Shown here: positions 1-64,000 of the stretch, one piece after another
Layout: every line of letters begins with the position of its first letter
Numbering within the stretch: position 1 is the stretch's first letter
NCBI RefSeq assembly: GCF_002953935.1
Contig: NZ_CP026514.1
Span: 4,030,001-4,094,000 of the forward strand
Direction of reading: 5' to 3'
Length of the DNA: 64,000 bases
From: Arthrobacter sp. PGP41
GTDB taxonomy: Bacteria; Actinomycetota; Actinomycetes; Actinomycetales; Micrococcaceae
Notes under the pieces: model-generated
Databases searched by the model: none
Seen by the model: only the letters and a program-made list of their open reading frames with translations
Told to the model about the DNA's origin: nothing
Position numbers and translations under genes: made by a program

Positions 1-599
1 AGCGCTTCGTGGACGAGCTGGTCCGGCGGGCACAGGACATCAGGCTGGGCGGCCCGTTCGACGAGGCTGCAGAAACCGGGCCGCTGATCTCCGCGGCCCA
101 CCGGGACAAGGTCCACGCCTACGTCCAGCGCGGCATCCAGGAAGGAGCGCGGTTGCGGTGCGGCGGCGCGGCGCCGGCCGGGGAAAAGTACGACGGCGGC
201 TTCTACTACCAGCCCACCGTCCTGGACCGCGTGGCAAGGGGCATGTCCGTGGTCATCGAAGAGGCCTTCGGCCCGGTGGTGACCGTGGAGACTTTCGGCA
301 CGGAGGACGAAGCCGTGGCCACCGCCAACGACACCATCTACGGGCTTGCCGGCGCCGTCTGGACCCAGGACGCCGGAAAGGCACAGCGCGTTGCATCCCG
401 GCTGCGGCACGGAACGGTCTGGATCAACGACTACCACCCCTACCTTCCGCAGGCGGAGTGGGGCGGCTTCGGCCAGTCCGGCGTCGGCCGCGAGCTGGGC
501 CCCACCGGCCTCGCGGAGTACCAGGAAGCCAAGCACATCTACCAGAACACCAGCCCCCAGGTGACCGGCTGGTTCGCGGACCACGGCAAGGAGAACTAG
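1..599 (+). CDS. Aldehyde dehydrogenase, C-terminal part (probable betaine-aldehyde dehydrogenase)
   Basis: The reading frame is open from the left edge (codons from base 3), so only the last ~199 residues of a ~490-residue NAD(P)-dependent aldehyde dehydrogenase are present. Visible family features are the GPLIS segment, the EEAFGPVV block and the C-terminal WINDYHPYLPQAEWGG substrate-pocket region; the catalytic Cys and Glu lie upstream of the window. It stops immediately before the choline oxidase ATG with no gap, so the two are co-transcribed. From that context the substrate is probably betaine aldehyde (glycine betaine synthesis). The family call is firm; the substrate is inferred from the neighbour only. 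Confidence 0.85.
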   Translation, partial: RFVDELVRRAQDIRLGGPFDEAAETGPLISAAHRDKVHAYVQRGIQEGARLRCGGAAPAGEKYDGGFYYQPTVLDRVARGMSVVIEEAFGPVVTVETFGTEDEAVATANDTIYGLAGAVWTQDAGKAQRVASRLRHGTVWINDYHPYLPQAEWGGFGQSGVGRELGPTGLAEYQEAKHIYQNTSPQVTGWFADHGKEN

Positions 600-2243
600 A
601 TGCACTACGACAACATCGAGGACCTCAGCGAGCGCGGGTTCGACTACGTCGTGATCGGCGGCGGATCCGCCGGAGCCGCTGTTGCCGCCCGGCTGAGCGA
701 GGATCCGGACGTGACCGTGGCCCTCGTGGAGGCCGGACCGGATGACCGCAACCTGCCCGAAATCCTGCAGCTGGACCGCTGGATGGAGCTGCTCGAGTCC
801 GGCTACGACTGGGACTACCCGGTGGAACCGCAGGAGAACGGCAACTCCTTTATGCGCCACGCCCGCGCCAAAGTCATGGGCGGCTGCTCCAGCCACAACT
901 CCTGCATCGCCTTCTGGGCCCCGCGTGAAGACCTGGACGAGTGGGAGTCCAAGTACGGCGCCGCCGGCTGGAACGCCCACACCGCCTGGCCGCTGTACAA
1001 GCGGCTGGAGACCAATGAGGACGCCGGGCCGGACGCGCCCCACCACGGGGACTCCGGCCCCGTGCACCTGATGAACGTGCCCCCGGTGGATCCTGCCGGC
1101 ATCGCTCTCCTCGATGCCTGTGAACAGGCCGGCATTCCCCGCGCCAAATTCAACACCGGGACCACCGTGGTCAACGGCGCCAACTTCTTCCAGATCAACC
1201 GCCGCGCGGACGGCACCCGGTCCTCCAGCTCGGTCTCCTACATCCACCCCATCATGGAGCGCGAAAACTTCACCCTGCTGACCGGCCTCCGCGCCCGCCA
1301 GCTGGTCTTCGACGCGGACAAGCGCTGCACCGGGGTGGACGTGGTGGATTCTGCCTTCGGCCGGACGCACCGGCTCGCCGCACACCGCGAGGTCATCCTG
1401 TCCACCGGCGCCATCGATTCGCCCAAGCTGCTGATGCTCTCGGGCATCGGCCCGGCAGCACACCTCGCGCAGCACGGGATCGAGGTCCTGGTGGACTCCC
1501 CCGGCGTGGGCGAGCATCTGCAGGACCACCCCGAAGGCGTGGTGCAGTTCGAGGCGAAGCAGCCGATGGTGCAGACCTCCACCCAGTGGTGGGAGATCGG
1601 CATCTTCACCCCCACCGAGGACGGCCTGGACCGCCCGGACCTGATGATGCACTACGGCTCTGTCCCGTTCGACATGAACACCCTGCGGCACGGCTACCCC
1701 ACCACGGAGAACGGCTTCAGCCTCACCCCGAACGTCACGCACGCCCGTTCGCGCGGCACCGTCCGGCTGCGCAGCCGGGATTTCCGCGACAAGCCCATGG
1801 TGGACCCGCGCTACTTCACGGACCCCGACGGCCACGACATGCGCGTCATGGTGGCCGGCATCCGCAAGGCCCGTGAAATTGCCGCCCAGCCCGCCATGGC
1901 GGAATGGACCGGCAGGGAACTCTCGCCCGGCATCGAGGCGCAGACGGATGAAGAACTGCAGGATTACATCCGCAAGACCCACAACACGGTGTACCACCCG
2001 GTGGGCACCGTCCGGATGGGGCCGGACGACGACGGGATGTCACCTTTGGATTCCGAACTGCGGGTCAAGGGCGTCACCGGCTTGCGCGTGGCCGATGCGT
2101 CGGTCATGCCGGAACACGTCACCGTCAACCCCAACATCACCGTCATGATGATCGGCGAACGCTGTGCGGACCTCATCCGCGCCGGCCGGGCCGGCGACAC
2201 CATGACCATGGAAGAAATGGAGCTCACCGCGTCCCTCGCCTAA
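600..2243 (+). CDS. codA: Choline oxidase (GMC flavoprotein)
   Basis: 547 residues, the length of Arthrobacter globiformis choline oxidase. It oxidises choline to betaine aldehyde and then to glycine betaine with O2, giving H2O2. The N-terminal FAD dinucleotide fold GGGSAGAAVAARLSE is at about residues 20-34. All residues known to matter in CodA fall at the same numbers: His99 (covalent FAD link, in GGCSSHNS), Ser101, Glu312, His351, Val464, His466 and Asn510. This separates it from the related choline dehydrogenase BetA. There is no signal peptide, so it is cytoplasmic. It lies between an aldehyde dehydrogenase and an APC permease. Oxidase rather than dehydrogenase is based on my recall of the A. 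globiformis sequence. Confidence 0.93.
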   Translation: MHYDNIEDLSERGFDYVVIGGGSAGAAVAARLSEDPDVTVALVEAGPDDRNLPEILQLDRWMELLESGYDWDYPVEPQENGNSFMRHARAKVMGGCSSHNSCIAFWAPREDLDEWESKYGAAGWNAHTAWPLYKRLETNEDAGPDAPHHGDSGPVHLMNVPPVDPAGIALLDACEQAGIPRAKFNTGTTVVNGANFFQINRRADGTRSSSSVSYIHPIMERENFTLLTGLRARQLVFDADKRCTGVDVVDSAFGRTHRLAAHREVILSTGAIDSPKLLMLSGIGPAAHLAQHGIEVLVDSPGVGEHLQDHPEGVVQFEAKQPMVQTSTQWWEIGIFTPTEDGLDRPDLMMHYGSVPFDMNTLRHGYPTTENGFSLTPNVTHARSRGTVRLRSRDFRDKPMVDPRYFTDPDGHDMRVMVAGIRKAREIAAQPAMAEWTGRELSPGIEAQTDEELQDYIRKTHNTVYHPVGTVRMGPDDDGMSPLDSELRVKGVTGLRVADASVMPEHVTVNPNITVMMIGERCADLIRAGRAGDTMTMEEMELTASLA

Positions 2244-2333
2244 GCGGCAAGGTTCCGGCGGCAGGGCATCAACCTTCCATGCGCCACAGCCGGCCGGTCA
2301 TCACTATCGTGCTTTTCTGATTTAGGAGTCCAC

Positions 2334-3944
2334 ATGGCGGAACCCAGCAAGAGTATTGATTCAAGCGGCATGGACGAGTTTGGCTACACGCAGACCCTGG
2401 ACCGGAGCATCGGCAAGTTTGCCAGCTTCGCGGCAGGGGTCAGCTACATCTCCATCCTCACCGGCGTATTTCAACTGTTCTACTTTGGCTTTTCCATGGC
2501 CGGCCCGGCATACGCGTGGTCCTGGCCCCTAGTCTTCGCCGGCCAGCTGATGGTGGCACTGTGCTTCGCCGAACTGGCTGGCCGGTACCCGGTGGCGGGG
2601 TCGGTGTACAACTGGGCCAAGCGGCTGGCCTCCGGGACCTGGTCCTGGCTGGCCGGCTGGCTGCTGCTCATCTCGTCCATCGTGGCGCTCGGCGCCGTGG
2701 CCCTGGCGCTGCAGCTCACCCTGCCGCAACTTTGGTCCGGCTTCCAGCTCATCGGAGACGGAACCGGCACCTACGACTTCGCCCTCAACGGCGTGCTGCT
2801 GGCGAGCATCATGATCGGCATTTCCACCATGATCAACGCTTTCGGCGTGAAGCTGATGACCAGGATCAACAGCATCGGCGTCTTCGTGGAGCTGATCGCG
2901 GCCGTGCTGCTGATCCTCGCCCTGGGGTGGCACGTGGTGCGGGGGCCTGAGGTCTTCTTCGACACCGCAGGCTTCGGGGAAGGCCACGACCTCGGCTTCT
3001 TCGGCGTGTTCCTGATCGGCGCCATGGCCTCCGGCTACGTGATGTACGGCTTCGACACCGCCAGCTCCCTGGGCGAGGAAACCAAGGACCCCAAACGCAC
3101 GGCACCCAAGGCCATCCTGCGCGCCATCACGGCGTCCTTCGTGCTGGGCGGGCTGATCCTGCTCTTTGGCATCCTCGCCGCTCCGGACCTGGCCGACCCC
3201 AAGCTCGGGGCCGCCGACGGCGGGCTGCAGTACCTGGTGCTCTCCGTCCTCGGGGGCCCCTTCGGCAAGGCCTTCCTCGCCTGCATCGTGGTGGCCGTGG
3301 TGGTCTGCACCCTGGCCGTCCACGCCGCCGCGATCCGGATGATGTTCGCCATGGCGCGGGACAACAACCTGCCGTTCAGCCGGCAGCTCGGCAAGGTGTG
3401 TCCGGTCCGCCGGACCCCCACTGTCGCTGCCATCGTGATCGGCGTTATGGCCGTCATCCCGCTGCTGGTCAACGTGATGCAGCCGGCAATCTTCACCATC
3501 ATGTCCAGCATCAGCATCGTCCTGATCTACCTGTCCTACCTGCTGGTCACCGTTCCCCTGCTGCGCAACCGGTTCCTGAAGAAATGGCCGTTGGCTAGCG
3601 ACGGCTCCGAGCCCGGCTTCAGCCTGGGCAAGTGGGGACTGCCCGTGAACATCCTCGCGGTCCTCTGGGGCGGTGCCATGACGGTAAACCTGGTGTGGCC
3701 GCGCCAGGAGATCTACAACTCGGTGCCGCCGTTCGAGTGGTACCTGCAGTGGGGCGGGGTGCTCTTTGTGGCAGCGGTCGCCGGCGGCGGGGCCCTGCTG
3801 TACCGGCTGAAAATCCGGCACCAGACGGGGGTGCTGGCGGAGCATGCCGCCGCGGTTGCGGCGCACCCGTCGTCAGGTCCGGCTGTTCCAGCGGCTCCGG
3901 CGGCTCCGGCGGAACTGGACTCGGTCGACGCCAAAGTGCATTAG
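2334..3944 (+). CDS. APC-superfamily amino acid/choline permease
   Basis: 536 residues with about 12 hydrophobic segments, typical of the amino acid-polyamine-organocation family (cytoplasmic membrane, proton- or sodium-coupled uptake). Early family features include the FAELAGRYPVAGSVYNW block and a GFDTASSLGEETKDPKR loop near residue 240, common in GABA/choline-type permeases. The tail is Ala/Pro-rich and probably disordered. The ATG at 2334 follows TTTAGGAG. The gene sits 90 bp after codA on the same strand and is followed by a strong terminator, so uptake of choline or a related quaternary amine is a reasonable inference; substrate not determinable from sequence. Confidence 0.85.
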   Translation: MAEPSKSIDSSGMDEFGYTQTLDRSIGKFASFAAGVSYISILTGVFQLFYFGFSMAGPAYAWSWPLVFAGQLMVALCFAELAGRYPVAGSVYNWAKRLASGTWSWLAGWLLLISSIVALGAVALALQLTLPQLWSGFQLIGDGTGTYDFALNGVLLASIMIGISTMINAFGVKLMTRINSIGVFVELIAAVLLILALGWHVVRGPEVFFDTAGFGEGHDLGFFGVFLIGAMASGYVMYGFDTASSLGEETKDPKRTAPKAILRAITASFVLGGLILLFGILAAPDLADPKLGAADGGLQYLVLSVLGGPFGKAFLACIVVAVVVCTLAVHAAAIRMMFAMARDNNLPFSRQLGKVCPVRRTPTVAAIVIGVMAVIPLLVNVMQPAIFTIMSSISIVLIYLSYLLVTVPLLRNRFLKKWPLASDGSEPGFSLGKWGLPVNILAVLWGGAMTVNLVWPRQEIYNSVPPFEWYLQWGGVLFVAAVAGGGALLYRLKIRHQTGVLAEHAAAVAAHPSSGPAVPAAPAAPAELDSVDAKVH

Positions 3945-3982
3945 GGCCAGTGTCCTACACCGTCAGCTGACGGTCTTCAAGG

Positions 3983-4031
3983 AAGGGGCGACGACGGCAC
4001 TCACCTCAGTGCCGCCGTCGTCCCTTCTTTT
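3983..4031 (+). terminator. Intrinsic terminator of the choline operon
   Basis: Two 19-base arms (3983-4001 and 4008-4026) pair with only one G-T wobble and one A-C mismatch around a 6-base loop, followed by TTCTTTT. It closes the codA-permease transcription unit before the convergent ROK gene. Confidence 0.85.
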
Positions 4032-4096
4032 AGCGTTCCTCCAAGGCCTCCGTTGATAAAGGGCCAAGGTCCCCTCCCGCCGTCGGCCTACCGGTT

Positions 4097-5326
4097 TCAA
4101 CGGAGTTTGCCCCGCAGCTCTTCAGGAACGGGCGGCCGCGGGAGGAACGCGCCAGGTTCGTGCTTGATCCGTGTCAAAGCGGACTCGATGGCGCCTTTGA
4201 CCACCACCTCTGCTCCCAATGTGCTCGCAACGAGTTCCGGCAGCGGCAGGTCCGAATCCGTAGGCAGCAGGCTGCGTGCGTGTTCGAGGACAGGTTCGAT
4301 AGCCCGTGAAATCCCTCCTGCGATGATGACGCGTTCAACGTCCAGGAGGCTGGAGAGCACAACCGCAATCCGCGCCAGTCGGTCGCCGAGCCGGGCGATG
4401 ATGTCCGCTGCGAACGGATCTCCCTCGCGGGCTGCCTGGAATACGTCCTCCGCGGTGATTTCCCCCTCGGGGATATGCCGCAGCATGGTTTTGCCCTCGT
4501 ATGAGTGAACGCGCGAGCGTGCCCATTTCCGCGCAAGTGCGCCAAACCCGTCCGTGCCCCCTTCATCGGGCACGAACTTGCCGGCGGTAAGAGTGTCGAG
4601 GAATCGCATCTCGCCTGCGCCGCCCCGCGGTCCTCGCAGCAAGTGCCCATCGACGATCAGGCCGGCGCCGAATCGCTCGCCTGTCAGCAACGTTGCTTGA
4701 TTAGCTGAGGGGCCGTGGGCGCGTTCGGCAATAGCGGCGAGGTTGGCGTCATTCTCGACGATGACCATGCCCGTCAGATGGGAGGCGAAGCCGGAATTCA
4801 TCAGATGCCAGAAGTCGCCTTCAGGGGACATGCCATAAGCGTCGATCGGCGCGGGAACGCCGACGACGGTGAGTAAAACGTCGTCGAGGGTGCGTCCGAT
4901 GTCGTGGAGGGTCAGACGGATCATCTCTCGTGCACTCGCACCGCGGCCGGCACGCCCCAGCGCATGCGAGTCCATACTTTGCCGACGCGTGTTCAGCTCG
5001 CGGCCGCGCAGGTCGGCGACGATGGCCGTGAAGTAGGACTCCCCCGCGTCCAGCCCAACAACAACGCCGGCAGCCTCACGCACGTGGTAGCGGCGGGCCG
5101 GCCGGCCTTTATGAGTACGGCCATCGGACTGCCCGTCCTCCACTTCCTCAAGCCAGCCAATGTCGACCAGCCCGTCACAGACGCCGAGTACCGTGGCGCG
5201 TGTCAACCCGGTCGCGGCCATGGCCTCCCCGGCTGTGAACACCTGTTCCTCGAGGGCGAAGCGAAGCAGTGCATCGGAGTTGATTTGCCGCAACAGCTGC
5301 GTTGAGCTCGCCGACGTCGTATCCAT
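4097..5326 (-). CDS. ROK-family transcriptional regulator of the alpha-glucoside operon
   Basis: 409 residues. An N-terminal winged-helix segment (about residues 20-75, with AAATGLTRATV-like recognition helix AMAATGLTRATVLGVC) precedes a ROK sugar-kinase fold beginning VVVGLDAGES. The family usually represses sugar uptake genes and is relieved by a sugar ligand. The kinase-type zinc motif (CxCGxxGCxE) normally seen after the GH motif is absent; the corresponding stretch reads GGAGEMRFLDTL, so zinc binding is unlikely and ligand binding may differ. It is transcribed divergently from the ABC/alpha-glucosidase operon across an 80-bp AT-rich gap, so control of that operon is a strong inference. 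Confidence 0.88.
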   Translation of the reverse strand: MDTTSASSTQLLRQINSDALLRFALEEQVFTAGEAMAATGLTRATVLGVCDGLVDIGWLEEVEDGQSDGRTHKGRPARRYHVREAAGVVVGLDAGESYFTAIVADLRGRELNTRRQSMDSHALGRAGRGASAREMIRLTLHDIGRTLDDVLLTVVGVPAPIDAYGMSPEGDFWHLMNSGFASHLTGMVIVENDANLAAIAERAHGPSANQATLLTGERFGAGLIVDGHLLRGPRGGAGEMRFLDTLTAGKFVPDEGGTDGFGALARKWARSRVHSYEGKTMLRHIPEGEITAEDVFQAAREGDPFAADIIARLGDRLARIAVVLSSLLDVERVIIAGGISRAIEPVLEHARSLLPTDSDLPLPELVASTLGAEVVVKGAIESALTRIKHEPGAFLPRPPVPEELRGKLR

Positions 5327-5360
5327 CCCTTGACGATATCGCCCGCATCCCTCATCCTCA

Positions 5361-5390
5361 TATAGGACCTAAATATAAGATCCAAATAAA
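5361..5390. promoter_or_regulatory. AT-rich divergent promoter/operator region, candidate ROK operator
   Basis: An unusually AT-rich island in a GC-rich genome between the divergent regulator and transporter. It contains two direct repeats of the form GAYCCWAAATA (GGACCTAAATA and AGATCCAAATAA). Position and composition fit an operator/promoter. The exact binding site is inferred. Confidence 0.5.
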
Positions 5391-5406
5391 TTCGACTTAG
5401 GAGCCG

Positions 5407-6684
5407 ATGTTGCCACCTTTGACGTCCGCCGGGACGCGAGTCTCCCGTCGCACCTTCCTTGCCGCCTCCGGGGGCGCGTTGGCCGCTTTCGCCCTCGCCG
5501 GTTGTGCACCGGGAGGCACACGCCCCACCGTCACGTTCCACCAGTCCAAACCTGAAGCTGTCCCATACTTCCGCGATCTGGCGGCAAAGTTTTCTTCGTC
5601 GCAGGACCAGGTCCGCGTCCTGCATGACATGGCGACAAATCTTTCTGCCAGCTTTGTGCGCAGCAGTCCGCCGGATCTCGGTTGCCTCAACTACAACCTT
5701 GAGATGGCCAGGTTCATGGAGCGCGGGGCACTCTCGGACCTTTCGGATCTTCCGGCAGCGGCTTCCATCCGGGACGACGTCCTCGACCTTACGAACTGGT
5801 ATCCCACCTACCCGGGCCGTACGAGCGTCATCCCCTACTCGGTCATGGCTGCCTCAGTCATCTACAACCGCCGCATCTTCGAGCAGAACGGGCTGTCCGT
5901 CCCGACAACCTGGGATGAACTGATCGAGGTATGCGAGGTGCTCAAGGCAGCCGGCATCACACCGATCTACGGCACTTTCCGCGACCCCTGGACGATTGCC
6001 CAGGGCTTGTTCGACTACACGGTCGGCGGCATGGTCGACGTGCGCGACTTCTACAAGGCAATGCACCGGATCGGCGAGAAGGTCGGACCGGATTCCGAGG
6101 TGTCGTTCCAGAAAACGCTGCTTGAGCCAGTGAAGCGCATGGTCCAGCTGACGTCGTACGTCAACCCCGATGCGTCCAGCCGCGGCTACGGGGACGGCAA
6201 CACTGCCATGGCGCAGGGGCAGGCAGCGATGTACTTCCAGGGGCCCTGGGCCTTCGGAGAGATTGAAAAGGCCGGCACAGATGTGGATCTCGGCACCTTT
6301 CCGCTGCCGATGACCGGCGACCCCGCCGACCTGAAGGTCCGCGTTAACATCGACCTTTCGCTCTGGGTTCCCGAAGTCGCCAACGCCCAGGAGGGTGCCC
6401 GCGACTTCCTTCAATACCTCATGGAGCCGGAGATCCAGAACTCCTACAACGCCGAATTCCTGGGCTTCGGCACCACCAAGGACGCGCCAGCGGTGACTGA
6501 TCCCCGGATCGTTGAGATGCAGAAGTACTACGACGACGGCCGCTTCTACATGGGAGCCTCACAGTTCATTCCGAACTCCATTCCCGCCGCGAACTATCTT
6601 CAGTCGATCATCGGCGGCGCCGACGTCGAGAGCACACTGCGCCGGCTTGACGCCGACTGGGCGCGCCTGGCTTTCCGCGCGTGA
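5407..6684 (+). CDS. ABC transporter sugar-binding lipoprotein (family 1)
   Basis: 425 residues. The N-terminus carries a twin-arginine motif (SRRTFLAA) and a lipobox ending ALAGC at Cys33, so the protein is probably exported by Tat and anchored as a lipoprotein. The body has family-1 solute-binding features: YSVMAASVIYNRRIFEQNG, TTWDEL, and GQAAMYFQGPWAFGEI near residue 275. It is the first gene of an operon with two permeases and an alpha-glucosidase, which points to maltose-, trehalose- or isomaltose-type alpha-glucosides. The ATG follows TTAGGAG closely. Sugar specificity is inferred from the downstream hydrolase. Confidence 0.9.
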   Translation: MLPPLTSAGTRVSRRTFLAASGGALAAFALAGCAPGGTRPTVTFHQSKPEAVPYFRDLAAKFSSSQDQVRVLHDMATNLSASFVRSSPPDLGCLNYNLEMARFMERGALSDLSDLPAAASIRDDVLDLTNWYPTYPGRTSVIPYSVMAASVIYNRRIFEQNGLSVPTTWDELIEVCEVLKAAGITPIYGTFRDPWTIAQGLFDYTVGGMVDVRDFYKAMHRIGEKVGPDSEVSFQKTLLEPVKRMVQLTSYVNPDASSRGYGDGNTAMAQGQAAMYFQGPWAFGEIEKAGTDVDLGTFPLPMTGDPADLKVRVNIDLSLWVPEVANAQEGARDFLQYLMEPEIQNSYNAEFLGFGTTKDAPAVTDPRIVEMQKYYDDGRFYMGASQFIPNSIPAANYLQSIIGGADVESTLRRLDADWARLAFRA

Positions 6685-6723
6685 CCACCACTTCCGTTCT
6701 AATGCACGAAACGAGGACCATTC

Positions 6724-7662
6724 ATGTCATCGACGACTAAGCCTTCCACTAGAGCGGTGGTGACGGCCCCGGCAGCGACCAGAGCGACGGTTGCGCGAAA
6801 GCGCCGCCTCGATCCGATCTACTACTTCTTCCTGTTCCCGGCGCTGGCGATTTTCACCCTCGCCGTCACGCTGCCGGCTGTACTCGGATTCGTCTACAGC
6901 TTCACGAACTCCGTCGGCTTCGGCGACTTCGACTTCATCGGCATCCGGAACTTCATAGCGGTTTTCCAGGATGAAGGGGTCCTCAGCGCCTACGGCTTCA
7001 CGCTCGCCTTTGCGCTCGTGACCGTCATCGCCGTCAACGCCGTGGCCTTCCTCCTGGCGCTGGGACTCACGTCCCGTGTCCGCTTCCGCGCTGCACTGCG
7101 CACAATATTCGTTATCCCCATGGTGATCTCGGGCATCGTCATCGCGTTCGTCTTCCAGTACCTCTTCTCGAACTCGCTGCCGCTTGTGGGCCAAAGCATG
7201 GGAATCGAACCGCTGGCGACGAGCATCCTCGCCAACCCCGATCTGGCGTGGCTGGCGATCGTCTTCGTCGCGGCGTGGCAGTCCATTCCGAGTGCGATGC
7301 TGATTTACATCGCAGGGCTTCTCACGGTTCCTGCCGAGGTCTACGAGGCAAGCTCCATCGACGGAGCTTCGCCCTGGCACAACCTGCGGCACATCACCCT
7401 GCCGCTCGTCGCCGGGTATGCGGTGATCAATATGGTCCTTGGCTTCAAGAACTACCTCAACGCCTACGACATCATCGTTGGCCTTACCGACGGCGGCCCC
7501 GGAGTCGCCACACGCAGCGTCGCGATGTCGATCTTCCGCGGCTTCGAAGGCGGCGACTACGCGTACCAGATGGCCAATGCCGTGATCTTCTTCCTCATCA
7601 GCATCGTCATCGCACTCATCCAGCTTCGCTTCACTCGTGGCAAAGGAGGGGTCGCAGCATGA
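6724..7662 (+). CDS. ABC sugar transporter permease (MalF type)
   Basis: 312 residues, six predicted membrane segments after a basic N-terminus. The cytoplasmic EAA loop that contacts the ATPase is visible as EVYEASSIDGASPWHNLRHI at about residue 217. Its stop overlaps the ATG of the next permease (ATGA), indicating translational coupling. No ATP-binding subunit is encoded in this operon, so it probably uses a shared MsiK-like ATPase encoded elsewhere, as is usual for actinobacterial carbohydrate uptake systems. Confidence 0.92.
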   Translation: MSSTTKPSTRAVVTAPAATRATVARKRRLDPIYYFFLFPALAIFTLAVTLPAVLGFVYSFTNSVGFGDFDFIGIRNFIAVFQDEGVLSAYGFTLAFALVTVIAVNAVAFLLALGLTSRVRFRAALRTIFVIPMVISGIVIAFVFQYLFSNSLPLVGQSMGIEPLATSILANPDLAWLAIVFVAAWQSIPSAMLIYIAGLLTVPAEVYEASSIDGASPWHNLRHITLPLVAGYAVINMVLGFKNYLNAYDIIVGLTDGGPGVATRSVAMSIFRGFEGGDYAYQMANAVIFFLISIVIALIQLRFTRGKGGVAA

Positions 7663-8549
7663 GCAGCGCACCCAGCACCATCACAGCAGGACCCGCGGCC
7701 GCCGGGAAGAAACATCCGATCCGCGCCGTCAAAGAACGCAGCAACTGGCCTGCGACCATCGTCCTTATCGTCTGCACGCTCAGCGTGCTCGTCCCGTTGT
7801 ACGTCACCATCAGCATGGCGTTCAAAACCACCGGCCAGGCGGTGGACGGCAACGCCTTCTCGCTGCCGAGCCCCCTGACCTTCGACAGTTTCGTCCAGGC
7901 ATGGACGCTCACGAACTTCCCGCGCGGCTTCGGAATCTCGGTGTTCGTGTCCGTGACCGCCGTTGCGGGGGAAATCATCGTGTCGGCGCTGGCAGCCTAC
8001 GCGATCGTCCGCAACTGGGACCGCCGGCTCTTCCGCTGGTCCTTCTTCTACCTGCTCGCGGCGATGTTCATCCCGTTCCCCGTGGTGGCGCTGCCGCAGA
8101 TCCAGCTCACGGGCCTTATCGGACTGGACAATCCACTCGGCGTTGCGATCCTGCACATCGTCTTTGCCCTGGCGTTCAACACGATGCTTTTTACGGCCTT
8201 CCTGCGCTCCATCCCGCTGGAGCTGGAGGAAAGCATGCGCATTGACGGCGCCGGCACGTGGCAGGTGTTCTGGAAGCTCATCTTCCCCCTGCTCGGGCCG
8301 ATGAGCGCCACGGTGGGCATCTTCGCCTTCATCGCGTCATGGAACGACTTCATGATGCCGTCACTCATCATTTCCGACCCGGAACTGCAGACGATCCCGG
8401 TGCTGCAGAAGATCTTCCAGACGCAGTTCAGCAACAGCTACAACGTCGCCTTCGCCTCGTACCTGATGGCGATGGCGCCGGCGATCGTCGTCTACCTCTT
8501 TACCCAGCGCTGGGTAATGTCCGGCCTGACCCAGGGCGCAGTCAAGTGA
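7659..8549 (+). CDS. ABC sugar transporter permease (MalG type)
   Basis: 296 residues from the ATG at 7659, which overlaps the upstream stop by 4 bases and follows AAAGGAGGGG. A longer frame upstream exists but lies inside the MalF-type gene. It has six membrane segments and the EAA loop ELEESMRIDGAGTWQVFWKL near residue 190. Partner of the preceding permease in the inner-membrane channel. Confidence 0.92.
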   Translation: MSSAPSTITAGPAAAGKKHPIRAVKERSNWPATIVLIVCTLSVLVPLYVTISMAFKTTGQAVDGNAFSLPSPLTFDSFVQAWTLTNFPRGFGISVFVSVTAVAGEIIVSALAAYAIVRNWDRRLFRWSFFYLLAAMFIPFPVVALPQIQLTGLIGLDNPLGVAILHIVFALAFNTMLFTAFLRSIPLELEESMRIDGAGTWQVFWKLIFPLLGPMSATVGIFAFIASWNDFMMPSLIISDPELQTIPVLQKIFQTQFSNSYNVAFASYLMAMAPAIVVYLFTQRWVMSGLTQGAVK

Positions 8550-8596
8550 CCCCAGCGGCCCAACCGACCACAGACACAAAAGTAAAGGACCAAGTC

Positions 8597-10318
8597 TTGC
8601 CCTCTATCGCCACCAAGGCAACCAGCACCGGGCCCAAACAGATGACCGACCCCGACTGGTGGCGCCAGGCCTCGGTCTACCAGATTTACCCCCGCAGCTT
8701 CGCCGACTCCAACGGCGACGGTATCGGTGACATCAACGGCATCACCGCCAAGGTCCCTTACCTGAAGGCCCTGGGAATCGATGCGGTCTGGCTGAGCCCG
8801 TTCTACCCTTCAGCCCTCGCCGACGGCGGCTATGACGTGGACGACTACCGTGACGTTGACCCGCGGCTCGGCACTCTCGAGGACTTCAACGACATGGCCT
8901 CCGCCCTGCACTCCGCCGGCATCAAGCTGATCGTGGACATCGTACCCAACCACTCCTCGAACCGCCACGAGTGGTTCCAGGAAGCCCTCGCCTCCCCGAA
9001 GGGATCCCCCGCCCGCGACCGCTACATCTTCCGCGACGGACTCGGCGACAACGGTGAACTTCCGCCGTCAGACTGGGACTCCGTGTTCGGCGGTCCCGCC
9101 TGGGACCGCATCACAGAACCCGACGGAACTCCGGGGCAGTGGTACATGCACATCTTCGCCAAGGAACAGCCGGACTTCAACTGGGACAACCGCGAGGTTC
9201 GCGAAGACTTCCTGAAGACCTTGCGCTTCTGGTCCGACCGGGGAGTGGACGGTTTCCGCATTGACGTCGCCCATGCCCTGACCAAGAACCTCGAAGAGTC
9301 CCTGCCCACCAAGGCAGACCTCGAAACCCAGGGCGAGGCGCTGTACCTTGCGGGTGCGCATCCGTACTGGGACCGCGACGAAGTCCACGAGATCTATGCC
9401 GAGTGGCGCAAGCTCTTCAACGAGTACAACCCGCCGCGCACCGCTGTTGCCGAAGCCTGGGTCCACGCAGACCGCCGGGCACGCTACGCCAGCCCGGAGG
9501 GCCTCGGCCAGGCCTTCAATTTCGACCTGCTGCAGGCAGACTTTGACGGCGCCCAGTACCGGAAGATCATCACCAAGAACCTCGCCGAGGCCCAGGCTTC
9601 CGGCGCTTCCTCCACGTGGGTGTTCTCCAACCACGACGTCGTCCGGCACGCCACACGCTACGGGCTGCCGGTCTCCGGACCTTCGGCCGAGGGCGGGATC
9701 ATGGCCGGCGAGGCAGGCAAGCAGTGGCTGCTGGCCGGCGGCAGGCAGGAAGACGTCGACGTGGAACTCGGCCTGCGCCGCGCCCGAGCCGCCTCATTGC
9801 TGATGTTCGCCCTTCCAGGCTCCGCGTACCTCTACCAGGGCGAGGAACTGGGCCTGCAGGAAGTCGGCAGCGAAATCCCCGACGCAGAACGCCAGGACCC
9901 GGCCTTCTTCCGCAACAAAGGCGTGGAAATCGGCCGCGACGGCTGCCGCGTGCCGCTGCCCTGGACAGGCTCGGGCACCTCGTTCGGTTTCGGGATCGGC
10001 GGTGCCCACCTGCCGCAACCGGAATGGTTCGCAGGCTACTCAGTGGAAGCCCAGCAGGCCCGGGAAGAGTCAACCCTGTCCCTCTACCGCAGGGCGCTGG
10101 CCCTGCGGTCACGGCTGCAGACCACCGAAGCGCTGGAATGGCTGGAAACCGGCCGGCCTGACGTCCTGGCCTTCCGGCGCCCCAACGGCGGGACCTCCGT
10201 AACGAACTTCGGCACGGAAGCCTTCGAACTGCCCGCCGGCAAGGTACTGGTCTCCAGTTCGCCGCTCACGGCAGGTTCCCTGCCCGGAGCAGCCACGGCC
10301 TGGCTCCAGGAAGCGTGA
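8597..10318 (+). CDS. GH13 alpha-glucosidase (oligo-1,6-glucosidase/alpha-amylase family)
   Basis: 573 residues from a TTG at 8597 preceded by AAAGGACC; an in-frame GTG at 8546 overlapping the permease stop (GTGA) and an ATG at 8642 are alternatives. The GH13 conserved regions are complete: DIVPNHSSNRHEW, GFRIDVAHAL with nucleophile Asp223, AVAEAW with acid/base Glu286, and FSNHD with Asp347. There is no signal peptide, so it hydrolyses imported oligosaccharides in the cytoplasm, releasing glucose. The next gene is a glucokinase, which supports this. Preference for alpha-1,4 versus alpha-1,6 or trehalose-type bonds cannot be settled here. Confidence 0.92.
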   Translation: MPSIATKATSTGPKQMTDPDWWRQASVYQIYPRSFADSNGDGIGDINGITAKVPYLKALGIDAVWLSPFYPSALADGGYDVDDYRDVDPRLGTLEDFNDMASALHSAGIKLIVDIVPNHSSNRHEWFQEALASPKGSPARDRYIFRDGLGDNGELPPSDWDSVFGGPAWDRITEPDGTPGQWYMHIFAKEQPDFNWDNREVREDFLKTLRFWSDRGVDGFRIDVAHALTKNLEESLPTKADLETQGEALYLAGAHPYWDRDEVHEIYAEWRKLFNEYNPPRTAVAEAWVHADRRARYASPEGLGQAFNFDLLQADFDGAQYRKIITKNLAEAQASGASSTWVFSNHDVVRHATRYGLPVSGPSAEGGIMAGEAGKQWLLAGGRQEDVDVELGLRRARAASLLMFALPGSAYLYQGEELGLQEVGSEIPDAERQDPAFFRNKGVEIGRDGCRVPLPWTGSGTSFGFGIGGAHLPQPEWFAGYSVEAQQAREESTLSLYRRALALRSRLQTTEALEWLETGRPDVLAFRRPNGGTSVTNFGTEAFELPAGKVLVSSSPLTAGSLPGAATAWLQEA

Positions 10319-11115
10319 TGGCAGGACCCTCGACCGATACCACGGACGTGCCGTCCGGACTGGATTTCGGGATCGGCATCGATGTCGGCGGGACGTGGAT
10401 CAAGGGCGCAATCATCAACATGGGCAGCGGCACCCCGGTTGGCGGCGTCCGTCGCCTCCGGACACCTGCCTGCGGCACGGTTGATGCAGTCGCAAACACG
10501 CTGGACCAGCTCATCGACGAGCTCGAATCCGAAAGCCCCGGCCATAGCGCCCCTGCTGTCGGCGTCGCCATCCCCTCGATAGTCCAACACGGAGTGGCCA
10601 GGTCGGCAGCAAACATGGACGCCGGCTGGATCGGACTGGATGTTCAGGCCTACTTGCGGGAACGGCTTGGCCGGCCTGTTTGCGTGGTGAATGACGCCGA
10701 CGCCGCTGGTATGGCAGAAGCCCATTACGGCGTCGGGAAGGACAAACACGGCGTTGTCCTGGTCCTCACGTTGGGAACGGGCATCGGATCAGCACTCATC
10801 GTTGATGGAAAGCTGGTACCCAATTTCGAGCTGGGGCACCTGGAAGTCGGCGGGCACAAGGCAGAATCCCGGGCATCGGCCGTCGCCCGCGAAAATGCAG
10901 GGCTCAACTGGATTGAGTACGCGGACCGGCTCCAACAGTACCTGTCACATGTGGAGTTCCTCTTCTCGCCCGACCTGATCATCATCGGTGGGGGAATTTC
11001 GGAATGCAGCAACGAATACCTGCCTCGCCTGTCACTGCGCGCCCCGGTCATCCCGGCCAGCCTGGAAAACTCTGCGGGCGTGGTGGGTGCTGCCTTGCAG
11101 GCAGCTGCAGCCTGA
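10318..11115 (+). CDS. ppgK: Polyphosphate glucokinase (ROK kinase)
   Basis: 265 residues; the ATG overlaps the hydrolase stop (TGATG). It phosphorylates glucose using inorganic polyphosphate and usually also ATP. Phosphate-binding motif DVGGTWIKG is at residues 22-30; the PpgK-type block LTLGTGIGSALIVDG is followed by LVPNFELGHLEVGGHKAE and later PDLIIIGGGISE. These match polyphosphate glucokinases better than general ROK glucokinases, which carry a zinc cysteine cluster that is absent here. Last gene of the operon, followed by a terminator. Placing it after an alpha-glucosidase gives a path from imported oligosaccharide to glucose-6-phosphate. Confidence 0.9.
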   Translation: MAGPSTDTTDVPSGLDFGIGIDVGGTWIKGAIINMGSGTPVGGVRRLRTPACGTVDAVANTLDQLIDELESESPGHSAPAVGVAIPSIVQHGVARSAANMDAGWIGLDVQAYLRERLGRPVCVVNDADAAGMAEAHYGVGKDKHGVVLVLTLGTGIGSALIVDGKLVPNFELGHLEVGGHKAESRASAVARENAGLNWIEYADRLQQYLSHVEFLFSPDLIIIGGGISECSNEYLPRLSLRAPVIPASLENSAGVVGAALQAAAA

Positions 11116-11144
11116 GGGCATCCGACGAAACCGTCCCCAAAGAG

Positions 11145-11181
11145 GGGCCGACGGCGGCACTCACCACGGCGCCGTCGGCCC
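11145..11181 (+). terminator. Terminator-like hairpin after ppgK
   Basis: A perfect 12-bp stem (GGGCCGACGGCG, 11145-11156, with its complement at 11170-11181) around a 13-base loop, but with only a weak T content after it. It resembles the hairpin after the choline permease in sequence, sharing GGCACTCAC at the loop. Confidence 0.7.
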
Positions 11182-11267
11182 TTCCAACGAAGCTGCCACC
11201 CGCCCAAGCGGACCTTAGTCACGAGCACGGACCGGTGCGGGGTTGCGGCCGCCGCTAAGCTAACGCC

Positions 11268-12941
11268 ATGGCCAACAAAACCACAGCAGAGAAGCTTGCC
11301 ACCCTCCGGAAGGGCTACACGCTGGAAGGCGCCACCATAGAGCTGGGAGCCGCGATCGTGGACGGCGAGCTCCACAAGGACGCGCCGGTGCGGCTGCCGC
11401 TTTCCATGATGAACCGGCACGGCCTCGTGGCAGGTGCCACCGGCACGGGCAAGACCGTCACGCTGCACATGATGGCCGAGCAGCTCTCCACCGCCGGCGT
11501 GCCGGTATTCCTGGCTGACATCAAAGGTGACCTCTCCGGGCTGGCCACCGCCGCCGTCGGCAGTGAAAAACTCACTGCGCGCACGGAGGGCATCGGGCAG
11601 CCATGGCAGGGCAAAACGTTCCCTGTGGAGTTCCTGGCCCTGGGCGGCGACGGCAACGGCGTCCCGGTGCGGGCTACGGTGTCCTCCTTTGGGCCCATCC
11701 TGCTCTCGCGGATCATGGAACTGAACGACACGCAGGAATCGAACCTGCAGCTTGTCTTCTATTTCGCGGACAAGAACGGCTTGGAACTCATTGACCTGAA
11801 GGACCTCCGGGCGGTGATCCAGTTCCTGACGTCGGCTGAGGGCAAGGACCAGCTCGAGGAACTCGGCGGGCTGTCCAAAGCCACCGCCGGGGTTATCCTG
11901 CGCGAGCTTGTAAGCCTTGAGGCGCAGGGGCTGGAAAGGTTCTTCGGGGAACCCGAGTTCGATACCGCGGAGCTGCTGCGGACCGCCCCGGACGGCCGCG
12001 GCGTCATCACCTGCCTGGAGCTGCCCACCCTGCAGACCAAGCCCATGCTGTTTTCCACCTTCCTGATGTGGCTGCTCGCCGACCTGTTCGAGGACCTCCC
12101 CGAGGCCGGCGACCTGGACAAACCCAAGCTGGTGTTCTTCCTCGATGAAGCCCACCTCCTCTTCAACGACGCCTCCAAGGCCTTCCTGGAGGCCATCACC
12201 ACCACGGTCCGTCTCATCCGCTCCAAGGGCGTGGGGATCTTCTTCGTCACCCAGACCCCCAAGGACGTCCCCGCCGAGGTCCTGGGCCAGCTCGCCAACC
12301 GGGTGCAGCACGCCCTCCGCGCGTTCACCCCCGAGGATGCCAAGGCGCTGAAGGCCACCGTGTCCACCTTTCCGCTCAGCGACTACGACCTCGAGGAAAC
12401 CCTGACGTCCGCCGGCATCGGCGAAGCCGTCATCACCGTCATGAATGAGAAGGGTGCCCCCACCCCCGTTGCGCTGACCCGCCTGCGGGCGCCCGAGTCC
12501 GTGATGGGTCCGAGCGACGAGGCTTTGGTCCGCAGCACCGTGGCGGCTTCAGCCCTGCTGGCCAAGTACGGAACGGCGGTGGACAATCCATCGGCCTTCG
12601 AAAAGCTTTCCGGGAAGGCTGCCGCTCCCACTGGGCCGGCTGCCGATGGCCGGGAGGGAGTTCCGGGCGCGGCCGACATCGATGCCGAGGCACGCCGGAT
12701 CGAAGAAGAGATCCTCGGCCGGCCCAGCAGCCGGCCGGCAGCTTCCGGCGATGGCACGCGCCGCACCCGTGCGGAAGAGCCACGGGAACCACGGCCCGAA
12801 GCGCGCGACTCGATGATGGGAGATTTGGGTGATGCGCTGGGCGGCGGCCTGAAGAGCATGGCCAGGTCCATTGGCACGCAGCTTGGCCGCGAGCTGCTGC
12901 GCGGGGTGTTCGGCACGTCGTCCCGGCGGCGCCGCCGCTGA
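11268..12941 (+). CDS. HerA-like ATPase, DUF853 family
   Basis: 557 residues. Walker A GATGTGKT is at residues 56-63 and a Walker B KLVFFLDEAHLLF near residue 290, followed by TVRLIRSKGVGIFFVTQTPKDVP, all typical of the DUF853/YjgR branch of HerA/FtsK-type ATPases. The C-terminal 100 residues are charged and low-complexity and end in a run of arginines. Family members are cytoplasmic; their cellular role is not established. No NurA-like nuclease is next to it. Confidence 0.88.
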   Translation: MANKTTAEKLATLRKGYTLEGATIELGAAIVDGELHKDAPVRLPLSMMNRHGLVAGATGTGKTVTLHMMAEQLSTAGVPVFLADIKGDLSGLATAAVGSEKLTARTEGIGQPWQGKTFPVEFLALGGDGNGVPVRATVSSFGPILLSRIMELNDTQESNLQLVFYFADKNGLELIDLKDLRAVIQFLTSAEGKDQLEELGGLSKATAGVILRELVSLEAQGLERFFGEPEFDTAELLRTAPDGRGVITCLELPTLQTKPMLFSTFLMWLLADLFEDLPEAGDLDKPKLVFFLDEAHLLFNDASKAFLEAITTTVRLIRSKGVGIFFVTQTPKDVPAEVLGQLANRVQHALRAFTPEDAKALKATVSTFPLSDYDLEETLTSAGIGEAVITVMNEKGAPTPVALTRLRAPESVMGPSDEALVRSTVAASALLAKYGTAVDNPSAFEKLSGKAAAPTGPAADGREGVPGAADIDAEARRIEEEILGRPSSRPAASGDGTRRTRAEEPREPRPEARDSMMGDLGDALGGGLKSMARSIGTQLGRELLRGVFGTSSRRRRR

Positions 12942-12999
12942 CCAGGTACCGCATCCGCCACGCCCGACTGCCGCCGTCGGCCGCATGGCAGGTAACGTA

Positions 13000-14004
13000 A
13001 TGACAGTGCAGATGAGTCAAGCGTTGGTGAGGATCGCGGCCGGATGGCTGCTGGGACTCATGCTTGCCGTCGCCGGAGCCGTCGTTGCGGTGAACATGGT
13101 CAACAATACGGTGGCCGGCCCGCAACAGCCGGTCCGCGAGTATCTGGAGGCACTGCAAAGCGGCGACGGCGGCAAAGCCCTGGGGTTGCTTAAGGCCACT
13201 GTGCCGCCCAGCAACGCCGCCATGCTGGATGGCACCGCCCTGCAGACTGCGACGTCCCGGTTCACCAACGTGGATATTGGTGACGCGGAGGAACGTCCGG
13301 ACAACCAGGTCATGGTGCCCATGCAATACACCATTGACGGCAGCCGGCTCCGCACCGAGTTCCTGCTGGAGAAAACCGGAACCGAGTGGATCTTTTTCAA
13401 CACGTGGGCCTTTGTGCCGTCGAGGCTTCCCACCATAGATATCACCGTGGTCAATGCCAGCGAGGCCACCGTCAACGGGGTGCCCGTGAACATGCCGAAC
13501 GGCCGGAACTCCTTTGCGGTGTTCTACCCGGGCGAGTACGAGGCCACCGTGAACGGCCAGTACTTTTCGGCGTCACCCACCAGGGCCACCGTGACGGCGC
13601 GGGACGCCCCCGTAGCACCGCTCAACCTCCTTACCCAGGCCACGGACACGCTGAAGAAGGACGTGTCGGCGAAGGTGAAGGAATTCCTGGACAGCTGCGC
13701 AGCCGTTGCCGCCAAGGAGCAGAAGCTCCAGCCGGACTGCCCGTTCTATTACGCCAGCAACAACCGGGTGCAGGACGGCAGCATCAAGTGGACCGTGACC
13801 GAGTACCCCAACGTCTCCATCGAGCCCTTCGACGGCCGCTGGGTGGTGGCTCCGCTCGACGGCAAAGCCAGGGTTGAGGCCCTCCAGCAAAACCTGTTCA
13901 CCGGCGCCTGGTACCCCCTCAGCGAAGAGGTGGACTTCAGCTTCACCACCCGGCTGGACGTTTCAGGAGACTCGGTCAAGGTCACGCCGGTGCTGAGCTT
14001 CTAG
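13000..14004 (+). CDS. Membrane-anchored protein of unknown function, TcaA-like organisation
   Basis: 334 residues from the ATG at 13000 (GGCAGG upstream); another ATG lies at 12985. One hydrophobic helix at about residues 9-32 is followed by an extracytoplasmic region. A segment VVNASEATVNGVPV...FYPGEYEATVNGQYF resembles the repeated beta domains of TcaA-like surface proteins, and two Cys (SCAAVAAKEQKLQPDC) could form a disulfide. It has no zinc ribbon. It follows the HerA-like gene by about 60 bp and may be co-transcribed. Function unknown. Confidence 0.75.
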   Translation: MTVQMSQALVRIAAGWLLGLMLAVAGAVVAVNMVNNTVAGPQQPVREYLEALQSGDGGKALGLLKATVPPSNAAMLDGTALQTATSRFTNVDIGDAEERPDNQVMVPMQYTIDGSRLRTEFLLEKTGTEWIFFNTWAFVPSRLPTIDITVVNASEATVNGVPVNMPNGRNSFAVFYPGEYEATVNGQYFSASPTRATVTARDAPVAPLNLLTQATDTLKKDVSAKVKEFLDSCAAVAAKEQKLQPDCPFYYASNNRVQDGSIKWTVTEYPNVSIEPFDGRWVVAPLDGKARVEALQQNLFTGAWYPLSEEVDFSFTTRLDVSGDSVKVTPVLSF

Positions 14005-14143
14005 GCCCCGCCACAACGGCCGGTGGCCTGCCTCCGTCAAGCAGGGCACGTTTTTGGCCTCAGCCTCCGGACATTTCCCCGGACTGCCGCGTTTCCCGTC
14101 TCCGCAAGTCTCCAAAACCGGGCTCCGCGTGATGCGCGGCTTG

Positions 14144-14962
14144 CTAGCGCCGGCGACCCAGAACCGCCAGAACCTGGGCCACCATGGCTTCCGGGCGGTA
14201 CACCACGTCCGAGTAGTAGTACCGGAGGGCTGTGTATCCCTGGAGCACGGACTCGTTATTCCGCCGGTGGTCCTTCTTGACCTGGTTCCACTCGGCGTGG
14301 TGCCTCCCGTCCAGTTCCACCACCAGCCATCCGTCCAGCAGCAGGTCAACGTACCCCACCCGTTCCAGGTAGGCCTGAGGCTGAACGGAGATGCCCGCCT
14401 GGCGGAAGTAGGTCCGCGCCAGCGTCTCAAGGAGTGAATCCGCGCCCCGGTCCACCCACTGCAGGACCGCCCGCGCTTTGCCGTTGCGCTTGCCGGGAAG
14501 GCGCTGCTGGAGGAACCCGACTGTCATGTCGCCCCTGGACACAGCGCTCTCCACCATGACCAGTGATTCAGCGAACGGAAGGCATCGCAACGCGTGAATG
14601 AGGACATCAGCGAGGGCTGCAACCGGCCGGTTCGCGCACGGCGGCAGCAGCAATCCCGCGTGGTGGACCGCGTCGGCCCGGACGGCGGCTGCCCTCCGGT
14701 GGTAAACGTGGCGGGGTCCGGCCGATGGCAGGGACCAGAGGCTGTGGTAGCCGGCGGCGCTGGAACAGGTCAGCAGCTCCCGGTTCCGCAGCAGGGCAAC
14801 GAGTCCGGCAGGCGCCGTCGGAAGCGCATAAAGTCCTCGTTCCGGCTGCAGAACCCCGCCGCGGACGGCGCGGCGAAGGGCGGCATCGTCCACGCCGAGC
14901 CGGGCAAGCGCGGGCCGGCGGGCAGCACCGCCGCAACGTTCCAAGGCCTTTGACACTTCCAT
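14144..14962 (-). CDS. DUF559-like (Vsr-related) predicted nuclease-fold protein
   Basis: 272 residues from the ATG at 14962; the frame extends 52 codons upstream without good start evidence. The N-terminal part resembles the winged-helix-like region of AbiEi-type or DUF559-linked proteins (VLQPERGLYALP). The C-terminal part has a restriction-endonuclease-like core: LERVGYVDLLLDGWLVVELDGRHH, with Asp and Glu-Leu-Asp-Gly as the probable metal-binding residues. Actinobacteria carry many such orphan genes, and their function is unknown. No partner gene is adjacent. Confidence 0.78.
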   Translation of the reverse strand: MEVSKALERCGGAARRPALARLGVDDAALRRAVRGGVLQPERGLYALPTAPAGLVALLRNRELLTCSSAAGYHSLWSLPSAGPRHVYHRRAAAVRADAVHHAGLLLPPCANRPVAALADVLIHALRCLPFAESLVMVESAVSRGDMTVGFLQQRLPGKRNGKARAVLQWVDRGADSLLETLARTYFRQAGISVQPQAYLERVGYVDLLLDGWLVVELDGRHHAEWNQVKKDHRRNNESVLQGYTALRYYYSDVVYRPEAMVAQVLAVLGRRR

Positions 14963-15116
14963 GGGGCCATGGTGGCCACTTTGAGGAGCGTTTGGCAGCG
15001 GCACCCTGCGGTATGTGGACAGTCGAGCCGGCAGTGCCGTCACTGCAAGCACCCTTTTGCGACCCTCACGGCCACAGACCCCCGCAAAATCAAGGCCGAG
15101 GTAAGGCCCCAATGCC

Positions 15117-15160
15117 AAAAGGCTGCCGTCCGTGACGTGTCAGTCCCGGACGGCAGCCTT
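15117..15160 (-). terminator. Intrinsic terminator of the copD-thioredoxin operon
   Basis: A perfect 14-bp stem (arms 15119-15132 and 15147-15160) followed on the minus strand by TTTT, 25 bases past the stop of the thioredoxin-NHL gene. Confidence 0.88.
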
Positions 15161-15184
15161 CAGCTAAATTACGACGACGGCGCG

Positions 15185-17212
15185 TCAGTCCATCCCGCGG
15201 AGGTCCAGTACCAGCTCGCGGTCGCCGTCGCCCTGCAACAACACAGGGATGCCCCAGTCCTGCTGGTAGAGGTGGCAGGCGGCGTGGTCCGGGATTTCGC
15301 CGTCCTCGGTCTCGGGGCCGTCACAGGCAGCAGCCCGGGCGGTGATGTGCAGGACGCCCTCGGCCACATCAGGCGAAAGCTCCAGCGTCCGCAGCAGCCC
15401 CACGGAGGTTCCGCCGCCGGACACCAGGAGCTCCGGCGGGGTGGAGGAGATCTTCAGCTGCGTGGGATCGCCCCAGCGGTCGTCGAGCTTCTGCCCGGTG
15501 GGGGCAGTGAAGCGGACGGTCAGCTCAAGGGGCCCAGGCGCCACGGGGCTCTTGGGCCGGTGGGTCTGGACCGCTCCCTCGTCCACCTGCTGGGCTTCCT
15601 TGGGGATGGGAACGAACACCACTTGGTGCTTGTTGGCCTCAACCACCACCAGCAGGGGCTCGGAACCGGCCGAGTGCGTGTGGTCAACAATCACGTCTGA
15701 CGGCTCCAGGAGGCCGCGCGCGAGCGTTGACACCGAGCCCGAGGCGGGGTCGTAGCGGCGGACGGCACCGTTGTAGGTGTCCGCGATCGCCACCGACCCG
15801 TCCGGCAGGACAGTCACGCCCAGGGGGTGCTGCAGCCGGGCTTCCGCGGCCGGTCCGTCCCGGAAGCCGAAGTCGAACAGCCCCTTGCCGATGGCGGACT
15901 CCACCGTGACGCTGCCGTCGTCCTCAATCACCAGCTTGCGGAGGGCGGACGTCTCGGAATCGGCCACCCAAATGTTCCCGTCGGCGTCCTCGGCCAGGCC
16001 GGACGGCTGGGCGAACCAGGCCTCGTGCGGGGCACCGTCCAGCAGGCCCTCCAGCCCGTTGCCGGCCACGATGGCAACAGAGCCGCTGACGGGATCGAAG
16101 CTGAAGATCTGGTGCGTCCCGGCCATGGCGATCACCACGGCGTTGAGCTTGCGCGACCAGACAACATCCCACGGCGAACTCAGGGCAACATCCAGCGGGT
16201 GCCCGCCTAGCTCGCCGGTGAATCCCGCCGCATCCTCATCCACGCGCGCGGGTCCCGCCTCCAGCAGCCGCTGGACGCCGCTGCCGGCCAGGGTTGAGGC
16301 CTTGCCGTCCGCGAGGGACAGTCCGCGGAGACGGTGGTTGACGGAGTCGGCAATAACGACGTCGTAACCCGCCTTGGCTGCCACGTCTTCCGGCAGCAGG
16401 ACCAGGCCCTGGGGTTCGTTGAACTGGGCCACGGCAGTGTCGCCGGCGGCCGGGCCGTCGGAATAGCCCTTGACACCGGAGCCAAAGGTGCCCAGGACGG
16501 TGTGGAAGTCGGTGCCGAGCTCCACCAGGCGGTGGTGGCCGGTATCGGTGACCAGCCACGAGCCCTTCCTTGCCGCGGAACCGGCGGCCGCGGCACCCGC
16601 CGCAGTACCGCCGTCGGACGTTCCCGCCAAGGCGCCTGAACCGCGGCCCGGCGGGAGGAAGAGCGCCTTGCCGGGAAAGCGCAGGGTGCCAGACGTGGGT
16701 TCGGGGGCCACGTAGGGGCCGGAACCGCGGTGCAGGGTCCCCTTGGCTTCGTGCTGGGCGATGAGTTCGGGAATCAGCACGGCCAGGCCGTCCGCGTGCC
16801 CTTCGCCGGAGAGGTGCGCCACGATGTAGCCCTCGGGATCGATGACCACCAGGGTGGGCCAGGCCCGCGCGGTGTAGGCCTTCCAGGTCTCCAGCTCCGG
16901 ATCGTCCAGGACGGGGTGGTGGATCTCGTAGCGTTCCACGGCGGCGGCCAGGGCCACGGGATCAGCCTCGTGCTCGAACTTGGGCGAGTGGACGCCCACT
17001 GTCACCAGGACATCGGAGTACTGTTCCTCCAGCGGCCGCAGCTCGTCCAGGACGTGCAGGCAGTTGATGCAGCAGAAGGTCCAGAAGTCCAGCAGCACGA
17101 TCTTGCCGCGGAGGGATTCAAGGTCCAGTGATTTGCCGCCGGTGTTCAACCAGTTACGGCCCACCAGTTCGGAGGCCCGGACCCGGGCATGGGTGCGTAC
17201 GGTTTCGCTCAT
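15185..17212 (-). CDS. Thioredoxin-like protein with NHL beta-propeller
   Basis: 675 residues. An N-terminal thioredoxin/TlpA-like domain (about residues 15-160) contains the redox motif WTFCCINC, where CINC is the CxxC pair preceded by an extra Cys. From about residue 215 a series of NHL-type repeats (GYDVVIADSVNHRLR, GNIWVADSETSALRK, GSVAIADTYNGAVRR) forms a predicted six-bladed propeller. There is no signal peptide or membrane segment. It is the same architecture as human NHLRC2-like proteins. Its start abuts the stop of the CopD-CtaG gene, suggesting a redox role linked to copper or cytochrome oxidase assembly, but this is inference. Confidence 0.88.
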   Translation of the reverse strand: MSETVRTHARVRASELVGRNWLNTGGKSLDLESLRGKIVLLDFWTFCCINCLHVLDELRPLEEQYSDVLVTVGVHSPKFEHEADPVALAAAVERYEIHHPVLDDPELETWKAYTARAWPTLVVIDPEGYIVAHLSGEGHADGLAVLIPELIAQHEAKGTLHRGSGPYVAPEPTSGTLRFPGKALFLPPGRGSGALAGTSDGGTAAGAAAAGSAARKGSWLVTDTGHHRLVELGTDFHTVLGTFGSGVKGYSDGPAAGDTAVAQFNEPQGLVLLPEDVAAKAGYDVVIADSVNHRLRGLSLADGKASTLAGSGVQRLLEAGPARVDEDAAGFTGELGGHPLDVALSSPWDVVWSRKLNAVVIAMAGTHQIFSFDPVSGSVAIVAGNGLEGLLDGAPHEAWFAQPSGLAEDADGNIWVADSETSALRKLVIEDDGSVTVESAIGKGLFDFGFRDGPAAEARLQHPLGVTVLPDGSVAIADTYNGAVRRYDPASGSVSTLARGLLEPSDVIVDHTHSAGSEPLLVVVEANKHQVVFVPIPKEAQQVDEGAVQTHRPKSPVAPGPLELTVRFTAPTGQKLDDRWGDPTQLKISSTPPELLVSGGGTSVGLLRTLELSPDVAEGVLHITARAAACDGPETEDGEIPDHAACHLYQQDWGIPVLLQGDGDRELVLDLRGMD

Positions 17213-19380
17213 CAGCGTCCTTCCAGCTTGTTTCGTTCAGCCAGCTTGGCATCGCGTTCAGCCAACTTGGCAAACATATCGTTGTAAGCGGTGAGATCGG
17301 CGTCATTATTCCGGTCCGCCGCCCGGTCCACCCGTTTGGTCTCCCGCGCGTCCGACCGGGACCACATGATGGCGACGCCGATCGCCACCAGGAGCGTGGG
17401 CACCTCGCCGATGCCCCAGGCCACGGCGCCGCCGGTCTGCTGGTCTGCGAGGGCCGACTGGCCCCAGGCCCTGCCCAGGTTCCCGAAGTAGTCCGCGGCC
17501 AGCAGGTTGGTCCCGCCCATGATGGCCACGCCGAAGAACGCGTGGAAGCCCATGGTGGCCAGGAGCAGGACGAGCCGCATGGGGTACGGCGCCCTGAGCG
17601 GAAGGGGGTCGGTGCCGATCATGCTCAGGATGAAGATGTACCCGGTCAGCAGGAAGTGCACAATCATCAGCTCGTGGCCCACATGCTCGCGCATGGCGAA
17701 GCCGAAAAGGTCCGAGTAGTAGAACAGCACAATGGAGCCGGCGAAGTTCGCAGCGGCAAAGAGCGGGTGGGTGACCAGCTGCGAGAACTTCGAGTGGACG
17801 AACACCAGCAGCCACTCACGCGCCCCGCGGGAGCCGTCTCCCCGGGCAGGCAGGGCCCGCAGTGCGAGGGTCACGGGCGCCCCCAGCACCAGGAAGATCG
17901 GCGCCACCATGGTCAGCGCCATGTGGTCCACCATGTGCGCGGAGAACAGCACCCGGCCATAGACCGACGGCGGCCCGGAGGTGATGTAGGTGAGCACCAT
18001 CAGGCCAATGACCCAGTTCACGGTGCGGAACCACTGCCACTTGTCACCGCGCCGGTGGATCTTGGCCACGCCGAGGAGGTAGGACACGAGCCCGAACAGC
18101 GCGGCGGCTATCCAGAGCCAGTCCAGGCGCCACTCTGTCAGCCAGCGCTCGGGCGTTAGTTCCGGGGGAAGCTCGTACCCGGTGAGGATGAAGGCCGGCG
18201 TGGCATCGGGCGCGAAGGTTGTGGGCTCCGGAGGGGCCGACCGGCCCAACGCGACGGCGACACCGGACGTTGCTCCCATCACCAGGAATTCCGCCAGGAC
18301 CAGCTGCCAAAGGACACGCCGCGAGGACATCGTGGAGCCCTTCCGGCCCAGCTGGGGGATCACCCACTGCCGGTGCATGAGCCCGATTCCGCCCAGGACC
18401 AGGGTGGCCGTCGCCTTGGCCAGGATGAGCTGGCCGTAGGGCGAACCGAAGAGGTCGGCCCAGTTCGTGACCCGGATGCTTGCGTTGATGATGCCGGACG
18501 CGAGCACAAGTATGAAGGCGAAGCCCGCGAGCGACGAGAAACGGCGGAGCGTGGGTTCCGTGATGTCGACGGAAGCTGCGGCTTTGGGGCCGGTCAGGAT
18601 TCCGGACAGCAGGGCCAGCATGATGATGCCGCCCACCCAGGTGCTGACCCCCACGAGGTGCAGGCCCAGGGAGTTGATGGCGCCTTCGTGGTCAGACGAG
18701 CTGGAAGAGTGGCCGATCAGGGCCGTGGGTACCAGGCCAGCCAGGGCGAGGATCAGGGTCAGTGCCAGGCCGCCGAGGGACCGCACTCCGAACAGGGCTG
18801 TTGTCACGACTGCGGCGATGATGGTGACGGCCAGCCAGGCCCGTCCCGTCTCGATATCCGTCATGAAGTAGACCAAGGCCTGGGTGAACTCGGCGTCGCC
18901 GGAGAGACCTTGTCCGGCAACATCAGAGTAAGTGAGGACCAGCACCGCGATGGCGGACAACGTCCACGCTGCACCTGCGGCGGAAGCTACCGTCAGGGCG
19001 CGGCTGAAGGCTGGGTGTTCGGGTGCCTCACTGCCCTCTTTGCTCCGGCTGCGGGGCCCCGCGTTCCTGGGAAGGATTCCGACGGCGAAGACCAGGCCGC
19101 CGATGACGGTGGCCAGCGAAACATTGTGGATTGCCTTGCTGACGGGGAGTCCCCAACGGACAAGCGCTCCAGGATCAGAGACTGCCCTGGCGCCGGCAGC
19201 CCCGGAGAAGACGAGCGCCGCTGCCAGGCCCAGGAAGAGGGCGGCCAGCCCGGCCAGTTGCCATGTCCGGGAGATCCCCAAGGCACCGCTGTCCCCTGCC
19301 GGCGCACCGTTTCCCCGTGCTCCCTTGCCGGGAGCGGACGGGGGCCGGGTGGAACGTGGTTTTGCGGCAGAAGACACCAT
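17212..19380 (-). CDS. Fused copper-transport CopD and cytochrome c oxidase assembly CtaG membrane protein
   Basis: 722 residues from the ATG at 19380; an upstream in-frame start at 19440 would add 20 residues but lies inside the hup terminator. The N-terminal half (about residues 40-400) has many membrane helices of the CopD type, and the C-terminal half (about residues 420-690) matches caa3_CtaG with YLLGVAKIHRRGDKW and the His-containing SAHMVDHMALTMVAP and HFLLTGYIF segments. It probably moves or delivers copper for oxidase assembly in the cytoplasmic membrane. This fused form is common in Arthrobacter relatives. Its stop overlaps the thioredoxin-NHL start. Confidence 0.9.
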   Translation of the reverse strand: MVSSAAKPRSTRPPSAPGKGARGNGAPAGDSGALGISRTWQLAGLAALFLGLAAALVFSGAAGARAVSDPGALVRWGLPVSKAIHNVSLATVIGGLVFAVGILPRNAGPRSRSKEGSEAPEHPAFSRALTVASAAGAAWTLSAIAVLVLTYSDVAGQGLSGDAEFTQALVYFMTDIETGRAWLAVTIIAAVVTTALFGVRSLGGLALTLILALAGLVPTALIGHSSSSSDHEGAINSLGLHLVGVSTWVGGIIMLALLSGILTGPKAAASVDITEPTLRRFSSLAGFAFILVLASGIINASIRVTNWADLFGSPYGQLILAKATATLVLGGIGLMHRQWVIPQLGRKGSTMSSRRVLWQLVLAEFLVMGATSGVAVALGRSAPPEPTTFAPDATPAFILTGYELPPELTPERWLTEWRLDWLWIAAALFGLVSYLLGVAKIHRRGDKWQWFRTVNWVIGLMVLTYITSGPPSVYGRVLFSAHMVDHMALTMVAPIFLVLGAPVTLALRALPARGDGSRGAREWLLVFVHSKFSQLVTHPLFAAANFAGSIVLFYYSDLFGFAMREHVGHELMIVHFLLTGYIFILSMIGTDPLPLRAPYPMRLVLLLATMGFHAFFGVAIMGGTNLLAADYFGNLGRAWGQSALADQQTGGAVAWGIGEVPTLLVAIGVAIMWSRSDARETKRVDRAADRNNDADLTAYNDMFAKLAERDAKLAERNKLEGR

Positions 19381-19428
19381 TCCATTGTCCGCTACGCCTG
19401 CCCGGGCCGCGAATCGGCTTAAAGGCAA

Positions 19429-19460
19429 AAGGAGCGGCAACCTGGTGGTTGCCGCTCCTT
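19429..19460 (-). terminator. Intrinsic terminator of hup
   Basis: A perfect 14-bp stem (arms 19429-19442 and 19447-19460) with loop TGGT, followed on the minus strand by TTTGCC. It lies 35 bases past the hup stop. Confidence 0.88.
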
Positions 19461-19494
19461 GTCCGCTCCGGCTGCGTGCCGGGGAGGAAGAAGC

Positions 19495-19782
19495 CTACTT
19501 CTTGTTGGAGACTGCAGCCTTCAGCTTGGAGCCGGCGGTCAGCTTGACGCTGTGGCCTGCTGCGATCTGGATGGTCTCACCCGTCTGCGGGTTGCGGCCG
19601 GTGCGTGCAGCGCGGTCGGTACGCTCGACGGCGAGCCAGCCCGGGATGGTGATCTTCTCGCCCGCTGCGACAGAAGTCTCGAAAACCTCGAACAGTGCGT
19701 CGAGGACGGAGTTGACGGCTGCCTGGCTGGTGCCGGCCTTGCCAGCTACCTCTGCAACAAGTTCACTACGGTTCTTAGCCAT
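19495..19782 (-). CDS. hup: HU-family DNA-binding protein
   Basis: 95 residues, the normal bacterial HU length, without the long Lys/Ala tail of mycobacterial HupB. It starts MAKNRSELVAEVA, with the HU core ITIPGWLAVERTDRAARTGRNPQTGE covering the beta-arm whose RNPQTGE tip intercalates in DNA. A strong Shine-Dalgarno (AGGAGGAC) precedes the ATG. Nucleoid protein; it stands alone between terminator hairpins. Confidence 0.95.
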   Translation of the reverse strand: MAKNRSELVAEVAGKAGTSQAAVNSVLDALFEVFETSVAAGEKITIPGWLAVERTDRAARTGRNPQTGETIQIAAGHSVKLTAGSKLKAAVSNKK

Positions 19783-19960
19783 TTATGTCCTCCTGGACGG
19801 TCATGATTCTGGAGCCTATACGCGGCATGCGTACAAGCCACTGTTCGAAAACTTACCAGCTTGGGCCTCCGCGTTCCGCAAATTCCGCGTGTTTCCGCGA
19901 CTTTTTGAGGTTAATCACCGGATTTTCAGGGTTTTTCGCCCCGGATTCAGCCGCCAGCGG

Positions 19961-20165
19961 ACGCTCTCGCAGTTGATGTGGGTTTTTCTGTGACGCTGTC
20001 GCAGTTGATGGGGAGTTTTTTGGGGGTGCTCTCGCGGTTTGGTCCTGGTGGTCGACGGCGGGCGGGCCGGGTAAGTGCGAGAGGGTACCCCGGGAGGGGA
20101 CGTTAAGTGCGAGAGGGTACCGGCGGGAGGGGGCGTTAAGTGCGAGAGGGTCCCGGCGGGGGACG
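19961..20165. repeat. Cluster of six short inverted/direct repeats (CTCTCGCA family)
   Basis: Three forward copies of an arm like GACGCTCTCGCAGTTGATG (at about 19960, 19992 and 20025) are followed by three copies in the opposite sense, GTTAAGTGCGAGAGGGT (at 20071, 20102 and 20135), each spaced 31-34 bp with GC-rich filler. No gene lies in the 470-bp interval from hup to the 5S gene; this cluster and the rrn terminator occupy its right half. Related arms occur at 46.9 kb. Confidence 0.75.
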
Positions 20166-20212
20166 GGGGTGTGGTGTTGTCTGTTTGGTGTGGGGTGGGT
20201 GTTTAAATGCGG

Positions 20213-20240
20213 GAGGCCCCAACCTGGTGGTTGGGGCCTC
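20213..20240 (-). terminator. rrn copy 1 terminator
   Basis: A 12-bp perfect stem (GAGGCCCCAACC and complement) with loop TGGT just past the 5S 3' end. The minus strand then reads GCATTTAAACA, giving a weak T tract. Confidence 0.8.
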
Positions 20241-20252
20241 GACCTAATGGTT

Positions 20253-20370
20253 GTCCGGCGGTGACCTACTCTCCCACACCCTCCCGGGTGCAGTACCATC
20301 GGCGCTGTGGGTCTTAGCTTCCGGGTTCGGAATGGGACCGGGCGTTTCCCCCACGCTATGACCGCCGTAA
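20253..20370 (-). rRNA. rrf: 5S ribosomal RNA, copy 1
   Basis: The minus strand reads TTACGGCGGTCATAGCGTGG through CCCATTCCGAACCCGGAAG (loop C region) to GAGTAGGTCACCGCCGG, a typical actinobacterial 5S of about 118 bases. Ends are set by pairing of the terminal helix and may be off by a few bases. Confidence 0.93.
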
Positions 20371-20498
20371 CCTTGTTACCCGTCCGCCCGGGTGTGACCC
20401 GGGGGTGGGAAGTGTTGTGGTTACAACATGCTGTCCTGCCCGTGTAAGGGGCAGGGTGGTGTTGTTATTCAGTTGGTGTTCCCCGACAACGTTTGGTT

Positions 20499-20530
20499 TG
20501 TTGTTTGGGAACCACATAGTGGACGCAAGC
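20499..20530 (-). other. 23S processing stem, 3' arm, copy 1
   Basis: This 32-base stretch pairs with 23841-23872 upstream of the 23S gene, with 29 of 32 positions identical as inverted repeats (the three differences give two G-U pairs and one A-C). This is the expected long stem cut by RNase III to release 23S. Confidence 0.75.
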
Positions 20531-20602
20531 AGTCTTGATTTTTCTTTTTACCAACCCTGGTGTGGAACCGCTTTTGAACCGGTTTCACGGGTGTGGTGTG
20601 TG

Positions 20603-25744
<5,142 letters not shown>

Positions 25745-25894
25745 GTAAAACAGACACAACCCCAAGCCCCGGGAAAACGGAACAAAAAGGCTGCACAAAA
25801 TTTGAAACCAGCTGTAAAAACCAGACCACCCACAGGGGCGGACAGCCCGGTCAATTCAACCAATCACTAAAACAATTGGTATCAACAAACTTGG

Positions 25895-25919
25895 CACACT
25901 ATTGAGTTCTCAAACAACA
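25895..25919 (-). promoter_or_regulatory. boxA-like antitermination element in 16S leader, copy 1
   Basis: The minus strand reads TGTTGTTTGAGAACTCAATA, the typical actinobacterial leader element, about 150 bases before 16S. A sister element is in the 16S-23S spacer. Confidence 0.65.
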
Positions 25920-26145
25920 GACACACCCGGCACCACCACCAGCAAAAACCACCGTGGATCGCTCCGGAGCAACTTTTCAAACTTACCCGGTTTCAAGGAG
26001 CTTTGCAAATCGGCGTTTCCGCGATTTTCTCTGCTCTGAAACCGGCCCCGCCCGCGTTCGGCGCGCCAAGAGGCGAACCATTTTCAGGCTGTTTGGTAAG
26101 GGGTTTGGCCGCTATTTTTCCGCTTCAGCGGCGGCGACTCAGAAA

Positions 26146-26174
26146 ACAATACACGGCGCGAAGCCGCTCCGCAA
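26146..26174 (-). promoter_or_regulatory. rrn copy 1 promoter
   Basis: On the minus strand, -35 TTGCGG (26169-26174) and -10 TATTGT (26146-26151) are separated by 17 bases. The same pair with the same spacing occurs before rrn copy 2, although the flanking DNA there is otherwise different, which supports function. The start site would be about 390 bases upstream of 16S. Confidence 0.7.
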
Positions 26175-26198
26175 ATCCTCTCCCAGGGACGGGGCCTA

Positions 26199-26234
26199 CC
26201 CCTGGAAACCCCGGATTTCCGGGGTTTCCAGGGG
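26199..26234 (-). terminator. Strong hairpin downstream of lacZ
   Basis: A perfect 17-bp stem (arms 26199-26215 and 26218-26234, CCCCTGGAAACCCCGGA and complement) with a 2-base loop, 73 bases past the lacZ stop and just upstream of the rrn1 -35 box. No T-run follows. It probably ends lacZ transcription before the rrn promoter. Confidence 0.7.
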
Positions 26235-26306
26235 TCTTTGGCCTTAGCCGGCACGTCTGCGCCACGCCCTCCAGCACTATGGACTGGCTCACATTTTGCA
26301 GCTCCC

Positions 26307-29444
<3,138 letters not shown>

Positions 29445-29448
29445 CTAC

Positions 29449-29462
29449 GTGAACGTTCACGG
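29449..29462. promoter_or_regulatory. LacI-type operator upstream of lacZ
   Basis: CGTGAACGTTCACG, a perfect 14-bp palindrome with the central CG typical of LacI-family sites, about 65 bases before the lacZ ATG. A related half (minus strand GACGTGAACGG) lies about 30 bases further upstream at 29478-29488. The adjacent LacI-type gene is the likely binder. Confidence 0.75.
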
Positions 29463-29505
29463 CCCGCCGTTCAAGCCTATCCGTTCACGTCTGCTTTGAG
29501 AAGGG

Positions 29506-30513
29506 TCAGGCCGACTGGCGAAGCACCAGCCGGTGCTTGAGGACCAGGGCGGCGTCCGGGCTTCCAGCCTCCACTGCGCCGGACAGCAGATCTGCCACAA
29601 GTCCGACGGCGGCCCGACCTACCGCACGCAGGTCCAGTGCGAGCGTGGTCAGCTCGGGCGAGATGAGTTCGCCCAGGGGTATGCCGTCCATGCCGATCAC
29701 TGCACAGTCCCGCGGCACCGCCCTGCCGGCGGCGTGCAGGGCTTTGAGGGCTCCAGCCGCCATGAGGTCGTTGAACACCAGGAGCCCGTCGACCGTGCCG
29801 TGCTGCTCGAGCAGGGAGCGGACTGCGTCCCGTGCCGCCGGGGCTGTGTCCGCTGCCTGGCGGATGATGATGTCGATGCCGGCGTCGGCGGCCGCTGCCG
29901 CAACAGCGAGCCCGCGGGTGGTGGCCGGCCCTCCTTCGTCCGAATCCAGGTAGGCGATCTGCCGGCACTGTGCCGCCAGGAGGTGCTCCAGTGCCATCCG
30001 TGCCGCATGGACGTAGTCAAAGGAGATCCAACCGGCGGCCTGTCCTGCCGGGTTGTCCAGGACCACCACAGGGCGCCGTCCCATCAAGGACTGGGCTTGA
30101 TGCGAACTGGCCCCAAGGTAGCCGATCAGGGCATCAACCTGGGGCGCGAGCCGGGCCACGGCATCGAGGCCGTTTCCGCTGCCGTGGCCAAAATCATCCA
30201 TGACCACGTTCCAGCCCCGCTGGGTGGCTTCCTCCACCACGCTGGATGCAAAGGCCGGGAAATAGGGGTTTGTGAGATCCGGAATGGCCAGCCCCAGTGA
30301 GGTTCGGGCGCCCTGCACCAGGCCCTTGGCAAACCGGCTGGGGGAATAACCGAGCTCTGTTGCCAGCGCCTTGACGCGCTCACGGGTGGCCGCGCTGATT
30401 CCCGGCATGTCGTTCATGGCCCGGGTGACTGTCTGCCGGGATACTCCTGCGGCGGCCGCCACGTCCAGGATGGTGGCGCGGCGGACCTGTGGGCCGCTGG
30501 AACTCGAGGTCAT
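29506..30513 (-). CDS. LacI-family transcriptional regulator
   Basis: 335 residues from the ATG at 30513. The N-terminal helix-turn-helix and hinge helix are clear: ATILDVAAAAGVSRQTVTRA followed by GISAATRERVKALATELGYSPS. The periplasmic-binding-like sugar domain begins at SLGLAIPDLTNPYF. It ends 121 bases before lacZ on the same strand and probably represses lacZ by the palindrome between them. Its start codon is only about 75 bases from the terminator hairpin of rrn copy 2, so its promoter must be in a very short space or it depends on read-through. Confidence 0.92.
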   Translation of the reverse strand: MTSSSSGPQVRRATILDVAAAAGVSRQTVTRAMNDMPGISAATRERVKALATELGYSPSRFAKGLVQGARTSLGLAIPDLTNPYFPAFASSVVEEATQRGWNVVMDDFGHGSGNGLDAVARLAPQVDALIGYLGASSHQAQSLMGRRPVVVLDNPAGQAAGWISFDYVHAARMALEHLLAAQCRQIAYLDSDEGGPATTRGLAVAAAAADAGIDIIIRQAADTAPAARDAVRSLLEQHGTVDGLLVFNDLMAAGALKALHAAGRAVPRDCAVIGMDGIPLGELISPELTTLALDLRAVGRAAVGLVADLLSGAVEAGSPDAALVLKHRLVLRQSA

Positions 30514-30587
30514 GACGGTAAGTCTAGGCTGGTGGTGGGCGGGGTGTGGTGTTGTCTGTTTGGTGTGGGGTGGGTGTTTAAATGCGG

Positions 30588-30615
30588 GAGGCCCCAACCT
30601 GGTGGTTGGGGCCTC
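30588..30615 (-). terminator. rrn copy 2 terminator
   Basis: Same 12-bp stem with TGGT loop as in copy 1, placed between the 5S gene and the LacI-family gene. Confidence 0.8.
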
Positions 30616-30627
30616 GACCTAATGGTT

Positions 30628-30745
30628 GTCCGGCGGTGACCTACTCTCCCACACCCTCCCGGGTGCAGTACCATCGGCGCTGTGGGTCTTAGCTTCCGGG
30701 TTCGGAATGGGACCGGGCGTTTCCCCCACGCTATGACCGCCGTAA
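30628..30745 (-). rRNA. rrf: 5S ribosomal RNA, copy 2
   Basis: Same sequence as copy 1. Last gene of the second rrn operon, 115 bases upstream of the LacI-family start codon on the same strand. Confidence 0.93.
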
Positions 30746-30875
30746 CCTTGTTACCCGTCCGCCCGGGTGTGATTCCGGGGGTGGGAAGTGTTGTGGTTAC
30801 AACATGCTTTCCTGCCCGTGTTCGGGGGCAGGGTGGTGTTGTTATTCAGTTGGTGTTCCCCGACAACGTTTGGTT

Positions 30876-30907
30876 TGTTGTTTGGGAACCACATAGTGGA
30901 CGCAAGC
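30876..30907 (-). other. 23S processing stem, 3' arm, copy 2
   Basis: Identical to the copy 1 arm; pairs with 34219-34250. Confidence 0.75.
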
Positions 30908-30980
30908 AGTCTTGATTTTTTCTTTTTACCAACCCTGGTGTGGAACCGCTTTTGAACCGGTTTCACGGGTGTGGTGTGTG

Positions 30981-36122
<5,142 letters not shown>

Positions 36123-36272
36123 GTAAAACAGACACAACCCCAAGCCCCGGGAAAACGGAACAAAAAGGCTGCACAAAATTTGAAACCAGCTGTAAAAACC
36201 AGACCACCCACAGGGGCGGACAGCCCGGTCAATTCAACCAATCACTAAAACAATTGGTATCAACAAACTTGG

Positions 36273-36297
36273 CACACTATTGAGTTCTCAAACAACA
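36273..36297 (-). promoter_or_regulatory. boxA-like antitermination element in 16S leader, copy 2
   Basis: Same sequence as the copy 1 leader element (TGTTGTTTGAGAACTCAATA on the minus strand). Confidence 0.65.
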
Positions 36298-36535
36298 GAC
36301 ACACCCGGCACCACCACCAGCAAAAACCACCGTGGATCGCTCCGGAGCAACTTTTCAAACTTACCCGACTCTCCGCTCCGATGCAAATCCGTGTTTCAGG
36401 ATTCTCATCGGCGGGAAGTCGTCCCCACCTCTTCAGGAGCGCTCGAAAGCCCTGCCAGAATTTGGTCTTGATTTTGGGGTTTTGGCCGCCCGCGGTAACC
36501 AGCTCTTCGCTGTCTCCCTCGCGGCGACTTAGAAA

Positions 36536-36564
36536 ACAATACACCTCCCCGGGCACCTCCGCAA
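36536..36564 (-). promoter_or_regulatory. rrn copy 2 promoter
   Basis: Minus strand -35 TTGCGG (36559-36564), 17-base spacer, -10 TATTGT (36536-36541). The spacer differs from copy 1, but TGTTTTCTNAGTCGCCGC downstream of the -10 is shared. It lies about 170 bases beyond the end of the 5.8-kb identity. Confidence 0.7.
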
Positions 36565-36723
36565 ATCTCCCTGGCAAGGCGCCCTGAACCCCGTGTTTCC
36601 GCGGCTGGACGGCCCATCGGCCCCCATGGAAACCCATCCGGCGTCGTACTTCGTTCCTGTGTGCTGCAGCACAGTGCCTGGCCGCCGGATCGAAGGACGC
36701 CAACCGGAGAATTTTTAGACAGC

Positions 36724-36759
36724 AAAAGGGCCGGCAACCGTGAGGTTGCCGGCCCTTTT
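36724..36759 (-). terminator. Intrinsic terminator of rpmB-rpmG-rpsN
   Basis: A perfect 16-bp stem (arms 36724-36739 and 36744-36759, AAAAGGGCCGGCAACC and complement), 28 bases past the rpsN stop, with TTTT at the 3' side on the minus strand. Confidence 0.9.
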
Positions 36760-36786
36760 CAAGCAGCTGGTATCAGCAGTGCTGGA

Positions 36787-37092
36787 TTACCAGGAAGACT
36801 TGGTGATGCCCGGAAGTTCGCCCTTGTGGGCCATGTCGCGGAAGCGGACACGGGAGATGCCGAACTTCTGGAAGGTTCCGCGGGGGCGGCCGTCGATGAT
36901 GTCGCGGTTACGCAGACGGATCGGGGACGCGTTGCGGGGCAGCTTCTGCAGGCCCAAGCGGGCCGCTTCGCGTGCTTCGTCGGTTGCGTTTTCGTCAACC
37001 AGGGTCTTCTTCAGCTCGAGGCGCTTTGCAGCGTAACGCTCCACGATGACCTTGCGCTGCTCGTTGCGAGCAATCTTGGACTTCTTAGCCAT
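36787..37092 (-). CDS. rpsN: 30S ribosomal protein S14 (zinc-free form)
   Basis: 101 residues, the long S14 type, starting [14 protein letters not shown] and ending with the conserved [20 protein letters not shown]...PGITKSSW. It contains no Cys, so the CxxC-CxxC zinc knuckle of the short form is absent. Third gene of rpmB-rpmG-rpsN, starting 2 bases after the rpmG stop. Zinc-free S14 of this kind is often a zinc-starvation paralog in actinobacteria. Confidence 0.96.
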
Positions 37093-37094
37093 GT

Positions 37095-37262
37095 TTAGCG
37101 CTCCTCTCGGAATTCGACGTGCTGGCGGATCTTGGGGTCGTACTTCTTCAGGACCATGCGGTCCGGATCGTTACGACGGTTCTTGCGGGTTACGTAGGTG
37201 TAACCCGTGCCCGCGGTCGACTTGAGCTTGATGATCGGACGTACGTCCTTGTCCTTAGCCAC
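37095..37262 (-). CDS. rpmG: 50S ribosomal protein L33 (zinc-free form)
   Basis: 55 residues starting at a GTG whose first base is the last base of the rpmB stop (TAGTGG). The sequence [20 protein letters not shown]...[21 protein letters not shown] matches L33. No Cys is present where zinc-binding L33 has CxxC pairs. Translationally coupled within the three-gene ribosomal operon. Confidence 0.95.
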
Positions 37263-37498
37263 TAGAGCTTCACCCCACGAGCCAGGATCTGGGCGACGAC
37301 TACGTCGATGCCGCGTACGTCGATGGTCTTGATGCCACGTGCAGAGACCTGCAGCGTGACGTTACGGCGCAGGGACGGAACCCAGTAGCGCTTCTTCTGA
37401 ATGTTCGGATCGAACCGGCGCTTGTTGCGGCGGTGCGAGTGCGAAATGCTGTGCCCAAAGCCCGGCTCGGCTCCGGTCACTTGGCAGTGTGCTGCCAT
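37262..37498 (-). CDS. rpmB: 50S ribosomal protein L28
   Basis: 78 residues with the L28 signature [19 protein letters not shown] and [12 protein letters not shown]. Only one Cys (residue 5) remains, so the four-Cys zinc site of the other L28 form is missing. First gene of the operon; SD TGAGGAGAAG precedes the ATG. An imperfect Zur-like sequence lies 18 bases upstream. Confidence 0.95.
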
Positions 37499-37515
37499 GA
37501 CTTCTCCTCAAGAAT

Positions 37516-37530
37516 TGAAAGTAATGATCC
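37516..37530. promoter_or_regulatory. Possible weak Zur box before rpmB
   Basis: TGAAAGTAATGATCC matches about 10 of 14 arm positions of the actinobacterial Zur consensus TGAAAATGATTTTCA. One half is good and the other poor. The position just upstream of a zinc-free ribosomal operon is what makes it worth noting. Confidence 0.3.
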
Positions 37531-37751
37531 GCATATCTGCTGCTGGACCATGCTGCTAAGGGCGACCCAAAAATGAAGAAGGGCAACGGTTAGTCACGCA
37601 ACTTGAGCCCCTAACTACCGGCCACCCTGGAGAAATTACCGGGCAACCGGAGCAATTGCGCACGCTCCGCGCACTTAGCGCCTACCAAGTCTACGAGTTC
37701 GCGCAATTAAAGACCAATCCGGCGCTGGAGGGTGTATAAGCAGGCCCGGGG

Positions 37752-38513
37752 TTAGAGGTGCGTGAGCTGTGGGTACCTCGGCTTAAGGCCGTCCCCGGAC
37801 GACTTGCCGGTGACCCGGCGGACCACCCACGGCCCGGCGTACTCGCGGAACCACCGGGCGTTGGCCCGGAGGGCGTCCAGCCCGCTGAGTTCGGGGACGG
37901 GCGTCATGGGCGGGATGTCGATGGAGTGGTCGTGCTCCAGGACGTCCAGCACCCGTTTGGCCATGTTGGCGTGCCCGGCAGCGGACATGTGCATCCGGTC
38001 CTGCGCCCACATGCCCCAGTCGTAGTACTCGCTGAAGCGCCAGTAGTCCACCAGCAGCGCGCCGTGGTCGCCGGCGATGCCGCGGACCAGTTCGTTGTAG
38101 ATGGCCGTGCGCCCACGCATGGTGCTGAACACCTTCGATCCACGCGCGTCGAATCCCGTGAACATCACCACGGTGGCACCGGTGGCACGCAACTTGGCGA
38201 TGGCGTCGTCGTACTCCACCAAAAGGTCATCGATGTCGATCCTGGGGCGCAGGATGTCGTTGGCCCCCGCGTAGATGCTCACCAGGGTGGGTTTAAGTTC
38301 GACGGCGGCGTCCACCTGCTCAGCCAGGATGTGGCGGAGCTTCCTCCCGCGGATGGCGAGGTTGGCATAGCCGAACGCGGGGTCAGCGGCTCCCAGCTGT
38401 TCGGCCACGCGGTCCGCCCAGCCGCGGACGCCATTGGGACGGGTGGAATCGTCGTCGCCCACACCCTCCGTGAAGGAGTCGCCAAGGGCAACGAACCGGG
38501 TTGTGAAATCCAT
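37752..38513 (-). CDS. SGNH/GDSL hydrolase
   Basis: 253 residues, cytoplasmic by sequence (no signal peptide). SGNH blocks are complete: I VALGDSFTEGVGD with nucleophile Ser13, III GANDIL, V DRMHMSAAGH with Asp and His. Esterase/lipase fold; substrate unknown. A paralog with the same block sequences lies 1.2 kb away (39445-40290), separated by MarR and YciI genes, suggesting local duplication. Confidence 0.9.
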   Translation of the reverse strand: MDFTTRFVALGDSFTEGVGDDDSTRPNGVRGWADRVAEQLGAADPAFGYANLAIRGRKLRHILAEQVDAAVELKPTLVSIYAGANDILRPRIDIDDLLVEYDDAIAKLRATGATVVMFTGFDARGSKVFSTMRGRTAIYNELVRGIAGDHGALLVDYWRFSEYYDWGMWAQDRMHMSAAGHANMAKRVLDVLEHDHSIDIPPMTPVPELSGLDALRANARWFREYAGPWVVRRVTGKSSGDGLKPRYPQLTHL

Positions 38514-38565
38514 TCGGATAGTTTGCCATCAGTTGTTGGAAGCAACCAACCGCGGGCGCGGCACC

Positions 38566-39045
38566 CTAGTTTTCCCGCAGGATCCAGTGGTCCGCATCCA
38601 GCCGGCCCACTACCTTTTCGCCGATCCGGGCCAGGTCAAGGACGTCCTGCTCGGTGAGGGCATCAAGGAACAGGTCACGGACGTCCTCCACATGCCCCGG
38701 TGCAAGGCCCACGATGGTTGCCATCCCCTCGTCGGTGAGGTGGGCGGTGGTGACCCGGGCATCATGGGGATGCGGCCGCCGCTCCACCCAGCCGCGCTTC
38801 TGCAGCTTGGTCACCACGTGCGAGAGCCGGGACAACGATGCACTGCTGCGGGCAGCAAGTTCGCTCATGGGCAGGAACCTGCCTTCCGCCTCGGAGAGCA
38901 TGGCCAGGACGGTGTAGTCGAAAAGCGAGAGCTTTCCCGCTGTGTGGAGCTTGGTGTCCAAGGCCGCGGGCAGGAGGGTATTGATGCTCACGAGGGCCAG
39001 CCAGGCTCGGCGTTCGTCGGCGTTGAGCCAGCGCGGTTCGGTCAT
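38566..39045 (-). CDS. MarR-family transcriptional regulator
   Basis: 159 residues with the MarR winged helix: LPMSELAARSSASLSRLSHVVTKLQKRGWVERRPHPHDARVTTAHLTDEG at about residues 55-105. Dimeric regulator of stress or aromatic-compound genes in this family. It is divergent from the YciI gene (70-bp gap), which it may control. Confidence 0.9.
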   Translation of the reverse strand: MTEPRWLNADERRAWLALVSINTLLPAALDTKLHTAGKLSLFDYTVLAMLSEAEGRFLPMSELAARSSASLSRLSHVVTKLQKRGWVERRPHPHDARVTTAHLTDEGMATIVGLAPGHVEDVRDLFLDALTEQDVLDLARIGEKVVGRLDADHWILREN

Positions 39046-39115
39046 TCCCTCATTCTACGAGAGCGGCCTGGTTGATCCTTCAAGTAGGTCCTGTGGCGGC
39101 CGGTAGGCTGGGGCC

Positions 39116-39403
39116 ATGTATGTTGTTTCGCTGAGTTACCGGGTTCCGCAGGACATCGTCGACTTCCACAATGAGGGCCACATTTCCTGGCTGCAGAAGG
39201 CCTTTGATGACGGAGTCTTTATTGCCGCAGGCCGCAAGGTGCCGCGGACCGGCGGCCTGCTGCTCTCCCAGGCCGACCGCGCCACCCTCGCTGCCTGCCT
39301 GAAGCAGGACCCGTTCTACACGAACGGCGTTGCGGACTTCGAAGTCATGGAGTTCCACGCCGCAAGGGTGGCGCCGGGCTACGAAATCCTCCTGGACAGC
39401 TAA
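39116..39403 (+). CDS. YciI-family protein
   Basis: 95 residues of the YCII fold (ferredoxin-like): MYVVSLSYRVPQDIVDFHNEGHISWLQKAFDDG, with the His that typically precedes the WL segment and Asp (KQDPFYTNGVADFEVMEF). Probably a small enzyme or dimeric binding protein; reaction unknown. Divergent from the MarR gene. Confidence 0.85.
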   Translation: MYVVSLSYRVPQDIVDFHNEGHISWLQKAFDDGVFIAAGRKVPRTGGLLLSQADRATLAACLKQDPFYTNGVADFEVMEFHAARVAPGYEILLDS

Positions 39404-39444
39404 ATCTGCCGGACAGCTGAGGCCTAAGGCTCAGGCCGGGGACG

Positions 39445-40290
39445 CTAGTTGGCTTCACTGAAGCGGGACTCCGCCGCCAGCTTCTTCAGCCCGCCTTTCC
39501 GCGGCACCTTCACCGGTTCCGGCCACCGCGGGGTCAGCTCGTCCCCCAGGGTGACGCCGCGAAGTTTGCGGCCGAAGAGCGGCAGTACCCAGTCGTGGAT
39601 CCAGCGCCGCTGCTGCCGCTCCCACTCCCGCAGGCTGGGCCGTAAGGGCGGTTCCCAGTCCTTGGGCGTGATCTTGTGGGGCACGCCCAGCCGGTCCAGC
39701 ACCTGCCCTGCCAGGTATTTGTGCCCGGCCTTGGACATGTGGAGCCGGTCCGAGTCCCACATCCGCCGGTCATGGAAGGCATCGAGGGACCAGTAATCCA
39801 CCAGGACTGCGCCATATTTTGCCGCAATCGCCCGAACCCGCTGGTTGTAGAAGGTGTTGCGCTTCTTCAGCGGTTCCAACAATGCTGAGACCTTGACGTC
39901 GAACCCGGTAAAGAGCACCAGGGTGGCTCCGGTCTCCGCCAGCTGTGCCACCAGGTCTTCATAGTCGGCCATGAGGGCCACCATGTCCGTCTTCAGGTCC
40001 AGGATGTCATTGCCGCCCGCGTACAGCGTCACCAGGGCGGGCTTCATTGCCAGTGCCGGTTCCAGCTGCTCGTTGATGATCTGCCGGAGGCGTTTGCTCC
40101 GGATGGCCAGGTTCGCGTACCGCCAACCCGGCTGGGCCTTGGCCAGTTTTTCCGCAACCCGGTCCGCCCAGCCCCGGACGCCGTTGGGCAGCCGCTCATC
40201 CCGGTCCCCGACGCCCTCGGTAAACGAATCGCCCAAAGCAACGAATACCCGCCGGCCCTCCAGCTCCGGAAGCAAAGGATTAGCACCCAT
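39445..40290 (-). CDS. SGNH/GDSL hydrolase (paralog)
   Basis: 281 residues from the ATG at 40290; the frame continues 16 codons upstream to a possible alternative start at 40338. Block I VALGDSFTEGVGD (Ser22), block III AGGNDIL, block V DRLHMSKAGH. It is clearly homologous to the hydrolase at 37752-38513, with a longer basic C-terminal tail (RKGGLKKLAAESRF). No signal peptide. Confidence 0.88.
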   Translation of the reverse strand: MGANPLLPELEGRRVFVALGDSFTEGVGDRDERLPNGVRGWADRVAEKLAKAQPGWRYANLAIRSKRLRQIINEQLEPALAMKPALVTLYAGGNDILDLKTDMVALMADYEDLVAQLAETGATLVLFTGFDVKVSALLEPLKKRNTFYNQRVRAIAAKYGAVLVDYWSLDAFHDRRMWDSDRLHMSKAGHKYLAGQVLDRLGVPHKITPKDWEPPLRPSLREWERQQRRWIHDWVLPLFGRKLRGVTLGDELTPRWPEPVKVPRKGGLKKLAAESRFSEAN

Positions 40291-40630
40291 TCGACGAAAG
40301 TAGCCGCCCAAAGAGACGCCAAGGTAAACGGACAGCAACAGGATGCGCAGAAGGGCGACAGCTGCCCGCAGAGTCCGCGAATCGGGGCCAGATCGGCCCG
40401 ATCAGCGGCTACTTGGCCCTTGTCGCATTTTTGCGGCCGATGGTCACGATCAGGTAACGTGGGCGGCTGGCCCCAACGCAGGGCCCCGGGCGCCCGATCA
40501 CTGGACCCCGCTGCGCCCCTTCGGCGCCTGCTAGCTCTGGCCCCGCCAAGGGGGCCCAAAGATGCTTTCCGCACTCGTCAACGTCTCAAGTGCATCAGCC
40601 GTTTCTTCCTGCCCTATGCCCGGAGGTATC
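40291..40630. other. Intergenic region with no recognised feature
   Basis: 340 bases between divergent genes. I see no hairpin, tRNA or convincing open frame. It must hold the promoters for the SGNH and GH16 genes. Confidence 0.5.
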
Positions 40631-41587
40631 TTGTTCAAGAAAATAGCCATCGTCACGACCATGGGCGCTTTGTCCCTGACAGGATGCGGCCCGGCCCCTA
40701 CGACCAACGGGGCGGCTGACCCATCCTCGGCCGACGGCGCGTCCGCGCCCGCCACTCCAGGCCCCACTGACACAGCCACAGCGTCTCCCGCGGCCACGGC
40801 TTCGAGCAGCCAGACTCCAGCTGCGGAGGGGACAACCGAGGCGACACCGGTCACCTCTGCGCCGGCGCCTCCCGCGGCACCCGCGCCTGCGGCCGCTCCT
40901 GCGGCCGCCCAGCCGGCCAGCCAGGCTCTCGCGACGACGGGTGACGGTGCGCAGGCAGCTACCGCCTTCGGTTGGGGCCCGGTCCTGACGGGCGACGAAT
41001 TCTCCTACACCGGCGCACCGGACCGGACGAAATGGAGTGTCTATAACAGTGCAGGGCATGCAGGCAAAGGCCTGCGCAGCCCCCAGGCCTGGTCCGTTGC
41101 CAACGGCGTAGCCACCGTTAGCGGAGACGCAGCCGGCACCACTGGAGGCATGTCGGCAAAGTTCGCGGAGCAAAGGTACGGCCGTTGGGAAACGCGCATG
41201 AAAACCAATGCGCGGGACCCGAAATACCACCCGGTCCTGATCCTCAACAACAACAGTGCCCCGAACTGCGCCGAGATCGATTATGCCGAGGGCAGCTCAG
41301 TCACCTCCGTGATGAGGTTCTTCCTGCACTACGCCTGTGGTGGAGCGGATTTCCAGACCACAGCGGCGACGCCTGTCGATGGCACGCAGTGGCACAACTA
41401 CGCGGTGGAGTGGACCCCGGACGGCATCAGCGGATACGTCGACGGAGTAAAGACCTTCACGGACACGAACCCGGCGCACCAGCCCTCTACCGTAATGAAG
41501 CAGACAGTGCAGCTGGATTGGTTCCCGGACGGCTCCGCCACCAAGCCATCGCAGATGCAGGTCGATTGGGTCCGCGTCTACAAGTAA
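40631..41587 (+). CDS. Glycoside hydrolase family 16 lipoprotein
   Basis: Start chosen at TTG 40631, four bases after GGAGG, giving MFKKIAIVTTMGALSLTGC with a lipobox Cys at residue 19; ATGs at 40562 and 40616 are alternatives. About 100 residues of Ala/Pro/Thr-rich linker follow, then a GH16 beta-jelly-roll catalytic domain with the active-site motif EIDYAE (ExDxxE type) and terminal QVDWVRVYK. Likely a surface-anchored endo-beta-glucanase or related polysaccharide hydrolase of 318 residues. Substrate (laminarin, lichenan, agar-type) cannot be set from this. Confidence 0.87.
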   Translation: MFKKIAIVTTMGALSLTGCGPAPTTNGAADPSSADGASAPATPGPTDTATASPAATASSSQTPAAEGTTEATPVTSAPAPPAAPAPAAAPAAAQPASQALATTGDGAQAATAFGWGPVLTGDEFSYTGAPDRTKWSVYNSAGHAGKGLRSPQAWSVANGVATVSGDAAGTTGGMSAKFAEQRYGRWETRMKTNARDPKYHPVLILNNNSAPNCAEIDYAEGSSVTSVMRFFLHYACGGADFQTTAATPVDGTQWHNYAVEWTPDGISGYVDGVKTFTDTNPAHQPSTVMKQTVQLDWFPDGSATKPSQMQVDWVRVYK

Positions 41588-41609
41588 GGCAGCCCTTTTC
41601 CGGCTGAGG

Positions 41610-42665
41610 CTACAGCTCGGCCTTGCCCTGGCGCCAGTAGCCCATGAACGCGACCTGTTTCCGGTCGATTCCGACGTCCCGGACCAGGTAGCGGCGCATG
41701 TCCTTGATGACGGCGGCTTCCCCGGCGATCCAGGCGTAGAAGGGCATGGCGCCGGCCGGTCTGCCGGGGTTCTTGGTGGCCGCGATCCCGGCTGTTTCCA
41801 TCCGCGCGGGGGTCTCCCAGAGGATGTCCACGTCCACGTTGACGTCCTCTGGATCGGGGCCCGCACCGCCGTCGGCCGCTTTGATGCCAACCCAGCCGGG
41901 CACGGGGACTGCTTTCCGCACCGCGTCCTGGAGCAGTTCCCCGTGCGGCCTGGACCGTCCGATCGAGGCGCCCCGTGCGAGCCAGGTGATTTCGACGTCG
42001 GCGGGTGAGGTCAGTTCGAGGAAGTCGCCGGCTTCGGGGACTTCCAGGAAGGCGTGCCCGCTCATATATTCCGGCAGGCTTTCCAGGATGGCGGAGATGG
42101 CCGGGACCGATGTCTCGTCGCCGGCCAGCAGGATGCGCTGCGCCAGTCCGGGGCGCCATTCGATTCCTGAGTAGGTCTCGGCGGTGACGCAGTGCGCGGC
42201 CCTGTTGTTTGGCCCGATGATGGTGATGGCGTCGCCCGGCTTGGCGTTGAGGGCCCAGTTGGCGGCCGGCCCGCCGTTGCCAAAGTGGTCAAAGTGCATC
42301 ACGAAGTCGACGTCGATCTCCGGGTAGACAGCGTCAAGGCGCGACTGCCGGACGGTGTAGGTCCGCATCGAGCCCCGAACGGCGGGATCCATGGCGAGCC
42401 ATTCCCGGTACCAGCCGGCCTGGCTCATTTCGAACACCGGGAGGGGCAGCGGGCTGCCGTCCGCCGCGAGGGACGGGATCATGAGCTTGATCCGGAGGTC
42501 CAGCGTTTCGCCGTGGACGCCGAAGTCCCGCAGGGAGTACCCGCCGAACGTGATCCTGCGGAAGTTGGGGCTCAATTCCTGGACCGATGTCACAGTGACT
42601 TCGAACGCCAGGGTCATGGGCTCGGTGTTCATCGTCTTTGCGGCGGCAGTTTCCCGGGTTTTCAT
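41610..42665 (-). CDS. Siderophore-interacting protein (NAD(P)H-dependent ferric-siderophore reductase)
   Basis: 351 residues of the ViuB/SIP family. FAD-binding segment [10 protein letters not shown] (RxYTxR type, about residue 100) and [17 protein letters not shown], with the C-terminal ending FMGYWRQG. It releases iron from internalised ferric siderophores in the cytoplasm. Its ATG overlaps the stop of the ABC ATPase (ATGA), so it is the last gene of the siderophore operon. Confidence 0.92.
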
Positions 42666-43477
42666 GAAACGAGCTCCAGTTCGTTGGCGGGGACGCGGTG
42701 GCGGCCGATGGGAATGACCAGGGGTGTTCCGGTAATGGGATCGGGGATAACGCGGGACTCGAGGCCAAAGACATTGCGGACCAGGCCCTCCGTGACCACC
42801 TCGGAGGGTGACCCGACTGCCACCACGGCTCCGCCCTTCATGGCGATGACGTTGTCCGCGTACCGGGCGGCCAGGTTCAGGTCATGCAGGACGATGGCAA
42901 CGGTGGTGCCGCGCCGCCGGTTCAGGTCCGTCACGAGGTCCAGGACTTCCACCTGGTGCGCGAGGTCCAGGTAGGTGGTGGGTTCGTCCAGGAGGAGCAC
43001 GTCGGTTTCTTGCGCAAGGGCCATGGCAATCCATACCCGCTGCCGCTGTCCGCCGGAGAGTTCGTCCACGTTCCGCCCGGCGAGGGCCAGCGTCTCGGTG
43101 GCTTCCAGTGCGCGCTGCACTGCAGCTTCGTCCTGCGGGCTCCAGCTCCGGAAGAAGCCCTGGTGCGGATAGCGTCCGCGGCCCACCAGGTCCCTCACGG
43201 TGATGCCGTCCGGGGCTGTGGGGTGCTGCGGGAGGAGGCCCAGGGTACGGGCCAGTTGGCGGGCGGGCAGCGAGTGGATGTCCTTGCCGTCCAGGGCGAC
43301 GGTGCCGGCCGCAGGTTTGAGGAGCCGGGACAGCCCGCGGAGGAGGGTGGACTTCCCGCAGGCGTTGGCACCCACGATCATGGTCACCTTGCCTTCCGGG
43401 ATTTCGGCGTTGAGCCCGTCCACCACGCAGCGCTGGTCATATTTCAGCGTCAGGTCCTTGGCGTTGAGAACTGCCAC
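42662..43477 (-). CDS. Ferric-siderophore ABC transporter ATP-binding protein (FepC type)
   Basis: 271 residues from the GTG at 43477, one base after the upstream permease stop; a longer frame upstream lies in the permease gene. Walker [10 protein letters not shown] (about residues 37-45), signature LSGGQRQRV, Walker [17 protein letters not shown]. Powers FecCD-type permeases for iron-siderophore import. Confidence 0.93.
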
Positions 43478-43478
43478 G

Positions 43479-44585
43479 TCAGGCTTCCTTTCGGTTGGCC
43501 GTGACCAGGAGCCACAGCAGGAACGGGGCACCGAGCGCACCGGTGATGACGCCCACCGGCAGGACGGTGCCGCCCAGCAGCAGGGGTGCAAGGTTGGCGG
43601 CCAGGTAGTCCGCCGCAAGGACAATGAGGGCACCCACCAGGGCCGACGCCGGGAGGCTGGCCTTGCCGGTAAGGCGCCGGGCAATGGGCCCGGCCAGGAA
43701 GGCGACGAACGAGACAGGGCCGGCTGCCGCCGTCGCCACGGCCGCGAGCGAGACGGCGATGATGACCAGCGCCAGGCGCGTGGCACCGACGCGGACGCCG
43801 AGGCCCGCGGCGGCATCCGGGCCAAGCTCCAGGATGCGCAGCGGGCCGGCGATGGCTGCAACGGAGGGAATAAGGACGGTGAGGGCAAGGGCCAGCACCC
43901 CTGCCCGGTCCCAGCTGGCGGAGTTTAAGGAGCCGTTGAGCCAGACGAGGGCATCCGCTGCGGTGCGGATGTCGGCGCGGGTCATAAGGAAGCTCACCAC
44001 GGCATGCAGCGCGGCGGCGATGCCCACTCCCGCCAGGATGAGCCGGTTGCCGGCAGCATCCCCCCGGCCGGTTCCGCCCATGGCGCCGCTGGAGATGGCG
44101 TAGATCAGCGCCGCGACACCGAGCGCGCCGGCAAGCGCTGCCCCGGAGACGGCCGCGCCGGACGCGCCGAAGATGACGATGGCGGTCACGGCGGCGGCAC
44201 TGGCGCCGTAGCTGATGCCGATCACGTCCGGGCTGGCCAGCGGGTTGCGGAGCATCGTCTGGAACAGGGCTCCGGCCAGGCCGAACGCCACACCGATCAT
44301 GGTGCCGATGACGGCACGCGGCAGCTTGTTTTCCATCACGATGAAGCTGGCACCGGGGATCTTTTCCCCGCCTGTCAGGTGCCCGATAAGGATTTTGAAG
44401 AAGTCCGGGATGGTCACGGTGTAGCTGCCCAGCAGCACGGACACTGCGAAGAGGATTACGACGGCGGCGGCGAGGACGGCGGTCCGGTTCACCCGCAGCC
44501 GTCCCCGGCGTTGCCCTGTCAGTTGTGGTCCCTTAAAGCCGGTTGTGGGAGCCGCGTCTGACAGGTCGACGGGGGTTTTGGTCAT
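43479..44585 (-). CDS. Ferric-siderophore ABC permease (FepG type)
   Basis: 368 residues from the ATG at 44585; a GTG two codons earlier overlaps the upstream stop (GTGA) and is possible. FecCD family with about 9-10 helices: [66 protein letters not shown]. Forms the membrane channel with the next permease. Confidence 0.93.
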
Positions 44586-44587
44586 GC

Positions 44588-45679
44588 TCACAGTCCGGCC
44601 CCCTTGCTGCGGCGGATCAGCCAGACGAAGACCGGTGCTCCGACGAGGGCGGTCATGATGCCGGCCGGGACTTCGCCGGGAAGGAGGACCACGCGGCCGA
44701 TGATGTCGGCCCCCAGCAGCAGCGCCGGTGCGAGGACCAGGGAGAACGGCAGGATCCAGCGGTAGTCGGGGCCGGTGAGGAAGCGCACTGCGTGCGGGAT
44801 GACCAGGCCCACGAAGGCGATGGGCCCGGCAAGGGCAGTGGCGGAACCGCACAACAGCACTATTCCCAGGGCAGTGACGGCCCTTGCCAGTCCCACGCGC
44901 TGGCCGAGGCCGCGGGCAATGTCGTCGCCGAGGGCAAGGCTGTTGAGGACGCGGCCGGTCAGCAGCACAATGAGTGCTCCCGCGGCAAGGAATGGAAGTC
45001 CGGAGAGCACCACGGACCAGTCGCGCCCGGCGATGCCGCCCACCTGCCAGAAGCGGAACCGGTCCAAAGTGTCCTGGCTGGAGACCAGGATGACGTTCAT
45101 CAGGGAGTAGAGGCCCGCATTCAGTGCGGCGCCCGCCAGGGCGAGCTTCACCGGGGTGGCCCCGTCCCTGCCGAGCGAGGCAATGAGGTACACCACCACG
45201 GCGGCAGCAGCCGCCCCCACGAAGGCGAACCAGATGTAGCCGGAGAGGGAGGCGATGCCGAAGACGTAGATTCCGGTCACCACGGCGAGGGCGGCACCGG
45301 CGTTGACGCCCATGATGCCGGGGTCAGCCAGCGGGTTGCGGGCCACGCCCTGCATGGCTGCACCTGCAAGGCCCAGCGCACCGCCGGCCACCAGGCCAAG
45401 GACCGTGCGGGGAATACGGGCGTGGACCACGGCATGGTCACCGTTGGCGGGGTCGAACGCGATGAGCGCCTGCCAAACGGTGGCCAGGGGAAGGCCCCGC
45501 GCGCCAATGGCCAGGGAGGCCCCGGCAAGCAGGGCAAGTACAACGACGGCGGCCAGCAGCCAGGCGGCGCGCGGCCCTCCAAACGTGCGGCCGGGGGCAT
45601 GTACTGCAGGCCCCGTGCCCGGCACGAAGGTGCCGGGCGCCGGCTCCTGGCGGGCCGCCGTCGTCGTACTGTCCGTCAT
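44588..45679 (-). CDS. Ferric-siderophore ABC permease (FepD type)
   Basis: 363 residues, FecCD family: ARIPRTVLGLVAGGALGLAGAAM, ARNPLADPGIMGVNAGAAL, and GPIAFVGLVIPHAVRFLTGPDYRW. Partner of the FepG-type permease; the two overlap or abut. It starts 25 bases after the binding-protein stop. Confidence 0.93.
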   Translation of the reverse strand: MTDSTTTAARQEPAPGTFVPGTGPAVHAPGRTFGGPRAAWLLAAVVVLALLAGASLAIGARGLPLATVWQALIAFDPANGDHAVVHARIPRTVLGLVAGGALGLAGAAMQGVARNPLADPGIMGVNAGAALAVVTGIYVFGIASLSGYIWFAFVGAAAAAVVVYLIASLGRDGATPVKLALAGAALNAGLYSLMNVILVSSQDTLDRFRFWQVGGIAGRDWSVVLSGLPFLAAGALIVLLTGRVLNSLALGDDIARGLGQRVGLARAVTALGIVLLCGSATALAGPIAFVGLVIPHAVRFLTGPDYRWILPFSLVLAPALLLGADIIGRVVLLPGEVPAGIMTALVGAPVFVWLIRRSKGAGL

Positions 45680-45704
45680 TTATCTGTTCCTACCTGAGCG
45701 GTGC

Positions 45705-46796
45705 TTACTTCACGGCATCCGCTGCGGTGGCCAGCTGCGGCAGGAACGTATCCAGCGACCACGGCAGGCTCAGCGGGGAGGAAGCGGAGATGGACAGCGT
45801 CAGGGTGTTGTCCGAATCGGCAACCAGGGCGCCGTTCTTGATGGCCGGGATCTGGCTCAGCAGGGGATCTGACTTGATGGAGTCAGCGGTGGCTGCATCC
45901 GGCACCCAGGTCACGAAGATGTCCGATTCGAGCTCATTGGCCTTTTCAGTTGACCAAGGGAGGAAGAACTCCTTGGAACCCTTGGACTTCTCCTCCACGA
46001 TCGGGGCCAGCTTCATGCCGATCTCGTTGAGGAAGCGGGGGCGGTTGTCCATGGCGGTGTAGACGTTGACGCCGTCGCCCTTGGCCGGCTCGAGGTTGCC
46101 GTAGATGAAGCTCTTGCCGGCGAGCTGCGGGTACTCGGCAACCTTGTCCTTAATGGCGGCCTCGGTGTCGGAAATCAGCCTGGTTGCCTCGGCGTCCTTG
46201 CCGAGTGCCTTGCCGATGATGGAGGTGGAGTCCTGCCAGGAGGTTCCGTACGCGATTTCCGGATGGGCCACAACCGGGGCGATCTCGCTCAGTTTCTTGT
46301 AGTCCTCCTCGGTGAGGCCGGAGTACGCGGCCAGGATGACGTCCGGGGTGAGCTTGGCGATCTCGGTGAAGTTGATGCCGTCCGCCTCGGAGTACTGGAC
46401 CGGGGCCTTGTCCGAGCCGAAGCCTGCGCCGAGGTCCTCCAGGGCTGCGTCCTTCCAGGGCGTGGAGCCCTGCTCGTTGCCGCCCCATTCGTTCTTGGGA
46501 ACGCCCACCGGGACAACGCCCAGGGCAATGGCCACATCGTCATTGACCCAGGAAACGGTAGCTACCCGGGTGGGCTGCTTCTCGATGGTGGTCTTGCCGT
46601 ACACGTGCTCGATGGTGACGGGGAACTGCGCGCTGCTGGCGCTGGATGCGCTGGCGTCCGAGGTGGAGGACGCGGGGCCTGTTGAACAGGCGGAGAGGGT
46701 AAGTGCCGCTGCGGCCAGGACGGCCGTTGCCTTGCCGGCTGATTTGAACAGCGTGCGGCGGGTGGTGCCGGGTCCGGAGAAGAGGGGGGAAGTCAC
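45705..46796 (-). CDS. Ferric-siderophore binding lipoprotein
   Basis: 363 residues from a GTG with AAGGAG upstream. The N-terminus has a Tat-like RRTLFKSAG and a lipobox ending LSAC at Cys37, then a Ser/Ala linker. The mature part is a FepB/FhuD-type PBP with VTIEHVYGKTTIEKQPTRVATVSW and the DVILAAYSGL segment. First gene of the operon, preceded by a DtxR/IdeR box, so it should be induced under iron limitation. Confidence 0.93.
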   Translation of the reverse strand: MTSPLFSGPGTTRRTLFKSAGKATAVLAAAALTLSACSTGPASSTSDASASSASSAQFPVTIEHVYGKTTIEKQPTRVATVSWVNDDVAIALGVVPVGVPKNEWGGNEQGSTPWKDAALEDLGAGFGSDKAPVQYSEADGINFTEIAKLTPDVILAAYSGLTEEDYKKLSEIAPVVAHPEIAYGTSWQDSTSIIGKALGKDAEATRLISDTEAAIKDKVAEYPQLAGKSFIYGNLEPAKGDGVNVYTAMDNRPRFLNEIGMKLAPIVEEKSKGSKEFFLPWSTEKANELESDIFVTWVPDAATADSIKSDPLLSQIPAIKNGALVADSDNTLTLSISASSPLSLPWSLDTFLPQLATAADAVK

Positions 46797-46823
46797 AGAA
46801 CTCCTTAAGTGAATGAAGCGAAC

Positions 46824-46842
46824 TTAAGTAAGGCTAACCTAG
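46824..46842. promoter_or_regulatory. DtxR/IdeR iron box
   Basis: TTAAGTAAGGCTAACCTAG closely matches the DtxR/IdeR 19-bp consensus TWAGGTTAGSCTAACCTWA; it lies 28 bases before the siderophore-binding protein GTG. Iron-dependent repression of the five-gene operon is expected. Confidence 0.85.
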
Positions 46843-46911
46843 CCTCGGGGCCATTACGCAAGGTTTCTGTAACTTATTCCCCATCGTGACGAAGCACACA
46901 CCCCGCCGACG

Positions 46912-46996
46912 CTCTCTCACTTAATGCAGGAAAAACCCAAACCCTCTATCACCGGGTGATGGAGGGTCTGGGGAAAAGGCACATTAAGTGAGAGAG
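46912..46996. repeat. 85-bp nested inverted-repeat element
   Basis: Outer arms CTCTCTCACTTAATG (46912-46926) and its exact complement (46982-46996), with an inner near-palindrome at 46941-46967 (ACCCTC/GAGGGT around ATCACCGGGTGAT). It begins 8 bases after the jetC stop. The arms resemble those of the cluster at 19961-20165. It could act as a terminator, but no T-run follows; it may be a small mobile or REP-like element. Confidence 0.75.
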
Positions 46997-47003
46997 GGTT
47001 CCG

Positions 47004-50000
47004 TCAGCGCAGGACGATATCCACCGGGTTCGCTTCGGAGCGCCAGGCGCCTTCTTCGCCCGGCCGGGGCTTGATGACAGGCGCGGTGAGCACGCCGGAG
47101 CGGTTTGTCCGCTTGTCGCGGAGGATTTCGGTGACGGAACCGAGGTGCCGGGAGAGGTCGATGACGTTCTCCGGGGCAGCCAGCAGCAGCTGGAAGCCGA
47201 ATTCGTGCAGCGCCTTGATCCCGGCGCCCGCAAACTCCTCTGACGCCAGAACGAAAGCCTCATCCATCATCACGGTGCCGTACGTGGTGAACCCCTGCTC
47301 GGCGATGCCCAGCTGGTAGCTCAGGGCCGCGGCCATGATGAAGGCCGTGAAACGCTGCCGTTCACCGCCGGACATGGATCCGGTGTCCGCGTGCATAAAG
47401 ACCTCGGTTTTCCCGCGCGCCTCGCGGTGTTCCTTGCACTGGATGAACAGGTGGCCGCGCACATCCAGCACCTCGGCCCGCCACCGCCTGTCCTCCGGCG
47501 CCTGTGAGCCCAGCCGCTTCACCAGGGTTTCCAGGGACTTATAGCGGGCCGTGAGCTCGGCGTCGTCGTCCCTTTCCTGGCCGGCCCCCTCCGCCTTGGA
47601 GGCGTCCGGGCGGACGGGCCGGGCGTGCCGCGCCTTGAGGGCGTTATGGATGGCGTCCTTGAACTGTTTGGCAGTGGGCGGCAGCGTTTGCTTGATGTCG
47701 AGCTCCAGGAAGCTGCCCTCGTGGAAGTTGACCTGCGACAGGATGCCGTTCAGCGGAAGGATGCGGCTGGTGATGGAGCGGCGTTCCTCGTCGAGCAGGT
47801 GCAGGAGGGTGCTGAAGGATTCGTGCGTGCGCTGGTTGAAGAACTGCCGGAATTCCGCCTCCTGGGCGGGCAGCCCGTCGCTCACGATCGCATGGTAGCG
47901 GGTCTCGAACTCGCCCGCGGCGCCGATGGTGGTGCCATGGTCCGCGGAGATGGCGCTCCCCCACTCCCGGACGAACCCCTCGAAAATCCTCGTCAGCCGC
48001 TCCGCCGTGGACTGCCCGCGCGACTCCGCTGCGTGCAGTTCACCCAGCAGTCCGGTCCGCACCCGGTTGGCCAGGTTGTCCAGCTCGTGCATCTCCGTCA
48101 CGTCGCCGAAGTCGGCAAAGTACGGTTCCAGCGCGCTGACCGTAGCGTCCGACGGCGGAGCCTGGGCCAGGCGCTTGCGTGCGGCTTCCAGCAGCGAATC
48201 CGCCGCGGTCAGCTGCCGGTCCAGCGACTTGTATTCGCTTTGCAGGACGGCGGCGGCCTCGGTGCTGGACTGGTGCTTCTGCCGCGCTCCTTCGATGGCC
48301 GCGCGGAGGGGCTCCAGGTCCGCCTGGGCGGCCAGCGCATCCTTGAGTCGCTGTTCGATCCGGGCCAGCTCCTCGGCAGCAACCTCCGCCGAAACCTGTT
48401 CCCACGAACGGTGGTCCTCCGCGACCCGGCGCAGGGCCTCGAGCTGCCGGCTCATGCCCTGGTGCGAATCCTCCCGGCTTTGCGCGAGCTCCGCCGCCTT
48501 GGCAACCTCCTGCCGCAGGTCCTCCACCTGGCCGGCCACGAGTTCCAGCTTGGCGGCGTTATCGAACCCGAGGACGTAGTCCTGCCGGCTGGTAAAGCGG
48601 TCGTCCTTTTCCACCGTGTGGCGGTTGCGCTTCACCACGCCGCCCAGGCTGAGGCCGCGGTCCAGCCCGGCGAGCTCGTCCGGATCCTCAACGCAAGGGT
48701 AGGCAAAATCAAGCGCGATCCGCTCACGGATCCAGGATCCCGCTTCGGCGGCGACGCCCGTGGTGAGGATGTCCAGCTTGGTGAGCAGGTCGCCGTCGTG
48801 CACGTCCTCCAGCGCCAGCGCACCACCGGATAGCGGCTTGGACACGTCAACCGCCCGCAGCGCTCCGCGCACGTTGTGGCCGTTGAGGTAGCGGGTCACG
48901 GCAGCGAAGTGGGCACCGGGCACCAGGAGCGTGGTGGCGAGGTTGCGGAGCGCACGCTCGGCGGCTGGGCGCCATTTTTCCTCCCCCTCGGCAAGGTCCA
49001 TCAGCTCGCCGGCGAACGGCATCCTGTCCTCGGGTATGCCGGTGGCGGCGGCGATCGCTGCGCGGTTTTCAATGCTCGAAGGCGGCAGCAGCGACTTGCG
49101 CGTCTTCAGCGAGACGAGCTCCTGCTCGGCCGCGGCCAGCTCCCGCTTCTTCGTGGCGTGCGCGTCGAACGCTTCGAAGCGCAGCTCCTGCAGGGCCTGG
49201 GAGTCGTCCTTGAGCTCTGCCGACCTCGCGGCCGCTTGCTCGTGCGCCTGTTCCCAACCACCGGAGGACCACTCCAGCTGCAGGCCGGCATCGGTCAATG
49301 CCTGGCGCGCCGCCTCCTCCACCTGCTCGCGGAGCTTCAGGCCCACGCGCGCGTTCTCCAGCGACTGCTCAATGGCGGAAATCGCGTTGCCGCCCTGGTT
49401 GTTGTAGTCCGCCTCCAGCTGGCGCAGCTCCTTGGCCAGCCCGTCCCGGACCGCCCGTTCGGCGCCGAGCTCCTTGGCCTTCGCCTGGGCCAGCTCCTTG
49501 AAGCGGAGCAGTGTCTTTTCGTGGACCGAGACGGCCAGCTGCTGCTTGTAGGCCTCGAATTCCTCGCCGGCCAGGTCCCGCAGCCGGTTCGCGTCCAGGA
49601 GCGCCTGCGCGTACTCCTTGTTGAGCCCGGGAACCGGGGCGAGCTGGTCCCGCTGCTGCCGGACGTCCTCCAGCCGCTGCCGGATGGACATCAGGTTGCT
49701 GAATTCCTCCACGACGTCGTCCGCTGCCGCAAGCGTGGCCGGGGCGTCCAGGACCTGGTCGCGGAAGAAGGTGTTGACGCTGCCGCCGAGGCCCTTGCCG
49801 GCCTGGATCACGCGCAGGAGCGGAAGGGCCTGGTCCGAGTTGATGCCGAGCAGCCGGCGGAACCGTTCCGCAAACGCCTTGTGGACATCGAAAACCTGGG
49901 CCTCCGGGAAGATCGCCTCCAGGGCAGCCTTGGTGAACCGTTTGTCGGCGATGCCTTCCAGCGTCTCCAGGTCCAGCGGCTGGTGGTCCACAAGGTAGAA

Positions 50001-50453
50001 GCGTCCCACGCTGGACTCCGTGCCGTTCTTGGGCAGGTCGAACAGCGCCGAAACGGTCACCCGCGTGCCCGCGGCGTTGTCGAACGTCAGGGCGACGGCG
50101 GACCAGGTGGCACCGGGCCGCTGGAAGGCACTCGCCGAGCCCTCGCCCACGGCCTTGTCGCCCACCTTGCCACGCATGTACGTAAACGTGGTCCGCTTGT
50201 CCTCCACTGCACCGCCGGACCGCTGGGCGGCGGCCTCATTGGACCTCGGCCGGGCGTCGAACACCCGCAGCATGGCATCAAAGAGCGTCGACTTGCCGAC
50301 GCCGGAGTTGCCGGTCAGCAGCGTGCCGTTCCGGTCCACGTGCATCGTGTGCGCCCCGTGGAACGTGCCCCAGTTGACCACCTGCACCAGGGCAAGGCGC
50401 ATCTGGCCGGGGTTCGTCAGCTCGCCCATAGGCAGCATGCTCGCGATGCTCAC
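47004..50453 (-). CDS. jetC: Wadjet/MksB-type SMC-like ATPase JetC
   Basis: 1149 residues from a GTG overlapping the jetB stop. Walker [10 protein letters not shown] is at residues 48-56; the C-terminal head has signature [10 protein letters not shown] and Walker [14 protein letters not shown]. Between lie long coiled-coil stretches rich in Glu/Ala/Leu with a central hinge (about residues 480-620). This is the SbcC/MukB-like core of Wadjet (JetABCD) or MksBEFG, which extrudes DNA loops and restricts plasmids when paired with a nuclease. It is the last gene of the operon. No JetD follows. Confidence 0.9.
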
Positions 50454-51256
50454 TGGGCATCCTCCACTTCAGTTGCATCCCCGGTCCCGACGGGGTCAAT
50501 CACCGGATCCGTGTCCAGCTCTATTAATGCCTCGGTGCCCGCAGGATCCGTGGTCGCCGCCACCAAGGCTTCTATTTGGGCCGGGATGTCGCCGATGTTC
50601 TCGAAGGGGAGGGCAAGGGGCAGCGCATTGGAAATGGTGTAGACGTCCTCCAAGCCCGTGGGCAGGAGGAGCTGGCGGGCCAGCAGCTTGGTGATGGCCC
50701 TGTTAACAACGTCCGAATCCCGGAGCGCGTCCTGCTGGCCCGCGGGCTGGTAGTGCGCCACGAGGTCGGCGATCTCCTCGCGCGTGATGGTGGGGTCCGT
50801 CTGCGCCGTGACATGCCGGTCCAGCAACAGGCGCAGCCGGAGAAGCACTATGGTCTCCACCCGGCTGAGCGCACGCTGCTGCCGGAGGATGCTGGAGCGG
50901 GCGCTGCCCCCGATCGCGTCCGGATCCACCGGCCGCAGGACGGCAATCTTCCGTTCGTGGTCCAGTTCCATGGTGAGGAACAGCTCCGACAACCGGCTGC
51001 GCAGGATCACCTGGTTGTCCAGGAGGACGGTCCAGAGCTTCTCGTCCCGGCCGCCGTCGATATACGGACCCTTGAGGAGCTTCACCAGCGCCTGCCGCAC
51101 CTTCATGGAGAGCACGCCCGTATCACCCGGGAAGAGGGCCGCACCGTCGACGAACGTATCGCGCGGGGTGACGGCGAAAGGCCGTTCCGCACCGGAGGCC
51201 GCCCCTTCGCCGCGCTCTACCTCCGGGGCCGCCGTCGTCGTCATTTCTTCAGTCAT
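50450..51256 (-). CDS. jetB: Wadjet/MksE-type accessory protein JetB (DUF4194)
   Basis: 268 residues. DUF4194 features: [41 protein letters not shown] and [17 protein letters not shown], predicted winged helices that form the KITE subunit of the SMC complex. The C-terminal 40 residues are acidic and low-complexity. It overlaps both neighbours by 4 bases, so jetA-jetB-jetC are translationally coupled. Confidence 0.9.
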
Positions 51257-52707
51257 CGTGAATCCTTTGGAAGCGTGACCAGCGGCAGGTAGGCCCTGCG
51301 TGGGGTTCCGTCTATCTGTTCGAAGTCCAGGGCGTCGAGGGCTTCCTTGTCGAAGCCCGCTCCGGCGTGGAGGGCGTGGGAGAGGAGCGCCCGGATGGTG
51401 TTGATGTGCTGCTCTTCCGGGGGCAGCTGCTGCCAGGCTTCGGAAAGGGTGGCGGCGCCGGCCATGGCCGCGCGCACCACCTCGGGCTTGGCCTTGCCGG
51501 TCCTCGGCGAGCGCACGCGGTCGGCATCGCTGAACGCGATGGGACCCGCAAGTTTGGGCGGAGCGGCGAACTCGTCGGGGTCGAAGAGCTTGACCATGGA
51601 CAGCGACTCGAATCCGGCGTTGAAGAGGACAGGACCGCGGACCAGGCCGGGGCGGTCCCGTTCGTACGGAAGGGACCGGATGGCCTGCTCCGCTTCCCGG
51701 AGCACCTGGCGGAGCCGGACTGACTGGCGGAAGTCGTCGCTTTGGACGTAGGTGTTGAGGCTTTCGCTCAGCTTGCCGTAGATCCGCTGGATCTGGCTGT
51801 GCTGCTGGCGAAGCTCGGCCACCAGGTTCTTCAGCGTTTCCCGGTCCTCGGGCGAGAGGTCGTCGGCGAACTGCCGGCTGAGGACCTCGCCGATCGCGGA
51901 CCGGAACCTCAGCTGCTGCTGCGGGTCCTCGAGGAACGCGGTGAAGGAACGGAAGGTCCTGCCCTCGGGGCTCTGGCGGAGGCGCTTGTCCGCTTCCAGG
52001 ACCTGGGCCATGGTGGCGCCCTTGGTGAGCGACTCCTCGATGATCTGGTTGCGCAACCCGCCCACCAGTTCCTCGATCCGGTCACGCATCTTCTTGTAGT
52101 CGGCCGGCAGGCTCGCGGCGAGGTCCAGGATGTTGCCCGCGGCTTCCACCGCCTCGTCGTCGTCCAGCAGGCCGTCGAACTCGCCGGAGCTGATGTCCTG
52201 GATCAGCTGCCGGCGTTCTTCAATCTCCTCTTCCAGCGACTCGAGGCGGGCGCTCTGGTCCGGGTTGGTCTCGTTGGCGAGCTTCTCGACGTCGCCCAGC
52301 AGCGTGCCGAGGCGTGATCCGTTGAGCGTGGAGCGTTCGCTGGAGAGGCTGTCCAGGAAGGCAAGCACGCGGGCGGCCGGTTCCGTTACCTCGTAAACGA
52401 TCTGGCCGGACTGGTTCCGCCGCGTCAGGAACTGCCGGCGCGTCCACTCATCGCCAAAGGACTTTCCATTGGCCCCGCCGCCCAGCCCGGGCTCCTGCCG
52501 GCGCAGCTCCTCAAGGAAGGAGTCGACGTCGGCGTGGAACTCCTCGAGCGGAAGCTGGGGGCGGGTGCGGGTGAAGGATGCCTGCAGCACCGCGATCACC
52601 CAGGGGGCCGAGCGCGTCAAGGCCCAGGCAGGTCCTTTGGTCAGGAGTTCGAGGTCCCGGAGCCGGGCGCTGATGGCCTCAGCGGATGACCTGGCGGAGC
52701 GGGGCAC
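51253..52707 (-). CDS. jetA: Wadjet/MksF-type kleisin JetA (DUF3375)
   Basis: 484 residues from a GTG with AAGGAGAG upstream. DUF3375: N-terminal winged helix, [33 protein letters not shown] near residue 90, then helical coiled-coil stretches ([34 protein letters not shown]). It is the kleisin that bridges JetC heads. First gene of the operon. Confidence 0.9.
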
Positions 52708-52936
52708 ACACTCTCCTTGGGCTGTTTGCGGGGGCGGGGCGGCGGCTTGGATGGAAAACTGCCAACTACAAGGTTAACGCAGGCGCCGCGACCGCTTCGT
52801 GACCTACCCGGCCGTAGTGTTTCGATCCCATACCAACAGCTTCTGCCGGCCCGGCTGCTATGGCTGGGCGGAGAGGTCCCACCCTACGCTTCTGCTACTG
52901 ATCTCAACCAAAGCAACGTCGCAGCAGGGGGACTCA

Positions 52937-53239
52937 ATGCACTTCGATCTCAGTTCAGTTGAAACCGCCACCATGGTCTTCGCGGGCACCCTGGTGTTCG
53001 CCGTGATCCTGGCGGTATTCGTCCTGGCGGCGGGACTGGTTGCCCTGGTGCTGCTGGGAATCGGAAAGCTGGGCTGGACCGTGGTTTCCACAATCCTCCT
53101 GGCCGTGGTCCACGGTATCAACGCAGGCTGGGACAGGCTGGTCCATCACGCGGCGGGGGTGGATGTTTCCGGCGATTTCCAGGCCCAGCACTCCCCTAGC
53201 ACCGGAACCTACCCGCGGGTAATCTTGAGGGACAGCTGA
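52937..53239 (+). CDS. Small membrane protein of unknown function
   Basis: 100 residues from the ATG at 52937 (AGGGGG upstream). Two hydrophobic helices in the first 65 residues (VFAGTLVFAVILAVFVLAAG and LVALVLLGIGKLGWTVV), then a polar tail. The upstream part of the frame does not look coding. Divergent from jetA. No family recognised. Confidence 0.65.
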   Translation: MHFDLSSVETATMVFAGTLVFAVILAVFVLAAGLVALVLLGIGKLGWTVVSTILLAVVHGINAGWDRLVHHAAGVDVSGDFQAQHSPSTGTYPRVILRDS

Positions 53240-53300
53240 AGGGTTCTCCAACCCGGCGGATCCATGGCTACACCGGCCATTCCGGCCAAGGAGATAACCC

Positions 53301-55346
53301 ATGAGCTCCGCCACTGACAGCACCTCCGCAACAAGCCCCGCCACCGGCCTCACCGTTTCCACCGCAACCGCAACGGACGCACACCCCGGGGAGACCCCCG
53401 TTCCCGCCGGAAAACTTGGTGCCGGCGCCACAGCCCAGGATGCCCGCGCCGTAGCGGAGGCCGCTCGGGAAACCGGCTGGGAGCGCCCGAGCTTCGCGAA
53501 GGGGCTGTACTTGGGCAGTTTCGACCTCGGGCTGGTCCACCCCTGGCCGGCCCCCGATCCTGCCTCCGTGGAGCGGGGCGAGGCATTCATGGAGCGCCTG
53601 ACCGGGTTCGCCCGCACCATGGACGGCCGGGTGATCGAGCGCGAGGCCAAGATCCCGGACGAGTACATCCGGGGCCTGGCGGACCTCGGTGTTTTCGGAA
53701 TGAAGATCCCGGAGGAATACGGCGGCCTTGGGCTCTCCCTGGTTTACTACGGCCGTGCCCTGGCGCTCCTGGGCAGCGTCCATCCAAGCCTCGGCGCGCT
53801 CCTCTCGGCCCACCAGTCCATCGGCGTGCCGGAACCGGTCAAGGTTTTCGGAACCCCTGAGCAAAAGCGCGAGTACCTGCCGCGCTGCGCCGCCGGGGCC
53901 ATCACCGCCTTCCTGCTGACGGAACCGGATGTGGGCAGCGATCCCGCCCGGCTGGGCAGCACGGCAACGCCAACGGACGACGGCGATGCGTACCTCCTGG
54001 ACGGCGTCAAGCTTTGGACCACCAACGGAGTGGTTGCGGAACTGGTGGTGGTGATGGCCGTGGTCCCTGCGCACACTGATGCGGACGGCACCATGCACAA
54101 GGGCGGCATCAGCGCGTTCGTGGTGGAGATGGACTCGCCGGGCATCACCGTGGAGAACCGGAATGCGTTCATGGGCCTGCGCGGGATTGAGAACGGCGTC
54201 ACCAGGTTCCACCAGGTCCGCGTGCCGGCTGCCAACCGGCTGGGCCGCGAAGGCCAAGGCCTGAAGATCGCGCTGACCACGCTCAATACCGGGCGCCTTG
54301 CGCTGCCTGCGCTGTGCGTGGCCTCCGGCCGGTGGAGCCTGAAGATTGCCCGGGAATGGTCCAACGCCCGCACTCAATGGGGCAGGCCGGTGGGCGAGCA
54401 CGAGGCCGTGGGCAAGAAGATCGCCTTCATCGCGGCTTCCGCCTTTGCGCTGGATGCGGTGTTCGAGCTCTCGGCCGAACTTGCGGACGCCGGCCAGAAG
54501 GACGTGCGGATTGAAGCCGCCCTGGCCAAGCTCTGGGCCACGGAGATCAGCTGCCAAATCGCCGACGAACTGGTGCAGATCCGCGGCGGCAGGGGCTTTG
54601 AGACCGCCGAATCCCTGGCTGCACGCGGCGAGCGCGCCGTCCCGGCCGAGCAGCAGCTGAGGGACCTGAGGATCAACCGGATTTTCGAGGGGTCCTCGGA
54701 GATCATGCGGCTGCTGATCGCCCGGGAAGCGGTGGACGCGCACCTGGCCGCCGCGGGCGAGCTTGCATCCCTTGACGCAAGCCTGTCCGATAAGGCGAAG
54801 GCCGCCGTCGGCGCTTCCGGTTTTTATGCCAAGTGGCTCCCCAAGCTGGTGGCCGGGGCCGGCATGGACCCGCGCTCGTACAGCGACTTCGGCCGGCTGG
54901 CCAAGCAGCTGCGGTTCGTGGAGCGCTCGTCCCGGCGCCTTGCACGGCAGACGTTCTACGCCATGGGCCGCTGGCAGGCCAGGCTCGAAAGGAAGCAGGC
55001 GTTCCTGGGCAGGGTGGTGGACATCGGCGCCGAGCTGTTCGCCATGACGGCCTGCTGCGCCCGGGCGGAGATGCTGCTCCGCACCGCTCCCGAAAAGGCC
55101 GCCAGCGCCTACGAACTCGCCGAGGCGTACTGCGAGCAGGCCAGGGTGCGCGTGGACGAATACTTCGACCAGCTATGGCGGAACACGGACGACGGCGACC
55201 ACGCCCTCACGCGGAAGGTCCTCGCCGGAGAGTACACCTGGCTGGAGGAAGGCGTGCTGGACCAGTCTGAAGGAACGGGTCCGTGGATCGCCGACGCCTC
55301 TCCCGGCCCCTCCCAGAAGGACAACCTGCACCGCAGGTACCGGTAA
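53301..55346 (+). CDS. Acyl-CoA dehydrogenase
   Basis: 681 residues, longer than the ~390 of short-chain enzymes, with an extended N-terminus (about 80 residues) and a C-terminal helical extension, as in very-long-chain or FadE-like types. Conserved blocks: MKIPEEYGGLGLSLVYYGRA, ITAFLLTEPDVGSDPARL, LDGVKLWTTNG, and the C-terminal RIFEGSSEIMRL containing the catalytic Glu position. FAD enzyme of fatty-acid beta-oxidation in the cytoplasm. AAGGAGATAACCC precedes the ATG. No other beta-oxidation gene is adjacent. Confidence 0.92.
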   Translation: MSSATDSTSATSPATGLTVSTATATDAHPGETPVPAGKLGAGATAQDARAVAEAARETGWERPSFAKGLYLGSFDLGLVHPWPAPDPASVERGEAFMERLTGFARTMDGRVIEREAKIPDEYIRGLADLGVFGMKIPEEYGGLGLSLVYYGRALALLGSVHPSLGALLSAHQSIGVPEPVKVFGTPEQKREYLPRCAAGAITAFLLTEPDVGSDPARLGSTATPTDDGDAYLLDGVKLWTTNGVVAELVVVMAVVPAHTDADGTMHKGGISAFVVEMDSPGITVENRNAFMGLRGIENGVTRFHQVRVPAANRLGREGQGLKIALTTLNTGRLALPALCVASGRWSLKIAREWSNARTQWGRPVGEHEAVGKKIAFIAASAFALDAVFELSAELADAGQKDVRIEAALAKLWATEISCQIADELVQIRGGRGFETAESLAARGERAVPAEQQLRDLRINRIFEGSSEIMRLLIAREAVDAHLAAAGELASLDASLSDKAKAAVGASGFYAKWLPKLVAGAGMDPRSYSDFGRLAKQLRFVERSSRRLARQTFYAMGRWQARLERKQAFLGRVVDIGAELFAMTACCARAEMLLRTAPEKAASAYELAEAYCEQARVRVDEYFDQLWRNTDDGDHALTRKVLAGEYTWLEEGVLDQSEGTGPWIADASPGPSQKDNLHRRYR

Positions 55347-55410
55347 AGCTGCAGGTCACAAAATAGTAAGCATCCTTGCTATCCCTCCGGGCCGATGGTT
55401 GAGTGGATTC

Positions 55411-56250
55411 ATGAGCAGCTCAACAGACCCAGACAACCTGCCTTCGAGGCGAGCCCGGGAGGACGCTGACCGGAACCGAAACCAGCGCGACGATACCGCC
55501 GGCGGCGAACCCACCCGCTCCTACCCGCAGGTGCCGGCAACCGATGCCGCCCCTACCTCCGCCTACGACCGCGTGCCGGCGGACCGCACAGGATCCTCGG
55601 GCGCCTACGCCGAGCGGGACTACGTCGCCACGCCCCCTGCCCCGGCTGCTGATCCGAACCTCACAGACCGGCAGACTGCCGTCGCCCGGGAAAAGGAACG
55701 GTTCGGCGGCATCAAGGTGGGCTCCGCGTTCTTCGGCTGGCTCACGGCCACGGGCATGGCCGTCCTGCTGACCGCCCTCGTGGCGGCGGCCGGAACCGCC
55801 GTTGGCCTTGCCACCAACACGGACGTCAATGAGGCCGTCAACCAGGCGGCGCAGAACCAGGGCACGGTGGGGCTGGTGGGCATCATTGTCCTGCTGGTCA
55901 TCCTGTTCCTGTCCTACTATTGCGGCGGTTACGTGGCAGGACGCATGGCGCGCTTCAACGGCGCCAAGCAGGGCGTCATGGTGTGGATCTGGGCGCTGAT
56001 CGTGGCAGTACTCGTTTCCATCCTTGGCCTCGTGTTCGGACAGCAGTTCAACGTCCTGGCCAACCTGAACAGCTTCCCGCGCATCCCCGTCAATGAGGGC
56101 CAGTTGACCACCACCAGCATCATCGCCGCCGTGGTGGTAGCCCTGGTGGCCCTGGTAGGTGCAGTATTGGGCGGACTCGCGGGCATGCACTTCCACCGGA
56201 AGGTGGACCGGGCCGGGTTCACGCCGGACAGTGACTACGCCGACGAGTAG
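55411..56250 (+). CDS. Four-helix membrane protein of unknown function
   Basis: 279 residues from the ATG at 55411. The first 95 residues are polar and disordered (Arg/Asp/Pro/Thr-rich); then KEKERFGGIKVGSAFFGWL leads into about four membrane helices, including GYVAGRMARFNGAKQGVMVW. The C-terminus is short and acidic. Similar proteins are common in actinobacteria, without known function. Confidence 0.7.
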   Translation: MSSSTDPDNLPSRRAREDADRNRNQRDDTAGGEPTRSYPQVPATDAAPTSAYDRVPADRTGSSGAYAERDYVATPPAPAADPNLTDRQTAVAREKERFGGIKVGSAFFGWLTATGMAVLLTALVAAAGTAVGLATNTDVNEAVNQAAQNQGTVGLVGIIVLLVILFLSYYCGGYVAGRMARFNGAKQGVMVWIWALIVAVLVSILGLVFGQQFNVLANLNSFPRIPVNEGQLTTTSIIAAVVVALVALVGAVLGGLAGMHFHRKVDRAGFTPDSDYADE

Positions 56251-56649
56251 TCAGGCCAGCATCTCCCCGTCCAGATAGAGCCACCGCCGATGTTCCCGGA
56301 TGAACCTGCTGTTCTCATGCAGGACCCCGCGTTCGCCGCCGTGCCGGTAGTAGGCCTTGAACTCAACGGTCCCCGCGGTATCCAGCGGCCCGCCCCGGGA
56401 GGTGGAGAGAATATCCAGGCGCCGCCACTCCATCCCCGGATCCAGTTCCAGTTCCGCCGGCGCTGTCCGGGGATGCCAGGTGCGCAGCAGGTAGTCACCG
56501 TCAAGAAGCACGAACGCGCTGTAGCGGGCGCGCATCAACTGCTCCGCGGTGGCGGCCTCCGCCGCGCCTCCGTGGAACCGCCCGCAGCACTGTCCGTACG
56601 GCTCTCCGGACAGGCACATGCAGTTTTTGTGGTCCCTGGAGTCGGTCAT
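56251..56649 (-). CDS. YchJ-family (UPF0225) SEC-C motif protein
   Basis: 132 residues. The N-terminal zinc-binding SEC-C type motif (CMCLSGEPYGQCCGRFH) is followed by the NTF2-like body: AEQLMRARYSAFVLLDGDYLLRTWHP and FKAYYRHGGERGVLHENSRFIREHRRWLYLDG. Typical UPF0225 layout. Function unknown. Convergent with the upstream membrane protein. Confidence 0.9.
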   Translation of the reverse strand: MTDSRDHKNCMCLSGEPYGQCCGRFHGGAAEAATAEQLMRARYSAFVLLDGDYLLRTWHPRTAPAELELDPGMEWRRLDILSTSRGGPLDTAGTVEFKAYYRHGGERGVLHENSRFIREHRRWLYLDGEMLA

Positions 56650-56812
56650 CCCACCGATGCTGTCACATGGGTAACAGCTTTGCTACAACCAGGGAAGCGG
56701 CCGGGCACCCGGCGGCACGGCCCCGCAAAAATCCGTAAGGTGGAGAAGGTGCCGGCGCCCGGGCAGGGTGGTGCCGGCCCCGGCCCTGTTGCCGGCAGAG
56801 AGGAGAGATGAC

Positions 56813-57604
56813 GTGGAAAATCCGGATACGCTCATCCTGAACCTGACTTTTTTGGGCACCGTGGGAGTCGCCTTCCTGATGTTCCTGGTCCTCTTCCTGC
56901 TGGGCGTCATCACCCTGGTCCTGGCAGGACTTGGCCGGCTCGCCGCCGTCTTGCTGTTGGCCCTGTTCGGCAGGGGCACCGGCAACGAATCACTCCCGCT
57001 GGTGCGCTTGACGGCGCCGGCCGGCAGCCAGCAGGGCCCGGGCAGGGCGGCCGACGGCGGTGCTGGCGCGGCATCCGCAGCGCGCCGGCCACGCCCCGGG
57101 CTGCTCGTGCGGGCCTTCCGCCGCCGGCCGGAAAAGACGCCCCGCGATTGGCGCACCGCGCTGAAGCCCGCCCGCTTGAAGTCCTCGCTGCGCACCGCCG
57201 TCGAACACCACCCTGCACTGGCTGCCGCCCGCCGCGAACCGCCCGTCCTTGCCGGGGACTGGGCCGCCGCCGTCGCAGATGCGGACGCCCGCGCAAAAGC
57301 CAGGGCGCGCGCAGCAAAGCCGCAAATAAAACTCTCAGTGCGCGATCTTCCTGATCCGAGAGTGCCGGCTGAAAAGGTGGCGGAAGTGGCGCCGCTGGTG
57401 GAGTCCGCGCTTGATACCAGCCGTCCTTCCCGCGAGCTGCCGCGGTCCTTCAAGAAGCCGCAGGCTCCCCACCCCCTGGCTCCGCTGGACACCGGCTCGC
57501 TGGCATCCCTCTCCGGTCCGGCGCATATCCTCAAGGCTGCGGAAAGAGGCAAGGGAGCAGGAACCACGGGCCCCCCTTCAAAGGGCAAACAGCCCTTACC
57601 CTGA
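56813..57604 (+). CDS. Membrane-anchored basic protein of unknown function
   Basis: 263 residues from a GTG at 56813, 8 bases after AGGAGA. One or two hydrophobic stretches in the first 55 residues (GVAFLMFLVLFLLGVITLVL, then LGRLAAVLLLALFG), followed by a long Ala/Arg/Pro-rich cytoplasmic-type tail. A run WAAAVADADARAKARARAAKPQIK is strongly basic. No domain recognised. Confidence 0.6.
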   Translation: MENPDTLILNLTFLGTVGVAFLMFLVLFLLGVITLVLAGLGRLAAVLLLALFGRGTGNESLPLVRLTAPAGSQQGPGRAADGGAGAASAARRPRPGLLVRAFRRRPEKTPRDWRTALKPARLKSSLRTAVEHHPALAAARREPPVLAGDWAAAVADADARAKARARAAKPQIKLSVRDLPDPRVPAEKVAEVAPLVESALDTSRPSRELPRSFKKPQAPHPLAPLDTGSLASLSGPAHILKAAERGKGAGTTGPPSKGKQPLP

Positions 57605-57631
57605 GCAACCATCTGGGCTAGCGTGAAACCC

Positions 57632-58636
57632 ATGGAATTCAGATACCTCGGAAACAGCGGATTCAAAGTCTCGGAAATCACATTCGGCAACTGGCTCACA
57701 CACGGCTCGCAGGTTGAAAACGACGTCGCCTCGCAGTGTGTGCGCGCCGCCCTTGACGCCGGCATCAGCACGTTCGACACCGCCGACGTCTATGCCAATA
57801 CGGCTGCGGAAACAGTCCTGGGCGAAGCCCTGAAGGGCGAGCGCCGCGAATCCCTCGAGATCTTCACCAAGGTTTACGGCCCCACCGGCCCCAAGGGCAA
57901 GAATGATCTTGGCCTGTCCCGGAAGCACATCATGGAGTCCATCAACGGCTCCCTCCGGCGGCTCCAGACGGACTACGTGGACCTTTACCAGGCCCACCGC
58001 TACGACTTCGAAACACCGCTGGAAGAAACCATGCAGGCGTTCGCGGACATCGTCCGGCAGGGCAAGGCCATGTACATCGGCGTCAGCGAGTGGACCGCGG
58101 AACAGCTGCGTGAAGGCCACGCCCTGTCCAAGGAACTCGGCTTCCAGCTGATCTCCAACCAGCCGCAGTATTCCATGCTGTGGCGGGTCATCGAGGCAGA
58201 GGTTGTCCCGGCGTCGGAGGAACTGGGTGTCTCCCAGATCGTCTGGTCGCCCATGGCCCAGGGCGTCCTCAGCGGCAAATACCTTCCCGGCCAGCCCGCA
58301 CCGGAAGGCAGCCGCGCCACGGACCAGAAGGGCGGAGCCAAGATGATCGAGCGCTGGATGCGCGACGACGTCCTGGCCGGCGTCCAGGACCTCAAGTCCA
58401 TCGCCGAGGAAGCCGGGCTGTCCATGCCGCAGCTGGCGGTGGCCTGGGTGCTGCAGAACCCGAACGTTGCCTCAGCCATCGTGGGCGCCTCGCGCCCCGA
58501 GCAGATCGCGGACAGTGTGGGCGCTGCAGGCGTGACGCTGGAACCGGAGGTCCTGAAGAAGATCGACGACGCCATCGGTTCACTGGCCGAGCGCGATCCC
58601 GCCCAGACCAAGTCCCCGGCCAAACGGGAAGCATAG
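57632..58636 (+). CDS. Aldo/keto reductase
   Basis: 334 residues from the ATG at 57632 (GTG at 57623 is an alternative). AKR fold, closest in pattern to potassium-channel beta-subunit-like (AKR6/YghZ) members: MEFRYLGNSGFKVSEITFGNW, catalytic Asp/Tyr in FDTADVYAN, Lys in FTKVYGP, His in YQAHRYD, and C-terminal NADPH-binding AIVGASRPEQIADSV. Cytoplasmic NADPH-dependent reductase of carbonyl substrates. Confidence 0.92.
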   Translation: MEFRYLGNSGFKVSEITFGNWLTHGSQVENDVASQCVRAALDAGISTFDTADVYANTAAETVLGEALKGERRESLEIFTKVYGPTGPKGKNDLGLSRKHIMESINGSLRRLQTDYVDLYQAHRYDFETPLEETMQAFADIVRQGKAMYIGVSEWTAEQLREGHALSKELGFQLISNQPQYSMLWRVIEAEVVPASEELGVSQIVWSPMAQGVLSGKYLPGQPAPEGSRATDQKGGAKMIERWMRDDVLAGVQDLKSIAEEAGLSMPQLAVAWVLQNPNVASAIVGASRPEQIADSVGAAGVTLEPEVLKKIDDAIGSLAERDPAQTKSPAKREA

Positions 58637-58720
58637 GCGCCCCTCTGGCGTCCGCCGAGGAGAGTATCCGGCCTGGGCTTCACGCATTCCCGGCAGCGGC
58701 CCCTGCCTCCCGCCCCGCCG

Positions 58721-58775
58721 CCTTCGTTGACGGACAGCGGCCTTCGTTGACGGACGGCCGGGGCGGGCGTAAACC
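58721..58775 (+). promoter_or_regulatory. Duplicated 20-bp element, possible promoter of the sulfite-oxidase-like gene
   Basis: CCTTCGTTGACGGAC occurs twice with a 20-bp period (58721 and 58741). Each copy holds a -35-like TTGACG; the second (58747-58752) is followed after 17 bases by TAAACC, a weak -10. About 60 bases further is the ATG. The repeat is clear, the promoter role inferred. Confidence 0.35.
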
Positions 58776-58835
58776 TGAGGCACGGGAGCTTCCAGCCCGC
58801 CGAGCAGAATCCCCAGGCGAAAGAGTCGCAGCGCC

Positions 58836-59960
58836 ATGAAACAGGCCTCCACGAACCAGCAGTCTTCCGGTCCGGCTGCGGCGGCGCCTCCCGCCCCGCC
58901 CGCTGCCGGGCCCACCACTGGCCCGCTCACCCGGGAGGAACTTCAGTTGGGTGCGCGCAACCACTCCATGCCGCTGGAGGCGCTCCGCCGGGACATCACT
59001 CCGCCGGGGCTCCACTACGTGCTGACGCATTTCGATATTCCGGACATCGACGCTTCCTCGTGGCACCTCCGGATCAGCGGCGCGGTTGAAATGGCCCTGG
59101 AACTGAGCATGGCGGCCCTGCGCAAGGACCCCGCCATCACGGTACCCGTCACCTTGGAGTGCGCGGGGAACGGACGCTCGCTCCTGGATCCGCGGCCGCT
59201 TAGCCAGCCGTGGATCATGGAGGGCGTGGGCACCGCGCACTGGACCGGGGTTCCGCTCGCCTACCTCCTGGGCAAGGCGGGCGTCCTGCCGCACGCTGTG
59301 GAGGTGGTGTTCACAGGATCGGACCAGGGCGTCCAGGGCGGCGTCACCCAGCGCTACGCGCGGAGCCTGCCGATCCATGAAGCGATGCGTCCCGACGTCG
59401 TCCTTGCCTACAAAATGAACGGCAGCGAACTGCCGCCGCAGCACGGATACCCGCTCCGGCTGGTAGTGCCCGGCTGGTACGGCATGGCCAGCGTGAAGTG
59501 GCTGGAATCCATTGAGGTGGTCACGGCCCCTTTCCGGGGCTACCAGCAGGAGGTTGCCTACCGCTACCAGGATTCAGCGGACGACGCCGGGACTCCCGTT
59601 TCGCGGATCAGGGTGCGTTCGCTGATGGTTCCGCCGGGCATCCCGGACTTCTTCACGCGCACGCGGCTCCTGAAGCCCGGTCCGGTACTCCTGCAGGGCA
59701 GGGCCTGGTCCGGGAAGGGCGCGGTCACCGGCGTGGAGGTCGGCATCGACGGCACCTGGCAGCCCGCGCACCTGGATAAGCCCGCCGGCGGATACGCGTG
59801 GCGGAAGTGGACCATGCCGTGGGTGGCGGACCGGGGCGAGCACGAGCTCTCCTGCCGCGCAACGGATGAGACCGGTGCCACCCAGCCCTTGGAGCAGTCC
59901 TGGAACTATCAGGGCATGGGCAACAACATGGTGCAGCGGGTGAGTGTGACCGTGGAGTAA
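58836..59960 (+). CDS. Sulfite-oxidase-like molybdopterin oxidoreductase
   Basis: 374 residues. Oxidored_molyb domain with the molybdenum-ligand Cys in LECAGNGRS (near residue 110) and WGTGAV-like GVGTAHWTGVPLAYLLGKAGV; GYPLRLVVPGWYGMASVKWL near residue 210; C-terminal dimerisation domain ending EQSWNYQGMGNN. The N-terminus is a 25-residue Ala/Pro stretch, not a signal peptide, so it may be cytoplasmic. Oxidises sulfite or a related compound; electron acceptor unknown. Confidence 0.9.
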   Translation: MKQASTNQQSSGPAAAAPPAPPAAGPTTGPLTREELQLGARNHSMPLEALRRDITPPGLHYVLTHFDIPDIDASSWHLRISGAVEMALELSMAALRKDPAITVPVTLECAGNGRSLLDPRPLSQPWIMEGVGTAHWTGVPLAYLLGKAGVLPHAVEVVFTGSDQGVQGGVTQRYARSLPIHEAMRPDVVLAYKMNGSELPPQHGYPLRLVVPGWYGMASVKWLESIEVVTAPFRGYQQEVAYRYQDSADDAGTPVSRIRVRSLMVPPGIPDFFTRTRLLKPGPVLLQGRAWSGKGAVTGVEVGIDGTWQPAHLDKPAGGYAWRKWTMPWVADRGEHELSCRATDETGATQPLEQSWNYQGMGNNMVQRVSVTVE

Positions 59961-60017
59961 CCGTTTGGCCTGCCTGGCCTCCGCGCCCGGGAGCCGCGGC
60001 TATACTCGGTGCCAGCC

Positions 60018-60401
60018 ATGACCAGCCTTCCTTCCTCCCCCGCCAGCGTCCGCATCGATGCGTGGCTGTGGGCCATCCGCGCCTACAAGACCCGCTCCGC
60101 GGCCACCGCCGCCTGCCGAGCCGGCCATGTCCGCCTGAACGGAAGCCCGGCCAAGGCATCCGCGACGCTGGTCACCGGCGACACCGTGACCGTGCGGATG
60201 CCCGGCTACGAACGCATCCTTGAAGTGCGCCGGCTGATTGCCAAGCGCGTTGGCGCCGAGGCGGCCTCCCACTGTTTCACCGACCACACGCCGCCTCGCC
60301 CGGTTGCCCCGGCACTTGGCCTGCCGCAGCGCGACCGGGGCGCGGGCCGGCCCACCAAGAAAGACCGACGCGAGATGGAACGGCTCCGCGGTTCCGCATG
60401 A
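60018..60401 (+). CDS. S4-domain RNA-binding protein (HslR type)
   Basis: 127 residues. S4 fold SVRIDAWLWAIRAYKTRSAATAACRAGHVRLNGSPAKASATLVTGDTVTVR is unmistakable, followed by a basic tail with GRPTKKDRREMERLRG. Similar to Hsp15, which binds stalled 50S subunits. The ATG at 60018 is chosen; a GTG at 60009 exists. Its stop overlaps the amidohydrolase start (ATGA). Confidence 0.92.
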   Translation: MTSLPSSPASVRIDAWLWAIRAYKTRSAATAACRAGHVRLNGSPAKASATLVTGDTVTVRMPGYERILEVRRLIAKRVGAEAASHCFTDHTPPRPVAPALGLPQRDRGAGRPTKKDRREMERLRGSA

Positions 60402-61861
60402 GCGACCTTGTCCTGGAGAACGTGCGGATGCCGGGGGACGCCGCTCCCGTCAGTGTGCACATCAGCGGCGGCCGCGTGAGCCGGATCGGTACTGCCGGGG
60501 AGTCCCCGGGCAGAGCGGCCGTGCTTGATGCGGAGGGGCTCTACATCGTGCCGGGCCTGTGGGACGAGCACGTCCACATGACCCAGTGGGCGCTGCACGC
60601 CAACCGGATCGACCTCTCCGGTGCGGTGACCGCCCGGGATGCTGCCGCCGTCGTCCGTTCCTTCGTGTCCGGCGCCGACCCCTCCGTGACCACTGTCGGC
60701 GTCGGCTTCCGTGACGCCCTATGGCCGGACGCGCCCTCGCTGGCTCTGCTGGATTCCGCCACCGGCGGCCGGCCGACGGCGCTGGTCAGTCACGACCTCC
60801 ACAGCGTTTGGCTCAACTCGGCCGCGGCCAGCCGGTACGGAGTGCACGTGGACCCCTCCGGACTACTGCGGGAAGAGCCCGCTTTTGCCCTGACCCGGGA
60901 ACTGGGACGGCTGCCGGACAGTGTCCTGGATGGCTGGGTCCGTGACGCCGCCCGGGCGGCTGCTGCCCGCGGCGTGGTGGGCGTGGTGGATTTTGAGATG
61001 ACATGGAACCGGGACCCGTGGCTGCGGCGCATCGCCGGCGGGTTTGACGCCTTGCGTGTGGAGGCGGGTGTCTATCCGGCAGACCTTGAACGCGCCGTTG
61101 CCGAGGGCATGCGAACGGGGCAGCAGGTGGACGGCGGCGGCGGGTTGCTGAGCGTGGGACCGCTTAAGGTGCTCATTGACGGTTCCCTTAATACCCGGAC
61201 TGCCTATTGTGTGGATCCTTACCCTTTCGGCGGGCGCGGGCTGCTGACAGTGAATCCTGGCGAGCTGGCGGCGTTGCTGGGCCGGGCGCGGGACACCGGG
61301 TTTGTTCCCGCCGTACACGCCATCGGGGATGCGGCCAACCAGGTGGCCCTTGACGCTTTTGAAAGCGCGGGCGTTGGCGGCCGGATCGAACATGCCCAGT
61401 TCGTCCGCCGGGAGGACCTTGCGCGCTTCGGGCCGCTGGGGGTGGCGGCCAGCGTCCAGCCGGTCCATGCGCTGGATGACCGGGACGCCGCGGATTCCAA
61501 CTGGGCCGGGCGGACGGAGCGGGCCTTTCCGCTGCGGTCACTGCTCGATGCGGGGGCTTCGCTGCTGCTGGGCTCGGATGCACCGGTGGCGCCGCTTGAG
61601 CCGTGGCTGGCGATGTCCGCCGCTGCCCTGCGCGCACGGGGCGACGGGCGCGGGCCGTGGCATCCGCAGGAAGCCATCACGCGGGAGCAGGCCCTCCTGG
61701 CTTCAGCCCGGGGGCGCTCGCGTGTTTGTGTTGGCGACGCCGCTGACCTGGTGCTCCTCGATGGGGGTCCGCTGACTGTGCCGGACGGGGAGTTCGCGGC
61801 AATGCCGGTGGCGGCCACGATGCTTGCCGGACGTTTTACATACGACGGCGGGTTGGTTTAG
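60398..61861 (+). CDS. Amidohydrolase (YtcJ-like, family 3)
   Basis: 487 residues. Metal-site motif DEHVHMTQW near residue 65, AVHAIGDAANQVALDAFE near residue 305, GGRIEHAQFV, and LLLGSDAPVAPLEPW. Typical of YtcJ-like metal-dependent hydrolases acting on C-N bonds; substrate unknown. Coupled to the S4 gene by a 4-base overlap. Confidence 0.9.
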   Translation: MSDLVLENVRMPGDAAPVSVHISGGRVSRIGTAGESPGRAAVLDAEGLYIVPGLWDEHVHMTQWALHANRIDLSGAVTARDAAAVVRSFVSGADPSVTTVGVGFRDALWPDAPSLALLDSATGGRPTALVSHDLHSVWLNSAAASRYGVHVDPSGLLREEPAFALTRELGRLPDSVLDGWVRDAARAAAARGVVGVVDFEMTWNRDPWLRRIAGGFDALRVEAGVYPADLERAVAEGMRTGQQVDGGGGLLSVGPLKVLIDGSLNTRTAYCVDPYPFGGRGLLTVNPGELAALLGRARDTGFVPAVHAIGDAANQVALDAFESAGVGGRIEHAQFVRREDLARFGPLGVAASVQPVHALDDRDAADSNWAGRTERAFPLRSLLDAGASLLLGSDAPVAPLEPWLAMSAAALRARGDGRGPWHPQEAITREQALLASARGRSRVCVGDAADLVLLDGGPLTVPDGEFAAMPVAATMLAGRFTYDGGLV

Positions 61862-61873
61862 CTCCAGGTGCTT

Positions 61874-62380
61874 CTAGCCTTTGACGCGGGCCCTCACGAG
61901 GTTTGCGAAGGGGAGCTTTCCGTATCCTTCGATGAAGGCGGAGTGGTACTCCGCCTCGGCCTTGTTGAGTTGTTCCTGCGCGACTTCCTTCCAGGCGATG
62001 ACCAGCTTTTCGGCGTCTGCGAGCTGCCAGACCAGGCGGCCGTCCCAGTGCCCCGGCGGCTTGCCCTGCCCGAAGTCCAGGAACTCCTGGATTTGCCGCC
62101 TGAGTCCGCGGTTGCCTTTGCTGCCGGGGCCGGCTTTGCCCAGGTAAAGGACAGCGGCAGTGTCCACCCATTCTGCGGCCAGGGCCGCTTCGGGGAGTGA
62201 CGGGTCCCTTTTCTTGAAGACGCCGGCGGTGCTTTTCCTGAGGAAGCGGGGTTGGAACCCTTCCGGAGCCAGCACTGCGAAGAGCCCGGTTCCCTGGGGG
62301 ATCCGCATGGCATCGAGCGCGCCGATTGGCCGGAAGCCGGCGAAGCCCTCCGCTTTCAGGCCCTTTTTGGTGAACTCCAT
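61874..62380 (-). CDS. GIY-YIG-like protein of unknown function
   Basis: 168 residues from the ATG at 62380 (start at 62398 also possible). The pair GLFAVLAP...AAVLYLGKAG resembles the GIY-YIG nuclease core, followed by GLRRQIQEFLDFG and GHWDGRLVWQL, a pattern I associate with a small actinobacterial family. The Glu usually needed for catalysis is not obvious. Convergent with the amidohydrolase, divergent from the DUF222 gene. Confidence 0.6.
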   Translation of the reverse strand: MEFTKKGLKAEGFAGFRPIGALDAMRIPQGTGLFAVLAPEGFQPRFLRKSTAGVFKKRDPSLPEAALAAEWVDTAAVLYLGKAGPGSKGNRGLRRQIQEFLDFGQGKPPGHWDGRLVWQLADAEKLVIAWKEVAQEQLNKAEAEYHSAFIEGYGKLPFANLVRARVKG

Positions 62381-62497
62381 ACCTTCATTCAACAGCACCG
62401 CCTGTGCCTGTACGGCTTGCAGGCGAAGGTGCCTTGTTTATCCACATAGCGTTGAGGGGTGGGTGCCGTGCCGGGCCTGGGCTGGAAGGCTTAGGTT

Positions 62498-64000
62498 ATG
62501 GAAGCGGTGGTGACGGGCCTGGAGGCGAAAGCAGGGCTGGATGCGGGTGGGGGGCTGGTGCCGGGTGGCCTTCCGGGGCCTTGTGTTGCCGACGTCCTGC
62601 GCGCGTTGGCTGCCGTCCGTCCCGCCGTTGACGGCCTAGGCATGATCGACCAGCTCCGCGGGTTTGAGGACCTGAAGTCGTTGGCTGCCGCGAAGCAGGC
62701 CGAAATCGCCGCGGCTTTCGACCTCACCCGGCGCCGGGAACAGGCAGCGGCCGGTGTCCCCGCCGCTGAACAGGGTGCCGGGGTAGGGGCGGAAATAGCG
62801 TTGGCGCGGCGGGAGTCCCCGGCCCGCGGGGCCAGGCTCCTGGGCCTGGCCAAAGCCCTGGCCACCGAGATGCCCCGCACCCTGGCAGCTTTAAGGTCCG
62901 GGCAGCTGAACGAATGGCGGGCCACCCTCATCGTGAAGGAAACCGCCTGCCTGTCCGCCGCAGACCGGTGCGCCGTGGACGAGGAACTCGCCGCCGACAC
63001 CGGCGCCCTGGCCGGCGCCGGGGACCGGACCATCACTACCGCCGTCCGCGCCGCCGCGTACCGGCGCGACCCGCACACGGTGGCTAAACGCGCGTCCCGC
63101 GCCGTCACGGAACGCTGTGTCAGCCTGCGGCCGGCGCCGGACACCATGACCTACCTGACCGCGCTCCTCCCGGTAACCCAGGGCATCGCCGCCTATGCGG
63201 CCCTGACCCGCCACGCGGACACAGTGAAGTCCGCCGGGGCGAAGTCCGCCGGGGATAACCGGTCCCGCGGCGCGATCATGGCCGATGCCCTCGTCCAACG
63301 CATCACCGGCACCCCGGGAGGGATCACCGGCATCGAAATCCAGCTCATCATGACCGACCGCACCCTCCTCCAAGGCGACAGCGAACCCGCCCGCCTCACC
63401 GGCTACGGCACCGTCCCCGCCCACTGGGCCCGGAAAGCAGTCCAAGGCGAATTAGGGTCACTTGTTACGGATTCAGCAGGAGCTGCAGGCTCAGCAAGGG
63501 CGGGCGCCGGAGCCGACCGCGACCCGGGCTCACCAAGGGCGGCGGGCACTGATACCGACCACGATGCCGGAGTCACGATCTGGCTGCGCCGGCTCTACAC
63601 GGCCCCCGGCACCGGGGACCTCCTGGCCATGGATTCCAAAGCCCGGCTCTTCCCGCCCGGGCTCCGCCGCTTCCTCCAGATCCGCGACGATACCTGTCGC
63701 ACCCCCTACTGCGACGCCCCGATCCGCCACCACGACCACATCCTCCCCAGGCACCAGTCCGGCCCCACCACCAGCACCAACGGCCAAGGCCTTTGCGAAG
63801 CCTGCAACCACACCAAAGAAACACCTGGCTGGACCGCCAAACCAGTAAGCAGACCAGGGCAGCGTCACTCAGTGGAACTCCAAACCCCCACCGGCCACAC
63901 GTACCACTCCACCTCGCCGCCGCTGCCGGGAACAGCACCGGCTAATACACCCCCTCCTGACACAGCACTGGCCGACACCGCATCAGTTGGCATGCAAGTA
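62498..64000 (+). CDS. DUF222/HNH endonuclease-family protein, 3' end outside window
   Basis: Open from the ATG at 62498 to the right edge with no stop (501 codons seen). The N-terminal helical DUF222 domain spans about residues 30-290 ([53 protein letters not shown]). A Ser/Ala/Gly-rich linker follows, then an HNH motif: [20 protein letters not shown] with [15 protein letters not shown]. Such genes are multicopy in Arthrobacter and relatives; activity and mobility are unproved. The C-terminus is missing. Confidence 0.88.

Follow-up and report, generated by a model that had tools for sequence, protein, structure and literature searches.

Wadjet type I systems (JetABCD; MksBEFG in C. glutamicum and EptABCD in M. 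smegmatis) combine three motor subunits with a nuclease, JetD/MksG. Such motors are also found alone, as in P. aeruginosa, where MksBEF is described as lacking a nuclease and sharing its genome with SMC-ScpAB (PMC10586767, PMC7485682). MukBEF of gamma-proteobacteria has the same kleisin-KITE-SMC-like architecture and is described as having replaced SMC-ScpAB in its hosts (PMC10586767). A PADLOC table for Paenarthrobacter lasiusi S21 lists JetABC without JetD together with a full JetABCD1 in one genome (PMC11719660, Table 6); the table groups the JetABC set with antiviral defences, and the absence of JetD receives no comment alongside that entry. The same pattern is present in Arthrobacter sp. 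PGP41, from which we analysed a stretch of 64,000 nucleotides (the window; NZ_CP026514.1, positions 4,030,001 to 4,094,000).

On the minus strand of the window (47004-52707), three genes follow one another with overlaps of 4 bases at each junction: jetA (51253..52707; 484 aa), a MukF/MksF-like kleisin; jetB (50450..51256; 268 aa), a MukE/MksE-like KITE protein; and jetC (47004..50453; 1149 aa), a MukB/MksB-like, SMC-like ATPase. All three are intact, as a preliminary description of this DNA had suggested. They are recognized by PADLOC models (JetA1, E 3.9e-261; JetB1, E 6.4e-156; JetC1, E 0) and by Pfam, with DUF3375 in JetA, DUF4194 in JetB, and AAA_29 and SbcC_Walker_B in JetC. Two of the proteins match solved Wadjet structures, JetA with 8q72_E (E 2.1e-23) and JetC with 8as8_A (E 1.7e-62). 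The predicted fold of JetB (mean pLDDT 73, pTM 0.57) is nearest to JetB 8dk1_E (E 4.3e-10), with MukE as the next-best match. The JetA model was poor (pTM 0.31; TM about 0.3 to JetA), and we therefore place no weight on it. JetC contains the Walker A motif (residues 48-56; 50286..50312, minus strand), the ABC signature SGGERQR (residues 1028-1034; 47352..47372, minus strand) and the Walker B motif MMDEAF (residues 1062-1067; 47253..47270, minus strand), again in agreement with the earlier reading. Simple patterns for all three motifs match in 50 of 61 JetD-less JetC sequences, and the 11 misses include 3 truncated sequences.

In its three motor subunits, their A-B-C order within one operon, the short overlaps, the ATPase motifs and the PADLOC and PDB matches, the locus resembles Wadjet type I. 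However, no JetD is encoded with it, and the set is core and stably placed rather than sporadic. A kleisin-KITE-SMC operon without MksG, whose SMC subunit has its ATPase motifs intact, is equally the arrangement of MksBEF, although here the sequences fall with Wadjet models: JetB scores 25.0 bits against Pfam MksE (PF21980), under the cut-off of 27, and is nearer to the Wadjet JetB models. MukBEF shares the architecture of the window set, but PGP41 retains SMC (915 bits) and ScpA, so JetABC is not its sole condensin. The motif through which JetB is reported to contact JetD, IFDR (PMC10586767), lies in the PDB JetB chains outside the part aligned with window JetB. Window JetB retains an N-terminal L[FW]xxDxG motif that is absent from JetB of the Dermabacteraceae and also from the JetB of PGP41's own complete JetABCD.

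The preliminary description had found no jetD directly after jetC, which is correct, and had offered three explanations: jetD was lost, sits elsewhere, or the set is a nuclease-free MksBEF acting in chromosome organization or with another effector. In favour of the first, an inverted repeat stands just where jetD would be (46909..46999), beginning 7 bases past the jetC stop. The 85-bp repeat is present but was called perfect-armed, which holds only for the outer 15 bases; arms of 18 nt are 94% matched, and there is a second, nested stem. It folds far better than shuffled sequences (z -8.8). A search of the PGP41 genome returned 109 alignments at E <= 1, counting the repeat's match to itself, and a hand count gave 22 other places at E <= 0.001. 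The repeat is therefore a dispersed, REP-like element, which we treat as context and not as part of the system. It is absent from this position in all 20 relatives compared; a 10-base word of it occurs there in two of them (L198, L200), and three others (L204-L206) carry different inverted repeats, 12-19 bases long, one of which (in L204) has a similar arm. Nor does jetD occupy the position in relatives, as had been asked: none of 20 genus loci and none of 48 named Arthrobacter-group loci has a JetD next to the window-type genes. Since the repeat is dispersed and jetD is also missing from relatives that do not have the repeat, we reject it as a scar of jetD, and the idea that it marks something lost is not supported. 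Selection on the genes is strongly purifying (dN/dS = 0.04-0.13 in 24 comparisons). That PGP41 lost jetD recently and keeps a decaying defence system is thus refuted as far as sampled and has next to no probability; the absence of JetD at the window is no recent event. In the loci sampled, the window set belongs to a JetABC family that never carries jetD, an outcome that the preliminary description had set against its own account.

The second explanation stands in part. A search of the whole genome found one JetD, but it is part of a second JetABCD, complete and divergent, that lies 3 Mb from the window set; the JetA proteins of the two systems share only 23% identity. Because the genome encodes a single JetD, the window motor could in principle borrow it in trans. 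The place of that JetD in a complete operon of its own, the low identity of the two JetA proteins and the distribution of the two systems across the genus speak against such a split Wadjet. Of 61 genus genomes, 60 carry window-type JetA, including all 58 of good quality, whereas 20 have JetD_C. A second, divergent JetA was seen in 18 of those 20 and in none of the 41 genomes without JetD_C, indicating that JetD goes with the other system. Forty of the 41 keep window-type JetA; the exception, G027, is 68% complete. For the genus at large, borrowing is therefore mostly refuted, and we consider it highly improbable. Broken genus copies, of jetC in L190 and of jetA in G030 and G053, are probably sequencing errors.

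The third explanation is the one that the data favour, leaving the earlier interpretation partly supported. The patchy, mobile distribution expected of a defence system is not what we observe: window-type JetA is core, and siderophore genes follow jetC in 17 of 20 genus loci. In the window, the neighbour on this side encodes a siderophore-type periplasmic binding protein (Peripla_BP_2; 45705..46796, minus strand). On the other side, a divergently transcribed small membrane protein (52937..53239, plus strand, ATG at 52937) lies upstream of jetA, as previously described; similar proteins occupy the same place in genus relatives, and it has no Pfam or NCBIfam match. We regard both as neighbours only. 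No parS-like site was found in the window when up to 2 mismatches to the consensus were allowed, which is a point against a chromosomal role.

A nuclease-free motor could still act against plasmids, recognizing and compacting small circles and so cutting copy number or blocking replication, or passing circles to an unrelated nuclease encoded elsewhere. The match of all three window proteins to Wadjet models and of the set to the JetABC of solved Wadjet structures is consistent with this, and synteny is blind to an unlinked partner. Nevertheless, the core distribution is unlike that of the sporadic JetD-bearing systems, and there is no conserved fourth gene. No candidate for a replacement effector adjoining jetABC is constant across the genus loci: 8 of the 14 displayed have a lipoprotein gene after jetC, but the window does not, and in a sister locus, L147, the divergent membrane protein and a large enzyme gene do not adjoin jetABC. 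We consider an anti-plasmid role unlikely.

Given that relatives keep the same nuclease-free set, the locus looks like a chromosome-organizing complex and not a broken defence system. The window JetABC is probably a member of the Wadjet/MksBEF/MukBEF superfamily of SMC complexes that lacks a nuclease. It belongs to the core genome of the Arthrobacter group and most likely works as P. aeruginosa MksBEF does, beside SMC-ScpAB; for Arthrobacter, we infer this role from comparison. JetA, the kleisin, and JetB, the KITE protein, would link JetC dimers, which would hydrolyse ATP and load on DNA. The complex may then extrude DNA loops and help to organize or segregate the chromosome alongside SMC-ScpAB, and without JetD small circles that it meets would be left uncut. 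Counting against such a role, MksB of C. glutamicum, an actinobacterial relative that has the nuclease, is reported to have no part in chromosome organization (PMC7083940). A complex specialized in DNA repair or replication, with no part in global chromosome folding, would look the same as a condensin in everything analysed here; known nuclease-free relatives, however, are described as acting in chromosome organization (PMC7485682), and we think this alternative quite improbable.

A separate nuclease-free JetABC clade occurs in the Dermabacteraceae (Brachybacterium, Dermabacter). SMC is absent from 46 of 47 genomes of this family (the exception, G673, retains SMC and has a complete JetABCD), and all 13 sampled genomes lack ScpA and have JetA, so the nuclease-free complex may be the only condensin there and may have replaced SMC-ScpAB, as MukBEF did. 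The family shows that a complex of this kind can be maintained in genomes that no longer have SMC-ScpAB. Loss of SMC alone is no proof of replacement, since two other sampled genomes (G169 and G112) have lost SMC and ScpA and have no JetA.

The Micrococcaceae nuclease-free loci form one clade (28 loci, support 0.978), also recovered in a second tree (9 rows, support 100). A single origin with the Dermabacteraceae complexes was not recovered, and one clade was rejected (AU test, p 0.0024) on a tree that carries a long-branch warning. Against separate origins, siderophore genes homologous to those of the window follow jetB in 4 of 8 Dermabacteraceae loci. Equal-cost parsimony gave 9 changes with a JetD-less root on the 81-locus tree and 4 changes on the 36-row tree; because locus choice leaned to JetD-less loci, with some such labels resting on cut contigs (L165, L169), the tree does not tell whether JetD was lost or never present. 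There is perhaps an even chance that housekeeping condensins arose from nuclease-free Wadjet motors more than once in Actinomycetota: as an auxiliary in the Arthrobacter group and, separately, in the Dermabacteraceae, where the complex replaced SMC-ScpAB as the only condensin and, in Brachybacterium, its genes became scattered and no longer form one operon.

Defence-annotation tools, as in PADLOC and the P. lasiusi table, call this set Wadjet although the cutting part is missing. If the complex is a condensin, many "Wadjet" calls in Arthrobacter are wrong, and the group provides JetABC with and without JetD in the same cell. In those Dermabacteraceae where no SMC was found, a shared evolutionary path of MukBEF-like condensins and Wadjet becomes testable. 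Repeated origins, if true, would mirror MukBEF within the Actinomycetota and offer a natural experiment on how a plasmid-defence machine becomes a chromosome machine, or how the opposite change takes place.

The window carries three minus-strand genes, jetA (51253-52707), jetB (50450-51256) and jetC (47004-50453), with a 4-base overlap at each junction. PADLOC assigns them to JetA1, JetB1 and JetC1 through nearly full-length model matches; Pfam finds DUF3375 in JetA and DUF4194 in JetB, while JetC shows both terminal parts of an SMC-like ATPase. JetC matches its counterparts in the Wadjet structures of E. coli (E 1.7e-62) and P. aeruginosa PA14 (E 3.8e-61), and JetA also matches the JetA of both. 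As a single query against PDB chains, JetB gave no match; a profile built from its relatives matched JetB of both structures, and its predicted fold (mean pLDDT 73, pTM 0.57) is closest to PDB JetB, followed by MukE. All three ATPase motifs of JetC are intact, and dN/dS for the three genes ranges from 0.04 to 0.13 (24 values, window against eight genus members). The preliminary description of intact, overlapping jetA, jetB and jetC without jetD, the nuclease gene, is confirmed.

One explanation offered for this absence was that jetD sits elsewhere. A genome-wide search of PGP41 (one contig, 4.27 Mb) did return a JetD, the single match to the JetD_C profile, at C1:1094388-1094918. This match, however, belongs to a separate, complete jetABCD operon whose JetA is 23% identical to that of the window, so the cell's JetD has its own motor. 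G+C content is 0.66-0.68 in the window's jetABC, 0.643 in the window and 0.644-0.653 in the second system. Within the region C1:1080000-1101148 (loci L002 and L003), the neighbors of the second jetABCD encode a protein of 752 aa and two others that resemble, by eye, a helicase (2159 aa) and a lipase; the region is probably a defence island.

The inverted repeat after jetC (46909-46999) folds strongly (z -8.8) and had been considered a possible trace of a lost jetD. This idea fails, because the repeat is dispersed in PGP41, with relatives at 22 other places (E <= 0.001, counted by hand), and is found at this position in none of 20 relatives, some of which carry other repeats there. In appearance it is a REP-type element; the REP-like dispersed inverted repeats of PGP41 are often grouped in small clusters. 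The repeat is uninformative on jetD.

The distribution of the genes within the genus favors the remaining option, a nuclease-free MksBEF. JetA of the window's type occurs in 60 of 61 genus genomes, including 58/58 good ones; it is unbroken in 58 (86-100% identity) and split in G030 and G053, and the genome without it (G027) is 68% complete. JetD_C was detected in 20 of the 61. A second, divergent JetA is present in 18 genomes, all among these 20; the other two contain a 46-position JetD remnant (G019) and a JetD near a contig end (G028). No JetD lies beside jetABC, where the repeat stands in the window, in any of 20 genus loci (13-14 kb each) or of 48 named loci from Arthrobacter, Paenarthrobacter, Pseudarthrobacter and one other Micrococcaceae, some of which stop soon after jetC (e.g. 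L269, L277). Outside the genus, the closest locus (in G158, with a JetA at 49%) is also JetD-less. After jetC come genes for siderophore binding proteins and permeases in 17 of the 20 genus loci, and most of those displayed have upstream a small membrane protein and a large-enzyme gene, which we take to be an acyl-CoA dehydrogenase. In eight loci (L187, L188, L192, L194, L197, L199, L200 and L203), a same-strand lipoprotein gene of ~220-290 codons follows jetC; the window has none there.

JetD-less motors are common in the order, since 41 of 198 surveyed genomes have JetA without any JetD_C (JetA in 79, JetD_C in 40, both in 38; intersected by hand). Of the 81 loci in a JetA+JetC tree, 20 have JetD, and the 61 JetD-less ones fall into 12 separate clades. 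The JetD-less loci of Micrococcaceae form one (28 loci, support 0.978) and those of Dermabacteraceae a second (12 loci, 1.0), and loci that carry JetD separate the two; another tree (36 rows) contains the same two clades. An AU test rejects their union as a single clade (p 0.0024, with a long-branch warning). The trees are compatible with loss as well as with gain of JetD. A JetD-less clade in family f8 (L155-L159, L174 and L179) has the same ~890-aa gene, presumably a leucyl-tRNA synthetase judging from a motif, alongside jetABC in 7/7 loci, another stable place.

All 13 sampled Dermabacteraceae genomes have JetA. JetD_C is absent from 12, and that of G163 lies inside a second, complete set. 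None of the 13 has SMC above cut-off, and none is among the ScpA positives (11 are scored negative; the positives do not include G233 or G247). A wider search, which added 34 genomes to the 13 covered by the JetA count, found SMC absent from 46 of 47; only G673 has it, and this genome encodes a complete JetABCD on contig C4. Fetched stretches from this wider set contained JetABC without JetD (G674), JetC (G642, G646, G668), a complete JetABCD (G654) or no Jet genes (G671, G672). JetD was likewise missing from 30 loci found by name, 29 from Dermabacteraceae or its genera and one from an "Actinomycetales bacterium". The three genes are contiguous in two Dermabacteraceae bacteria (L239, L240), L238, L241 and L242, from Dermabacter and Helcobacillus, keep jetB and jetC adjacent, and Brachybacterium has its jet genes scattered across up to ~18 kb. 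Four Brachybacterium loci (L148, L149, L153, L175) have homologues of the window's siderophore genes (43-49% and 53-56% identity) directly after jetB, even though the two groups part in the Jet trees.

The cutter-free line seems to have displaced SMC-ScpAB in Dermabacteraceae, a case built on consistency within one family, where the SMC loss with cutter-free JetABC may be one event. SMC loss alone is no proof of replacement, because five other small actinobacterial genomes also lack ScpA and any SMC above cut-off: G169 and G112 have no JetA match, G096 and G155 carry JetABCD, and G183 carries JetABC without JetD (all but G112 from genus g25 of family f4). None of the titles and abstracts inspected in the openly accessible literature dealt with SMC loss in Dermabacteraceae, and the collection searched contained no publication treating Brachybacterium, SMC and condensin together.

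P. aeruginosa has a nuclease-free MksBEF in addition to SMC-ScpAB (PMC10586767, PMC7485682), and the known relatives that lack a nuclease function in organising the chromosome (PMC7485682). C. glutamicum MksB, which has a nuclease, is reported to act on plasmids rather than the chromosome (PMC7083940). A PADLOC table for Paenarthrobacter lasiusi S21 includes JetABC and JetABCD, the same pair as in PGP41 (PMC11719660). The window's parts are Wadjet-type, but the nuclease, Wadjet's defining feature, is missing, and for this reason we do not file JetABC as a Wadjet defence system. We consider it fairly likely that this JetD-less motor serves the Arthrobacter group as an auxiliary, MksBEF-like condensin. 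Motors of this kind are already known in Pseudomonas; what is new is a cutter-free complex as part of the core of an actinobacterial genus, plus a parallel line that seemingly displaced SMC-ScpAB.
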